From positions 1 to 51,969 of the IMG/VR virus record IMGVR_UViG_3300047469_000408: a stretch of 51,969 bases of DNA; one strand, 5' to 3'. Under the pieces are notes generated by a model. The model saw only the letters and a list, made by a program, of their open reading frames with translations, was not told the origin of the DNA and ran no database searches. Made by a program: the position numbers and the translations under genes. Each line of letters opens with the position of its first letter. The stretch's first letter is position 1. Shown here piece after piece: positions 1-51,969 of this stretch. The stretch is from a virus.

Positions 1-207
1 TTACCCGCCGTAGCGGGTCGGCCGTTGAAAGGCTTGGCGATATGAATCGCTACCTGGCCCATTGGACTTGTCCGCAGTCTCGGGAAGCGAGAAACAATAC
101 TGTCCTTCAGACTGATCTTTCTCATAACCCAACGGCGAAAGAATGGCGTCGTAGAACCGTGCAGCAGCCTCGACATCTTTGGCCCCGATGAACAGATAGC
201 TGAGCAT
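1..207 (-). pseudogene. VOC (glyoxalase/bleomycin-resistance) family protein, frameshifted
   Basis: The N-terminal 50 or so residues (MLSYLFIGAKDVEAAARFYD, then LGYEKDQSEGQYCFSLPE) match the first beta-alpha module of VOC-fold metalloenzymes, which are usually 120-130 residues. The frame stops after only 68 codons. The tail reads DSYRQAFQRPTRYGG, but shifting one base near position 48 restores a family-like IHIAKPFNGRPATAG that stays open to the left edge. This is therefore a VOC gene with a single-base indel whose remainder lies outside the window. A sequencing error cannot be excluded. The substrate is unknown. Confidence 0.7.
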
Positions 208-309
208 GGTACGTCCTCCAACGGGGCGTCAATTGTAGCTTCGCCCTGTTACAAGTTCGACACCGAAAGCAGAAACAAGTCCAATCCGGTTACAGACTTC
301 AGACCCAAC

Positions 310-1593
310 TCACTTGCAGTAAACAGTCCAAAGCTGATCAACCCGCGTGGTGAAGCTCTGGCTCATCATCGCCCTGCGCATTCCCCACTCCGGATCACTC
401 GGCACACTCGCAAGACGCATCGTCCCCCTCCCCCATCGACCATTGATTGCATCCAACACGCCCATGACTTTCTCAGTGGAAATCGGCTGCGAGAACGAAA
501 AAAGGTCTTCGGTGTACTCGCCTTTTTGGCATAGGTTAACCAGGAGCACTTCGGCTTTGCTGTATTTGAATCCTGGTCGGTAGACTCGATCCACCGCATC
601 CAATGCAGCTTTTGTCATCAAGCGCACGTCGTCCGTTGGATAGGGCAATTCCACCAACACACCATTCGCGTACTTCGCTTCCTCGGGATTGAACATGCCG
701 GTACGTATGCTGACTCGAATTTTCTTGCACAGCGACTGCTGGGCCCGAAGCTTCTCCGTGGCTCGCATCATGTATGTGGCAACCGCCTCCTTGATCGGCG
801 CTATCTCAGTGAGACGCTTGCCGAACATCCGACTGCAGCAGATCTCTTGCTTGGGTGGATCAGGCTCATCGAGCTCAAGGCACGGTGTACCAGCTAACTC
901 ACGAGCTGTCTTCTCGATGACCACACTGAATTTTTTGCGAAGTGTCCAAGGGTCGGTTTTAGAGAGATCCCAAGCTGTCTTGATGCCCATGCCTTCGAGG
1001 TGAAGCGTCATCTTGCGTCCAACGCCCCAGACGTCAGAGACCGAACATTTTTTGAGTACCCAATCGCGCTTGGTTTGGTCACGAAGGTCGACGACCCCAC
1101 CGCTCTGCGCCTGCCATTTTTTGGCCGCGTGATTGGCGAGCTTGCTCAGGGTTTTCGTACCAGCGATACCTACACCGACCGGGATGCCGGTACTCCGATA
1201 AACCTGGGCCCTGATCTTTCGACCTAGAGCCTCAAGATCTCCTGGCACACCAGCCAAATCTGCGAAGGCTTCATCGATGCTGTAGACCTCAACGGCAGGT
1301 ACCAGGGACTCGATCACACTCATCACGCGTTCACTCATGTCGCCATACAACGCATAGTTCGAGGAGAAGGCCACGATCCCGTGCTGCTTGAGTTTGTGTT
1401 TGATCTGGAAGTAAGGCTCGCCCATTTTTATGAACGGCTTGCTGTCCGCGCTGCGGGCGATCACACAACCGTCATTGTTCGAGAGCACCACGATGGGTGT
1501 CTTCGCCAGATCGGGACGGAAGACTCGTTCACAGCTCGCATAGAAGCTATTGCAATCGATGAGAGCAAAGACGGGCTCAGGCTTTTGGATCAT
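310..1593 (-). CDS. umuC: UmuC-like Y-family translesion DNA polymerase (pol V catalytic subunit)
   Basis: This is a full-length 427-residue Y-family polymerase that copies over damaged template bases during the SOS response, normally as a complex with processed UmuD. The N-terminal palm begins PVFALIDCNSFYASCERVF, which carries the first catalytic aspartate. The second acidic motif is YSIDEAFAD near residue 100. The C-terminal DUF4113-like end is present. ATG at 1593 is chosen over an upstream GTG at 1605 because the family usually starts a few residues before PVFALIDCNSFY. It overlaps umuD by 17 bases, so the two are translationally coupled. In Pseudomonas this gene is often called rulB and is a known integration hotspot. 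Confidence 0.95.
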   Translation of the reverse strand: MIQKPEPVFALIDCNSFYASCERVFRPDLAKTPIVVLSNNDGCVIARSADSKPFIKMGEPYFQIKHKLKQHGIVAFSSNYALYGDMSERVMSVIESLVPAVEVYSIDEAFADLAGVPGDLEALGRKIRAQVYRSTGIPVGVGIAGTKTLSKLANHAAKKWQAQSGGVVDLRDQTKRDWVLKKCSVSDVWGVGRKMTLHLEGMGIKTAWDLSKTDPWTLRKKFSVVIEKTARELAGTPCLELDEPDPPKQEICCSRMFGKRLTEIAPIKEAVATYMMRATEKLRAQQSLCKKIRVSIRTGMFNPEEAKYANGVLVELPYPTDDVRLMTKAALDAVDRVYRPGFKYSKAEVLLVNLCQKGEYTEDLFSFSQPISTEKVMGVLDAINGRWGRGTMRLASVPSDPEWGMRRAMMSQSFTTRVDQLWTVYCK

Positions 1594-2011
1594 GAGCGCG
1601 CACACTGAACGTCACCACGCCCCAGATGATCAGTTCATCACCTTCGAGGATGTATCGCGGAGGGTAACCTGCATTCTCGGACATTAGGATGATGTCGGAG
1701 CCTCGCTTACACAGGCGCTTGCACACCGGCTCGCAGTTCACTGCCGCAATCACGATGTGGCCGTGTTCAGCAATGATCGAGCGATCAACCACAGCCATAT
1801 CACCATCGAATATTCCAGCACCTTCCATGCTGTGTCCTTCAATGCGCACGAGGTAGATATGCGGCGCACGGATGCCCAACAACTCGTCGATGGAGATGTG
1901 CTGTTCGAGGTGATCCGCCGCAGGCGATGGAAAGCCCGCAGGGACTTTGAACGAGTAAAAAGGGAGCCGGACTCCCCCTTCTGCCAACGGGCCGAGGATG
2001 GTGACGCTCAT
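1577..2011 (-). CDS. umuD: UmuD-like SOS mutagenesis protein (S24 LexA-type autoprotease)
   Basis: A 144-residue protein of normal UmuD length. The cleavage site is the Ala-Gly in VPAGFPSPA near residue 25. The catalytic serine is in RIEGHSMEGAGI and the catalytic lysine in EPVCKRLCKRG. RecA-stimulated self-cleavage makes UmuD', the partner of UmuC. ATG at 2011 is preferred over one at 2038 because the upstream ATG falls inside the LexA box, and AAGG lies 8 bases before 2011. It is the first gene of the umuDC operon. The Pseudomonas name is rulA. Confidence 0.94.
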   Translation of the reverse strand: MSVTILGPLAEGGVRLPFYSFKVPAGFPSPAADHLEQHISIDELLGIRAPHIYLVRIEGHSMEGAGIFDGDMAVVDRSIIAEHGHIVIAAVNCEPVCKRLCKRGSDIILMSENAGYPPRYILEGDELIIWGVVTFSVRAHDPKA

Positions 2012-2030
2012 GGTGGGTGCCTTAACAAAA

Positions 2031-2046
2031 CTGTACATACATACAG
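2031..2046 (-). promoter_or_regulatory. LexA (SOS) box of umuDC
   Basis: CTGTACATACATACAG is a full CTGT-N8-ACAG LexA consensus centred about 27 bases upstream of the umuD start codon. It explains damage-inducible expression of umuDC. Confidence 0.92.
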
Positions 2047-2155
2047 TAAACGTTGAAGGCGGGTGACGGTCAATGTCGAGCGAAAAAAATAGACCAAAGG
2101 GAATGACGCCACATCAGCGGATGGCACGGCTCTGGTCGTGATGGATACCTTAATT

Positions 2156-2728
2156 TTATTTGCTGATTCCGGGGCCCGGCTTTGTTGCCAAAAAAACCGC
2201 AGTCCACAGCTGTTCCGCCAACCACTGAGCCTCAATTCGACTGAGACTCCAGCCAACCCAACCAAAACACATCAAAATGTATTCGCCATCCAGTCTGATC
2301 TGAAAGTCGTAGATAGGCTCTTCACCGTCCTTAAATTCAACCACCGGCTCGGGATCGAGCAGGGCTCCTTCCATTAGGAAGTTTCTACCAGTATTCACAA
2401 CTTGGAGCAGATCAGATGTTTCCTGTGACCCAAACGAATGGCGCTGTATGAGAGCGTTCCAATAATCATGAGCTGTTTGGATATTAGACTTATCCAATTT
2501 TGGGTGATTGTGATCAAACGCGTTGAGTACTGCTTTGATTAGACCTGACGCAATCTCATAAGCTTGCTGTGTGGTGAAGCATGCTTTGAAGTCGTATAGC
2601 GTTACACGTATGAGTCTCGACGGGGTGAGTTTGACCCTCGCACGATAATGCTCGCCTGTTGCCGGAAAAGTGAAAAATTCAGAAGACTTGAAGGTGAGGC
2701 TGGATTTCAAACGGTCGTTGACGCTCAT
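2156..2728 (-). CDS. Hypothetical protein, 190 aa
   Basis: I do not recognise this protein. It starts MSVNDRLKSSLTFKSS and is soluble, with no signal peptide or membrane segment. It has mixed charged and aromatic composition, including a tryptophan-rich C-terminal third (MCFGWVGWSLSRIEAQWLAEQLWTAV written in pieces: GWVGWSLSR, QWLAEQLW). It lies between the umuC fragment and the umuDC operon in the same direction, but umuDC has its own SOS promoter downstream of it. Its coding look (regular length, ATG start) supports a real gene; function is open. Confidence 0.6.
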   Translation of the reverse strand: MSVNDRLKSSLTFKSSEFFTFPATGEHYRARVKLTPSRLIRVTLYDFKACFTTQQAYEIASGLIKAVLNAFDHNHPKLDKSNIQTAHDYWNALIQRHSFGSQETSDLLQVVNTGRNFLMEGALLDPEPVVEFKDGEEPIYDFQIRLDGEYILMCFGWVGWSLSRIEAQWLAEQLWTAVFLATKPGPGISK

Positions 2729-2814
2729 AGCACACTCGAAGAATTGGCTTACTAAATGCCAATCGGCTCAACTTCTACGAACCTTTAACAGGCTCAAAAA
2801 ATATTATTTTGCAC

Positions 2815-3143
2815 CTCGGCTTTGCTGTATTTGAATTCTGGTCGGAAGGCTCGCTCCACCGCAGCCCTTGTGATCAATCGCACGTCGCCCGTTGAATAGA
2901 GCAATTCCACCAGGGCTCCATTGGCGTATTTGGCTTCCTCCGGATTGGACATGCCGTTACGGATAGAAACGCGGATTTCCTGCACGAAGACTGCAGCGCC
3001 CGGAGCTTCTCGGCAGCCCGCATCATGTAGGTCGCAACATCCTCCTTAATTGGTGCAATTTCGGTGAGACGATTGCTGAATATCCACCCAAGCAATAGAT
3101 CTCTTGCTGGGTGAATCGGGCTCATCAAACTCCAATAGGACGT
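2815..3143 (-). pseudogene. Remnant of a second umuC gene
   Basis: Across this stretch the DNA aligns with the intact umuC (about 546-890 of the window). Recognisable pieces are NRLTEIAPIKEDVATYMMRA, then, one frame over, QEIRVSIRNGMSNPEEAKYA and FRPEFKYSKAEV. A frameshift near 2985 separates the two pieces. Homology ends abruptly at both sides: after KYSKAEV it runs into unrelated AT-rich sequence, and before the LEFDEPD stretch the 5' two-thirds of umuC is missing. It encodes roughly the middle-to-late part of UmuC (little-finger region) and cannot be functional. It is probably a scar of recombination or integration at a resident umuC. Confidence 0.88.
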
Positions 3144-3450
3144 AGCCTTGCTGGGTAGCATGCTCCAATCTGGAACAATCTTATTGGCCATCAAAAAATG
3201 GACTGCTTGCTCAACGGTAAGCTTGGCTATCACTGCTAGGGGAAAATAACGTGCAGACTCAAGAGGAAATTCAACTGGAGCTGGCTCTGGCCGAGGCACT
3301 TAGGAGGAAGCAGTGAGAGCAATGGCTTGCAGAGAACAGCGAGGCCGTTACTACCTACAACGAATACGTGGAAGCCCAGGGCGTTTATAGAGCTTCTGAT
3401 GCATGAGCGAGTTTTGAGAATCCCCAGAAACGACTTTGGAAATGGAACTG

Positions 3451-3750
3451 TCAGTCGTCTCCCCAAGGATCGAACTTGTCCCCATATTTGGCCTGCAAGC
3501 CGCGATTTCGGTTGATCTGCCAGATCCACGGATCGTAGTCATCGGGCAACGTGGCGAGCTTGTCGCTGATGACCATTTGCACTGTTTCGTCGCGCAACAA
3601 GCGGCGAGTCAAATCGCGGCATTCCCCGAGCGTAGTAGCGCCATGTGTAACATGATTTTCCTTCACATAGAGGTCAGTCATACCCACACGCATGTGACCG
3701 TACTCCCTCACTTCATCAGGGTAAATGTCCTCCAAGCTGAGATGTCCCAT
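3451..3750 (-). CDS. Hypothetical protein, 99 aa
   Basis: A small acidic protein beginning MGHLSLEDIYPDEVREYG and ending DKFDPWGDD. I do not recognise the family. ATG at 3750 is preceded at 6 bases by GGAG, whereas a possible TTG start at 3795 has no better site. It has no membrane segment and sits alone between the umuC remnant and the next small genes. Confidence 0.55.
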   Translation of the reverse strand: MGHLSLEDIYPDEVREYGHMRVGMTDLYVKENHVTHGATTLGECRDLTRRLLRDETVQMVISDKLATLPDDYDPWIWQINRNRGLQAKYGDKFDPWGDD

Positions 3751-3938
3751 ATCGTGCTCCAGGGTGAAAAAAACCGCTCGTAAATGAGTACTCAAGTGTT
3801 GTCCGAGGACACTATGGATAGGCGTGCACCATCGATGAAGTCGCCCCTGCGCGCCAGCGCCTTCAAAAGCCAGGTAGTCACAGGTGATTTAGTGTGCGCA
3901 TGACAATCGCCACGTTGGTGCGTTGCTGAATTTCCATC

Positions 3939-4295
3939 TCAGCACCGCTCACCTGTTTGAAGCAACTCACGAAAACTTTTCCGTCCTACACCACGCATGA
4001 AACTTCCGAGGACGTAGTTGCCACTTTGAGTTTCAAGAAGCCAGAAACGCCCCTCTTTCCATGCCTTCTGAACTTTCCCTGTCCGAAGAAGACCGCCATC
4101 TACTGGGCGAAAAACGTCACCTTGCTCAACGTGATCGAAGGACACGCCATGGCATGTGTCATTTGCGATGAAGGCATCACTTATGAACGCAGTGACCGGT
4201 ACCGAATACTTTCGGATGCTCGCTCGCCCGAGGCGGCACAGCTGAAAGTCGGTCAACTCTTTGCTATGAAATTCGACTTCGATGATTTCAGGCAT
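3939..4295 (-). CDS. Hypothetical protein, 118 aa
   Basis: The product begins MPEIIEVEFHSKELTDFQLC and ends SFRELLQTGERC. Placing the start at 4295 follows a GGAG about 10 bases upstream; a longer reading to 4373 would overlap the preceding gene and has no family support. It contains FWLLETQSGNYVLGSFMRGVG, which looks like folded beta-rich sequence. It is closely packed behind the DUF6957-like gene and may be its partner. Function is unknown. Confidence 0.5.
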   Translation of the reverse strand: MPEIIEVEFHSKELTDFQLCRLGRASIRKYSVPVTAFISDAFIANDTCHGVSFDHVEQGDVFRPVDGGLLRTGKVQKAWKEGRFWLLETQSGNYVLGSFMRGVGRKSFRELLQTGERC

Positions 4296-4344
4296 CCAAC
4301 CAATGCTCCAAACGACTTCAAAATGAATTGTCGGCAAACGTCGC

Positions 4345-4749
4345 TTACCCAGCCGACATCGAAAAAGCAGCACCTACAGTCGCCTCTTTTCTCTGGCCTG
4401 AACCCCACAAAAGGTAGACGGTATTTTTGGTTTCAAACATGCAGCCGTAAATGAAAGACACTCCGAAATTGCTCCGCACCCACATCTTGGGTTGAAAGCG
4501 GCCCCTGCTGTCCAGGACAACTTCATGGGCGTACAGCGTCGCGGGAATCAGACCGAGTAACGTCAGCTCTTCCTTTTCCACCGATGTCAAAGTGAGGTCG
4601 ATCAAGATCCACTGCCGCACGACGCAGTACGCTTTGTCGGGGAAAAGCTTTCCCGCGAAGGAAATCAAGTCCTCTTGAGAGCCATTCCAGCCCGAAGTCT
4701 CCCCATCAGTACCGTAGAGGAGCCGAGCGATTTCATCCAACGTGACCAT
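4345..4749 (-). CDS. DUF6957-like hypothetical protein, 134 aa
   Basis: The pattern LIPATLYAHEVVLDSRGRFQ, followed by a MWVRS...FETKNTVYLLWGSG tail, resembles small Pseudomonas accessory proteins annotated as DUF6957; I recall this family but could not search. There is no signal peptide or membrane segment. It lies 16 bases downstream of the phosphoesterase gene in the same direction, so the two are probably co-transcribed. Its biochemical role is not known. Confidence 0.6.
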   Translation of the reverse strand: MVTLDEIARLLYGTDGETSGWNGSQEDLISFAGKLFPDKAYCVVRQWILIDLTLTSVEKEELTLLGLIPATLYAHEVVLDSRGRFQPKMWVRSNFGVSFIYGCMFETKNTVYLLWGSGQRKEATVGAAFSMSAG

Positions 4750-4765
4750 TGCAATACCGATGCTC

Positions 4766-5494
4766 TCAAATCTCGATCAATAAATTCGGATCAAAACCTG
4801 TTTTTTGATTTGGATAGCCTCGTGGATTGGAAACCACGCGGCACCCATTTTTTATGAAGTTCGCTGCGACGTGCGTATGCCCGTAAACCCAAAGATCGGC
4901 CTTTCCCAACAGTTCTGGCCAATCATTGGCATAGGCGGCAATCAGGTCTTCAGGAAGCTCGTCACCCACATGATCCAAGGTTGGTGCGTGGTGCGTGACT
5001 ACGACTGTTTTGCCGTTGAAAGGCTTTTCTAACTCTTGAATCAGCCAGGAATGCGCGGCCCTTGATTTAGCTATCAGGTCATCCGGGTTCAACCGTCGAA
5101 AACTTTCATTCGCTCTGATCACGGCGAAGTCATTCATGCATTCCCACGCAGCGCGTTTTGCCGCAACGGCATTCCCAGTTGATGAGTAATCTGTCCACGC
5201 GGTTGTGACCAAAAACCGGGTTTGATCCAGGATCAAGGCTTCGTTTTCGAGTACGTGGACGTGAGGCGCTGCCGCCTCCTTCATCTTGCGCAGCGTGTGA
5301 TCGATGTGGCCACCGTAGTACTCGTGATTGCCACACACGTAGATCACCGGACACTGGAAAACCTCGTTCGCCCATTTCACGCCGCGCGATTTGATATCAA
5401 TGTCGCCAGCGAGAATGACTACATCCGCATCGGTTGGGGTGGGATCGAACGGAGCGAACTCGTTGTGCAGATCTGAAAAAATTCTGAGTTTCAT
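4766..5494 (-). CDS. Calcineurin-like metallophosphoesterase
   Basis: A 242-residue cytosolic phosphoesterase with the full metal-binding motif set in order: FSDLHNE near residue 6, VVILAGDID near 26, VCGNHEYY near 54, VVVTHHAPT near 168 and VYGHTHVAAN near 205. Such enzymes hydrolyse phosphomono- or phosphodiesters with a two-metal centre; the substrate cannot be read from sequence. The gene is intact, starts with ATG, and heads a cluster with the DUF6957-like gene. Confidence 0.88.
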   Translation of the reverse strand: MKLRIFSDLHNEFAPFDPTPTDADVVILAGDIDIKSRGVKWANEVFQCPVIYVCGNHEYYGGHIDHTLRKMKEAAAPHVHVLENEALILDQTRFLVTTAWTDYSSTGNAVAAKRAAWECMNDFAVIRANESFRRLNPDDLIAKSRAAHSWLIQELEKPFNGKTVVVTHHAPTLDHVGDELPEDLIAAYANDWPELLGKADLWVYGHTHVAANFIKNGCRVVSNPRGYPNQKTGFDPNLLIEI

Positions 5495-5511
5495 ACCGTA
5501 TCAGTCTCGAG

Positions 5512-6003
5512 TTATTCCAGATTTTTTGGCATCAATGCTGTGGAACATTCCTGAACTGTCGATACGTTACGGTTTGGGTCTTCGTAGATGGTTTTCGCTT
5601 TCGTGAGCGAACTCGTGCCGCTCGTGCTACCAAAAGACGTGCTGTAAACCACCCCACACTCGACTTTGTGGAGCAGCACATATTCGCCGCCATGGCCGTA
5701 TCCAGCGGTCAACTCGATCAAAGTCTCCATACGATCTAAAGAAGTGGCGTTCATCCAGGGCGGTGTAATGACCTGTACCACCTCGACCGAATTGGACTCA
5801 TTGCTATCCGCGAGTATGTCGACCAACACAGAGGCGCTAGTTGCTATCAATTTCTCAATACGGTGCCCTGACCCTTCGCAGATCCGACGTACGACCTGAT
5901 ACCAAGGATCCATCGATTGCCGCTCAAGCATTTTCCAAGCCGATTGCCCGTTTCCGAAAAATCCAGGCAAACGAACTGAGTAAGACTCATCTGAGATAAA
6001 CAT
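5512..6003 (-). CDS. Hypothetical protein, 163 aa
   Basis: Begins MFISDESYSVRLPGFFGNGQ and ends STALMPKNLE. I do not recognise it. No membrane segment or signal peptide is visible. It lies 17 bases upstream of the phosphoesterase gene on the same strand, so it could be the first gene of that small operon. Confidence 0.5.
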   Translation of the reverse strand: MFISDESYSVRLPGFFGNGQSAWKMLERQSMDPWYQVVRRICEGSGHRIEKLIATSASVLVDILADSNESNSVEVVQVITPPWMNATSLDRMETLIELTAGYGHGGEYVLLHKVECGVVYSTSFGSTSGTSSLTKAKTIYEDPNRNVSTVQECSTALMPKNLE

Positions 6004-6281
6004 TTTTTAGATACTCGTCTGTGGTACGCACGTGCGGCACCACACTGAAATTTTTGCTTCCATGCCCATTTAACAATCAGCTCGCTGCTTCCATGATCGA
6101 AAGAAATTCCAGCGTTTGCTGGTTTGAATCGCGTCAATACATCTAATACGTTTACGATCCTTCGAACTCGATTAGGTCAATGCGAGGCGCCACCGGACGC
6201 CTAGAGGCAGCTACAACGGCAGCTCACAAGGCTTTCAACCGGCGTCGTCCCGAATAATAACACTGATCGACGTTTATTTAA

Positions 6282-6294
6282 ACACTTCGAGTGT
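6282..6294. promoter_or_regulatory. Short inverted repeat upstream of the XRE-like gene
   Basis: ACACTTCGAGTGT (5-base arms ACACT/AGTGT) ends 30 bases before the start codon of the regulator at 6324 and follows an AT-rich stretch. It may be an autoregulatory operator. The arms are short, so chance occurrence is possible. Confidence 0.3.
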
Positions 6295-6323
6295 GGCCCT
6301 ATCCTCGCTTTTTAGGGGCAATC

Positions 6324-6791
6324 ATGTCGCTCAAGAAAGAGATCGCCGCAACGATTCGGGTAGTCCGGTCGGTGCGCGGGCTGGCATACGAAGACTTGGC
6401 GTCCGTCACTGCGCGCACGAACGTCAGTGCGCTTGAGCGTGGGAAGATCAACATCACCGTTGATAAACTGATTGAGCTCGCCGCGCCTCTGAAACTCGAC
6501 CCTGTGACCCTCTTAGCCATCAGCATATCCCTGAGCAATGGTGAGTCCCCCGAAGCGGCTTTAGAACGAGCACGCGGCGAGCTGGAGAGTTTTCGATCAG
6601 AAGGGGGCTTGGATCTACTTGCAACGCAGATTGTTGACGACACTCTAGTGCAGCGCTCCCGAGGGAAACCGGAAGGTTCCAAAAATGCGCAAGCTATTCA
6701 GGAGCTCAAGGCGGCAGGATTTAGCCGAAAGGATGTGATGGAAAAGCTCGGGCTGTCCAGGTCAACGGTGTATGGGCATTGGAAGATATAG
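6324..6791 (+). CDS. XRE-family regulator with a second C-terminal helix-turn-helix
   Basis: A 155-residue protein. An XRE-type HTH covers residues 1-70 (IRVVRSVRGLAYEDLASVTA through ALERGKINITVDKLIELAAPL). A resolvase/MerR-like HTH sits at the C-terminus (GFSRKDVMEKLGLSRSTVYG). ATG at 6324 begins MSLKKEIAATIRVV; further upstream the frame gives unconvincing residues. It overlaps the integrase remnant downstream by 13 bases, so the pair was probably one unit, with the regulator controlling recombination. Targets are unknown. Confidence 0.75.
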   Translation: MSLKKEIAATIRVVRSVRGLAYEDLASVTARTNVSALERGKINITVDKLIELAAPLKLDPVTLLAISISLSNGESPEAALERARGELESFRSEGGLDLLATQIVDDTLVQRSRGKPEGSKNAQAIQELKAAGFSRKDVMEKLGLSRSTVYGHWKI

Positions 6792-7474
6792 AGCAAACGG
6801 AATCGACCGGCCTTCTAGTGCATCCGACCAAGCAGAAGCAAGCTGCTCCTTTGCAGCTTCGCCATCTAGAAAAGGCGGTGAACCGACTGGATCGACAAGC
6901 GGAAGAAGTAGTAGAGTCGGGTGACTATCGCGCACTGATGAGATGCCGGCGCGATGCAACGCTCCTTCTCATTGGATTCTGGCGTGGTTTTCGTGGCGTT
7001 GAGTTGGCTCGCCTCAAGTGGAAGATACCCAGGCGGAAGCCGGCATCGGCATCACCTTTTACCTGCCCTATACCAAAGGGGATCGCAACCATTAAGGCAG
7101 CACCTATCACACCCCTACCCTCAAGAAGTTGTGCCCAGTCGGGGCGTATATCAACTGGTTCACCGTGGCTGGCATCACCAAGGCCAGATTTTTCGAAAGC
7201 TCGATCGGGGGGCAACCTTTCAGAATCGACCAGTCTCATTCCACTGCTAAGACGCATCCTAGAAGATGCTGATATTCCTGCTCGGGTTTATAGCAGCCAC
7301 TCGATGCGCAGAGGCTTCGCCACATGGGCCTCCGCAAATGGTTGGGACATCAAGGGCCTGATGAGCTATGTCGGCTGGAAGGACATGAAATCTGCACTGA
7401 GGTACGTCGATGCTAGGAACTCCTTCGGAGGTCTCGCTGCGCACAACACAGGCGAGATCGAGCTAGATCGTTAG
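6779..7474 (+). pseudogene. Degenerate tyrosine recombinase (integrase)
   Basis: The ends of the open frame look like a phage integrase: LLLIGFWRGFRGVELARLKW (box I with the first catalytic Arg), then SSHSMRRGFATWASANGW (HxxR) and MSYVGWKDMKSALRYVD with the nucleophile tyrosine. The middle (about 7020-7200) is nonsense in this frame. The +1 frame there gives the expected TQAEAGIGITFYLPYTKGDR and TLKKLCPVGAYINWFTVAGI, broken by a TAA near 7094. At least two indels and one stop have therefore inactivated it. It may be the remains of the element that once integrated beside umuDC. Confidence 0.85.
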
Positions 7475-7724
7475 ACTTAGGCTGGGATTTCATTTTGATC
7501 AGCACCGCCTCAGCTGCTCGCAATTCAGCTGTGACGCTAGACCACATCACCACTAGGGTCGATATCTTTTCACGACTTGCATACAGTTCATCTACCAGCT
7601 CTGCGAGCTCGCTTTGCTGACCAGCGAAATCCCTTCTCGGCCGTCCAATACCCCCATCCGACAGCGCCGCCGCGACTGCGGAGCTAAAAATGCACGGATA
7701 AAGAAGCTCATTGATCAGGGCCAT
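7413..7724 (-). CDS. Small hypothetical protein, 103 aa (uncertain)
   Basis: Central part GQQSELAELVDELYASREKI is helical and coiled-coil-like. The 3' end overlaps the integrase remnant by about 60 bases on the opposite strand. No family is recognised. It may be a short regulator or a chance open frame. Confidence 0.3.
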   Translation of the reverse strand: MALINELLYPCIFSSAVAAALSDGGIGRPRRDFAGQQSELAELVDELYASREKISTLVVMWSSVTAELRAAEAVLIKMKSQPKSNDLARSRLCCAQRDLRRSS

Positions 7725-7739
7725 GCCAATTCGAGGTGG

Positions 7740-8061
7740 CGCGACGACTCGGTGTAAGAAGGTAGACGTTTAGCAAGTATTTAAGAGGTTTTCTTGAGGT
7801 ACTAGCCCACCTGCATGTAGTGCCAAGGCGTACTGGGCGAGGATGAAAAAAAGCCGCTTAAGCCTACTAGAGCCGTTGCTGACCCCAACTGCCGAAGATT
7901 CACCCGGCATAATAAATTTGAACTCTATGGCGGTAGACACGTGGCGCAAGGATGGCGTCGTTGTCGTTGGAAGCTGATTTAAAGAGCCGGTCGAAGGTAG
8001 AGTCTAGAGTCAGGGTCTGCTGCCAAGTATTATGAGAAAGTATCCATCAAGATGAACGACC
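7740..8061. other. Intergenic stretch, no gene seen
   Basis: About 320 bases with no convincing gene on either strand. A short plus-strand reading MAVDTWRKDGVVVVGS at 7927-7977 could be the tail of a lost gene, but it is too short to assign. Confidence 0.5.
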
Positions 8062-8325
8062 TCACTGACGCACAGTACGCTTATTTTGCTTCTTATTTTT
8101 GACAGTCTTCTCCTTTCTATTTTTTTCAGACTGTAATGCACGACCGGGATCAATCAACTTCATGATGTCCATAGCGCTGAAGTCATATTGATGAGCCAGG
8201 TTGTCCAACTCACCTAGAAATCGTGCAGCCTTAATAACTTCGGGATCGCGCAGGAGAGGCGCGATGGCCTCATACTCCATGGCAATACGGTTACTGAGTG
8301 CAATGAACTCTTCAACGCTAGTCAT
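8062..8325 (-). CDS. Small basic-tailed protein, possibly MvaT/H-NS oligomerisation-domain-like
   Basis: 87 residues starting MTSVEEFIALSNRIAMEYEA. ATG at 8325 follows GGGGAG at 8 bases and overlaps the stop of the upstream gene by 8 bases, so the two are translationally coupled. The helical core ends QYDFSAMDIMKLIDPGRAL and is followed by a lysine/arginine-rich tail (EKNRKEKTVKNKKQNKRTVR). The spacing of a coiled helix, a YxxSxxDIxxLIDP segment and a basic tail is reminiscent of the N-terminal half of Pseudomonas MvaT. The C-terminal MvaT DNA-binding motif is absent. This similarity is weak and read by eye only. Confidence 0.5.
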   Translation of the reverse strand: MTSVEEFIALSNRIAMEYEAIAPLLRDPEVIKAARFLGELDNLAHQYDFSAMDIMKLIDPGRALQSEKNRKEKTVKNKKQNKRTVRQ

Positions 8326-8779
8326 TGAGCTTCTCCCCGTTGCCATATTGATGCCCTTCAACCTCGGCCGAAGCCACTAACGTATGATCAATATTATCGC
8401 TTAGCCTAGAACTAGCTTCGTAAGCTATACTATTGCCTCTAATGGAACTCACGTGCGCGGTATCTATACTTGACGGCACGGAAGGTGGCGAAGCTTCTAG
8501 ACGCTGAATCATTTCCAGTAATCCTGTATTGGTTCGAGCGTTCAGTCCATCTGCATCACCCCCTGAGCCGCTACCCCCACCCTCATACCTGGCCAGAAGC
8601 AGGTCAAAAACCTGGCTGAGGGTGTACCCGTAATCCTTGGTCAGCGCTTCCAGCTTGAGGTAGAACTCCACATCAAGCTTGTAATCCAAACCTTCTTGCT
8701 GCCTTTTCAGACTACGCAGGGTCTGCTCAAGCTCAAACTCCTTGAGCCGATACTCGACAAGCGTGTGGGTTCTGACCAT
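8318..8779 (-). CDS. Coiled-coil hypothetical protein, 153 aa
   Basis: Residues 1-65 form a long charged helix (LVEYRLKEFELEQTLRSLKR and KLEALTKDYGYTLSQVFDLL). A glycine/serine linker (EGGGSGSGGDADG) follows, then a polar, probably disordered tail. The helical part again recalls MvaT/H-NS dimerisation segments, but no DNA-binding module is seen. It is the first gene of a two-gene unit located between the tniQ fusion and the integrase remnant, so it may be cargo or an accessory factor of the transposon. Confidence 0.55.
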   Translation of the reverse strand: MVRTHTLVEYRLKEFELEQTLRSLKRQQEGLDYKLDVEFYLKLEALTKDYGYTLSQVFDLLLARYEGGGSGSGGDADGLNARTNTGLLEMIQRLEASPPSVPSSIDTAHVSSIRGNSIAYEASSRLSDNIDHTLVASAEVEGHQYGNGEKLND

Positions 8780-8964
8780 TAACTACTCCGGCTTCTCATA
8801 GAAATTCGGGAGGAGGCACACCCAGTATAATAGGCTTCATGGTCGATAAAAACCCTAGTCTACGGAAGGAAATATTCAACAACATCAGTTACTTGGGTGT
8901 TTTAAAGTGTCCATACGACCTTTTGTCGGATTAATAATGCCAACTTGATTGTCAGCCCTTACGC

Positions 8965-8985
8965 ATCATGAACAGCGTTCATGAT
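8965..8985. promoter_or_regulatory. Perfect 9-base-arm palindrome, operator-like
   Basis: ATCATGAAC, spacer AGC, GTTCATGAT: arms match perfectly. It lies in AT-rich intergenic DNA about 185 bases upstream of the 8779 gene and at the head of the putative plus-strand transcript. It fits a dimeric regulator site; the regulator is unknown. Confidence 0.55.
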
Positions 8986-9267
8986 CGAAAACCGCAAAGA
9001 AATCACTGTTTCCTATTTTGATAGTAATTGGAGCGAATGGCCGCAGCGTATGTGGATCAGAGGTTTTCGGTGCTTTCAGTCAATTCATAGATAATATGTC
9101 GTTAAGGAACAAAGATGTCGACGGAGCGCAACGGGGAGCGGAGATTCAGCGCCATTCCCGCCTAACCTTGGCAAAAAAAAGCTCCAATATACGGGCAATT
9201 TATGGCATATGAAATCGACGCACTTCTTCACTTATTGCATTAAATTCAATGACTTGTAACTTTATTG

Positions 9268-9292
9268 AAAGCTCGATAATCGAGCTTTTTTT
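9268..9292 (+). terminator. Rho-independent terminator
   Basis: AAGCTCGAT/ATCGAGCTT stem closed by a one-base loop and followed by a run of T on the plus strand. It would end a plus-strand transcript, although no clear plus-strand gene precedes it. Confidence 0.7.
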
Positions 9293-9652
9293 CGAATTCC
9301 CGTTTCCAGCTTACCGGAAAATTTCTCCCGGGCACCACTGGCAATATTTTTGATAAATCACGTAGCTGGCTTTCTATCATGTATTGACGCAGGCATTCGT
9401 GCCGCAGCAGCCGAATGAGGTCGCTTTAGTCGTTCCGCCTTTCTGCTCGCTCGTTGGCGTAGTCTCATCGCTTCAGGGAGCATTAGGGGAATCGCCTAGG
9501 ATGGGATGGGAGAGGCAATGTTGCGAGTAAACCGCTACTAGCAATAATTAGCTTCAAGCTGGCGTGCTGACCCGAGGAAGAACTTGGACGAGTTTTTTTC
9601 AAAGTTTCATCGGATTTTCCAGCACCTTGGCCTGCGATCTATTTCGACCTTT

Positions 9653-11689
9653 CTAAGAGCGCCCTTTGCACTCCAGAAACCACGCAACAATTATGTAGTC
9701 CAGATCATTTAGCGTAGATCTCGCAAACTCCAAGTAGGCATGTCTCTGGCCTCGATTATAAGCCAGCCCTCCAACTGTTGAAACTTCACTTCGACTTGTC
9801 GGAAATGGAATCGAATAGGGTCTGGTTGTATCTCGTATGAACTCCGCCTCGGAAGTATCAATGACACCAAATCCAACACCTAACATCCAATATGCCACGG
9901 CCACATCACGCGGGCGTGCCGACTCAGGCTTAAGTTGAAGCGATGTCTCTACGGAGCGCTTCTTCGTTACCACCTGTGACTTGCTAAGCCGATAGAAGAA
10001 ATAAGATCGAGCAAACCCTTGCGCCCCGCTTTCACTTGGATCTTGGAGCCAGTAGGACATCAAGAACTCAGCGGCCTTCGCCGAAGGCGAAGTTTTAGCA
10101 GTAAGCCCGAGAAACCAGGTTTGCATCTTGGCTGCCAAAGCCACCAGGCGATCATTGTCCGCTTTGGCCTGGGTCGATGAAGAATGTTGCAACGGAAGCT
10201 GAGTGGTAAGCCTGGAGACAGGGCTTCCCGCGTACTCAGCGAAAGCTTTCCACGCCTTGTTCAGAATGGTGAAGGTCGAGGTGGCCAGTCGCTCGAGGAG
10301 GACGGGAGTATTGTGCCGCAGGCAAACAATCAGCCGAGGTTGCCGCCAATTCAAACGCAAGGCCGGAGCAAGATCGGCTGCCACATCAACCTTGAAGCAC
10401 TCCGGGCAGTAGTTCAGCGCATTGGGGTAAGGAGTCATGCCGGCCCTGAGTTTGCCTGGGCCGCTGTTGATGTTGGATCTTTCAGTGCTACTGGCGTCTG
10501 TGCTGTCGGAGCGGCAGAAGTTAGTGGAGCTACAACCGGGCCAGGGAAGTGTAAATTGTGCGGAGATGTAGAGTCGATCAGCCAAGCTCAATGACTGCAG
10601 CAGTTCAAGGTTATTCCACTGCATGTCAGGGTCGGAGCCACCCTTACTGCAAAGCATAACCAGATTGTCACCCAAGCTGTGCCCGACGCTGTGACTGAGC
10701 TCCATGCTTTGCCTGGCGATCCAAGAAGAGAAGGACTCGTTTTCAATAGCCGGGTGGGAATGTCGGAGATCGGTTTCAGGGAGTTCTGAATGCTGAAGAG
10801 CCAACTTTGGCGTGTCGTCGCGGAGCCTCTGCCCCTCTCCCGTCCTATTGCTGCCTAAGCTACCGCGCCCTATCAGTCCTTCAACTACGCCTGTTACTTT
10901 ACCAGTTGCGTGACTTACTGATTTGTCAAGCGAGTGGGTTTTCGCTGATGCAGACTGACCGTGCTGAAGGGTTGAAAACTCCTCCACATCACAGGCCCAC
11001 ATCGCCGGATGCTGACCGTAGTCCGATGCCTCCACTAACGCACCGTCCATAATCTGATGGATCAACACTCTTACCGCGAGTCCGACCTTTCCACCTGACT
11101 TCTCATGCACGGCATCTACGTCGAGAGCTTCGATACGATCTGGTGGGCACGGCGGCAGCACGCGCAGGGCGACGCTCGTGATGAAGTGACCAAACTTCGA
11201 GTTCGCTGACATGGAATCGAGTCGCACCGTTCTCCACCCCACGGCCGCAGCCTTCAGCTCAAGCTTCAGCCATTCCATCAACTCGGCAACACCGAAGATC
11301 ACGAATCGCGTGGACTGGCAGGCTCGCACCAATTGGATGATTGCGGCGGCGTTGGCAGCCTGTGCCGTATCGTCAGAAGCGTAAATGTCCACGTCATGGA
11401 CAATGAAGCATTCGTAGTTCCGTGCCTCCAACACTGCGAGCTGAAGGGCATTTAGGCCTACTGAGGATGACCCCGACATGTTAATGACGTCCGGCGGAAT
11501 CTGAAGCGCTGCATCCAAATTTGCCTTGAAGCTGCCAGGTTCCAACGTAGAGATCCTGTCCATGGCCAACACTTTACGGCCTGTTCCTCGCAACTCCAGG
11601 GCAAGCTGGATGGCCAGGGCAGTAGCACCACATCCTGGATCACCTGTTACAAGCATTATTTCTCGTGATGCCGGGCGCGAAAAATCCAC
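9653..11689 (-). CDS. tniQ: TniQ protein fused to a degenerate TnsC/TniB-like AAA+ domain
   Basis: 678 residues, much longer than stand-alone TniQ (about 400). Residues 10-215 resemble a TniB/TnsC ATPase: P-loop GDPGCGATAL at 16-25, Walker-B-like CFIVHDVD at 94-101, sensor-like RFVIFGVAELMEWL at 128-141 and a C-terminal lid helix region. The invariant P-loop lysine is alanine (codon GCT) and the Walker B glutamate is absent, so ATP hydrolysis is unlikely. After a polar linker (about 220-315), TniQ features follow: SFSSWIARQS near 320, a zinc knuckle CPEC at 428-431 with CLRH at 456-459, and LRLNWR between them. TniQ proteins guide target choice in Tn5053/Tn7-like transposition. GTG at 11689 has a poor ribosome site; ATG at 11656 is an alternative. 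The prophage end lies 8 bases upstream, separating it from tniAB. Confidence 0.82.
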   Translation of the reverse strand: MDFSRPASREIMLVTGDPGCGATALAIQLALELRGTGRKVLAMDRISTLEPGSFKANLDAALQIPPDVINMSGSSSVGLNALQLAVLEARNYECFIVHDVDIYASDDTAQAANAAAIIQLVRACQSTRFVIFGVAELMEWLKLELKAAAVGWRTVRLDSMSANSKFGHFITSVALRVLPPCPPDRIEALDVDAVHEKSGGKVGLAVRVLIHQIMDGALVEASDYGQHPAMWACDVEEFSTLQHGQSASAKTHSLDKSVSHATGKVTGVVEGLIGRGSLGSNRTGEGQRLRDDTPKLALQHSELPETDLRHSHPAIENESFSSWIARQSMELSHSVGHSLGDNLVMLCSKGGSDPDMQWNNLELLQSLSLADRLYISAQFTLPWPGCSSTNFCRSDSTDASSTERSNINSGPGKLRAGMTPYPNALNYCPECFKVDVAADLAPALRLNWRQPRLIVCLRHNTPVLLERLATSTFTILNKAWKAFAEYAGSPVSRLTTQLPLQHSSSTQAKADNDRLVALAAKMQTWFLGLTAKTSPSAKAAEFLMSYWLQDPSESGAQGFARSYFFYRLSKSQVVTKKRSVETSLQLKPESARPRDVAVAYWMLGVGFGVIDTSEAEFIRDTTRPYSIPFPTSRSEVSTVGGLAYNRGQRHAYLEFARSTLNDLDYIIVAWFLECKGRS

Positions 11690-11691
11690 GC

Positions 11692-11696
11692 CCTAA
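11692..11696. repeat. Left copy of 5-bp target-site duplication CCTAA
   Basis: CCTAA directly precedes the prophage left end and recurs directly after its right end at 48760-48764. Mu-like transposition makes 5-bp duplications. Confidence 0.65.
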
Positions 11697-11709
11697 TGTG
11701 AGATAAATA
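11697..11709 (+). repeat. Prophage left terminal sequence (transposase-site-like)
   Basis: TGTGAGATAAATA; the last 11 bases occur inverted at the right end (48747-48757). It starts with the TG typical of Mu-family ends. A partial opposite-orientation copy (TTGAGATT) lies at 11739-11746. Confidence 0.65.
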
Positions 11710-11743
11710 GCTTCAGTTTTTTTGCACCTGCTGCAATAGAATC

Positions 11744-12538
11744 TCAAAATAGGCCCGCCGGTTCGGCCTGTACATCCCAACTGAAGATCAGCACCTCCTG
11801 GGCATCGCGCCCTTTCCCACCACCAACGGTGTACTTGATGTCGGTCGTCTCCATGTGAAAGCCGGCAAACACCCTGCGGATGTCTGGATGATCGTTGAGG
11901 CTGATGATGGCCTTTCCCTTTATCTCGCCTAGCAGCTTGGCCATCGCCTCATACTGGTTAAACTCAAAGGGGACACCATAGCCTTCGGTCTGCCAGTACG
12001 GCGGATCACAATAAAACAGCGTGTGCTCGCGGTCGTACTTCTTCATCACCTCATGCCAGCCCAGGTGTTCTATATAGGTGCTGCTCAATCGCAGGTGAGC
12101 TGCTGAAAGGGTTTCTTCCAGTCGCAACAAGTTGAGGCCTGGCGGTGTGGTCGTAGCGGTACCATAACTTTGACCATCGACGCGGGCACCAAACGCGGAC
12201 TGCTGCAGGTAGTAGAACCTTGCCGCACGTTGAATATCGGTGAGCGTTTCTGGCCGGGTCATCTGCAGCCACTTGAACACCTGACGGCTCGATAAAGCCC
12301 ACTTGAATTGTCTGACGAACTCCTCCAAATGGTTCTGCACCACCCTATAGAGGTTAATCAAGTCGCCATTGATGTCATTCAGCACCTCGACCTCAGCCGG
12401 CACCGGCCGAAGGAAAAACAACGCCGCACCGCCCGCAAACGGCTCAACGTAGCAACTATGGGCTGGAAACAACGGGAAGATGCGGTCGGCGAGCCGGCGC
12501 TTTCCACCTAGCCAGGGGATAATCGGTTGTGCGTACAT
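11744..12538 (-). CDS. Phage DNA adenine (N6) methyltransferase, Dam-like
   Basis: 264 residues of an alpha-class N6-adenine methylase. The AdoMet motif X is IPWLGGKRRLAD near residue 7, motif I is YVEPFAGGAALFF near 30, NDINGDL follows near 54, and the catalytic DPPY is in FYCDPPYW at 178-181. ATG at 12538 is chosen because AGGAGG lies 6 bases upstream; a longer frame to 12625 adds a low-complexity leader. It overlaps the com-like gene by 31 bases. In Mu the corresponding slot holds mom, a DNA-modification gene controlled by Com, so this enzyme is probably expressed late to modify progeny DNA against host restriction. The target sequence, possibly GATC, is not proven. Confidence 0.9.
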   Translation of the reverse strand: MYAQPIIPWLGGKRRLADRIFPLFPAHSCYVEPFAGGAALFFLRPVPAEVEVLNDINGDLINLYRVVQNHLEEFVRQFKWALSSRQVFKWLQMTRPETLTDIQRAARFYYLQQSAFGARVDGQSYGTATTTPPGLNLLRLEETLSAAHLRLSSTYIEHLGWHEVMKKYDREHTLFYCDPPYWQTEGYGVPFEFNQYEAMAKLLGEIKGKAIISLNDHPDIRRVFAGFHMETTDIKYTVGGGKGRDAQEVLIFSWDVQAEPAGLF

Positions 12539-12702
12539 GGTGCCTCCTGATGACTTGGGGCGCTCGATGGCGGTGTCAGGAGGCTCTCGGCCTTCAGGTG
12601 GTTCAGTGTCCGACAGCGTGGACATTTGATCTGCAATTCAATGAAACCGCGCACTGCTGCGAGCTTTCGACCGCAGTGACCACAACGTATCTCTTGCATC
12701 AT
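12508..12702 (-). CDS. com: Com-like zinc-finger translational activator
   Basis: 64 residues with two CxxC pairs in MMQEIRCGHCGRKLAAV and IELQIKCPRCRTLNHLKAES, the arrangement of Mu Com. Com binds the mom mRNA and opens its translation start. Here the gene overlaps the start of the downstream methylase by 31 bases, as com overlaps mom in Mu, and it presumably controls that enzyme. ATG at 12702 has AAAAGG 7 bases upstream. A GATC lies inside the gene at 12629, which might let methylation feed back on expression. Confidence 0.85.
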   Translation of the reverse strand: MMQEIRCGHCGRKLAAVRGFIELQIKCPRCRTLNHLKAESLLTPPSSAPSHQEAPCTHNRLSPG

Positions 12703-12795
12703 CTGCAAACCTTTTGCACTTCTGGTAGGCTCCCTGTCGCTCGCGCGTGAGCAGAGGGCCTTGGCCGGTTTACAGGCTAGATCTGTGGATTGGCG

Positions 12796-12827
12796 GTCAG
12801 CTTAAGTGCTCGAACACTTGAGCTGAC
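12796..12827. other. Strong stem-loop between tail-fibre assembly gene and com
   Basis: Arms GTCAGCTTAAGTG and CACTTGAGCTGAC (13 bases, one G-T pair) with loop CTCGAA. No T-run follows on the minus strand, so it is a poor classical terminator for the tail operon. It may be an mRNA-processing or attenuation structure ahead of com. Confidence 0.6.
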
Positions 12828-12878
12828 AGCCCCCTTTCTACTTACTAACTTTGGCAAAACACGTCCAACCCTCTGACC

Positions 12879-13322
12879 TTAAGCGATGGTTCGCTCGGCA
12901 ATCCAACCAGGCTTAAGAGGGCGAAAGCCTTGATCTGGGAAGTTGTCTGTTTGCGGCCAATCCCTGAGTAGTTGCAGGTAGATCAACAGCTCGCTGTACT
13001 GATCACGGTTCAGACTGGTCGACGCAGACATCTCCAGCTCATCTCGGTGCCGCTCTCGCAGCCACTTAACGCGCTCAATTTCCGTATCGCGCCAGTAACG
13101 CTCGGTGTTCGCGGCAAGCTCGTCAGAGTCGACCACAACATCGACTAGAGCCGGGACACCGTCAGCACCCAGCGCGATGCGTTTGAGACCGGATTGTCCG
13201 TCGCGCAACCCTATATAGCGTTCTTTGGAAATGGCGATAACGCCCGAAGGCATATGCTCAGGCGCATAGACGTCGGTGTTGTAGAAGCCATTGTTGGTCG
13301 GGCAGTAGAAAAAGTCGGTCAT
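12879..13322 (-). CDS. Tail fibre assembly protein
   Basis: 147 residues; N-terminal MTDFFYCPTNNGFYNTDVYA, a helical middle and a C-terminal YLQLLRDWPQTDNFPDQGFR motif, which is typical of tail-fibre assembly chaperones of P2/Mu-like phages. It follows the fibre gene by 12 bases, the usual place. GAGGG precedes the ATG. It helps fold and attach the fibre. Confidence 0.82.
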   Translation of the reverse strand: MTDFFYCPTNNGFYNTDVYAPEHMPSGVIAISKERYIGLRDGQSGLKRIALGADGVPALVDVVVDSDELAANTERYWRDTEIERVKWLRERHRDELEMSASTSLNRDQYSELLIYLQLLRDWPQTDNFPDQGFRPLKPGWIAERTIA

Positions 13323-13334
13323 TTTTTTATTCCC

Positions 13335-15152
13335 TCAACACCCGACCGACCACCAGGAAATACTCCCAGCAGAAGCGGTGTAGTTGTTTTGCACCCGAAT
13401 AACAGACCTCGAAATTAGCGTGGCACCCGGAGCGAAGGATGCCGTCGAGGACATCGTGGAGAAGTTCATTGCTGCAGATGCCCATAGGCCGGTCGTTGGA
13501 TAGGTTATCGGCAGCGCGACGTCCAGAATGGGGCCTACTGCGCCCAGCGTTGCACTTGCTTGAGGAACGGCGTTTACCACCCCCCACTGGAAAATCAGCC
13601 CCAGCATCCACGAAGGGAAAACCACATACCCGCTCGCCCCGAGTGAAGCTGAAAAACCAAGCCGCATTTTCTTCGGAGTGACGGCGACACTGTCGTCGGT
13701 ACCCGCATTGACCTCCGCTTGGGTGCCGATCCGCAGCAATCCGGCGAGCGCTTCGGCGCCCTGCACAACCTTGGCTCCAATAGCCTGAAAGACCCGCAGC
13801 GGCGTCATGGGCAGCGTGTTATCAGCACCCGCTTCAGCCTGCAGCTGGGTTGGCAGAGCGATCCCATAACCACCCAGCGTGGTCGGTTTACCCGCGGTGA
13901 TCTTGGCCCAATCCAGCGCCGGAATATCCGCTGCCACCAATGGCGCCCCTGCCGTAACACGACCGTACTGGTCGACCGTAACTTTTGGATAAGTGCCGGC
14001 GGCTACGCCGCTGACGGTGAGCGCAACCTGATTGCCCACTACATCAATGCCGGCTCCGGCCGTGACGGTGCCCGCGCCGGCGAACTGCGACACGGTGACA
14101 GCGGTAGCGCCCAGCGTGCCACCCGGATCGATAGTGCAAACCCAGCCGGTGTCGGTGTTCTGCGTACCTTTCTCGACAAAGACGAACGCGGAAACCAGTT
14201 CGTTCCAAGTGTCGGCATCGGTGGTGCGGGACCAGGCGCCGGCTGCGCTGAGGTACATGCCGTTCTGACTCCCGGTGGTTTGGTTCTTGACCAGAATGCG
14301 GGCACCAAAAGGAATTGCGACCCCATCAATGGTTTGGGTGCCGGCCAAGGCAATGTTGGCGGTTGTCGCCACCAGTACCGACGTTTTAACGTCGAGGCCA
14401 CTGATCAGGTTGTCGACGTATTGTTTGGTTGCACCCTGCAGGGCACTGGTCGGGTCGGCTGCCAAGTTGATCTGCGCCCACGACGGTGTCGCACCGTTAT
14501 GGATCGACTGCGGCAACGAAAACACCACATTGCCGGTGGCGCCCGACACAATCACCTGGTTGGCAGTGCCGGCAACCGACAGCACGCCGGTATTGGTCAG
14601 GGTGGGGTTACCTGCGACAGCGTCGCCATTGCTGACGCTCAGCCCTACGCCCACGGCAATGCTGCGCGCGGCTGCGGTACCGGCGCCGGTGTTGGCATAT
14701 AGCCCAGTAGCGACCAGCGCGGCTAGCGCCGTCAGGTCTGCGTCCAGCGGTTGCGCATCGGTGATGCCATACCCAGCCAGAGTGGTCGGATTGGCGCCAG
14801 ACGTCACCAGCCCCTTGGCGTTGATGGTGACCTTGGTAAAAGTGCCTGCCGTGGCACCACTATTTGCCAGGGTGAGAACGCCAGACCCGTTAGCGCTGCC
14901 ATTGAAGGAAATCGACCAAGTTGCATCGCCGGTCACCGAAAGCGTCCGCGCCGTTGCCAGTATGGATGCCTTGCCCGCAAGCGTAGTACCGGCTTCTAGA
15001 GCTTCGAGATTCTGCTTGAGGTAGCTGGTGCGGTTGGCCAACTGCTTGGCCTGCAGGTTATCGATCCCGTCCGGCCCTCCCAATACTGGGTCTGTGGTTT
15101 CCAGCTGGTAGATCCCAGGCGACCAGCTTGCCTCTTCGCTCAAAGCAGCCAT
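13335..15152 (-). CDS. Tail fibre protein
   Basis: 605 residues. The N-terminal part ([20 protein letters not shown] with an [15 protein letters not shown] helix) matches the baseplate-attachment module of Pseudomonas tail fibres. The middle has repeats of the type [20 protein letters not shown] and [12 protein letters not shown]. The C-terminus ends SISWWSVGC, a common receptor-binding tip ending. It determines adsorption to the host surface. It directly abuts gpI and precedes its assembly protein. No invertase or alternate fibre segment is seen nearby. Confidence 0.88.
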
Positions 15153-15733
15153 TAGGCACTTCCTCTATTGTATTGACCGTCTCGAAAGAACAGTCCGTTG
15201 TGGCGGTTGGCTGCGGCCTGGTAGTCCAGGCTGACTAACCGGCAGCGTGCCGGTGCGTGATCGATCAATGCACTGCGCAAGGTGGCGGCCTGATCATTGG
15301 TGATGGGTTGCTGTAGAAATACACGGTACTGAGCCCAGCCTTTGGGATCTCCATGCCAATAGATGCCGTCACGGCGTGTGCGGCCATTGCGTAGCTGACC
15401 GCTGAGCCCTTCAAAAATCTGAATTTCGCCGAAGCCCAATCGCCTAACAACTTCCCGAATCGCCCAAGGATTTCCCTTATATCGATGCAGCTCGGCCGAC
15501 CCCTTGATCAGATTGCGCTTGGCATCTTCCGACTCGGCCAACACCCAAGCAGCCTCATCAAGCAGAGAGAACTGGTCGGCCAGGATCGGCAGCAGTGGCG
15601 CTTTTACCAGGTCAATCAGGTATACCAATATGGCGTTGAGGTCGAGATCAGCCAATGTTTCGTTGAGCAACTCGCAAAGCCTCGCGAAGCGCTCGTCACC
15701 GGCCAAGACTGGGGGAAGCCGTTGCTCAGCCAT
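15152..15733 (-). CDS. Baseplate/tail protein I (P2 gpI-like)
   Basis: 193 residues. [20 protein letters not shown] and [20 protein letters not shown] are characteristic of phage tail protein I, which links the baseplate wedge to the tail fibre. It overlaps gpJ by 8 bases upstream and abuts the fibre gene downstream, matching P2 order J-I-H. Confidence 0.88.
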
Positions 15734-16847
15734 TTACTACCCCAGCATCTAGCAATTGGATCGAGGTGCAATTTGCCCATTCGTTGCCTAGTAGCTCGCG
15801 CAAGGCATCAGGAAATTCCAGCTCCGCCCGGTACACACCATTCACCTGCAGCAAAGCTGTTATCTGCTCCTGGACAAGATCGCGACCGAGTCCAGCACGG
15901 CGTTCAGCTGCATAAGCATCGGCTGCTGCCTGGGCGGCGTTCATCGTGGCGCCACGATCTGCAGTGGCAAAAAAGGTGATACGTGCCTTGATTGCATATG
16001 TCACTTCGCTCGGCATCAAGGCATGTACGGTGTCGCATAGCGGTCGAACCTTTTCTCCACTGACCTGACTAGCAATCCGCAGAAGCAAGTCCTCCGAAGG
16101 CAAGCCGGCGCTGGTGAGTGGGTAAAGCGCGACGTGGCCGTCAGGCTGACCTTCGTTCGGGCCATGCACCGCGACATCTATGATTGACTGATGCACGGCT
16201 AGAGCGTGGTAGCGATAGGCTCCTCGACTGCCGGCGTTGCTGAAGGCTTCAGGCGCCAGAATGATGCGCTCGCGGTAACGGTCGTCATCCTCGTCCTCTG
16301 CACCATCGGCGGTGATGTTGATATTGAATGCCGTAAGACCATCCAATGGAGGATCTCCAATGCTGCTGATCTGTCCGATGGTCCAGCCATTGCCCAGCTC
16401 GCCAGCCGTGAGGCATGTGGCGGTGACACTGATCTGAGTCTGGCCAGCCGCAATGACCGCGTCCTGGTCCGTCACAAAGGTCAGCTTGGCGTCCTGGGTG
16501 CAGACCCGAGTGCCGACCCTGATCAACAAAGATTGTTGCACGGCTACCGGTACGCTGAAACGCAGCATGCAACGTGCTGGAATAGCCAGCAGCCTGGGAG
16601 TGGCAACCAATTCGCCCAGGTAGTCGAGAATCGGCCCGTTGGCCCAGCGGACCAGCAGTTGTTCGCCTGCATTTTGAAGGCTCATCTGCAGTCGGGTTAC
16701 TGCATAGGCGATCTGGTCGATAAACAGCCGCTCGACCTGCGCCGGATACAGGGTCTTACCTGACTTACTCTCATAACGGGCAATCAAATCAGCCTCGGTA
16801 GCGGCTGGGTCGATCTTGACGAATATTGGTTTAGGCAGCTCGCGCAT
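15726..16847 (-). CDS. Baseplate protein J
   Basis: 373 residues of the gpJ/Mu gp47 family, the main baseplate wedge protein. Visible family signatures are the N-terminal RYESKSGKTLYPAQVERLFI, a central DGAEDEDDDRYRERI and AYRYHALAVHQSIIDVAVHG. It overlaps gpW by 17 bases and gpI by 8, so it belongs to one translationally coupled baseplate operon. Confidence 0.92.
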   Translation of the reverse strand: MRELPKPIFVKIDPAATEADLIARYESKSGKTLYPAQVERLFIDQIAYAVTRLQMSLQNAGEQLLVRWANGPILDYLGELVATPRLLAIPARCMLRFSVPVAVQQSLLIRVGTRVCTQDAKLTFVTDQDAVIAAGQTQISVTATCLTAGELGNGWTIGQISSIGDPPLDGLTAFNINITADGAEDEDDDRYRERIILAPEAFSNAGSRGAYRYHALAVHQSIIDVAVHGPNEGQPDGHVALYPLTSAGLPSEDLLLRIASQVSGEKVRPLCDTVHALMPSEVTYAIKARITFFATADRGATMNAAQAAADAYAAERRAGLGRDLVQEQITALLQVNGVYRAELEFPDALRELLGNEWANCTSIQLLDAGVVNG

Positions 16848-17208
16848 AGGGCACCTCGGTCAACTGGTCGATGCCATCGGCCACACGCCACTGCACACGT
16901 AAGGTGATGTCCGAGTTTTCAATGAGCACCTGCATCTGGACAACCGACACACGGGTTTCCCAACGGCGAATCGAATCGACCGCTTCGCGCACCAAGTGCG
17001 GGGTTACACGATTAGCGGGCCAGTCGATGTACCTATGAATGTCGCTGCCAAACTCCGGCCGGTGGGCATCACTGCCCTTGGGGGTGGTCAGGATGATGCG
17101 GATGGCCTGGTCGATATCGCGCAAACCCTCGACCACCTCACCGGATGTACCGAGGGCGGGTTGCCAGTGGGCGGCGGTGATACTGGTGTAGGGAGTGGGC
17201 GTCGTCAT
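16831..17208 (-). CDS. Baseplate protein W (GP25 lysozyme-fold family)
   Basis: 125 residues. ILTTPKGSDAHRPEFGSDIH is the GP25/gpW signature (TxxGxRxxxPxFGxxL). It is a structural wedge protein rather than a lysozyme in this family. ATG at 17208 is preferred to GTG at 17214; neither has a good ribosome site. The repeated late element at 17241-17262 lies 33 bases upstream. Confidence 0.88.
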   Translation of the reverse strand: MTTPTPYTSITAAHWQPALGTSGEVVEGLRDIDQAIRIILTTPKGSDAHRPEFGSDIHRYIDWPANRVTPHLVREAVDSIRRWETRVSVVQMQVLIENSDITLRVQWRVADGIDQLTEVPYARAA

Positions 17209-17240
17209 GCACACATAGTGGGCATACGAGCTACGCTAGG

Positions 17241-17262
17241 CTTTTAATCGAGTTTAAAGAGA
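17241..17262 (-). promoter_or_regulatory. Late-element copy 1 (candidate late promoter/activator site) before gpW
   Basis: Contains TTTTAATCGAGTTTAAAGAG as read on the plus strand; on the minus strand it precedes gpW by 33 bases. The outer CTTTTAA/TTTAAAG halves form an imperfect dyad. It also sits 20 bases upstream of the plus-strand gene at 17283. Confidence 0.65.
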
Positions 17263-17282
17263 CGGCTGACGAGGAGGAGTTT

Positions 17283-17594
17283 ATGCGGTGGATCGAAATT
17301 GAAAGCGTTCCAGGAAAGAAAATGCCCCAGTGGCAGCGCTCAGCTGGGCTGGGTGATGACGGAACCGTGTATGCCCCGGCAGCCATGGCCGGTAATGAAC
17401 AAGCGGTCATGCTCTGCGCCGGTTATGACGGCATTGCATTGCTGAGCTACCTCAACCATGTATTTGTTTCTACCGATTGGCTATCGAAGGAATACCCTCA
17501 CCTGGAGGGGCTGTGTGATTCGATAGTGAGAAAAGTGAATCGAATCGCCGACGAAGCCGCGAACTCCGAGGCGCAGGCTGAGCCAGATGATTAA
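17283..17594 (+). CDS. Plus-strand hypothetical protein in the baseplate operon (probable moron), 103 aa
   Basis: Starts MRWIEIESVPGKKMPQWQRS with a strong AGGAGG site 5 bases upstream. It is acidic and soluble, with a central FVSTDWLSKEYPHLEGLCDS. It runs against the flanking baseplate genes and its stop overlaps the end of gpV by 4 bases. This suggests an added gene expressed independently of the late operon, perhaps from the prophage. The family is not recognised. Confidence 0.72.
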   Translation: MRWIEIESVPGKKMPQWQRSAGLGDDGTVYAPAAMAGNEQAVMLCAGYDGIALLSYLNHVFVSTDWLSKEYPHLEGLCDSIVRKVNRIADEAANSEAQAEPDD

Positions 17595-18124
17595 TGAATG
17601 TGGTTCTTTGAGTTGCCTCCCACATCTATAATTGCTCCCGTTGCATTGATATCGCCATTCACTTGCAGGTCACCATTCAAGGTGACCTTTGGGATGTTCA
17701 ATGTAGCCGAAGGCGCCTTGACCACTACCGGCTCTCCCGCTTCAACCGTAATGTTACGGCCGCATTTCAGAAGCAACGCCCCCACCGCATCCAACGCCAT
17801 CACCCCAGCGGCACGGTCATAAGTCATTACCGTGCCATCGCTGAACCGCACGTAGTCTGTGTCTTCATCAATAACGGGCGGCGGTTCAGCGGTCGAGTAG
17901 ATCCCGCCCAGATAGACACCACCTACACCATCAGCATCGAGCAGCACTGCCACTTGTTCGCCGAGTTCAGGCATCAATGATCGGCGTTGCGTACCCTGCG
18001 TGTTGCGCTGGGGTACGTTGAGCCAGTAGCTCTCCACTCCATCGCGATCATCCAGGCGCACGCGGATACGGCAAGTCAAGTAATCCACGGCGCTGATTTC
18101 ACCGTACTCCAGTTCAACACTCAT
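17591..18124 (-). CDS. Baseplate spike protein V
   Basis: 177 residues of the gpV/Mu gp45 family: an N-terminal OB-fold (MSVELEYGEISAVDYLTCRI), a middle GEQVAVLLDADGVGGVYLGG, and a C-terminal beta-helix-like repeat (VTLNGDLQVNGDINATGAII) ending NSKNHIH. The terminal histidines probably bind the iron ion of the spike tip. The protein pierces the outer membrane during infection. Confidence 0.9.
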   Translation of the reverse strand: MSVELEYGEISAVDYLTCRIRVRLDDRDGVESYWLNVPQRNTQGTQRRSLMPELGEQVAVLLDADGVGGVYLGGIYSTAEPPPVIDEDTDYVRFSDGTVMTYDRAAGVMALDAVGALLLKCGRNITVEAGEPVVVKAPSATLNIPKVTLNGDLQVNGDINATGAIIDVGGNSKNHIH

Positions 18125-18142
18125 TTACGTGACTTTTCATTG

Positions 18143-19252
18143 TTAGGAGACCACTTCGTGCTGAACACCGTAGGTCGACAGGGCCAAGTCAGGATGCGAG
18201 TTTTCCAGTGTCATCGAGATCAAAGGTGCAGACACGCGGCAGACTGATTTGTCGACTGTGTAGCCGTTTCGAGTTATCCGGTGTTGCGAGGACATGATTA
18301 GGTAATTACCGCCGAGTTTGCCCGCCGCCACCAAGGTCACCACGTTGCCACTGACCAGGTTGGGGCGACCCATCGCTCCCCAGCTGCCAGTCGTGCGTTC
18401 GCGGTTAGCCTTCGCCAGTTCGGCCTTTGCTTTTGCCTTGGATTCTTCAGCAGAAGCGCTGCGCTTGCGGCTTTTCTTGGTATCGCCGCTGGTGGTGACT
18501 TTGCTCAGGCTACTGGGCACCGCGTTGGTTTCGCTATTTTCGATTTTGTAGGCGATCAGTTGTTTCTGCGCAGGGTCCTTATGTTTGACTTCGACGGCCT
18601 GGGGCACGCTCTTGATCTGATCGCGCAGATTCACCTTGCTCAAGTCCTTGAGCACCAGCGTGGCCACCGGAGCCCCCTTGGCCAATTCACTAATGGCATG
18701 AAAGACCATGCGATTGCCCGTTACCTTAAAGGCATAGTCATACTCGGCCGCCAGGTTACGCAGGAACAACAGATCGGACTCCTGCTGGGTCAGCCGATCG
18801 AGTTTGATCGGCTCGATACTACCGATTAACTCAAGCCCCTGGCGTGTCGCGATCTGCTTGGCCACGGCATCCAGTGTGGTGTTTTCATAAGCGTGGTGTT
18901 CATTGGTCCGCAACGCCGCTTTAATGCCGGTGGCCAGACCATGAATGGTGATCGTCGAGGGCGGGCAATTTAGCTCAACCTCATCGATCTCAAAACGGGC
19001 AAGAGCGCGGAGCGGCTCGCCTTGCCAACCAATGGACAAGGTCAAGCTGTCACCGTGTCCTGGATACCACTGATCACGCCATTTGCCTTCGGTGTCCTCC
19101 AGTTCGACCTCCAGGCTGTCAGCCTGACCCGTGAGGAAGTCGGTATAGGACAAAGAGAGCAAGTGCTGGCTGACGTTATGGGTGATGTTGCGTTGCTGAT
19201 AGGTCAATACGAAGCGCGCTTCTGGCACCTGCGTGGGAATTATCGCATCCAT
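18143..19252 (-). CDS. Tail hub protein D (phage late control gene D family)
   Basis: 369 residues of the P2 gpD/Mu gp44 family, which forms the baseplate hub at the end of the tail tube. Signatures are LLSLSYTDFLTGQADSLEVE near residue 30 and a FLRNLAAEYDYAFKVTGNRM segment. A lysine/alanine-rich coiled stretch (EESKAKAKAELAKANRERTT) follows, as is common in the family. Despite the name it is structural, not a regulator. It overlaps the X gene by 13 bases. Confidence 0.9.
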   Translation of the reverse strand: MDAIIPTQVPEARFVLTYQQRNITHNVSQHLLSLSYTDFLTGQADSLEVELEDTEGKWRDQWYPGHGDSLTLSIGWQGEPLRALARFEIDEVELNCPPSTITIHGLATGIKAALRTNEHHAYENTTLDAVAKQIATRQGLELIGSIEPIKLDRLTQQESDLLFLRNLAAEYDYAFKVTGNRMVFHAISELAKGAPVATLVLKDLSKVNLRDQIKSVPQAVEVKHKDPAQKQLIAYKIENSETNAVPSSLSKVTTSGDTKKSRKRSASAEESKAKAKAELAKANRERTTGSWGAMGRPNLVSGNVVTLVAAGKLGGNYLIMSSQHRITRNGYTVDKSVCRVSAPLISMTLENSHPDLALSTYGVQHEVVS

Positions 19253-19446
19253 GGTGGCAGATCCTCGGAAGTGGCTACTGGCTCCAGCATAGGGATGGCC
19301 AGCGTCAATCCTGCGGGCAGTGCAGCGGTGATCGGCACATGTTGGTTGGCTTCAACAATGGGTTGATAGCGGTGAGCGTCGCCGTAATATCGCCAAGCCA
19401 GTTGGTCCCAGCGTTCACCTTCGGTGGTGATATGCGGAATAAACAT
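19240..19446 (-). CDS. Tail protein X (LysM-like)
   Basis: 68 residues: EGERWDQLAWRYYGDAHRYQ and PLPAGLTLAIP-type LysM fold signature of P2 gpX. ATG at 19446 follows AGGAGG and overlaps the U gene stop. It is a small tail-completion or baseplate component. Confidence 0.9.
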   Translation of the reverse strand: MFIPHITTEGERWDQLAWRYYGDAHRYQPIVEANQHVPITAALPAGLTLAIPMLEPVATSEDLPPWMR

Positions 19447-20327
19447 CAAGCCCTCCTGGTCAGGACTTGCGCAGCCAAGCCCGCCAAGCGGGTACCGGCG
19501 CCATCCATCTTGGTGAGTGCTTGGTCGAGGACGTCCCTCGAAGCAGAAAATCGGTCGACAATGTTGCCCAGGTCGACCGGATTTAGACTGGCGCGGGCAC
19601 CCATCACGTTACCCAGTACATCCTCGCCCAGTCGTGCCAGGTCTGAACCGTTGTCGAGTAACCCTGCGGCGGTGGTTAACCCCTGCAATGGCTCGATGGC
19701 CCGTGCCGTGACGCCCAGCAATTGCGGAACTTGCCCGATGATCATTGATGGATTACCGCTCTTGATCGTCTCGTACAGGTTCTGACCGGCCTTCAGCATG
19801 TTGCCGGCTGTTTTTGCATAGCCGATCACCATCTGAGTGGTGCTGGGCGATGGTATCAGGCGCGAGATGAGTCCCGGCGACCCAGCGGTGGCGGCTGGAG
19901 TTCCGGTAAGGGCGGTGTCGAGCAAGCCCGGCCGGGCGACCTTGCGAGTAAACGCACCTGTGTATTCGGTCAGGCTGAGTTGAACGGTGGCAGCCTTGAT
20001 CTGCCCGACGGCCGTGGCACGGCGAATAGCATTGCTAATATCTTTGATGACGTAGGCGCCCAGGTATTCACCGCTGCCCATGACGAAGGCCAACGGCTCA
20101 TGCTTTCTCTTGGCCTGGCGCAGTGCCTGTAGACGCTTCTCGGGGTCACCTAACACCGAATGCAATTCAATGGTCAGTTTGCATTGATCCAGCCCTTCAC
20201 CGATCCACTCCAGTAGCGGTTTACCTTGGATGCGCGCATGTTCTGCCCAATCGGCCGAGCCGCTTTGCTCCATGCCAGTTATGCCACCGGCGACGGTGAA
20301 TTCAATCTCTCCCAGGATGGCAAACAT
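19446..20327 (-). CDS. Tail protein U / DNA-circularisation-N-like (Mu gp43 position)
   Basis: 293 residues. The first 140 resemble P2 gpU: GEIEFTVAGGITGMEQSGSA, then EWIGEGLDQCKLTIELHSVL and GSGEYLGAYVIKDISNAI. A helical C-terminal extension follows. It lies directly after the tape measure gene with overlapping TGATG, the usual place for the tail terminator or hub-linker protein. Confidence 0.85.
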   Translation of the reverse strand: MFAILGEIEFTVAGGITGMEQSGSADWAEHARIQGKPLLEWIGEGLDQCKLTIELHSVLGDPEKRLQALRQAKRKHEPLAFVMGSGEYLGAYVIKDISNAIRRATAVGQIKAATVQLSLTEYTGAFTRKVARPGLLDTALTGTPAATAGSPGLISRLIPSPSTTQMVIGYAKTAGNMLKAGQNLYETIKSGNPSMIIGQVPQLLGVTARAIEPLQGLTTAAGLLDNGSDLARLGEDVLGNVMGARASLNPVDLGNIVDRFSASRDVLDQALTKMDGAGTRLAGLAAQVLTRRA

Positions 20328-23101
20328 CACGCAAATCCTTCATCAGATGGACCGTAGCTGCGGCGTCTTTTGTCGTGCTGATAACGCTCAATGAACCTGA
20401 CGAACTCGGTGTAACCAACCTGCAGTGCTTGACCAACTTGCTCCTGCACACCCGCACCACCAGGCACGTTGATCTGAGGCGAAAAGTTATATTCCGTTTT
20501 GCCTCCCATGCCTGCGGTCGCTCCTGAAGCAGTGCTCCCGGCATTGCCGAGCACGCTGGCTCTGGATACTTCTGTTGGATCGGGCGGTAGACGATTGGGT
20601 GTTGCGCGGGTTGGCGCGATTGGGTCCAGAGGTGATTTGTCGAATACGTTAGATAGAGAGATAACCGGGTTGGGCGGTAGACGACGGGGTGTTGAACGGG
20701 CTGGTGTAATTGGAACTAGAGGCGAGTTGGCGAAGACACCAGGTAGTGGCACAGCTGCAGCGATAGGCGGCGCCATATCGACGGCAGACTTCATCGCCAT
20801 GCCCAAGGCAGCCTTGCGCACCAGGTCAGATTGAGTGGTGATGCCAATGGCAGCGCCTTCACTGATGTTGGCGCCGTATCCCATAAAAACCCGGCTTGGC
20901 GACTGGATGCCGAGGGTCTCGGTAAACCAACCCTTGATCGAGGTGCCAACGCCAACCACCGATTCTTTCGCAGAGACCAACGCATTGCTGATGCCACTGA
21001 CCAGGCCGCTGATGATCATGCCGCCGAACTCAGTGAACTTGCCCGGCAGCTCGACGCCGAAGTAGTTCATCACCCCGGCAAAGGCTCTGTAGAACATACC
21101 GACCGGAGAAAAGTTAACGAGCAAACCCAAAATGCCTGAAAGACCACCACTGAAGCCGGCTTTGATCTCTGTCCACAAACCACCGAAAAAACCTTTAATC
21201 GGCTCCCAGTAGCGATAAACCAGGTAAGCCGCTACAGCGATCCCCGTCATCAGCAGGCCGATGGGGTTCATCAGCAAGGCTCGACCAAGCCAAAGAATGG
21301 CCTGACCGGCGAGCTTCAAACCGAATAACAAAGTGCCACCGAGAATCTTGCCCAGGAACAGACCGCCTCGCGCCACCATCATAAATGGGGCTCCCAATGC
21401 CATGGTCAATCCCTGCAAAAATACGCCGCTGTACTTGGCCACTGTGAGTAAACCGCCGCCAATACGGGTTAGGCCTGAGATAAATGGCGCGAACTTACCC
21501 ATCTGCCACATGCCGCGCAGTAAGGTCCACTTTGAAGACAGTGTTGTGATGGTGGTGCTCATGGCCACAAATGGCGAGAGCAACAGGTTGGCGCCGTAGG
21601 CAACGCCGATGAAAGCCAACTTGCCGAGCAACAGGCCACCGACCAGGCCGATGACACCTTTGATAAGGGCAGGGTTTTCACCGGCCCAGGTGGCGAAGGA
21701 CTGCATCACCGGGACGACAGCTTTCGTTACATCGACGAGTGCTGGCAACAGTGTGCTGCCGATGGTAATTCCGATCTCCGAAAGATTGATCGTCAGCGCT
21801 TTTAGCTGTTCCTTCGGACTTTCCATCCGTTTTTTCCAGTCAGCGTCAAGCCCTCCCTTGTCGGCCGCATCCATGCTGCCCTGCTGGATACCGGCGAGAT
21901 CTTTTCTGTTAGCCATGGCCGGGCGAATGAATGACAGCACCTGTTGGTCGGCAAACAACTCACCCAGCTTGTAGGCTTCATTTAAACGATTGAGCGCAAT
22001 CTGACGTTCTTCGTCGTCCTTGATCGCCATCGCACTTTGAAACTTGCCAGCGGCCTCTGGCCCCTTAGTTCCGACATAGTTAGTAATGACCTCCAGCATT
22101 GCCTGGACAGGTGTGAACCCTTTCCCAACCAAGTTTTTCATCGACGAAGTGAGATCGATGCCAGCACCCTCGAAGGACTTCAGGGTGTCCTTCGCGGTGA
22201 GTTTCGAGAGGAAATTTTTGAAGTTGTTGGCTGCTTCATCGTTGCTGCCAGCGCCTCGGCGAGCGATTTGTAACGAGGCACCAATCTCGGCAATGGCGCG
22301 CTCACCAGTCACGCCAAGAGCTGCGAACTGAGGCGTGAGCTGCGGTAGCCATTTGGCCATGTCCTTCAATTCGAACTTGCCGCTTTTGCCAGCAAAGGCC
22401 AGCATGTTCATCGAGCGTTCAAGTCCTGCGGCGCTGATACCGAGGTTGTCATTTAAAGCGATGGCCACCGAGCCGAGGTCGTCCATGCTGGCGCGAGTGG
22501 CCGTAGCCGTTTTGGCCAGTACGGGAGCATAAGCAGCAAGTTCTTTAGCACTGGAAATCCCACCAGCGATCAAAACCGCTGTACCTGCGGCGACTTCAGT
22601 TTGGGTTTGATTCCACTTCAGTGCAGCGCCCCGCATTACATTGCTGAGCGGTGCTTCCTCTTCAGCATTGAAGCCACCGGTAATCGCGATGTCATTGGTC
22701 TTGTCTTTGAAATCGATGGCAGTACGCATCGACTGCACAATGGGCGCACCAATAACAGCCGCTGTACCCACCGTTTCCATGGCCTGGCCACGCAACTCAC
22801 CACGTTTGTTTTTGAGTGTTTCGCCCCTGGCGATGCTGGTGTTGAGAAGGTCTTGCTTGGCCTTCAGTTGATCAATCGTGCGCCCGACCTGGTCGTACTG
22901 CCGACGCATGCGCTCGATGCCGAAACCACCGCGTGCTACCGATGCCGCCAGCTCCGTGCCAATGAGTTTCTGTTTGGCCGTTAATCCGTCAGTGGCACGA
23001 CCGAGCTGTTGCACGGTCGACTTAGCCGAACCAAATGCGGCACTCAGGCTGCCAGAAACAGCGGCGCCGATCTTTAACCCAATCAGAACTTCATTAGCCA
23101 T
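20327..23101 (-). CDS. Tail tape measure protein
   Basis: 924 residues. The N-terminal region is coiled and charged (GLKIGAAVSGSLSAAFGSAK through RMRRQYDQVGRTIDQLKAKQ). The conserved TMP core is DFKDKTNDIAITGGFN with AALGVTGERAIAEIGASLQI. Hydrophobic segments lie in the middle (GVIGLVGGLLLGKLAFIGVA and MNPIGLLMTGIAVAAYLVYR), and a proline-rich C-terminal region holds two related RxTPxRLPPxP repeats. Length suggests a tail of roughly 140 nm by the common 0.15 nm per residue rule. Confidence 0.93.
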   Translation of the reverse strand: MANEVLIGLKIGAAVSGSLSAAFGSAKSTVQQLGRATDGLTAKQKLIGTELAASVARGGFGIERMRRQYDQVGRTIDQLKAKQDLLNTSIARGETLKNKRGELRGQAMETVGTAAVIGAPIVQSMRTAIDFKDKTNDIAITGGFNAEEEAPLSNVMRGAALKWNQTQTEVAAGTAVLIAGGISSAKELAAYAPVLAKTATATRASMDDLGSVAIALNDNLGISAAGLERSMNMLAFAGKSGKFELKDMAKWLPQLTPQFAALGVTGERAIAEIGASLQIARRGAGSNDEAANNFKNFLSKLTAKDTLKSFEGAGIDLTSSMKNLVGKGFTPVQAMLEVITNYVGTKGPEAAGKFQSAMAIKDDEERQIALNRLNEAYKLGELFADQQVLSFIRPAMANRKDLAGIQQGSMDAADKGGLDADWKKRMESPKEQLKALTINLSEIGITIGSTLLPALVDVTKAVVPVMQSFATWAGENPALIKGVIGLVGGLLLGKLAFIGVAYGANLLLSPFVAMSTTITTLSSKWTLLRGMWQMGKFAPFISGLTRIGGGLLTVAKYSGVFLQGLTMALGAPFMMVARGGLFLGKILGGTLLFGLKLAGQAILWLGRALLMNPIGLLMTGIAVAAYLVYRYWEPIKGFFGGLWTEIKAGFSGGLSGILGLLVNFSPVGMFYRAFAGVMNYFGVELPGKFTEFGGMIISGLVSGISNALVSAKESVVGVGTSIKGWFTETLGIQSPSRVFMGYGANISEGAAIGITTQSDLVRKAALGMAMKSAVDMAPPIAAAVPLPGVFANSPLVPITPARSTPRRLPPNPVISLSNVFDKSPLDPIAPTRATPNRLPPDPTEVSRASVLGNAGSTASGATAGMGGKTEYNFSPQINVPGGAGVQEQVGQALQVGYTEFVRFIERYQHDKRRRSYGPSDEGFA

Positions 23102-23120
23102 AATTTGCTACGCTGTGAGC

Positions 23121-23381
23121 ATGTTTGAGAAGACCGCTTTACGCACCGCTAAAACCCTCTATGCACTGGCCATCGGCGTCGGTGTGATCTGGCTTGCCTG
23201 GCTATGCCTGACGAATCTGCCAGTGTGGGCGGCGGTTTTGATGTTCTGTCTGGGGCTGCCGGTGCTTGCCCTGGTGGCCGCCCCTGTTGCAGCGGGCGGT
23301 GCCTTGTTGGCGGGTGTGGTGGTCGGGCTGACAGTAACGATCAGCTCCTCATTTTCTCGGCGAGTTCGATACGACGATTGA
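23121..23381 (+). CDS. Small two-helix membrane protein on the plus strand (probable moron)
   Basis: 86 residues: short basic N-terminus MFEKTALRTAKTLYALAIG, two or three hydrophobic helices (GVIWLAWLCL, AAVLMFCLGLPVLALVAAPV, GGALLAGVVVGLTVTI), then a charged tail RRVRYDD. It lies between the tape measure start and the tail chaperone, opposite to both, and its 3' end overlaps the chaperone extension frame by 41 bases. Weak ribosome site (GTGAG). It may be an inner-membrane superinfection-exclusion type protein, but this is only inference from position and topology. Confidence 0.6.
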   Translation: MFEKTALRTAKTLYALAIGVGVIWLAWLCLTNLPVWAAVLMFCLGLPVLALVAAPVAAGGALLAGVVVGLTVTISSSFSRRVRYDD

Positions 23382-23508
23382 TTTCGCGCTTACACGTATC
23401 AACCCACCGCCAGTAGTCCACCATGTCCAGTCGGACAATTTCAGACGGCTGCATCCTCAGCACGAGCAACAGTGCCTCGTCCCAGGACTGCAGCAAGGTC
23501 TCCTCCAT
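23341..23508 (-). CDS. Tail assembly chaperone extension (gpE-like, probably by frameshift)
   Basis: 55 residues from an internal ATG: MEETLLQSWDEALLLVLRMQ, then MVDYWRWVDTCKREINRRIE. This has the look of P2 gpE+E' C-terminal chaperone domains. It overlaps the end of the preceding chaperone gene by 68 bases in the +1 (equivalently -2) frame and its frame is open for 200 bases further upstream. Mu-like phages are known to make such a product by a programmed frameshift of the same sense. No slippery site was pinned down, and independent initiation at 23508 is also possible. Confidence 0.75.
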   Translation of the reverse strand: MEETLLQSWDEALLLVLRMQPSEIVRLDMVDYWRWVDTCKREINRRIELAEKMRS

Positions 23509-23755
23509 TGGACATTTCCCGCAACACCTCGGTGGCTGACTTTGAGTCAGCAATATCGAATTCGCCGAGGTCCTCCAGGGTAATGCCCAGCATATTGGAT
23601 ACGAGCATGTCTTCCATGGCGCCTTCGTCTTTGGTGACGGCCTGTGCGGCGCTGATGTCTTTGCGTTTGAGGCGCTTGATAGGCAGCTTCGAGATCGTCT
23701 CGCCGCTGGCACTCTTGAAAGGGAATTTGAGGGTCAAACTGATTGTTTCTGCCAT
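23441..23755 (-). CDS. Tail assembly chaperone (Mu gp41-like)
   Basis: 104 residues. MAETISLTLKFPFKSASGET and LKRKDISAAQAVTKDEGAME match the FluMu gp41/tail chaperone family located between tube and tape measure genes. ATG at 23755 follows CTGGAGCAGTAAAG. The late-element copy at 23832 lies 77 bases upstream. It guides tube polymerisation around the tape measure. Confidence 0.88.
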   Translation of the reverse strand: MAETISLTLKFPFKSASGETISKLPIKRLKRKDISAAQAVTKDEGAMEDMLVSNMLGITLEDLGEFDIADSKSATEVLREMSNGGDLAAVLGRGTVARAEDAAV

Positions 23756-23800
23756 CTTTACTGCTCCAGGTTGTCGGTCTGATCGACTGCTATGAACGAG

Positions 23801-23880
23801 CCCTGAGCATCGCACCTGACCGTGGCGCTGACTTTTAATCGAGTTTAAAGAGAGGTCCCGTACGATGGCGGGGCTTCGGG
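23801..23880. repeat. 80-bp direct repeat, copy 1
   Basis: About 89% identical by eye to 24383-24461. It includes CCCTGAGCATCGC, GTGGCGCTGA, the late element and ACGATGGCGGGGCTTCGG. The two copies flank the 98-residue gene at 24057-24353, suggesting duplication of a promoter cassette or insertion of that gene with it. Confidence 0.8.
23832..23853 (-). promoter_or_regulatory. Late-element copy 2 before the tail chaperone
   Basis: Same 22-base element as at 17241; the tail chaperone ATG (23755) lies 77 bases downstream on the minus strand. Confidence 0.65.
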
Positions 23881-24056
23881 TTGCGGCCCCGCCCTTCAAC
23901 TCGCAACGCTTTAAAAGCTCGGCGTCATGGCTTGCTTGATCGCTGGCTGCATCCTAGACCTACTGTAGTAGCGGCATACCAAATCACACTCCGATGCGGC
24001 CTGGTGCTGAGAAGTACCAGTTGCCGGGATCGTCAGGTTGATGTGGCACTGTTTAT

Positions 24057-24353
24057 TCAGTCGAGCGGGAGCTCTACCGCTTCGCTTCCGCTTTCCATTA
24101 CGCCAAGCGCCGCTTGGTCGAACGCGAGATGGATCGGAGTAGCGCCTTGTTCATCCTCCCGCTCAAGCTCCCCCGCCAACTGCTTGAGGAACTGCTTGCG
24201 ATCGATGATCTTGCAGGGCTCGCCATCTTCATTTTTGGCGGGCCAGGTAACTGCCATCTCCGTAATGTTGCAGAGACAATCGATCCCGATTCGGATCACA
24301 AGGTGGTCGCCTTCGATGCTAACTGACAGTGCTTCTTGGGATGGTTCGTTCAT
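24057..24353 (-). CDS. Hypothetical phage protein, 98 aa
   Basis: Begins MNEPSQEALSVSIEGDHLVI and continues with WPAKNEDGEPCKIIDRKQFL; acidic and soluble. I do not recognise it. It is bracketed by the two 80-bp repeats and preceded by the late element 61 bases upstream, so it is probably transcribed late as a small accessory cassette. No good ribosome site is visible. Confidence 0.6.
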   Translation of the reverse strand: MNEPSQEALSVSIEGDHLVIRIGIDCLCNITEMAVTWPAKNEDGEPCKIIDRKQFLKQLAGELEREDEQGATPIHLAFDQAALGVMESGSEAVELPLD

Positions 24354-24382
24354 GTAGTTGTGCTCGGGTGTGGGAGAAGGTC

Positions 24383-24461
24383 CCCTGAGCATCGCGCCTA
24401 GTCGTGGCGCTGAATTTTAATCGAGTTTAAAGAGAAGCCCCGCACGATGGCGGGGCTTCGG
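24383..24461. repeat. 80-bp direct repeat, copy 2
   Basis: Partner of 23801-23880. This copy retains a perfect hairpin AAGCCCCGC/GCGGGGCTT at 24435-24458 that is mismatched in copy 1. The hairpin abuts the late element and could end minus-strand transcription arriving from the preceding gene. Confidence 0.8.
24414..24435 (-). promoter_or_regulatory. Late-element copy 3 before the 98-aa gene
   Basis: Same element; differs at the first base (A for C). Lies 61 bases upstream of the ATG at 24353 on the minus strand. Confidence 0.65.
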
Positions 24462-24509
24462 TTTTCGTCCTGGCGGCTCCGATCCGTTGGAGCTAGTCCT
24501 GGTAATACT

Positions 24510-24746
24510 TCAACATTGAGGGCAGCCCCGGCAGCGACACTTGGGCGTGACCTGATAACGGCCGGTCGCCAGCGTCATACTTAGCGCCTCAATCAAAATT
24601 TCTTTCGGGGTTCCCTCCAGAACCTTGCCCCAGTAATGTTGCGCACGCATGAAATCGATATCACGACGTACCTGCATGTCGATGCTGTTCATTATCTCAC
24701 CGCGAGTTTTCGCTCTTGCTTGCTGTTCTTCTGGAGTCAAGGACAT
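24510..24746 (-). CDS. Small cysteine-tailed hypothetical protein, 78 aa
   Basis: Starts MSLTPEEQQARAKTRGEIMN with GGAGG 6 bases upstream; ends in a cysteine cluster KCRCRGCPQC. The helical middle resembles small phage accessory proteins but is not assigned. Its ATG overlaps the ATG of the divergent plus-strand gene in one CATG. Confidence 0.6.
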   Translation of the reverse strand: MSLTPEEQQARAKTRGEIMNSIDMQVRRDIDFMRAQHYWGKVLEGTPKEILIEALSMTLATGRYQVTPKCRCRGCPQC

Positions 24747-25188
24747 GACCACCTCCAATATCAAACGATTCGACGAACTCACCGGCCAGATATTCGGTGT
24801 TTTATATGAGAGTTTTCCGGTACCACATCATCTGCTGCTGAAAGATCTCATGCCTGAGGGATATTCATTCGACGAGTTCTTTGGACAAGATATTCCTAAT
24901 GAACATGGAGATTTTCTGTTTGCCTGTGTCGATTGGCTAGCCGAATCGGGTTACCTGCGGTTCAAAGAGAAAGTGCACGCTACCGGCTACACGGGAGGTG
25001 TTCTTACTGCCAAAGGTCTTGAGGTGCTGAAGGCTACCCCTGATAGCCTCAGCACCGAATCAAGCCTTGGTGATCAGTTGGTTGACGCGACCAAGACAGG
25101 CGCCAAAGGCGTGATTGGTAACCTCGCCGGACAAGCCCTGTCCATCGGCGTCAAGTTTGCCACTAATCACTTCGGTCTACCTGGCTAA
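24745..25188 (+). CDS. Plus-strand hypothetical protein (probable moron), 147 aa
   Basis: Starts MTTSNIKRFDELTGQIFGVL with GGAG 9 bases upstream. Its C-terminal third (TKTGAKGVIGNLAGQALSIG) looks like a glycine-rich amphipathic helix. VDWLAESGYLRFKEKVHATG in the middle resembles a winged-helix reader of the kind found in small regulators, but this is uncertain. It converges with the tail tube gene, leaving one base between stops. Opposite orientation to all neighbours suggests independent expression. Confidence 0.7.
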   Translation: MTTSNIKRFDELTGQIFGVLYESFPVPHHLLLKDLMPEGYSFDEFFGQDIPNEHGDFLFACVDWLAESGYLRFKEKVHATGYTGGVLTAKGLEVLKATPDSLSTESSLGDQLVDATKTGAKGVIGNLAGQALSIGVKFATNHFGLPG

Positions 25189-25189
25189 C

Positions 25190-25714
25190 TCACGCCTGCC
25201 CCATGTTCTGCCTGTACTTGGCCAACTGATCCTCACCGCCCACGCGGAAGATGTTGGCCAGGTAATCCAGCAACACCACCTCTTGCCCATCGAGGACCTG
25301 TCGGACATACGTCGCCGAAAACGGCGTCTCGTACTTGGTCGGGTCTCGCGGTTTGTGACTGCCCAGCTGATACTCCTTGCCGGTGATGGTCATCACCGTG
25401 ACCAACGCGATCTCATTCACTAAACCGCCGTTGTTGAAGACCTGAACGTTGGAGCGGCACTGTAACTGGACGCTCTTGAAGGGCGTGACCAGCTTGACTG
25501 CGGCATCGTAGTACATGCTGTTCCAGGTGATCTTGCCTTCCAGCTTGTCGATCCCGTCAGGCAGCTCGATGAGGCCAACCATGCCCAGCCCCTGAAAGTC
25601 ACTGGTCACAGCCTTGATCGAGCCGAGGTCGATCTCTTCGGCGCGGCCTAAAAAGCTCGCGCCATCAAGATAGATCGTGGCGTTGGAAACACGGTGCGCA
25701 CTAAAGCCTGCCAT
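25190..25714 (-). CDS. Tail tube protein
   Basis: 174 residues of the Mu gpM family: MAGFSAHRVSNATIYLDGAS, then GLIELPDGIDKLEGKITWNS and YQLGSHKPRDPTKYETPFSA. It forms the inner tube of the contractile tail. It abuts the sheath gene in the usual sheath-tube order. Confidence 0.9.
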   Translation of the reverse strand: MAGFSAHRVSNATIYLDGASFLGRAEEIDLGSIKAVTSDFQGLGMVGLIELPDGIDKLEGKITWNSMYYDAAVKLVTPFKSVQLQCRSNVQVFNNGGLVNEIALVTVMTITGKEYQLGSHKPRDPTKYETPFSATYVRQVLDGQEVVLLDYLANIFRVGGEDQLAKYRQNMGQA

Positions 25715-27139
25715 TTATGCGGCTCCTAGGTTGACCAGGTATTCCCCGGTGATTTCGGTTTCAAAGGTGCCGCGTTCGAACGGCAACGGCACCATCAGTT
25801 TGTAGTTGAACAGCGCATGCCCCAGCTCCAGCTCAGTTTGTGGGTTGCGTGCCGGGTCGTACCAGCACTCGCCACCGACCAGCGCCCCATCGACGGTCAG
25901 CTTGCGCAGGAACAAGTTGACGCTTTCCGTAATGCTGGTAATCAGCGAGCTGATGATGGGCTGGTCAACGAACTGCAGGGAGCTGTAACGAATGGATTCG
26001 TCTACCACGTCCTTGGTGCGCCGCACGTTTTCGAAATTGCGCATGTGCGTTACGGTTGGCCAGGCAGCAGTTCGGTTACCCCACAAACGCAGGCCGGTAC
26101 CGAACGAATTGAACACCGTGGTGATGCCATTTTCATTGAGCAGGTTGACCTCGCTGCTCGCGTCATCCACCCGAGCGGTCAAAGGCCGCTCCAGACCAAT
26201 TACACCCATCAGTTCCTGGTTGGAGCTGCTCCACCAGTAGCCCTTGTCGTTGTCGACTTTGGCTCGCAAACCAGCAGCGCGGATCGACAGTGGTTGCAGG
26301 CGCGCTCCATCAGTTGCTGCGTCGTATACCTTTACGTGCGGATAACACAGTCGTACGCGGTCACTGCTGGTGTTGAAATTGATCGCGCCTGCAGGACCTC
26401 TACCCGCAATTGCCTGTTGCACCGTGGTACCGATTGGCGCGTCGATGTAGGCAACACCACATACCTTTATCGCCTCCGAGGCCAATTCGACGCCCACCGA
26501 GTTCAAGGTACTGAAGCCTGGCGCGATGAAAATTTTCGCAAAAAAACCCAGTGTGTTGTAGCTGTCCTGGAAGGCCTTCAAACCCGTGCGACGTCCGGCG
26601 ACGGTGATCCCGCCAATGATATCGGCAGGCGTGACTTTGCTCGGATCGGCGTGGGTATAGCTGGCCTTCACCTGGCCATTGGCTGGAATGGTTCCGGTCG
26701 TTAGACGCTTCACCCGGCCAGTGAGCAGGGTCACCGTGTAGTCGGTGTCTAATACATAGGGGGTCATGCCATCTGCAGATTTCAATTGCAGCAATTGCAA
26801 CGCACCGTGCTCCAGCTGGAGCAGATCGTTATCCCCGAACTGTTTCACCTGGTCAGCCACATTGGTGCAGTGGATGGCAGGATCGAGCACGTTGATCACC
26901 AGCACTGTGCCAGCGCCAAAGTCATAAATGCCTTCCAGTGCTTCGGGAATACTGAAGCCGGTGAGATGTGAGCCAAACTGAGCCGCATCCTTTTCGTTCA
27001 GCGACAAGGTCAGCTCATTGACCGGCCCGATAGGCGCCGCGCCGACCAGAGCGATCACGGCCGATTTGACTACCCGGATGGCCCGAGGGCCACGCTCGAC
27101 CTCGGTGGTTTCAATACCGTGTAAATAATTAGCAGGCAT
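25715..27139 (-). CDS. Contractile tail sheath protein
   Basis: 474 residues of the gpL/gpFI family. The N-terminus MPANYLHGIETTEVERGPRA contains the HGIET motif typical of this family; the middle has KVYDAATDGARLQPLSIRAA and SSNQELMGVIGLERPL; the C-terminus ends GTFETEITGEYLVNLGAA. ATG at 27139 follows AGGAG at 10 bases. It contracts to drive the tube into the cell. Confidence 0.93.
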   Translation of the reverse strand: MPANYLHGIETTEVERGPRAIRVVKSAVIALVGAAPIGPVNELTLSLNEKDAAQFGSHLTGFSIPEALEGIYDFGAGTVLVINVLDPAIHCTNVADQVKQFGDNDLLQLEHGALQLLQLKSADGMTPYVLDTDYTVTLLTGRVKRLTTGTIPANGQVKASYTHADPSKVTPADIIGGITVAGRRTGLKAFQDSYNTLGFFAKIFIAPGFSTLNSVGVELASEAIKVCGVAYIDAPIGTTVQQAIAGRGPAGAINFNTSSDRVRLCYPHVKVYDAATDGARLQPLSIRAAGLRAKVDNDKGYWWSSSNQELMGVIGLERPLTARVDDASSEVNLLNENGITTVFNSFGTGLRLWGNRTAAWPTVTHMRNFENVRRTKDVVDESIRYSSLQFVDQPIISSLITSITESVNLFLRKLTVDGALVGGECWYDPARNPQTELELGHALFNYKLMVPLPFERGTFETEITGEYLVNLGAA

Positions 27140-27146
27140 GGGGGGG

Positions 27147-27380
27147 TTACTCCTGTCCAGATTTCTGAGGCGCAACCGCAGTCTTGCTGGCAGGTTTCGC
27201 GTTGGGTGGTGCAGGTACCAGGTGCTTGAGTTCCAACAACACCAGGGTGTACTCGTGATCGGCGGGTAGATCGGCGGGTTTTCCAGAGAACAGTTGCACT
27301 TCAAGCAATTCGCGGGATTCGCCTACCCGCAGGGAGGCGGCGCTTTGCGGGCCGGCATAGATGTACTGGGTCAGCTTCAT
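27147..27380 (-). CDS. DUF2635-like phage protein (Mu gp38 position)
   Basis: 77 residues: MKLTQYIYAGPQSAASLRVG and DHEYTLVLLELKHLVPAP. It sits just before the sheath gene, where small DUF2635 proteins occur in Mu-like phages. It overlaps the preceding gene by 4 bases. Precise role unknown. Confidence 0.68.
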   Translation of the reverse strand: MKLTQYIYAGPQSAASLRVGESRELLEVQLFSGKPADLPADHEYTLVLLELKHLVPAPPNAKPASKTAVAPQKSGQE

Positions 27381-27865
27381 GGGAGTTCCTCGAATCGGGC
27401 ATGGACCAGCAGCGGTCCGCTTTCGGGGGCCATAATTTGCAGTTGAGTGGCCCGAACGGAAAAGTCCTGACCGTATTGCCAGAGCCCACTTACTTGGCCG
27501 ATGAACTGCTCGGCAACGGGACGGCACGCCTGATCGCAATGCGGCGCAAACCAACCCGTCAGGCAAGACCGGATTTGGTCCAGGAAACAAATCACTCCAT
27601 CCTTGCCATTGAGTTGGCGAAACACCAGGGTCAACCTGATGATGATGTTGCGTGCCAGGAACATTGCATCACCGGCTTCGGACCCGCCGAAGGTTGATTT
27701 TCCGTAAGCCAACAAGATCGCCCCACATGGATGGTTGAGGCGGTAGCTCGCAGGGTTCTCTGGAAACAACTCGACCATCAATTCCTTGCCGAAGTGTTCC
27801 TGCAGGCGAGCGAGCATCGCTTCCAGCAGTCGCTCGGTTTGGGTTTTAGGCAGGGTTTCGCTCAT
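27377..27865 (-). CDS. Mu gp37-like tail completion protein
   Basis: 162 residues. ERLLEAMLARLQEHFGKELM and PCGAILLAYGKSTFGGSEAG fit the Gp37 family between the DUF1320 and sheath genes. ATG at 27865 overlaps the previous stop as TAATG. It is likely a head-tail or tail-terminator component. Confidence 0.75.
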   Translation of the reverse strand: MSETLPKTQTERLLEAMLARLQEHFGKELMVELFPENPASYRLNHPCGAILLAYGKSTFGGSEAGDAMFLARNIIIRLTLVFRQLNGKDGVICFLDQIRSCLTGWFAPHCDQACRPVAEQFIGQVSGLWQYGQDFSVRATQLQIMAPESGPLLVHARFEELP

Positions 27866-28296
27866 TAATAGCGCTCCCATAGATCACCACCGAACTGCTG
27901 ACGGCGTGCGCGGACACGAACCTCACCAGGTTCGGGTGCGGCTTGGCCGCTGGGCATGCCCAAACTGACGACGCCGTCACGGATGCTGACCAAGAGTTTA
28001 ATGGTGCCCATGCGGCTGTCCTTTACGGCGTCGGGCAACGCTCCTTCGGGGCGGCGCTGATACAGCCAGTGACGCGCCAGGTACACCACTGCATCGCGCA
28101 ACATGGTCGGAACCGGATCAAGCGGCAAGTCGTAGCGACCACGAAGGTAGCCATCGACCAGCTCTTCAGCCTGACGAACGCTGTCCTCGATGACACCATC
28201 ATTCGGTAATGTCGCCGCAGGATCATCGTTGGAGAGTTGAATCAGCGTCATGTCTGGAATAGCGTTGGTGATGTCGGCGCGCGTGCAGTAGCGCAT
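27865..28296 (-). CDS. DUF1320 (Mu gp36-like) head-tail connector protein
   Basis: 143 residues beginning MRYCTRADITNAIPDMTLIQ, with DGYLRGRYDLPLDPVPTMLR; this is the DUF1320 signature. It lies immediately after the capsid gene and presumably links head and tail. Confidence 0.88.
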   Translation of the reverse strand: MRYCTRADITNAIPDMTLIQLSNDDPAATLPNDGVIEDSVRQAEELVDGYLRGRYDLPLDPVPTMLRDAVVYLARHWLYQRRPEGALPDAVKDSRMGTIKLLVSIRDGVVSLGMPSGQAAPEPGEVRVRARRQQFGGDLWERY

Positions 28297-28299
28297 GGA

Positions 28300-29280
28300 T
28301 CAGCCCGCCTTCAGTTCGACCAGAGCTTCAGGGAACAAGCACATTGCCAGCGGGTTGGCCTGGGCTTCCAGATCCCAGCCTTTGCCCATTTTGCGTTCCT
28401 CGGCCTTGCTGTAGAACGGCTGACCCAGGGTGTTGACGGTTTCGTTGTAGTTGGCCGGGGCGTTGAACATGCGGAACACACCATGGGCCACCGGGAACAC
28501 CTGGGCGATGTCGGCCGGAATGAAACGTTGACCACTGACGGTGACGTCATACTCGATGAATTCGATGCCGCCGAAAGAGAAGCCGGAGCGCACATCACCA
28601 CCGAGACGGTCTTGTGCTTCCTGGTAGTTGCCAAATGCAGCTTTGACCTTTTCATGGTCGATCATAGCGTCGAACCAATCCGGCCCGCACAGAGCTCGGA
28701 AGCCCGTGACCATTACGCCGCCCAGCTTGGACTCGGAGTAGCGTTTCGCATCGAGGCAAGCCTTGCGTACGTTCGTGCCGGCGGTGCCAAGTGCCACCGT
28801 AATTTTCTTTTGGCTAACCTCAAACTCATTGAAGAGGTCGAACATGACTTCGCCGTCTGCATCCAGCAGCTTGCCTCGCAAAGCGCCCACACGCTGAAAC
28901 TCACGGGTGGCCTCAATGCTGTTTTTCAGCTCTTGCAAGTTGTCGTTGATCACTGTTGCCACAGGCGCGGTAGTGCTTTCCTGGCCAAACGCAGCGATGC
29001 CCTGCAACTGGCTCGGCAGGATTGGCCGGTTGATCGGCAGATGCAGTGTTTCGAAGCTTCGGCGCTTGCGTTTACCAGCCTTGATAGCGGCAGCATCGTC
29101 GTTGCGCGAGGTGTTTGGGACAAGTACCAGGCGGCCTTCGCGTTCATCGATCACTACGCTGGTAGTGGTGACACCTTTTTCTTCAAACAGCCCCATCGCG
29201 CCGACTTTGCCGGGAATGGCTGGAAGCTTGTTCACAGCGGCGGTGAGGTTGGCGATGCTGAACATTTCTTGCAGATTCAT
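28300..29280 (-). CDS. Major capsid protein (lambda gpE-like family)
   Basis: 326 residues. MNLQEMFSIANLTAAVNKLP, VTTTSVVIDEREGRLVLVPN and SFETLHLPINRPILPSQLQG are typical of the phage_cap_E capsid family. ATG at 29280 follows AGGAG. It lies after the decoration protein gene, as in lambda-like D-E pairs, rather than the classical Mu gpT type. Confidence 0.9.
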   Translation of the reverse strand: MNLQEMFSIANLTAAVNKLPAIPGKVGAMGLFEEKGVTTTSVVIDEREGRLVLVPNTSRNDDAAAIKAGKRKRRSFETLHLPINRPILPSQLQGIAAFGQESTTAPVATVINDNLQELKNSIEATREFQRVGALRGKLLDADGEVMFDLFNEFEVSQKKITVALGTAGTNVRKACLDAKRYSESKLGGVMVTGFRALCGPDWFDAMIDHEKVKAAFGNYQEAQDRLGGDVRSGFSFGGIEFIEYDVTVSGQRFIPADIAQVFPVAHGVFRMFNAPANYNETVNTLGQPFYSKAEERKMGKGWDLEAQANPLAMCLFPEALVELKAG

Positions 29281-29293
29281 GGAGTACTCCTGA

Positions 29294-29662
29294 TCAGAGG
29301 GCCGTGCGGGCAACGATGCCAAGGGCATTGAGTTCGTCCAGGGCGGTGGCCTTCTGGGGTTCGGTGACGCCGACTGGCCATGCCAGTTCGGTGGAGTCGA
29401 TGACGGCGCCGCGAGAAACCACCACGCCTGACTTGTCACCGGCTGTTGCGTCCACGGCTTCAATCAAAACCGCCGCAGATTTTTTGGCAGTGCCTGTGCC
29501 AGCGGTATCGAGCGCCTGATATTTGCCGGAGACTTTCGCCAGAACCTGGCCAAACGGGTAATTCGTCCCACCCAGCAGCGTGACTTTGTCTTTGGTCCAG
29601 CCGGGGCAGACCTCGACCAAGAGCAAGTCTCCCGGATCTTTCGGTTGAGTAAACGTGGCCAT
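29294..29662 (-). CDS. Head decoration protein (lambda gpD-like)
   Basis: 122 residues. Conserved parts are LLVEVCPGWTKDKVTLLGGT, a PFGQVLAKVSGKY strand and GVVVSRGAVIDSTELAWPVG. It stabilises the capsid surface and is placed just before the capsid gene. AGGAGG precedes the ATG. Confidence 0.84.
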   Translation of the reverse strand: MATFTQPKDPGDLLLVEVCPGWTKDKVTLLGGTNYPFGQVLAKVSGKYQALDTAGTGTAKKSAAVLIEAVDATAGDKSGVVVSRGAVIDSTELAWPVGVTEPQKATALDELNALGIVARTAL

Positions 29663-29670
29663 GAGGCCTC

Positions 29671-30690
29671 CTATCGTTTGGAGCGGGCTTCAGCATCGGC
29701 CAGCAAGGGGTTGGTGGTTTGGAGGACGGTCTTGCCGGCTCGGTTTTTGGTGGCGACTTCTGCGAAGCTGACGCCTCCGGCTAGATCGTTGAAGATGGCT
29801 TTCAGGCCATCAACCAAGGGCTCGCGCTCATCGTCTTCACCGAACTCCAACGGCGTAACACTCGATTCCGCATAATCCAACGCGGCTATCACTGCGGGGG
29901 CGTGTACCGGTTTCATCCCGGCTGCCACCAGCTTCTCCGCGTACTCAACACTGGCAGCGTGGATCGTCTCCTGTGCGGCGACACGGGCAGTTTTGTCGCG
30001 CTTGGCGATGTCGGCCTTCAGTTGTTTGTTCTCCGCCTCCAGGGCGGCTTTTTCTTGCTCATTCACGGGGGATACCTCGGCGGCGCGGTGGGATTCAGAG
30101 AAAGCGGTGTTCAATTCCTGCTTTGGCTCGCGGCCAATTTCGGCGAGGCTTTCGATAGCCCAGGACGGGGCGACTTGGTCGGCGATGTCTTTGTCGAATT
30201 TGCCGATGAGCCATTCTCGGAAACGGCGCCACATGTCGGAGTTGAGTTCGTGGCCGTAATCGCCGAACTGGATAACGCCTTCCTCGTCGTCCGCCAATTC
30301 GATGGGGCGAAGGCCTTTCACAGCAGGAGGTTGGGCGCCTAGGAAGCCGACATGACGCAGGTAGTACACACCGGGCACGGGGTTGTTGGAGGCGTCGGGG
30401 TGGTAGAAGGAAGCGGAGATTTTTTTGTAGCTGCCCTTGGCCACCTGTTCGGCGAACGCGGCATCAACTTGCTGCGGCTCGGCGATCAGACCTTGCGCAG
30501 TAGCCGTCAGCGACTTGATCCAGCCAGCGGCCGGGGCGTCATGCTTCGGGTGGCCGATGACCATCGGAGCTTCGTGCAAGGCTGGGTTGTACGCGCTCAC
30601 CGTGGCGGCCAGATCCGACTCGCTAAAGTCGAAGCTGACGCCACTCATGGCCGTATGCGAACCGGGCTTGAAGATGTGCAGTGGTTTCAT
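29671..30690 (-). CDS. Phage head maturation protease and scaffold (Mu gpI/gp32-like)
   Basis: 339 residues. Protease part: PLHIFKPGSHTAMSGVSFDF, APMVIGHPKHDAPAAGWIKS and KKISASFYHPDASNNPVPGV (likely catalytic Ser/His region). A coiled-coil scaffold (EQEKAALEAENKQLKADIAK) covers the C-terminal half, so scaffold and protease are fused as in Mu gpI. ATG at 30690 begins MKPLHIF; upstream TTG or GTG codons are possible but less family-like. The late element lies 57 bases upstream, after a CCTGGGCCA hairpin. Confidence 0.9.
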   Translation of the reverse strand: MKPLHIFKPGSHTAMSGVSFDFSESDLAATVSAYNPALHEAPMVIGHPKHDAPAAGWIKSLTATAQGLIAEPQQVDAAFAEQVAKGSYKKISASFYHPDASNNPVPGVYYLRHVGFLGAQPPAVKGLRPIELADDEEGVIQFGDYGHELNSDMWRRFREWLIGKFDKDIADQVAPSWAIESLAEIGREPKQELNTAFSESHRAAEVSPVNEQEKAALEAENKQLKADIAKRDKTARVAAQETIHAASVEYAEKLVAAGMKPVHAPAVIAALDYAESSVTPLEFGEDDEREPLVDGLKAIFNDLAGGVSFAEVATKNRAGKTVLQTTNPLLADAEARSKR

Positions 30691-30746
30691 GGCTGTGCGC
30701 TGCGTGGAGGTGATGCGCACAGCCTGGGCCAATGAATGGCCCAGGA

Positions 30747-30768
30747 CTTTTAATCGAGTTTAAAGAGT
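30747..30768 (-). promoter_or_regulatory. Late-element copy 4 before the head protease operon
   Basis: Same element (last base T). On the minus strand it precedes the protease gene by 57 bases; between them is the stem CCTGGGCCA/TGGCCCAGG at 30723-30745. Confidence 0.65.
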
Positions 30769-30783
30769 GAGTTAGCCGATAGC

Positions 30784-31596
30784 TCAGTAATTGCCTTTGA
30801 GGTAGGGCGTGATTTTAAAATGCTCAAAGATCGGCCCCGAGCGAATCTGATTCATGAGATTCCAATAGCAGGTTTTACCAAACGGGTGCGATATCTCGGT
30901 TGGATACTGATACCGATATCTGCCAGTGCCGTCGTTTTCACGAATTATGCTTCGATTAAATTCGGGAGTCAGATAGGTCTGAATACCCCACCAAAGCTCA
31001 TTCAAAAATTCAGCAATGGTGCTGGCGTGATAGGCGGCAACATCAATGTGGAAGACATCGTAAATCTCCGGTTGCACGAGTATCGCCTGGTGCAATTCGA
31101 TCTCTGCTCCAGCGTTCGACAGAAGGCGTTGCAGGTCTTTGGCAACGCCCACCGAGCGAAGGAAATTATGCTTGGACAGATTGCCGCCGATTTTCAATAA
31201 CAAGCTTCGAGATATTTGCAGAATAACCTGCTGATCAATAGACGGCAGCCAAGCGTCTACCTCGATCTCTGTATCGAGCCAGTTCGAAAAATTATCAACG
31301 GTCTGTTTCAGGTGTGCCACCGATCCGGACTGTTCAAAGCTCGGGGCGTTGGCAATGGTCCGTAGTGCGTTCAAATAGGAGGTTTTCGGCACGGGGGCAT
31401 CTTTGTCAGTAGTGGATAAAAAATCCACCAAGGCGATTGAAAAAAACTGCTTGTGGGTAGACGACTCGAACCAAACGTTTTTGTGCTCCCCCTCACCAAC
31501 GACACTGAACATGGCTCTATTAACCATTGATCTAATCAGCTCCACTACGGCAGTAAGATAAATGACCTCTTGCTCCATTTTGTTCATCTCGCTCAC
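30784..31596 (-). CDS. Hypothetical protein inserted in the head operon (probable moron), 270 aa
   Basis: GTG at 31596 follows GGGAG at 8 bases and gives VSEMNKMEQEVIYLTAVVEL; ATG at 31587 is an alternative. It is soluble, mixed alpha-helical, with FFSIALVDFLSTTDKDAPVP and a C-terminal EFLNELWWGIQTYLTPEFNR. I do not recognise the family. It lies between the gpG and protease genes, which are normally adjacent. Lower GC than its neighbours suggests recent acquisition. A role in host takeover or phage exclusion is a guess only. Confidence 0.65.
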   Translation of the reverse strand: MSEMNKMEQEVIYLTAVVELIRSMVNRAMFSVVGEGEHKNVWFESSTHKQFFSIALVDFLSTTDKDAPVPKTSYLNALRTIANAPSFEQSGSVAHLKQTVDNFSNWLDTEIEVDAWLPSIDQQVILQISRSLLLKIGGNLSKHNFLRSVGVAKDLQRLLSNAGAEIELHQAILVQPEIYDVFHIDVAAYHASTIAEFLNELWWGIQTYLTPEFNRSIIRENDGTGRYRYQYPTEISHPFGKTCYWNLMNQIRSGPIFEHFKITPYLKGNY

Positions 31597-31729
31597 CGCA
31601 ATCTCCCTTCTATGCGCAGCCCCGCACCAAGAGAGGCCCAATGAGCCTTTATAAAGCGTTTATGACGATTCTTCAGTGACTATGATGATGAACCGGAGCG
31701 GCAAGGTTGGCTGGTCGCTTCTAGAGGGG

Positions 31730-32206
31730 TCACAGGCGAGCGGCTTTTTCCAGGTGATTCAGGGCCAACTCCAGGATCGCTTCCTCCGTTTCAGGCTGCA
31801 GCTCGCCCTCGGCATTCATCGGCAAATAAGGGCGGCCAGGAATATCACCCCACAGATGAGGGAATTCCGACTTGTCACCGCCGAACTGCATCATCGCTGC
31901 GTAGGGTTTGTTGCTACCGACCAGCGCTGAGCTGTCGGTCGCATGAGTGGTGACCGAAGCGGCCAAACCCGCTGCACTGACCTGCAACTTCTGACCAGGC
32001 CAGTTACCGCTTTTTTCGCGGCGTGTGGTGGTGACTTCGGACAGGTCGGCCCAATCGGGACGACCCTCCTCTTCGAAGTTTTCCTCAGTCTGGCTGCCCA
32101 GCTCGGCAGCTATACCGCGCATCAGTGGTGCGAGGTCACCCACGGCCCATTCCACCTTTCTCAGGGCAGCCTGCACGCGTTGATGGTCCAGTTCGACGGT
32201 GAACAT
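31730..32206 (-). CDS. Virion morphogenesis protein (Mu gpG-like)
   Basis: 158 residues: MFTVELDHQRVQAALRKVEW, EEEGRPDWADLSEVTTTRRE and KPYAAMMQFGGDKSEFPHLW ending in the conserved GRPYLP motif. TAGGAGG precedes the ATG at 32206. It acts in tail or head completion. Confidence 0.9.
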   Translation of the reverse strand: MFTVELDHQRVQAALRKVEWAVGDLAPLMRGIAAELGSQTEENFEEEGRPDWADLSEVTTTRREKSGNWPGQKLQVSAAGLAASVTTHATDSSALVGSNKPYAAMMQFGGDKSEFPHLWGDIPGRPYLPMNAEGELQPETEEAILELALNHLEKAARL

Positions 32207-32216
32207 TTGAAACCTC

Positions 32217-33047
32217 CTAAGCGGCTGCCTGTTTGCGTTTGAGCATGTCGGCAAGCCCTGTACCGGGTGCGTGGTTGAACCCAGGATCGGTACGAAAGGT
32301 TATGGCTTTGCCTTCCGCGTCGGTTGTACGGATGCCTGTGATGGGCGCGGTTCTGATCTCGCCCGTGCGCTTGTTGGTGCCCGTCTCCACGATCTCAGTG
32401 AACACAAGCCCCTCGCTCGACACGACCTTCAAACCCCGGCGCTTCACTGCGGCTTCGCTCAAAGCGACAACACGGCAGCGGCAGTTAAAGCCGTTGGGAG
32501 GAAAGATCGCTGCCCAGATAGGATCATCGTGGCGAAACACTTGACCATTCAGCGCCCGATGACTGGGGCGCGTCTTGCCGTCCAGGATTGCGATGTACAT
32601 CCAATATGGATGGGTGTCCGTGGTTTCCTCCATGCTGGCTTTGCGGCCCGCCATGTAAGCGCTTTGTAGGTTGGTCTGGTAGATCGTTTGAAGGCGGCGC
32701 GGGCTACCTAACTGGACCAGTTCAGCAACACCTTCACTGTCGACAATGACCTGTTGCCCCCACCAGCCTTGTGTTTCCAGGGTGGGCTGTAAAGTGGCGA
32801 TGAACTGTTTGAGGGTTTGACCCTCCTGCAATGCGGTTTCCAAGGCGCCGCGAATGTCCGATAGCAAATCAACGCGCATGGCCTTGGCCACTGTGAAGGA
32901 TTGATCGTGCGCCTGGTCGAGCATTTCCTGCCAGTTCCAGGTGAGCGCGTAGCCCTTGAATTTGAGGTAGGCGATGGCTTTGGCGGGTTCAAGGCCGAAG
33001 ACGGCTTTGAGGTCGGTCGGGCTGAGGCGTTTCTCGGCTGTGGTCAT
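32217..33047 (-). CDS. Phage head morphogenesis protein (Mu gpF/gp30-like)
   Basis: 276 residues. LYQTNLQSAYMAGRKASMEE-type helix, HPYWMYIAILDGKTRPSHRA and WAAIFPPNGFNCRCRVVALS are the minor head protein signature (DGxTR...H..NG, PPxHxxCRC). ATG at 33047 with AGGA upstream begins 1 base after the portal stop; an ATG at 33068 is possible. Confidence 0.92.
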   Translation of the reverse strand: MTTAEKRLSPTDLKAVFGLEPAKAIAYLKFKGYALTWNWQEMLDQAHDQSFTVAKAMRVDLLSDIRGALETALQEGQTLKQFIATLQPTLETQGWWGQQVIVDSEGVAELVQLGSPRRLQTIYQTNLQSAYMAGRKASMEETTDTHPYWMYIAILDGKTRPSHRALNGQVFRHDDPIWAAIFPPNGFNCRCRVVALSEAAVKRRGLKVVSSEGLVFTEIVETGTNKRTGEIRTAPITGIRTTDAEGKAITFRTDPGFNHAPGTGLADMLKRKQAAA

Positions 33048-33048
33048 A

Positions 33049-34545
33049 TCAGTCCTGCCGGTCTGCATTGGCGCTCAAGCGGCCCCAGGTCTCGGCAATG
33101 AACAACAAGTCTGCGAGTTGTTGCTGCAGCGCCTCGCCGTCCATCTGCGGCAGCGCCTCAGCCAGTAAGCCGAGAGCCTCCGAGTCGCTGCGGGCGCGTT
33201 GCAGTATTTCAATCAGGGGGGCCACGGCTTGTTCGGCCTGCTGTTGCAGCGCTTCGGCTGGCAAGCTATCAATGGCCTGATCGAGGGCGATCTGATCCAG
33301 TAAAGGCCGCAAAATCGGCTCGGCAAACTCCGGCGATTCGACGGTGGCCACCGCCTCATTGATATCGCCATCCTGCAGGTTATAGGTGCGTTTCCAATAA
33401 GCGGTGGTGAACTTTACCCCGGACTCAGTCAGAGCCTTGTCGCGCTGGGCCAGGGTTTTGTCGATCTCCTCTTGTTCCCATAGCTCGTACAGCGGCGCCA
33501 CCACGTCAGGACCAAAATTGAGGTCGACGACTAGACGAATACAAGCGTTCAACGACGCAGCGACGATGCCAGCATCGCCGTCACGAATATCATTAGTGAC
33601 TTCCGCCCCGGCCGTTGCGCTGGCCCGGTTACTTTCTTTCTCCGTGGTCTGGTTTTGTCCGAGCATCGCCACGTTGATTTCGCTGCGACAGTATTCCAGC
33701 AGCTCGCGATAGACCTCGGCGCTGTCGGCTTTCCCAGCGGCTTCGATGATCTGCACGCTGGAGTCATCAGGGATCGAGGCGACAGCGTCTTGCACCATGG
33801 CTTCCAGGCTATCAAGCAACAAATCGGTTTCGCCATCCGTGGCGCCGCGTGGGTGTTTACCGATGACCCATGGGGTGCCGTACTTTTCGGTGAACTGCAC
33901 CCAGAACTTCAGACCGCCTTTCATAAAAGTTGCCGGCCAGAAGCACATGCTTAGATCTGGAAAGCCGTACGGGTTTATGTAGGTCGCGTCTTGTCGGGCC
34001 ACGATAAAGCGCTGCGGGTCACACAACTCACCGTCCTGGCCCGCTTCCTTGGAGCGAAAGCGCAGTGCGTTGTCCTTGTCATAGAAGAACCATTCGGCCG
34101 GTTTGCCGAGCAGGTCTTCCGGCACCAGGTGCATGCCCACCGAGTGCCACATTAATTCCACAGGCTGGTATCCGAACAAAGGCGCATCGAGCAGTTCGCG
34201 AATAATGCGATCCAGGTCGAGGTCAGTCAGCCAGTCTCGGATGAAACGCTCGACCTTGATCGGTGCATCGCCACGCTTGATACCTCGCTCCAGGGATAAC
34301 ACCGCAGACTTGCGACGGCGCACGTTGCCACCGACTAACGCCGAACTGCGCAGGTCGCGGTAGACAGTAATGTCCTTGCCTTGGGCTTTGAGAATCGGGT
34401 CCGGGTTCGGCAGGTTGGCGCCACTGAAACCGCCCGCACTGGAGCGACCACGCGTGGCAATATGTTGGTTGAGCGAGGAACTGTGCTTGGCATCAGCGAA
34501 GCTGACGAACTCGGTGGGGCTAACCCACAAACCTTTCTTGTTCAT
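33049..34545 (-). CDS. Portal protein (DUF935, Mu gp29-like)
   Basis: 498 residues. NLPNPDPILKAQGKDITVYR near 45 and a conserved GYQPVELMWH segment are DUF935 features. FWVQFTEKYGTPWVIGKHPR and AMLGQNQTTEKESNRASATA follow later. It forms the ring through which DNA is packaged. It overlaps terminase by 4 bases. Confidence 0.93.
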   Translation of the reverse strand: MNKKGLWVSPTEFVSFADAKHSSSLNQHIATRGRSSAGGFSGANLPNPDPILKAQGKDITVYRDLRSSALVGGNVRRRKSAVLSLERGIKRGDAPIKVERFIRDWLTDLDLDRIIRELLDAPLFGYQPVELMWHSVGMHLVPEDLLGKPAEWFFYDKDNALRFRSKEAGQDGELCDPQRFIVARQDATYINPYGFPDLSMCFWPATFMKGGLKFWVQFTEKYGTPWVIGKHPRGATDGETDLLLDSLEAMVQDAVASIPDDSSVQIIEAAGKADSAEVYRELLEYCRSEINVAMLGQNQTTEKESNRASATAGAEVTNDIRDGDAGIVAASLNACIRLVVDLNFGPDVVAPLYELWEQEEIDKTLAQRDKALTESGVKFTTAYWKRTYNLQDGDINEAVATVESPEFAEPILRPLLDQIALDQAIDSLPAEALQQQAEQAVAPLIEILQRARSDSEALGLLAEALPQMDGEALQQQLADLLFIAETWGRLSANADRQD

Positions 34546-36149
34546 GCGTACCCCTGGGTAATGCGTTTGCCCTGGCGGGGGCGGCGTGATTTGACGGAGA
34601 CCGGACCGGTGGCGACTTCAAGCACGGCAAAGTTGGCCAATGCACCGGCCCCTGCGAAGTCACCGTGCCGATACAGATCTGGGTCTTTCAGGTCTTGTGT
34701 GCGGGCTTTCATGATCATGGGGATGCCATCCACCAGTTCGATGGCGCGCACGTCCTGGTGGAGTGAGTCATCGCGTGGCAATGTGATAGTGGCATCTTCA
34801 AACAACTGCACGAACTTTGGCATCCAGGCGCCGTACCAGGAGCGGCTGATCTTCACTTGCTGAATGCGGTTGCGACCGAACTCATCGGCCGTCTCCTCCG
34901 CAAGTGTTTCGCCGCTGCCGGTAGCATCCAGCGCGGCGCCAACAAAACGTGGCAGACCTCGCAGGATGTAAAAGAGGATCTGTTTTTGTTGGCGGGTCGG
35001 TACCTTGTGCATCTCCACCACAAAGGGCACATCGCGGTGGCGGACCTGGTCAACCGACATAGGGCAGATGATTGAAAAATCTCTGTGCCGGGCGTAGTCC
35101 ATGCCCAAGAAGTGTCGCAAGTCAGGTGCCACAGCTTGCTGCATCAAGGGGGTTAGATGGCGTCCAATCCAGTCGTCGACATAGGCTTCGCGGCGATAAA
35201 CTGGCTGTAGCGTGAAGTCATCGTCCAACGCCAGGCGCAGTACAGTCCGGTCTGGCCGCATGGCCTCATCAATCCATACACCGGGAATGCACACGCCATT
35301 GCCGTCGCGGGGAATGGCATCCAGTTCTTCGCGCATCTGCGCCTTGCGTGGGCCGTAGGCGTTGCGGATTTTCTTGTACCAGGCTTCTTTTTCTTCCGCC
35401 GTGGCCTCCTTGCCAGCCATGAAACACACCCGCTCAAACAAACCGTTGGCCACGGCATCGTCAAAGGTGGCCCGGTAGACTTCGGCACTGTCGCCATAAC
35501 GCTTGTCCCGGATGTCGTTGACCATCTGGTTGAAGGGATTGCCCTTGCCGTTATGAGTACTGATGATGACAATCCGGCCGCCCCAAATCAGCAGCGCCGT
35601 GGCGGCATCAAGCACGGCCGACACGTCACGGTGAAAGGCGGCTTCATCGATGATGACCTTGCCCTGCAAGCCACGCACGCCGGCCGGGTTACTGGACAAC
35701 GCAACGATCTTGAAGCCCGAGGCGTAGCGGATGCGGTAAGCGTTGATTTGCCGGGTGTTGCCCGTTTCGTCCTGGTCGTCGAACAGAAACTCCTCGATCT
35801 CGCTGACGCCGGATGCCTGCGCCTCAGCCATGACCCGGCTGAACTTGGCGCAGTAACCAATGAACTCCAGGCCTTTTTCCTTGGTGTCACCGATGTAAAA
35901 GCAGTCCATACCGCCCGCAGATTTTTGCGAAGCGGCGGTGATGACCGATTCCAATGCCTCAGCGAAGGTAATGCCGGTGCGGCGACCTTTTTCGCAGAGC
36001 TTGATTTGCGCGTCGATGCCCAGCCATTCCGACTGGTGGGCCATCAAGATGCCCGCATCCAACGGGTTGTACCCCGCTGGGATTTCCCGGACGCTCGGTG
36101 GAAGCTCATCCCACTCGATAACACGCAGCGTGCTGGCTGAGGGTTTCAT
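34542..36149 (-). CDS. Terminase large subunit (Mu gp28-like)
   Basis: 535 residues. The ATPase has a deviant Walker A in CEKGRRTGITFAEALESV near residue 52 and Walker B GKVIIDEAAFH near 165. A nuclease part follows with FLGMDYARHRDFSIICPM and ALDATGSGETLAEE. It packages DNA by headful cutting in Mu-like phages. Overlaps small terminase and portal by 4 bases each. Confidence 0.93.
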   Translation of the reverse strand: MKPSASTLRVIEWDELPPSVREIPAGYNPLDAGILMAHQSEWLGIDAQIKLCEKGRRTGITFAEALESVITAASQKSAGGMDCFYIGDTKEKGLEFIGYCAKFSRVMAEAQASGVSEIEEFLFDDQDETGNTRQINAYRIRYASGFKIVALSSNPAGVRGLQGKVIIDEAAFHRDVSAVLDAATALLIWGGRIVIISTHNGKGNPFNQMVNDIRDKRYGDSAEVYRATFDDAVANGLFERVCFMAGKEATAEEKEAWYKKIRNAYGPRKAQMREELDAIPRDGNGVCIPGVWIDEAMRPDRTVLRLALDDDFTLQPVYRREAYVDDWIGRHLTPLMQQAVAPDLRHFLGMDYARHRDFSIICPMSVDQVRHRDVPFVVEMHKVPTRQQKQILFYILRGLPRFVGAALDATGSGETLAEETADEFGRNRIQQVKISRSWYGAWMPKFVQLFEDATITLPRDDSLHQDVRAIELVDGIPMIMKARTQDLKDPDLYRHGDFAGAGALANFAVLEVATGPVSVKSRRPRQGKRITQGYA

Positions 36150-36697
36150 TGCCTCACGCCCAAGAATTTCTGGCGCCAGAACATGGCCTGGTCTTCGGTC
36201 ATGCCTTTCGCTTTCACGGAGCTATCCAGTTCGGCGGCTTGCTCCTGGAGCAGACGTTCACGGGCGGCTTTCTCAATCACCTGGCGTTCTTTCACACTCA
36301 TGGTTCGAGCTTCCATGGTGGCCTTGGCGGCGCGGGCCAGCGCCGCCACTTCGGCGATGGTGACTTCAGCCTTTTCGTGAGCGCCCATAGCGGCCTGGTA
36401 GGTCAGGGTCGAAATGGCCTCCACCAACAGCACGCCAGTTTTGTCCGAGGCGTCCTCGCCGAAGGCGCCGACAAAGGCTTCGGCCATTTCGCGTTGCTGA
36501 CGCACCTTGTCCGTGAGTTCTTCAAAGCCCAGTTTGAAACGCCCCAGTGCGCTGCGACTGGGGGCCTTTTCGTTGGGAAAGCGTGTTTGGATATCGGCCA
36601 GCATGTGATCAAGGGTCATGCGATCTTCACGCAAGAGCTTCTGGATGTAGGCCTTAACCATGGGCGGCAGGCGGCTGATGGAGGACTTGCCCGCCAT
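36146..36697 (-). CDS. Terminase small subunit-like protein (DUF3486, Mu gp27)
   Basis: 183 residues. The N-terminal SISRLPPMVKAYIQKLLRED and a helical HTH-like segment with PSRSALGRFKLGFEELTDKV mark DUF3486. It precedes the large subunit with a 4-base overlap. It likely recognises phage DNA for packaging. Confidence 0.9.
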   Translation of the reverse strand: MAGKSSISRLPPMVKAYIQKLLREDRMTLDHMLADIQTRFPNEKAPSRSALGRFKLGFEELTDKVRQQREMAEAFVGAFGEDASDKTGVLLVEAISTLTYQAAMGAHEKAEVTIAEVAALARAAKATMEARTMSVKERQVIEKAARERLLQEQAAELDSSVKAKGMTEDQAMFWRQKFLGVRQ

Positions 36698-36699
36698 GG

Positions 36700-36993
36700 T
36701 TATGCCCCCGGCCGCTTGATGCCGTGTACGCGAGCACGCCCGGCGGCAATGTCCTGACCACGCTCGGACAGCGTGGCGACCATTACCGGCCCGACATCCT
36801 CAAGGGTCAGCGCTCCTTGTTCGGCTAACCAATGCAGCTCGGTTTTCACCTGGTCACGGCTGAGGGTATGCCCATAGCTATCAAGGGCCATCGTCAACAC
36901 CGAGCTGTTGGCCCGATAGGCTGTCATCTCGACCAGCAAGCGAAGAATTACCAGGCGAATATCGTGACGTATAAAGTCGGCGTATTGAGTCAT
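36700..36993 (-). CDS. Mu gp26-like phage protein (VpaChn25_0724 family)
   Basis: 97 residues with winged-helix character: RHDIRLVILRLLVEMTAYRA and VKTELHWLAEQGALTLEDVG. It lies in the standard gp26 place before gp27. The role in packaging is unknown. Confidence 0.82.
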   Translation of the reverse strand: MTQYADFIRHDIRLVILRLLVEMTAYRANSSVLTMALDSYGHTLSRDQVKTELHWLAEQGALTLEDVGPVMVATLSERGQDIAAGRARVHGIKRPGA

Positions 36994-37295
36994 GTCTTTT
37001 CTCGTAGCAAGTAATCATTAATCCGATCCAGCGAACGGGCTAAAGGGCCAAGCGCATCCTTGACCCCCGACAGTTCGGCACGGACGGCTTTCATGTCACC
37101 CAACAAATCGGTCACGGCCGTCTGGTCTGGAAGGTGTCGAACGTGTTCTTCCAATGCCACGATGCGGGTGCGCAGCTCCAGCAGTTCCCGAGTACTGGCG
37201 GTCTGGCGTTTGGTTAACCAGGTGTAGATAGCAAGCACCGTGATGATCAACCACTGCACGGATTGGAAGCCAAAGTTGAGTTCGTTGAAGTTCAT
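36990..37295 (-). CDS. DUF2730 membrane-anchored protein (Mu gp25-like)
   Basis: 101 residues: one N-terminal transmembrane helix (VQWLIITVLAIYTWLTKR), then a coiled coil (ELLELRTRIVALEEHVRHLP). It matches DUF2730 proteins found between the lysis and terminase genes of Mu-like phages. Function unknown. Confidence 0.84.
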   Translation of the reverse strand: MNFNELNFGFQSVQWLIITVLAIYTWLTKRQTASTRELLELRTRIVALEEHVRHLPDQTAVTDLLGDMKAVRAELSGVKDALGPLARSLDRINDYLLREKT

Positions 37296-37510
37296 TCAAA
37301 ACCCCGTGTGGCCAAGTATTTCAAGGCGTCTATGCAGTCGAAACAGTGTTCGGTACCAGGCATTGCCTGCCGACGATCTTCGGGAATGGCGTCACCGCAT
37401 TCCTCGCAGCGGTAGGCCGAGCGTCCCGAGTGCCGCTGCAACTCGCTGTTACGAACGCTGAGGACAGCCTCATCGATGTCATCCTCTGTAGCGTGTTCAG
37501 CTACATCCAT
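37292..37510 (-). CDS. TraR/DksA-type zinc-finger protein
   Basis: 72 residues with YRCEECGDAIPEDRRQAMPG and HCFDC, a CxxC-x17-CxxC zinc finger of the TraR/DksA family. Short phage members bind RNA polymerase in the secondary channel and can retune transcription without ppGpp. It overlaps the spanin and DUF2730 genes, so it is expressed with the late operon. Confidence 0.88.
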   Translation of the reverse strand: MDVAEHATEDDIDEAVLSVRNSELQRHSGRSAYRCEECGDAIPEDRRQAMPGTEHCFDCIDALKYLATRGFE

Positions 37511-37818
37511 AGGGCGTCAGTCCTTTTTTCGTAAATCAAGCAGAGCATTGAGTTGGGCCAGGTTGGTCCGTGCCCACATGCCGTAGTCCTGGGCGTGGGC
37601 AAGAATGTCGGCCGCAGTGACGCCGCTTTCCAGTAACTCGGCGTCAGTGCCGGTGGCGGGCCAGGCCGCTTTTTCAGCAGTGGTGGTAGCGGTGCCTGGT
37701 CTTGGGGTAGGCACACCGAGGGCGGTGTTGTAGTCGCGCAGCCAGCCAGCAGTGAACACGCAGCGAGGAATAGGCTTAACAACAGCACCAGGCGCTGAAA
37801 AGTATTGGGTGGTGACAT
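37501..37818 (-). CDS. Rz1-like outer-membrane spanin lipoprotein, nested in Rz
   Basis: 105 residues in another frame inside the Rz gene, extending 16 bases past it. MSPPNTFQRLVLLLSLFLAA is followed by the lipobox SLLAGC, giving a lipoprotein with cysteine at about residue 27. The mature part is proline-rich (CLPQDQAPLPPLLKKRPGPP), as expected of o-spanins. Together with Rz it joins the inner and outer membranes at lysis. Confidence 0.82.
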   Translation of the reverse strand: MSPPNTFQRLVLLLSLFLAACSLLAGCATTTPPSVCLPQDQAPLPPLLKKRPGPPPALTPSYWKAASLRPTFLPTPRTTACGHGPTWPNSMLCLIYEKRTDALWM

Positions 37819-38119
37819 GGGCAATGCGCTCCTGGAGCTGGCGTTTTTGTTCCGCGAAATGATCGAACGAGGCAAATAGCAGCGACTCGGCTTCAGTGGC
37901 GCGGGCTATTTGCTGCAGCAGCTGCACACGGTTGGCGGACTCGGCGGCAAGTGCCAGTTCAGCGTGGGTAGTTTTGAGGGTTTCCAGCTCAGATTTGCCC
38001 AGTGCCTGGGCATATCGGAAGCCAAAGCCGTAGGCGATGGAGCCCGCCGCTGACGCGCTGACGATGCAGGCGAATACGATGGTCGTCAGCCCAGATGGCA
38101 ATCGATCAAGCACGCCCAT
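37517..38119 (-). CDS. Rz-like inner-membrane spanin
   Basis: 200 residues. N-terminal transmembrane helix (LTTIVFACIVSASAAGSIAY), then periplasmic coiled coil (LETLKTTHAELALAAESANR) and CVFTAGWLRDYNTALGVP, a pattern seen in DUF2514/Rz-type proteins. It encloses the Rz1 frame and follows the holin and transglycosylase genes. Confidence 0.82.
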   Translation of the reverse strand: MGVLDRLPSGLTTIVFACIVSASAAGSIAYGFGFRYAQALGKSELETLKTTHAELALAAESANRVQLLQQIARATEAESLLFASFDHFAEQKRQLQERIAHVTTQYFSAPGAVVKPIPRCVFTAGWLRDYNTALGVPTPRPGTATTTAEKAAWPATGTDAELLESGVTAADILAHAQDYGMWARTNLAQLNALLDLRKKD

Positions 38120-38318
38120 ATTGGTGCCTCATACGGTTGCGGGATTTACGCGCACGACGTTTTGCGGCGGTGATGCCCGTTTTGCCGTGACGGGTTGGAT
38201 AGATAACGTTGGGCTTGATCCACATGCCCGCCGCTGTATTGGAGGTGCACCAACGCTTAGCGCCAAACAAACTCGACATCAACGCCATGAAAGTTCGATT
38301 CAACAGGTTCCATCTCAT
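38106..38318 (-). CDS. Small basic lysis-cassette protein, 70 aa
   Basis: Starts MRWNLLNRTFMALMSSLFGA with AGGAGG 7 bases upstream; C-terminal half is very basic (AAKRRARKSRNRMRHQYGRA). One weak hydrophobic segment. It overlaps both the holin (4 bases) and Rz (14 bases), so it is a genuine member of the cassette. Function not recognised. Confidence 0.68.
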   Translation of the reverse strand: MRWNLLNRTFMALMSSLFGAKRWCTSNTAAGMWIKPNVIYPTRHGKTGITAAKRRARKSRNRMRHQYGRA

Positions 38319-38533
38319 GATTGAACCTCCTGATCCGGCCCTTGTTTGATCAGGCGGGCAACGAATAGCAGCAAGCCCAATGCGCTGTTCAGCACGCCGT
38401 AAGTCCTCGGTGTTAACTGCGCCTGCCATATCGGTAACAACTCAAGTTGAGCGAAACCAAACACGGCAATCAGCACACCGAGTTGAACGCTGTAGAGCCT
38501 GTAGCAGCAGCGCCAATCGCAAATCAGCTTCAT
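38315..38533 (-). CDS. Holin-like protein (DUF7940-like)
   Basis: 72 residues. Two hydrophobic helices (LYSVQLGVLIAVFGFAQLEL and VLNSALGLLLFVARLI) are linked by PIWQAQLTPRTYG, with a short charged tail. The N-terminal CDWRCCYRLYSVQLG pattern resembles small phage holins. It follows the muralytic gene with a 4-base overlap and would form the lesion that triggers lysis. Confidence 0.8.
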   Translation of the reverse strand: MKLICDWRCCYRLYSVQLGVLIAVFGFAQLELLPIWQAQLTPRTYGVLNSALGLLLFVARLIKQGPDQEVQS

Positions 38534-39027
38534 GCTGACGCCTCACCTTTGCCATGCACGACGCCGCTTTCGATACCAGCCAACAGCAAACCTTCAGCAA
38601 TGATTGGGTGGCCGTACCATTGGCCACCTGGGAGAGGACCGAAGCCGTTTTCGTGGCGGATGACAGCCGGGACCAGAATGCGCATGACTTCAAAGTCATA
38701 GACGTCGACGCCTGCAAAATCAGGATCGAGTCCCAAGGCACGGGCGACATTCAGCGCATAGGCATTGGTGTTGTTTTCGGAAGGAGGAGCCCACCGCTGG
38801 ATGATCTCGCGGACGCTGTCGATGCGACTGCCATCAGCGGCCAGGCGCTTGTCTTGGTAAGTGATCAGGACCCGAGCAATGGCCCGGATACCCCAGCGCG
38901 GCGCCGTGAACTGGACGAACTCGCTATCGCCCTGGGCGACAGCCATGCCTTGCCAGCGCACACCTTGGGCGTGACGGATGTTGCCGGGATTGAAATTGCG
39001 GATACCGCGAGGGGGTTCGGGTCGCAT
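38530..39027 (-). CDS. Peptidoglycan-degrading lysis/structural protein (P5-like)
   Basis: 165 residues: RGIRNFNPGNIRHAQGVRWQ, FTAPRWGIRAIARVLITYQD and WAPPSENNTNAYALNVARAL are typical of phage proteins annotated as structural protein P5 or lytic transglycosylase. ATG at 39027 has AGGAGG 7 bases upstream. It is the first gene of the late operon, 84 bases after late-element copy 5, and leads the lysis cassette. Confidence 0.82.
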   Translation of the reverse strand: MRPEPPRGIRNFNPGNIRHAQGVRWQGMAVAQGDSEFVQFTAPRWGIRAIARVLITYQDKRLAADGSRIDSVREIIQRWAPPSENNTNAYALNVARALGLDPDFAGVDVYDFEVMRILVPAVIRHENGFGPLPGGQWYGHPIIAEGLLLAGIESGVVHGKGEASA

Positions 39028-39110
39028 AAGACGCCTCCTGTAATGGCGCCGCCAGTTTCGGGCGCCAGAAATACACACGCCGCCATGATGGGCGGCGTGG
39101 TACAGGGGGG

Positions 39111-39132
39111 CTTTTAATCGAGTTTAAGGAGA
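39111..39132 (-). promoter_or_regulatory. Late-element copy 5 before the lysis/packaging operon
   Basis: Same element with one change (AAGG for AAAG). On the minus strand it lies 84 bases upstream of the lysis gene, with stem CGCCGCC/GGCGGCG (39079-39098) between. It is the first copy of the late region. Confidence 0.65.
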
Positions 39133-39160
39133 TGGTACTTACAAAAACTTCTCTCTGTGC

Positions 39161-39577
39161 TCAGTTAATAGCTCCAGTTAAGCGGTAGAGTCCCCGGCCA
39201 CCAGCGACCGCATCCGAGTGCGTGCTTCCTTGCATACGATTCACCGCATACAAAGACAGCAGTTCAGCGCAATCCTGTTTGGTTTTGGCACCAAGAAGCA
39301 CAGCATTGGCTCCTTCGATTACATCCGTAGCATCAGCATAGTGACCTTCAGCGCGAATTTTTTTTGTGATGAACCATGCGATGTTGGCGAGCTTCTCCTC
39401 ATTCTCGACATTACATACGGTTAGGCCTCGTGTGAGTGCAGCCTGTGTGCGCTCCACCTCTGGAGAGTTATTTTCAACCGTCTTATCTAGGCTCAATGTA
39501 GTGAGTTTTTCTGCAATAGTCTGCGCACTTGCTGTCATGCAGCAGAGTGAAGCCAGAATAAAAAATATAACTTTCAA
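39161..39577 (-). CDS. Secreted hypothetical protein, 138 aa
   Basis: TTG start at 39577 with AGGGGA 7 bases upstream. A clear signal peptide (KVIFFILASLCCMTASAQ) precedes a helical mature part (LTTLSLDKTVENNSPEVERT and RMQGSTHSDAVAGGRGLYRL). It lies between the repressor unit and the late operon and probably is expressed from the prophage. Periplasmic location is inferred. The family is not recognised. Confidence 0.7.
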   Translation of the reverse strand: MKVIFFILASLCCMTASAQTIAEKLTTLSLDKTVENNSPEVERTQAALTRGLTVCNVENEEKLANIAWFITKKIRAEGHYADATDVIEGANAVLLGAKTKQDCAELLSLYAVNRMQGSTHSDAVAGGRGLYRLTGAIN

Positions 39578-39737
39578 AGCTAATTCCCCTATTTAATAGT
39601 CTGAAGAGGTTAAGCAGGCATTCTTGCTCGCCTGCGTGTTTTCAACTAGAACAGAATCCCACCACCAAAAAAATCAGGCGAACGACCTTGCAGCGTTCCG
39701 CCGATTTCGCATCACAAACTCTCGAAGCAAACTGAAT

Positions 39738-40166
39738 TTATTTAAATTTTCGAACTACCCAGCTTTCCAGCGTCTGGAGAATTTCGTCCCCACGTTCGAA
39801 CCAGTACTTACGTATCAAGAACCACGAAAGTGAAAGCAACGCTACGATTCCCATAGCAATTACCCCCAATATAACGAAGAACTTAAAATCGACATAAATA
39901 AGGTTTGACTTTGAGTAGGCAAGGAGTCCTCCCCACATGAGAAGCACAGAAAAGATGTATCCCTGCCACATACTGCGTTCGTCTTCCGTCCACATTTCAT
40001 GCAAACAATGGTTGCAAATAGTCTTGCTCTTGGCCACGAGTCTGGTTTCACATCTGCCGCAGGGCCTTATTGAAAGTTCGGCAAGCTGATCAGCCGTCAG
40101 TTTGAGGGTCGTCTGCTCGTAGTAGTCGCGGCCTGCGACTCGGTTATTGTGTCCGTCTATCTGCAT
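39738..40166 (-). CDS. Zinc-ribbon two-helix membrane protein with N-terminal VAGRD motif
   Basis: 142 residues. N-terminal GHNNRVAGRDYYEQ, then a zinc ribbon (CGRC and CNHC), then two transmembrane helices (IFSVLLMWGGLLAYS and FFVILGVIAMGIVALLSLSW). It follows the repressor gene by 9 bases and shares with its C-terminus the short RVAGRD motif. As a lysogenic gene it could act in superinfection exclusion or sensing, but that is inference. Confidence 0.7.
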   Translation of the reverse strand: MQIDGHNNRVAGRDYYEQTTLKLTADQLAELSIRPCGRCETRLVAKSKTICNHCLHEMWTEDERSMWQGYIFSVLLMWGGLLAYSKSNLIYVDFKFFVILGVIAMGIVALLSLSWFLIRKYWFERGDEILQTLESWVVRKFK

Positions 40167-40175
40167 TTCCGCACC

Positions 40176-40607
40176 TTACTCCTTTGTCTTGAAGTCTCGC
40201 CCTGCTACGCGGTGACCGGAACCAGATATTGATTGTGTGCTCGTTGTTTTACGAGACGCTCCAACGTCATCGGGGATATTGCCGACCAGCATTTTCGCGA
40301 GCATTTTTTTTCTCTCGGACATCGTGAGTGCACGGTAGCCATCGAGCAGCATGTCTTCATCAGGTGCCAGTCTCGTTGACGAAACCGTGGAGCGTTCGCC
40401 TGAAAGAACGTAAAGCGCATCTATGCCAACGGTCATGAGTTTGGCTACCAGATCAGCAGGACATTTTTGCCTGCCCACCACGACGTCTTTGAGTCGCTGA
40501 GAGCTCGGTTCGTTAGCTGCACGTGAGGCTGCGGCCAAAGTGAGGCCGCAACGGGCAATTTCTTCACGAAGCCGAACGTGTATTAATTCCACCAAATCAG
40601 TTGACAC
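40176..40607 (-). CDS. Prophage repressor (HTH, CI/c-like)
   Basis: 143 residues from GTG at 40607 (VSTDLVELIHVRLREEIARC). HTH-like segment LTLAAASRAANEPSSQRLKD near residue 22, and a C-terminal tail GSGHRVAGRDFKTKE with no peptidase domain. It is divergent from the Ner-like gene and its start lies inside the early promoter region, as expected for the lysis-lysogeny switch. No clear ribosome site, so translation may be leaderless; a TTG at 40640 is an alternative. Absence of an S24 domain suggests no LexA-type self-cleavage. Confidence 0.78.
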   Translation of the reverse strand: MSTDLVELIHVRLREEIARCGLTLAAASRAANEPSSQRLKDVVVGRQKCPADLVAKLMTVGIDALYVLSGERSTVSSTRLAPDEDMLLDGYRALTMSERKKMLAKMLVGNIPDDVGASRKTTSTQSISGSGHRVAGRDFKTKE

Positions 40608-40629
40608 GGTGTATATATCCCACCAAAAT
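40601..40629 (+). promoter_or_regulatory. Candidate early promoter
   Basis: TTGACA at 40601-40606, 17-base spacer, CAAAAT at 40624-40629, directed to the Ner-like gene. It overlaps the repressor start codon, so opposing transcription and repressor binding would compete. Confidence 0.6.
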
Positions 40630-40675
40630 AATTCGCACAAACATCAATCATCTTTGCATCACAGGAGCCACCACC

Positions 40676-40888
40676 ATGGCCACCCATGCCAAAGCCCTAA
40701 GCGCCGACCAGGTGAAAGAAAACTTTCGTCGCGCCGGCAAAACGATCACTCAATGGGCTATCGAAAACGACTACACCCGCAACGAGGTGTACCGCGTCCT
40801 CAATGGCCAGGCCAAAGCCCATTACGGCAAAGCCCATGATATTGCGGTGAAGCTTGGTCTTAAGCCTTCCGTTGCGATGGCAGCATGA
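40676..40888 (+). CDS. Ner/Cro-like DNA-binding protein
   Basis: 70 residues: MATHAKALSADQVKENFRRA, then HTH GKTITQWAIENDYTRNEVYR with NGQAKAHYGKAHDIAVKLGL. ATG at 40676 has CAGGAG 9 bases upstream. It is the first early gene opposite the repressor, the Ner/Cro position, and probably limits early transcription after induction. Confidence 0.82.
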   Translation: MATHAKALSADQVKENFRRAGKTITQWAIENDYTRNEVYRVLNGQAKAHYGKAHDIAVKLGLKPSVAMAA

Positions 40889-40924
40889 TGAAAACCATAC
40901 AGTTATGTACCGACTGCTTTGGCT

Positions 40925-41167
40925 TCAATCATGCGGTTCCAGCGATTGGCGAACGTCTCGCGCCTGGGCTAACTGATCGCACAACCATACAACTGTCTTC
41001 ACGGCCTCAAGCTCAAACGGCTGTCCAGGCCAGCGAGCAGTTCGCAGAGACTGATCAATTTGACCAGGGGCAACGGCTCCTCCTACTTCAAGAGCCGCGG
41101 CAAGACGCAACCAACCCTGCGCCAGGGCATTCACTTGCGCTTCAAGCCTATCAATACGGTCGGTCAT
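40925..41167 (-). CDS. Small coiled-coil protein on the minus strand of the early region
   Basis: 80 residues: MTDRIDRLEAQVNALAQGWL and LRTARWPGQPFELEAVKTVV. The amphipathic N-terminus and regular composition support this strand over the overlapping plus-strand frame. AGG precedes ATGs at 41173 and 41167. It is antisense to the early operon leader. Function unknown. Confidence 0.55.
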   Translation of the reverse strand: MTDRIDRLEAQVNALAQGWLRLAAALEVGGAVAPGQIDQSLRTARWPGQPFELEAVKTVVWLCDQLAQARDVRQSLEPHD

Positions 41168-41278
41168 AGCCATGTTCCTGTTAGCGAATGTACCCGAAAA
41201 CATTGCGCCCGGAGTAATCCTTTTGCCTAGGTGCAAATGCGTTGTTTGTTTGGAAGACGTCCCAGTGAGGGTCTTCCA

Positions 41279-41758
41279 ATGAACCGTCGTCGTTGGAAAA
41301 GCGCTCAACCCACCTCGCTACGCCACGCCCTAGAGCTGTGTAAGGACTTCGCCAAAGAGTCTTACAACAAAGGGGTGGAGCGAATAGCTGACGAAATGGG
41401 CGTGACCGATCACTGGTCTGTTTACAAATGGCTACAGACCGGACGCATGCCAGCCAATTTGATACTCCCTTATGAGCGTGCATGTGGCTGTGATTACGTT
41501 ACACGCTGGATCGCCGCCAGCTCAGGACGGCTGATTATTACCATGCCTACCGGTCGGAATTGCACAGCCCAAGACACTCAGGCTCTGCAAGAACTGCTGA
41601 CTACTGCGACCGGAAAACTGTTGGCCTTCTACGCCAAGAACAGCGAAGCCGAGGAAACTTTGGCCGCGATACAAGCGGCGATGGAGGCGCTTGCCTGGCA
41701 TAGGGGCAATGTCAGCCAAAGCCAGCACCCGCAACTTGAATTAGAGGGTCAGTCATGA
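41279..41758 (+). CDS. Early phage regulatory-like protein, 159 aa
   Basis: Starts MNRRRWKSAQPTSLRHALEL after GAGGG at 8 bases. GVERIADEMGVTDHWSVYKW with TGRMPANLILPYERACG resembles an HTH in CII/Cro-type phage proteins; the C-terminal half is helical. It overlaps the next gene by 4 bases (ATGA). It may regulate early expression. Confidence 0.65.
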   Translation: MNRRRWKSAQPTSLRHALELCKDFAKESYNKGVERIADEMGVTDHWSVYKWLQTGRMPANLILPYERACGCDYVTRWIAASSGRLIITMPTGRNCTAQDTQALQELLTTATGKLLAFYAKNSEAEETLAAIQAAMEALAWHRGNVSQSQHPQLELEGQS

Positions 41759-42057
41759 GCCGTACAGTCTCAGCCGCCGCACGTGTACTGCGTGTGTTTA
41801 AAGCCTTGAAGGGCCACACGGTTACCGGTCTCAGCAACACCGAACTTGCCCAGCTGGCCCAGGACAGCCCGAGCAATATCACTCGCGCCATGCAGACCCT
41901 GATCGAGGAAGGCTTGGCGGTGAAGCTGGACAACGGTCGTTTTGCTCACTCGGTTGGCGTGTTGCAAATCGCCCAAGCTCATGCCGAACACATGGCCCGA
42001 TTGACCGGCCGGATGCAGGAAATCAATCAACGTATCGCCGCTGGCTCGATTAACTAA
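41755..42057 (+). CDS. IclR-type winged-helix DNA-binding protein
   Basis: 100 residues that equal only the IclR HTH module: AARVLRVFKALKGHTVTGLS, then ELAQLAQDSPSNITRAMQTL and GLAVKLDNGRFAHSV. The IclR effector-binding domain is absent. It is coupled to the previous gene. A phage early regulator is likely; targets unknown. Confidence 0.8.
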   Translation: MSRTVSAAARVLRVFKALKGHTVTGLSNTELAQLAQDSPSNITRAMQTLIEEGLAVKLDNGRFAHSVGVLQIAQAHAEHMARLTGRMQEINQRIAAGSIN

Positions 42058-42067
42058 GGGGAACCCC

Positions 42068-43000
42068 ATGGCACGCACCAAGAACCAACCCGCAGAAGCC
42101 GTAGAACTGCCTGTTTTGAATGGTGAAATGTTGACAGCTAATCAGAACCTAATGGCAACGATGCTGGCCTCACATAGCGAAGAGCGAGATTTAGTAAATC
42201 AACTTCTTGGGCAAGCTCAAATGGCTGGGGCTTTTGAGGATTTTTCCCGAACCGTTCGGACTTCTAAGTTGGCTTTCGTTAAGGAAAACAAGCTTTACCG
42301 GGCACTGAAGGGGCGTAGAACTCCGAACGGTTCGGAGTTTTTGAGCGGAACTTGGGAAGAGTTTTGCAGCCTGCTCGGACGCTCTGCCGACAAAGTCGAT
42401 CTTGATATTGCCAATCTCCGCACCTTCGGTGAAGAAGCGCTCGAATCTATGTCCAGCATGGGTATTGGCTATCGCGAGCTGCGCCAATATCGCCGTCTTC
42501 CAGAAGACCAGCAAGCCGCTCTGATCGAAGTCGCCAAAGCCGGTGACAAGGATGCCTTTCTTGATCTGGCCGAAGAGATCATCGCCAAACACGCCAAAGA
42601 AAAGGGGGAACTGACCCAGCGCCTCGACGACACCAACGCCGACTACGAGGCGCAGAGCGAGGTCATGGCGAATAAAACCGCCGAGCTGGACAAGACCAAA
42701 CAGGAGCTGGAGAAAACCCGCAAGCGCATTCAATCGATGCCTATCAATGAAGCTGCCAAAGAGTTGCGTCAGGAAGTGGCAGCGGTCGCCTACGAGGCCG
42801 AAGCCAACATCCTTGGTTCGCTACGGGCGGGGTTCACCAAGCTCGAGGAGCATGCCGCAGAAAGCGGGGAAGACCACCGCAGCTTCAAGGCCAGTCTGAT
42901 CCGCCAGCTTGAACTCACCCTCGCCTCGGTGCGTAGCGAGTTCCATTTGCCAGAGCATCTGGACGGTGCTCCCGCGTGGCTGACCGCGACCGAGGCTTAA
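42068..43000 (+). CDS. Coiled-coil early protein, 310 aa
   Basis: N-terminal half contains DDFSRTVRT-like and KLYRALKGRRTPNGSEFLSG, then a segment (GIGYRELRQYRRLPEDQQAA) that recalls ParB/KorB-like helices. Residues 175-245 form a long coiled coil (KAKEKG.., NKTAELDKTKQELEKTRKRI). It ends before muA by 3 bases, so it is the gene translated just before the transposase. BcepMu-like phages have a gene of unknown role here. A replication or DNA-binding accessory role is possible but unproven. Confidence 0.7.
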   Translation: MARTKNQPAEAVELPVLNGEMLTANQNLMATMLASHSEERDLVNQLLGQAQMAGAFEDFSRTVRTSKLAFVKENKLYRALKGRRTPNGSEFLSGTWEEFCSLLGRSADKVDLDIANLRTFGEEALESMSSMGIGYRELRQYRRLPEDQQAALIEVAKAGDKDAFLDLAEEIIAKHAKEKGELTQRLDDTNADYEAQSEVMANKTAELDKTKQELEKTRKRIQSMPINEAAKELRQEVAAVAYEAEANILGSLRAGFTKLEEHAAESGEDHRSFKASLIRQLELTLASVRSEFHLPEHLDGAPAWLTATEA

Positions 43001-43003
43001 ACC

Positions 43004-44779
43004 ATGAACCCGGTACAGCTCCAGCAACTGACCCAGATCGCCCAACGGGCAGCCAATGCTCCGCACGGTCAACGTACTGCCGTGTATCAGGCGGGCGCGG
43101 CAGAGCTGGGTGTTTCTATCCAAACACTGCAGCGCAAGCTCAAGGAGCTTAGCGTGGCCAAGCCGCGCAAACGTCGCAGCGATGCGGGCAACAGCGCCTT
43201 ACCCCTGGATGAAGCTCGACTGATATCGGCTGTGCTGCTGGAGTCAATCCGGGCCAATAACAAACAACTATCCACCATCGAACGAGCTGTCGAGCGCCTA
43301 CGCAGTAACAACCTGATTATGGCTGGCCGGGTAGATGAAGGGACGGGCTTGTTCCGTCCATTGACAAGCGGCTCGATCAGCCGAGCCCTGCAGAGTTACA
43401 AACTGCACCCGGAACAGCTGCTGCATGATGCCCCAGCTGTGTCACTGGCCAGTAAACACCCCAATCATGTTTGGCAGGTGGACGCTTCGATCTCGACGCA
43501 GTTCTACCTCGCCGATGATGGGGCACGGGATATGAACAAAGCCGAGTTCTATGACGGCAAGCCCGCCAACCTAAAGAAGATCGAGCGCCAGCGCTTGTGG
43601 CGTTATGTGGTCACCGATCACACCAGCGGGACGTTGTACCTGGAGTACGTGCTGGGCGCGGAGTCCGCAGAAAACCTGTGCAATGTGCTGATCAACGCGA
43701 TGCAGAAGCGCCACGAATCTGACCCGTTTCACGGCGTGCCCTGGATGCTAATGACCGACCCCGGTGCGGCCATGACCAGCGGCATTTTTCGCAATTTGTG
43801 CCGCGCCATGTCCATCGATCTGATTATCAACCAGGTCGGCAATGCACGGGCCAAGGGCCAGGTCGAACAAGCACACAACATCGTCGAGCGCGAGTTTGAG
43901 AGTGCCTTGAAATTCCAGGCGGCCAACAGTCTGGAGCAGATCAACACGTGGGCTGGCCAGTGGATGCGTTACTTCAATGCGACCTCCATTCATACCCGCA
44001 CTCTGCGTACCCGTTTCGGCGTGTGGCAACTGATCAAGCAGGAACAGTTGCGCTTGGCGCCGAGTATTGAGGTCTGTCGCGAGTTGGCGGTCAGCACACC
44101 GGAATATCGCAAGGTCAGCAACCTGCTACGGGTTTCGTTCCGAGGATCGCAGTTCGATGTCAGCTCGGTACCCGATGTGATGGTCGGCGAGAAACTGCTG
44201 ATCACTCGCAACTGCTGGCGCGACCAGGACGCCGCCATCGCGGTACTGGTGGGCGAAGACGGTCGTGAGCACTACCACGTTATCGAGCGGATCAAGATGA
44301 ATGAGTTTGGCTTTGCCGAAACCTCGGCAACGATTGGCGAACAGTACAAGCGCCATGCCGAAACACCTGCTCAGGTTTCGCGCAAGATCCTGGAACAACT
44401 CGCCACCGGTACCTCCAGTGAGTCTGATTCCAAAGTTGCCCGCAAGGCTAAAACGGTGCCATTCGGTGGACTGATTGATCCGCACAAACATGTCAACGAC
44501 ACCGTGCTACCGGCTTACCTGCCGCGACGGGGTACCTCACTGAACGTCAATGCAACGACCATGGAGCATGCGCTGCTGAGCCACGTCGAGTCCGCGAAAT
44601 TGCTGCGTCCACGGATGGCCAATCTTTGGTCAGCGGAGACGTTCAGCTGGCTGCAGCAGCAATACCCAGAAGGAGTTCCGCAAGAGCAGCTCGAAGCCAT
44701 CGAGGCCGAGCTGAAACGACCTATCGAGGTCATGCGCAAACCGCTCAGCCTGGTACGGGCTGCAGCAGGAGGTGAGTGA
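43004..44779 (+). CDS. MuA-like DDE transposase
   Basis: 591 residues. N-terminal HTH GVSIQTLQRKLKELSVAKPR at about 36-55; rve-type catalytic core with D160 in HVWQVDAS, D252 in MLMTDPGAAM and E288 in AKGQVEQAHNIVE (D to E spacing of 35); then the Mu-transposase C-terminal beta-barrel domain (SSVPDVMVGEKLLITRNCWR). It binds the phage ends and performs strand transfer for integration and replicative transposition. All three catalytic acids are present. It overlaps the B gene by one base (TGATG). Confidence 0.94.
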   Translation: MNPVQLQQLTQIAQRAANAPHGQRTAVYQAGAAELGVSIQTLQRKLKELSVAKPRKRRSDAGNSALPLDEARLISAVLLESIRANNKQLSTIERAVERLRSNNLIMAGRVDEGTGLFRPLTSGSISRALQSYKLHPEQLLHDAPAVSLASKHPNHVWQVDASISTQFYLADDGARDMNKAEFYDGKPANLKKIERQRLWRYVVTDHTSGTLYLEYVLGAESAENLCNVLINAMQKRHESDPFHGVPWMLMTDPGAAMTSGIFRNLCRAMSIDLIINQVGNARAKGQVEQAHNIVEREFESALKFQAANSLEQINTWAGQWMRYFNATSIHTRTLRTRFGVWQLIKQEQLRLAPSIEVCRELAVSTPEYRKVSNLLRVSFRGSQFDVSSVPDVMVGEKLLITRNCWRDQDAAIAVLVGEDGREHYHVIERIKMNEFGFAETSATIGEQYKRHAETPAQVSRKILEQLATGTSSESDSKVARKAKTVPFGGLIDPHKHVNDTVLPAYLPRRGTSLNVNATTMEHALLSHVESAKLLRPRMANLWSAETFSWLQQQYPEGVPQEQLEAIEAELKRPIEVMRKPLSLVRAAAGGE

Positions 44780-45960
44780 TGTTGAAACTGAAGCAAGTAC
44801 TACAAGGCGTTGGCCGACCGCAATCGGCACTAGCCGAGTCGCTGAAGCTGAGCGAGGCCGCCATTGCCCAGTTGCTGAACCACGGTCAATGGCCACGCAG
44901 TTTGGACAGCGCCGATCTGCAGGGGCGCATTCGTGTGTTCCTGACCGAATCCGGCGCCAACGATGCCGATATCGCCAACGCCTTTGAAGAAGTGGACCTG
45001 TCGTGCGCCAACACGACAGGTCCGGCCCTTAAAAAAGAGCCGTCCGGGGAGGACGAACCTATGTTACTGCCAAAACAAACGCTGTTGCCATCTACCCGCA
45101 AGGCCTTCGGCATGTTCCGCGATGCCTTTGATGAGCTGCAATCTGCTCAGGATATGTGGGTCAGCCCCGATATCCGCTACATCCGCGAGGTGATGTATCA
45201 GACCGCGCGCCATGGTGGATTCCTGGCTGTTGAAGGTGAGTCCGGTGCCGGTAAAAGCACATTGCGCCGAGACCTGGTGAACCGCATTGCGGAGAACAAT
45301 GACCCGGTGATCATCATCGAGCCCTATGTGTTGGCGTCCGAAGACAACGATGTAAAGGGTAAATCGCTCAAAAGCACACACATCGCTGAGTCGATGATGG
45401 CCGCTGTTGCCCCCCTGGCAAAGCCCAAGAGCAGCCCTGAGGCGCGCTTCGCCCAACTGCACAAGGCACTGAAAGAATCCCACGCCGCCGGCTATCGCCA
45501 TTGTCTGGTGATTGAGGAGGCGCACAGCTTGCCGATCCCGACACTCAAACACCTCAAGCGCATCCTGGAGCTGGAGGTCGGCTTCACCAAACTGGTCAGC
45601 ATCATCATGATCGGTCAGCCCGAGTTGGGCGTGAAGCTCAGTGAACGCAATGCTGACGTGCGTGAAGTCGTGCAGCGTTGCGAGCGGGTCACGCTGGCGT
45701 CCATCGACGGCAAGCTTCTGGAAGATTTCCTGACGTTCCGTTTCGGCCGGGTAGGTAAACCACTGGCCGAGGTAATTGATGCGAGCGGTATACAGGCCAT
45801 TGCTGCGCGGCTTTCCCAGCCCAGCCGCCGAGGTGGTCGCGACGAAACCGTCTCGCTGTTGTATCCGCTGGCCATCGGTAACTTGATGATCGCGGCAATG
45901 AACTTGGCGACCCAACTGGGTGTGCCGGTAGTCACCGCTGACGTAGTAAAGGGGGTGTGA
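44779..45960 (+). CDS. MuB-like AAA+ ATPase (ExeA-like target-selection protein)
   Basis: 393 residues. Cro-like HTH at 15-45 (SALAESLKLSEAAIAQLLNH), then ATPase: Walker A GESGAGKST at 153-161, Walker B HCLVIEEAH at 241-249, sensor IIMIGQPEL at 275-283. The ATPase resembles ExeA more than classical MuB, as described for BcepMu. It binds target DNA and activates the transposase, and probably gives target immunity. AGGAGGTG precedes ATG 44779. Confidence 0.92.
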   Translation: MLKLKQVLQGVGRPQSALAESLKLSEAAIAQLLNHGQWPRSLDSADLQGRIRVFLTESGANDADIANAFEEVDLSCANTTGPALKKEPSGEDEPMLLPKQTLLPSTRKAFGMFRDAFDELQSAQDMWVSPDIRYIREVMYQTARHGGFLAVEGESGAGKSTLRRDLVNRIAENNDPVIIIEPYVLASEDNDVKGKSLKSTHIAESMMAAVAPLAKPKSSPEARFAQLHKALKESHAAGYRHCLVIEEAHSLPIPTLKHLKRILELEVGFTKLVSIIMIGQPELGVKLSERNADVREVVQRCERVTLASIDGKLLEDFLTFRFGRVGKPLAEVIDASGIQAIAARLSQPSRRGGRDETVSLLYPLAIGNLMIAAMNLATQLGVPVVTADVVKGV

Positions 45961-45961
45961 C

Positions 45962-46279
45962 ATGCCGCATCTTTCCCTAGTGCCGTCGCTACCAAAACCA
46001 CCGATGAGCCTCCTGTCACCAGAGTTTCAGGCATCGCTGTCAACGTTCAACGACCTGACCCGCGACATTCGCGCTGCCGGGATTCCTATCCGGTCGCTGC
46101 GTTTCCTCGAAAAACGCATCGTTGTCTCGAACGACGACGTGGACTTGATCGCTCGTCGGTTCGCTCACGAGATCCGCAGCCAGAGCAGCAAGACGCGAAA
46201 GTACATGACCCGCCACTCAGTGCAGATTCGCGGCATCTACGTTACGTGGTTTTCCCTAGTGAAGGAGCAACAGCAATGA
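45962..46279 (+). CDS. Hypothetical early protein, 105 aa
   Basis: MPHLSLVPSLPKPPMSLLSP, then FNDLTRDIRAAGIPIRSLRF and a basic RRFAHEIRSQSSKTRKYMTR. Probably nucleic-acid binding by charge. Linked to B by a 1-base gap and to the next gene by ATGA overlap, so it belongs to the transposition operon. Confidence 0.7.
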   Translation: MPHLSLVPSLPKPPMSLLSPEFQASLSTFNDLTRDIRAAGIPIRSLRFLEKRIVVSNDDVDLIARRFAHEIRSQSSKTRKYMTRHSVQIRGIYVTWFSLVKEQQQ

Positions 46280-46737
46280 GCGCCGCTCTAATCACCGCAA
46301 TCGAGGCCATGCGTGACGCCGTCGAGCATGAAAGCCCCACCATGTTTTGGGGGGAGGCCATGAGGCACGTGGCTGTACTGCTGGAGCATGTTCAGCACTC
46401 CTCCAGTGCTACGGAATCGCTCCAGGCTGTTCGGATTGCTACTGCTGAAGATCCTTTGTCAGAGGCGGTTCAGTCTCGTCTGCACACCCAGACTAGTGCG
46501 CATGTGATTTGCCTGGCCAATCTGCTAGTGGCCTATGAAGCCATGTTGCTGGTGAAGCCGTTCCTGTGGCTGGAGATCGGCTGCAACCGAGTCACTGGCT
46601 GGATGGCCACGATCTACGACAAGGCTGGTGGTACTGAACGCGTCGTGGTGCAGAGCGCAGGCCTGCGAGCGGATGACACTTGCCAATTTGCTGCGCAACA
46701 GCTGCGGGCTCTTATAAAGGAAGAACACCATGTCTGA
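46276..46737 (+). CDS. Hypothetical early protein, 153 aa
   Basis: MSAALITAIEAMRDAVEHES, then helices and LLVKPFLWLEIGCNRVTGWM. GAAGGAG 9 bases upstream. It overlaps its neighbours by 4 and 8 bases. No family recognised. Confidence 0.65.
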   Translation: MSAALITAIEAMRDAVEHESPTMFWGEAMRHVAVLLEHVQHSSSATESLQAVRIATAEDPLSEAVQSRLHTQTSAHVICLANLLVAYEAMLLVKPFLWLEIGCNRVTGWMATIYDKAGGTERVVVQSAGLRADDTCQFAAQQLRALIKEEHHV

Positions 46738-47347
46738 TACCGCCATCCCTGCAGGTTTCGTCCGCAATGCTTTGGGCCATTTAGTCCCGGAAGGTCAGGT
46801 CCGTGAACAGGACAAACTGCGTGACCAGGTCGCCCGTGAACTGGCGGCTGAAGCCATCCCGTTGCACGCAGCACTGAAGCGTTTCAAAGCCAAAGCCCTG
46901 GGCGATATCGCCGACTTGGTCAGTATCTCGGGTGAGCGCTACGGGGTCCAGATGGGAGGTAAGAAAGGCAATGTCTCTGTCGCCACCTATGACGGACAGT
47001 ACAAAATCGAGCGTGCGTATGCCGATCGCATCACCTTCACCGAGGAAGTACTCGCGGCCAAGGAGCTGGTCGACCAGTGCATCCGCACCTGGAGCGAAGG
47101 AGCCAACAGCCACCTGCAGGTGCTAGTCGACCGAGCCTTCCGCGCCGACAAAAAGGGCCAGCTTAAAACCGCCGACCTGCTCGATTTGCTGCGCACCGAG
47201 ATCAACGATCCGGGCTGGAAGATGGCCATGCAAGCGCTGAAAGATTCGATTCTAGTGGTTGGCACGGCGGTATACATCCGCGTGTATCAGCGCGTTGGCG
47301 AGACTGACACGTACACTCCCATCTGCCTCAGCATCGCGGGGGTGTGA
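46730..47347 (+). CDS. DUF3164 phage protein
   Basis: 205 residues: GFVRNALGHLVPEGQVREQD (the N-terminal DUF3164 signature), KFKAKALGDIADLVSISGER-like stretch and YDGQYKIERAYADRITFTEE. It is common in early operons of transposable phages, in the region of Mu kil/gam-type genes. Biochemical role is not known. AAAGGAAG precedes the ATG. Confidence 0.88.
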   Translation: MSDTAIPAGFVRNALGHLVPEGQVREQDKLRDQVARELAAEAIPLHAALKRFKAKALGDIADLVSISGERYGVQMGGKKGNVSVATYDGQYKIERAYADRITFTEEVLAAKELVDQCIRTWSEGANSHLQVLVDRAFRADKKGQLKTADLLDLLRTEINDPGWKMAMQALKDSILVVGTAVYIRVYQRVGETDTYTPICLSIAGV

Positions 47348-47348
47348 C

Positions 47349-47819
47349 ATGTGCAATTGCGCAAATAATGTCGAATCAGCAGCCAAAGAAAAGATCAGTA
47401 ACCAGCTTCCCGACGGCTGGCAAGACCTTTCTGTGGAGTTGCAGGGTTATGCATTTCTACTCGGCGCCCAGGTCAGCATGAAGAACAAGCTGAACCTTCA
47501 CATCGAGTACGACGCCCCGAAAAAGAAAGGTGGTTTCTCCCGCAAGAAGCAGGACATGGCGATGCTCGGCAGCTACTGCATGTTCTGTGGCGAAAAATAC
47601 GTTGAAGAAGATGAGGCTGCTACCAAATCAGCCCAACCCAAGGGCGAGCCGGTGGCCTGGCGCGGCCTGAATTCAAATGGCGAAGTGGTTACCGAGTGGA
47701 TTGACGGCGCTCCGCCCAAGAGCTTTATCGACCTTTGCGGCAACCCTTCTGGTTACGACATCATCCAGCTTGCCTGGTCCGAGCAGACCGCGCCGATGGT
47801 ACTGGGAGGTGCCCGGTGA
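47349..47819 (+). CDS. Zinc-motif hypothetical early protein, 156 aa
   Basis: Starts MCNCANNVESAAKEKISNQL 1 base after the preceding stop. A CxxC pair appears in YCMFCGEKYVEED; a beta-rich C-terminal part follows (EPVAWRGLNSNGEVVTEWID). It overlaps gemA by 4 bases. Function unknown. Confidence 0.7.
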   Translation: MCNCANNVESAAKEKISNQLPDGWQDLSVELQGYAFLLGAQVSMKNKLNLHIEYDAPKKKGGFSRKKQDMAMLGSYCMFCGEKYVEEDEAATKSAQPKGEPVAWRGLNSNGEVVTEWIDGAPPKSFIDLCGNPSGYDIIQLAWSEQTAPMVLGGAR

Positions 47820-48283
47820 AAAAAGCGCCTTCCAATCCAAACCGCCTGCCTCTGATCAAGCTGATTCATGTTGCCCGGCGCGAGCTGCGGATGGATGACG
47901 ATACCTACCGCCTGATGTTGGCCGGCATGAAGGGATTGGACGGCGCGACTTCCACCGCTGATTTGAGTGTTCCAAACCTGGTACGGGTTTTGGAACAGCT
48001 CAAGCAGCGTGGCTTCACGATTCGTCCAAAGGCAGCGCAGCAGCGTCCGATGGCGGCTGACGGACAATCGAGAAAGATCCGGTCAATGTGGCTGACGCTT
48101 CACGGCTTGGGCGCGGTGCGTGATCCATCCGAGGAGGCACTGGTGAAGTTTGTGTCGAACATGACCGGTATCGCCGCCCTGCAGTGGCTCAATGTTGCAC
48201 AGGCAAGTCGGGTGATCGAGAACCTGAAGCAGTGGCAGCAACGTATGGAGTTGGCTCCGATAGCCACAAAGGAGGGGGTATGA
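47816..48283 (+). CDS. gemA: GemA/gp16 family early regulator
   Basis: 155 residues from GTG at 47816, with GGGAGG 7 bases upstream. LIKLIHVARRELRMDDDTYR, LMLAGMKGLDGATSTADLSV and IRSMWLTLHGLGAVRDPSEE are the DUF1018/GemA signature. In Mu GemA modulates host gene expression and DNA supercoiling. It directly precedes mor, overlapping by ATGA, as in Mu. Confidence 0.9.
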   Translation: MKKAPSNPNRLPLIKLIHVARRELRMDDDTYRLMLAGMKGLDGATSTADLSVPNLVRVLEQLKQRGFTIRPKAAQQRPMAADGQSRKIRSMWLTLHGLGAVRDPSEEALVKFVSNMTGIAALQWLNVAQASRVIENLKQWQQRMELAPIATKEGV

Positions 48284-48642
48284 CTGAGTTCAGAAGCAAA
48301 GCCCCCGAGTTGCTGACGGACCTTACTGAGCATATCGCAGTGGCGCTCGTTGAGCTGGTGTCGATGGAGGAAGGCGCCGCTCGCCATGTTGCACAGGAAG
48401 TCTCTGATCGCATGGCTGCGCACTGGGGCGGCCAAAACCTCTATTTTCCGATGGGGCTGTCAGTAAAGTTGAGTCGCCGAGATCGTCAGATTTATGACGA
48501 CTTCAATGGTACGAACCACAGCGAACTGGCGCGTAAGTATGCTGTGTCGCTTCAGTGGATTTACAAGATCGTTAAGGCAGTCCGAAAGGATGAAATCGCT
48601 CGCCGTCAGGTTGATATGTTTGCCCCACTCGCAGGCGATTGA
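48280..48642 (+). CDS. mor: Mor-family middle/late transcription activator
   Basis: 120 residues. Dimerisation region LLTDLTEHIAVALVELVSME, then GGQNLYFPMG and the HTH NHSELARKYAVSLQWIYKIV typical of Mor/C. These activators bind dyad sites beside weak promoters and contact RNA polymerase. It is the last early gene, and no separate C gene was found, so it may itself activate late transcription at the repeated elements. Confidence 0.92.
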   Translation: MTEFRSKAPELLTDLTEHIAVALVELVSMEEGAARHVAQEVSDRMAAHWGGQNLYFPMGLSVKLSRRDRQIYDDFNGTNHSELARKYAVSLQWIYKIVKAVRKDEIARRQVDMFAPLAGD

Positions 48643-48649
48643 GTGGGGC
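48622..48649 (+). terminator. Stem-loop at the end of the early operon
   Basis: GCCCCACTC/GAGTGGGGC, a perfect 9-base stem overlapping the mor stop codon. No T-run follows, so its strength as an intrinsic terminator is uncertain. Confidence 0.55.
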
Positions 48650-48703
48650 GCCAATCATTGCGCTGGCTGCAACTGAATTCCCAATCCATCCCAACCTGTG
48701 CCA

Positions 48704-48759
48704 GCCTATCCCGGTATGGCCCAGGTTTATCTCATACACCCCCTGGTATTTATCTCAGT
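48704..48759 (-). repeat. Prophage right end with tandem transposase-site-like repeats
   Basis: Read inward on the minus strand: ACTGAGATAAATACC at the tip, TGAGATAAACC starting 23 bases further in (48734), and a weaker GGGATAGGC about 22 bases beyond. Spacing of about 22-23 resembles adjacent MuA-binding sites. The tip reads AC rather than TG if the CCTAA duplication defines the edge; TG...CA ends would be 11699 and 48757. Confidence 0.65.
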
Positions 48760-48764
48760 CCTAA
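48760..48764. repeat. Right copy of 5-bp target-site duplication CCTAA
   Basis: Matches 11692-11696 exactly and directly follows the right terminal repeat. Confidence 0.65.
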
Positions 48765-48917
48765 ACATTCTCGCCGCGCTACGCCTGTCCCACCCTCGCC
48801 TGCCCCCTCCGTTGAGGGATTACCTTGGGGCGCCATGAACTTATAACACTCGGTCAGGGCGTCTTCGTTACCAGAGGCTCTAGACCAAAACTCTTGAGGT
48901 TCATGGCTGATCAACAC
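48760..48917 (-). other. Small open frame cut by the prophage (uncertain gene)
   Basis: On the minus strand a GTG at 48917, preceded by AGGAG with a 4-base gap, opens VLISHEPQEFWSRASGNEDA and runs into the prophage edge after 52 codons. Joining it to the left flank with one CCTAA copy continues the frame to a TGA inside the first 60 bases of the tniQ-fusion gene (63 codons in all). It may be a short coupled leader gene, or the missing N-terminus of the fusion if one frame slip is assumed. Codon support is weak. The rest, 48918-49081, is intergenic behind tniB with nothing clear. Confidence 0.35.
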
Positions 48918-49081
48918 CGGGCTCCTGTCGCGCTTTCGCTAGGTCTGGAAATAGCAATTTTCGTAGGCCGTGGTACAGAGGCTTTGGGATGTCACCAAGA
49001 GCTAGTCCGAAATGCCAAGTTCGAATGCTGCAAATCCATATCGGTAGCAAACCGAACTGCCTGCTAATGCGATTGACGTAC

Positions 49082-50047
49082 CTAGCCTTCGGACGCTGTT
49101 TCCGGAATCACCATTGGCCGAGTTTCCAGCCTTTTGAGTGCCTCGTTGACACCGTGCATACTCGACCATGCCTTTAAGATGCTATCCGCGTTGATGTATT
49201 CCTGCCCGCTCTCGATCTCCATCCGACATGCCTCCCTTAAAATCTCCACGACTGCTCGGCGCGACCGGTACTCCACCTGGACACCATTTTCAGTGGTTGT
49301 CGTACGCGCGCAGTCATATAGGTTTTTAAGGAGCTTTGCGTTCACGATCGACTTCTGACGCAGAGGCATGTAACACAGATAGCCGTTCACGAATGACTCC
49401 CCTTCGAAATCGTTTTCCCATGCGGTTAACGTTGCAGTCCGAAGGCTGAACCGAGTCATTAGTGTTGCATCACCTTTGAATACGTCGACAAAACCATCCG
49501 GGGTTCCGCTCAAGATCACGCTCATCTGCCAATCAGGCCCAGCAAGTCCCTTGATCGTGCCATGCTCGCGATTGACCCGCTTCAGCGTTAGGGTCTGGTT
49601 AAGCAGCGGGATTTCATCAATGAACACAGCACGAACATTATTTTCCTTGATCAACTGCTGAGCCAGGGCAACATCACGGTATGACAGCGTAAGCGGCCGC
49701 TTGTAAAATCTCTTACCCACTTCCGCTAGAAACAGCTTCATGATGTTCGGGTTTGCAATGTTCTGTACAAGATCGATATAGATCACCTTGCCGGGCCATT
49801 TTGTGTCTGGCTTGAAGCTTTGCGTTTGCCAGCGCTGACCTAGTAACGATTTGCCTAGGCCTGGATGCGCGATCAAGGACATCCCGGGGTTAGAGGTGCA
49901 CCTAGGTAACGCTACTAGACGCTGTGCACTCTCCTCAGCTGACATTGCCCTGGGGTGCATGAGGAAGAGCTCCCGCATGCAAGCGAGGGCCCGCTCTTCG
50001 CGTGGCAGTTCTAATATCTCTTGGGTCTTCTCACTGAGATGGCTCAT
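49082..50047 (-). CDS. tniB: TniB-like AAA+ transposition ATPase
   Basis: 321 residues. Walker A HPGLGKSLLG near 61-70, Walker B RAVFIDEIPLL near 139-149 and a sensor segment VILSGTPDGF near 177-186 are all intact. It ends RPMVIPETASEG. It belongs to the TniB/TnsC regulators that bind target DNA and link the transposase with TniQ. ATG at 50047 overlaps the tniA stop (ATGA). It contrasts with the tniQ fusion, whose ATPase motifs are lost, so this is likely the only active ATPase of the system. Confidence 0.9.
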   Translation of the reverse strand: MSHLSEKTQEILELPREERALACMRELFLMHPRAMSAEESAQRLVALPRCTSNPGMSLIAHPGLGKSLLGQRWQTQSFKPDTKWPGKVIYIDLVQNIANPNIMKLFLAEVGKRFYKRPLTLSYRDVALAQQLIKENNVRAVFIDEIPLLNQTLTLKRVNREHGTIKGLAGPDWQMSVILSGTPDGFVDVFKGDATLMTRFSLRTATLTAWENDFEGESFVNGYLCYMPLRQKSIVNAKLLKNLYDCARTTTTENGVQVEYRSRRAVVEILREACRMEIESGQEYINADSILKAWSSMHGVNEALKRLETRPMVIPETASEG

Positions 50048-51969
50048 AGGTCATCGTCTCCCATCATCGGTGGCGCTGGGCCACATTGTTGCGATGTAGA
50101 ACATCCATTCGATGTTCCGGCGGATTTTCCAGCCTTTGCATTCATCGCGGTAGCCGGCGATGTAGACTCGATAGATCCTGTCATCAACCCTGGTGATAAT
50201 GAATTCAACACCCGCTCTTGAAGTGCACGAGACTCTTCAAGCCTTCTTTTCTGCCCATCTGTAATAAGGGTGCTCATCAGCTTCCGCTGCTCATTGACAT
50301 ACACTAACCCTAAGATTGTTAGGTGGCCTTTCCTTTGGCCACTCTTCCTCCTAATATCCCACTCCCACATTGTTCTGGGAATATTATCAGCATCCTTATT
50401 GATCAATATTACCTCCTCCCATTTACCCTTATAATCCACCCAGGCGTGATGTATATTATTGTGGTCGACTTTAATTCTGACTGAAGTTCCTACCTGGTTT
50501 TTATAGGGGCCCGGATCGTAAAGTAGTTCAATCGTTAAGATCCCCTCACCCCTCACTTCAACTTTCCGCTCATGAAGAATATCTATCCAGAAATGCTTAG
50601 GGTCAGGCAATGTTCTCGGGACTTTTATAATGCCTTCATGTATCCCGAAGCTTTTCAACCAGCGTTGATTCGGGGTAAGATGATCAACCCCAGGAAGTTC
50701 ATGCCAGATGCAAATTTGAGTAATGATTAGTATGAATAGATCAGTAATTTCATACTTGGCCATCGACTGAGGGTCTTCGCCACGTGCGATCTTTCGATTT
50801 GATGCGATAGCCCCTTTTAATCTTTGCATGAATAGCGGATTTATCTTTCCAAACCCACGCTCAACTTTACCGCCACTTTGAGGGCGCATTCTCCTCTGTG
50901 GAATTATACCGTGCTTGTCAAGGCCAGCCAGAACGGTTTTTGCGTTAAGGTCGCCACCTCCATCAACTCGGTAGTTTTCTCCCGCTCCATACTGCATCCA
51001 AACATATTTTCCTGACAGCCCAAATTCTTCCATCAATGCGTCTTTGGGCTGTACTGCCATCAGCATGGCGTCAGCCAGCGTGTTTCGCGAAGGAAACCGA
51101 AACGTGAGAGCGAAACCCAGGAATGAACTAGTGTTGTCATCCACAATTATCGTTAAATTTGGTCGCCCTAGCCACTTTCCGGTTTTAGGATCTACCGCAT
51201 GGCAATCGAGTGGACTATTGTCAGCATGAATCAACTGCAGGGCATGGGTAGTGATAGTTCCGTGTCCGAACGTATCAAACTTATCACGAGCAGCCTTTGG
51301 GCCTTTATCGCTCGCTAGAGCTTCGCGATCAGAAATATTTTGTTTGTACCGACGCCTGATAGTCGAGTCAGACGGGGTTGTCTCACCATCGACGAGGCAC
51401 CGCGCCTGAGTGCCATTTATCATGGCCTGTACGGTACCACCTGGCCCTAAAGGGTCTTCCTGGCCAGCCGTGACCATGATGTCTTCAACATGTTGGCTAA
51501 ACCGGGTTTCGCCTTTGCGCCGCCCCGGTGTGCCAGGTACTAGGCTTTCCCAGTTGGGCCATTTACGATATCTAGCCAACAGCTCATTCAGAACTGTTAA
51601 CTTGATTCCCAATTTTTCCATGGCCCATTCTTTGTCGACCTTGGTTATTTTCGTGGATTCATGCAACGATTTGATAACACGCTCCCGCTCCCTGGCTGTA
51701 AGAATCTGTTCGGGGGTATACCGGGACACCGGTTTAGGCTCTTCAGCCTCTAGGCATTGCTGCTCGTTGTCGGCAAGAACCTCATCCCTAATACGTTCGG
51801 TAATATCTGAGGAAATTTTTAGGAGACTATCCCGATGCGCTGTAGCGGGCGGCTCTAGCCTCCCCGAAGACTGGATGACATAGCTGTTATTCTCAGCGTC
51901 AAAGTCGAGCACGGTGAAAATTCCATCACGCTCTTTAAGAAACACGCTCTCGCCGACTACGTAGTCCAT
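50044..51969 (-). CDS. tniA: TniA/TnsB-like DDE transposase
   Basis: 641 residues to an ATG at the window edge; the gene could begin further out. Features: N-terminal beta-rich part, an HTH-bearing region (TPEQILTARERERVIKSLHE, then SDSTIRRRYKQNISDREALA), and an rve core with D250 in QLIHADNSPLD, D336 in NYRVDGGGDL and E370 in SGGKVERGFGK (33 residues between). A C-terminal beta-barrel follows with VEVRGEGILTIELLYDPGPY. It would cut and join the transposon ends. Its DNA is richer in A and T than the prophage, suggesting a different origin. A TnsA-like endonuclease gene is not in the window. Confidence 0.92.
   Translation of the reverse strand: MDYVVGESVFLKERDGIFTVLDFDAENNSYVIQSSGRLEPPATAHRDSLLKISSDITERIRDEVLADNEQQCLEAEEPKPVSRYTPEQILTARERERVIKSLHESTKITKVDKEWAMEKLGIKLTVLNELLARYRKWPNWESLVPGTPGRRKGETRFSQHVEDIMVTAGQEDPLGPGGTVQAMINGTQARCLVDGETTPSDSTIRRRYKQNISDREALASDKGPKAARDKFDTFGHGTITTHALQLIHADNSPLDCHAVDPKTGKWLGRPNLTIIVDDNTSSFLGFALTFRFPSRNTLADAMLMAVQPKDALMEEFGLSGKYVWMQYGAGENYRVDGGGDLNAKTVLAGLDKHGIIPQRRMRPQSGGKVERGFGKINPLFMQRLKGAIASNRKIARGEDPQSMAKYEITDLFILIITQICIWHELPGVDHLTPNQRWLKSFGIHEGIIKVPRTLPDPKHFWIDILHERKVEVRGEGILTIELLYDPGPYKNQVGTSVRIKVDHNNIHHAWVDYKGKWEEVILINKDADNIPRTMWEWDIRRKSGQRKGHLTILGLVYVNEQRKLMSTLITDGQKRRLEESRALQERVLNSLSPGLMTGSIESTSPATAMNAKAGKSAGTSNGCSTSQQCGPAPPMMGDDDL

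Follow-up and report, generated by a model that had tools for sequence, protein, structure and literature searches.

A lysine-less AAA+ domain encoded beside, or fused to, TniQ in a family of Tn7/Tn5053-like elements of Pseudomonas

The window, by which we mean the whole 51,969-nucleotide stretch of viral DNA, an IMG/VR record, that was analysed, carries on its minus strand an open reading frame (11689..9653) whose C-terminal half is TniQ and whose N-terminal half is an AAA+ domain with the motifs GDPGCGAT and HDVD. A first-pass annotation had described this frame as a TniQ fused to a TnsC-like domain; the frame, its motifs and its TniQ domain are all present as described, but comparison with an uninterrupted copy in Pseudomonas sp. 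PD9R (locus L002) reveals that it is not an intact gene, having been split in two by a Mu-like prophage. The features to which we refer are as follows.

8062 to 8361, minus strand: orf99, a small conserved gene
8318 to 8779, minus strand: orf153, a small conserved gene downstream of tniQ
9653 to 11665, minus strand: 3' part of the native gene as delimited by contiguity in L002, carrying the bulk of the dead AAA+ domain plus the disordered linker and TniQ (residues ~49-718)
10307 to 10744, minus strand: TniQ core (PF06527), residues 356-501 of the native protein, E=2.7e-8
11387 to 11398, minus strand: Walker B-like HDVD in the sequence, Asp kept, catalytic Glu absent
11621 to 11644, minus strand: degenerate Walker A GDPGCGAT in the sequence, Ala for Lys
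11660 to 11665: target-site duplication CGAGAA flanking the prophage, copy 1
11666 to 48767: Mu-like prophage, 37,102 bp, ends TG...CA, absent from L002, with its own MuA and MuB
43004 to 44779, plus strand: MuA-like gene of the prophage
44776 to 45960, plus strand: MuB-like gene of the prophage
48768 to 48773: target-site duplication CGAGAA flanking the prophage, copy 2
48768 to 48917, minus strand: displaced 5' end of the dead-AAA+/TniQ gene, residues 1-50 (MLISHEPQEFWSRASGNEDALTEC...), GTG start
49082 to 50047, minus strand: tniB, encoding the canonical AAA+ regulator, GLGKS and DE both intact (PF05621, E=4.3e-9)
50044 to 51969, minus strand: tniA, DDE transposase (phrog_310 transposase, E=5.7e-23), running to the window edge

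The uninterrupted copy was found in a genome scan; it matches the window frame at 100% identity across residues 7-678 and encodes a native protein of 718 aa. Window segments 48768-50382 and 7565-11665 are contiguous in L002, at 99.98% identity, and overlap there in the 6-bp duplication CGAGAA. Since window 11666-48767 is not in L002, the GTG at 11689 is phage DNA and the native 5' end lies elsewhere: the first 8 codons of the window frame are phage-end DNA, and this GTG was rejected as the true start. The first 50 native codons are found at window 48917-48768, equal to L002 9863-10012, with a ribosome-binding-like AGGAG upstream of their GTG. Prophage ends near 48760/11703, guessed from short repeats, were also discarded, the true junctions being those given by L002. 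Judged by this comparison, the window copy of the gene is inactivated by the prophage. The 37.1-kb prophage itself looks complete, with early (transposition) genes on the plus strand and structural genes on the minus strand.

The TniQ assignment of the C-terminal half is confirmed. The window frame as a whole matches PF06527 with E=2.4e-8, the score of 35.0-35.1 bits exceeds the gathering score of 27, and the fused and split relatives also pass; together with the invariance of C468, C471, C496 and H499 in 10 fused proteins, this bears out the zinc-knuckle TniQ domain recognized at the outset. Upstream in the same operon are the DDE transposase, for which the invariant acidic residues D250, D336 and E370 form a candidate triad, and the ATPase TniB, in whose alignments the P-loop lysine and the Walker B Asp are invariant, mostly with Glu next to the latter. 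On the other side of tniQ, orf153 has homologues in the same downstream position in L096, L100 and L101 and farther away in L095, and by this recurrence is probably part of the element core. The two small genes 3' of tniQ (window 8062-8779) recur in distant elements, and the L096 homologue of orf99, at 2801-3181, has an MvaT DNA-binding domain; judging from that domain, a silencer of the H-NS/MvaT type may be encoded by the element itself.

Left ends, starting with TGT upstream of tniA, could be defined by alignment in five elements, and an inverted match to the left end located no right ends. The left-end flanks of six elements have no gene in common (amidohydrolase, DUF4260, AsnC regulator, methyltransferase, helicase and porin), and with flanks that differ and no tRNA gene found, a fixed insertion site or tRNA target was rejected. 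The left flanks of L097 (before 3129) and L098 (before 3199) have in common a stretch of ∼28 bp, CAGAAGCG.ATTTGT.GAATC, offset by about 21 bp relative to the insertion point; in these two related elements the stretch may be a target signal. No TnsA endonuclease of the kind found in Tn7 proper was recognized: Pfam assigns nothing informative to the ORF of 173-240 aa that precedes tniA at some loci. In three of the separate-gene loci, tniA is instead preceded by a thymidylate-kinase-like gene (L095 715-1323, L096 14849-15514 and L102 13972-14610). Elsewhere in the window, a metallophosphoesterase (4766-5494) is 55-64% identical in L096, L097, L099 and L100, unusually conserved for cargo, and positions 310-2038 hold a rulAB/umuDC-like pair (IMS polymerase and S24 peptidase); in Pseudomonas, rulB is a known hotspot at which other elements integrate (PMC4542609). 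L002 has at 14107-17513 an insertion of ∼3.4 kb with an 8-bp duplication, TGAAAAGA, which is absent from the window (cf. 7565-7572).

Searches across 399 genomes of Pseudomonas and 398 of Pseudomonadaceae added diverse relatives; nine of these were examined for gene order, and L105/L130 and L106/L131 supplied two further fusions. The family members examined number 16 (L002-L006, L094-L102, L105 and L106), of which L102 is a weak, long-branched one. Operon order is tniA, tniB, dead AAA+ domain, tniQ, the dead domain always standing directly between tniB and tniQ. The fusion to TniQ proposed from the window copy recurs in several lineages and is found in 12 loci (L002-L006, L097-L101, L105, L106), but in the four remaining relatives (L094, L095, L096, L102) the domain is a separate gene that overlaps or abuts its neighbors. 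In ordinary Pseudomonas relatives, TniB is followed directly by TniQ with nothing between; their TniB proteins were chosen by the GK[ST] pattern, and because of this selection their lysine is not counted as evidence. The plasmid and viral collections searched yielded essentially no relatives, and sparse surveys of other Gammaproteobacteria and Pseudomonadota gave, among the matches inspected, only generic or ExeA/DamX-like P-loop proteins; readable matches from one such survey beyond Pseudomonas mostly keep the P-loop lysine. At the level of sequence, the association of a dead domain with TniQ holds and generalizes beyond the window copy.

The Walker A lysine is absent from the dead domain in 16/16 members and present in the adjoining TniB in 16/16, where GK[ST] is always found. 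In the five close uninterrupted homologues (L002-L006; 50-100% identity to the window frame) the GCGAT with its Lys-to-Ala change is invariant (5/5). Family-wide, the lysine position holds Ala in these five and in L100, L101 and L105, Leu in L094 and L106, Met in L095 and L097-L099, Ser in L096 and Ile in L102, within the variants (G/A)xPGCGAT/GDSGCGAT, APAGTGAT, GALGSGLS, GERGSGLS, GASGSGMT, GLSGAGSS, GDAGCGMS, GEAGAGAS and GPAGAGIT; lysine never occurs. Close homologues that keep it, which would have marked the window gene as a decayed copy, were thus looked for and none was found. The P-loop retains two glycines and the following Ser/Thr, and of the Walker B motif the Asp alone is invariant, Glu not being conserved. 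A deviant Walker A of the MinD/ParA type was considered for the domain and rejected, there being no replacement lysine near the P-loop. The arginine finger of TniB, R199, is invariant, and the column aligned with it in the dead domain has no conserved Arg, in a part of the profile alignment that is weak. The early reading that the ATPase residues have been lost therefore stands, and on these motifs the domain very probably has no ATPase activity.

Pairwise comparison gives the dead domain dN/dS values of 0.22-0.36, a range shared by TniQ and TniB, and by this measure the domain is under purifying selection. In a joint tree, a branch with support of 94/96, just short of firm, separates the 14 dead domains from TniB, which is consistent with one old loss of the lysine that was retained, followed by substitution at that position. 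The TniB tree joins the window lineage with three separate-gene loci (support 99/97) and places two more fused lineages (L097-L099 and L100-L101) outside that group, a topology consistent with, though no proof of, more than one fusion to TniQ.

AlphaFold models the N-terminal domain as an initiator-type AAA+ fold (pLDDT 85, pTM 0.84), and a Foldseek search with it ranks the initiator-type proteins ORC, Hda, Cdc6 and DnaA as high by E-value as TnsC, which has the highest TM-scores among the best PDB matches (0.63 for 8fcu, I-B CAST TnsC; 0.61 for 9g0f, PmcTnsC; 0.60 for 9gmz). An unrelated P-loop fold, which would have spoken against a TnsC-like domain, is not what these searches return. Profile comparison by hhalign aligns the dead domain with TniB at E=4e-15 over 231 columns, and VchTnsC is a full-domain match in a PDB profile search (E=4.6e-4); with TnsC among the best structural matches, the claimed resemblance to TnsC/TniB is borne out. 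Pfam gives no PF05621 (TniB) match in the dead domain, only AAA_22, above cut-off in L095 alone, and the N- and C-terminal extensions of TniB are missing, a difference of possible importance for assembly. Sequence does not establish descent from TniB, because ExeA/DamX-like AAA profiles match equally (112.8, over about 209 columns, against 113.0 for TniB), and the domain may never have been a TnsC subunit; "TnsC-like" is accordingly a safe label for fold and context and makes no claim about ancestry. At full length, the model has two ordered halves, AAA (1-260) and TniQ (346-715), on either side of a disordered segment of about 80 residues (262-345), and with such a linker it implies no fixed arrangement of dead domain and TniQ.

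From this anatomy we infer, at roughly even odds (about 0.5), that the dead subunit binds to TniB and, at the target, bridges it to TniQ. The family of Pseudomonas Tn7/Tn5053-like elements encodes, besides TniA and a canonical TniB, a second, catalytically dead AAA+ domain, immediately before TniQ or fused to it via a long disordered linker. This domain would form a TnsC-like end subunit, packed on TniB at the TniQ-contacting face. Because ATP could not be hydrolysed at the joint so formed, the disassembly of TniB that TniA stimulates would halt at this point, and a patch of TniB would stay in place at the TniQ-marked target, with the tether keeping the parts together. The fuller claim, that the domain is a new core component of Tn7-like elements, a hydrolysis-dead AAA+ seed subunit, encoded alone or as a fusion with TniQ, that fixes where TniA-driven disassembly stops by hard-wiring at the target that end of the TniB assembly which resists hydrolysis, we put forward tentatively, as somewhat doubtful.

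The strongest rival to this seed/cap reading is that the domain is a target recognizer of the initiator or ExeA-like AAA kind, binding DNA or a host factor and not part of the TniB ring, with TniQ linking it to TniB, as for TnsF in Tn6022. The level ranking of initiator-type folds with TnsC by Foldseek E-value and the equal match to ExeA/DamX-like profiles both suit such a role; TnsF is a precedent for an inactivated enzyme reused as a target selector beside TniQ (PMC10293859), and the separate-gene versions parallel loci with TniQ plus a selector. A TnsC-like role is supported instead by the domain's place immediately behind tniB and by its TM-scores, which are higher to TnsC, and the want of a common gene in the left flanks of the six elements is a mild argument against a dedicated site-recognition module. 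We regard this alternative as unlikely. A domain that joins TniB oligomers as a brake, limiting TniB assembly or giving target immunity rather than promoting insertion, is equally compatible with the anatomy; a dominant-negative subunit is a plausible use for a dead AAA+ domain, and purifying selection fits any function. Recurrent covalent fusion to TniQ, however, places the domain at the target complex, which a free inhibitor would not need, and we consider a brake improbable.

Still less probable is a domain that binds nucleotide without the lysine and acts as a fixed-state sensor. Despite loss of the lysine, the P-loop has kept two glycines and the subsequent Ser/Thr, and the Walker B motif its Asp, as a sensor would lead one to expect, but neither a replacement lysine near the P-loop nor a conserved Arg at the finger position accompanies them. 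The prophage that does interrupt the window gene might point to one decayed copy, or to a resemblance that arose by chance; with 16 members lacking the lysine, dN/dS values indicating purifying selection and uninterrupted copies elsewhere, this explanation has next to no credibility and was rejected.

The elements resemble Tn5053/Tn402 and Tn7-like TniA-TniB-TniQ transposons in their DDE transposase, lysine-containing TniB, TniQ, gene order and TGT left end, and differ in having, between TniB and TniQ, an additional AAA+ domain that lacks the lysine. In the N-terminal fold, and in the pairing of a TnsC-like AAA+ protein with TniQ/TnsD, they are like the TnsC of CAST and Tn7 systems bound to TniQ/TnsD (PDB 8fcu, 8glu); those TnsC proteins, however, are active ATPases and separate polypeptides, whereas here an extra dead domain is present, often tethered. 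ExeA/GspA/DamX-like AAA_22 proteins share the profile similarity described above, domain start included, but have an intact P-loop lysine and are larger proteins without TniQ. In Tn6022, according to Faure et al. (2023, PMC10293859), TniQ is likewise paired with, and once fused to, an inactivated enzyme in target selection; that enzyme, TnsF, is a dead tyrosine recombinase, whereas here a dead AAA+ domain stands at the N terminus of TniQ. The main published survey of Tn7 target selectors describes, in the portion available, extra tnsC genes in the vicinity of tnsB as well as a fusion of TniQ with TnsF, and in that portion no TniQ-AAA+ fusion was found; the open-access papers searched contained nothing relevant on such a fusion or on a dead TnsC. 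The Tn7-like element of the Pbo island of P. syringae (PMC8473136) was set aside, since the accessible part of its description gives a TnsA-like gene and no sign of the dead-AAA+/TniQ arrangement.

The finding bears on how TniQ marks targets and on where TnsC/TniB disassembly stops, in Tn7-like and CRISPR-associated transposons alike. With a naturally dead AAA+ domain coupled to TniQ, the seed/cap idea would be open to direct test, since the forms encoded separately and as fusions are ready-made reagents for it, and the design could suggest a route to more precise insertion tools. Together these data suggest, in Tn7-related elements of Pseudomonas, a mode of holding the transposition machinery at its target that the open-access papers searched do not describe.
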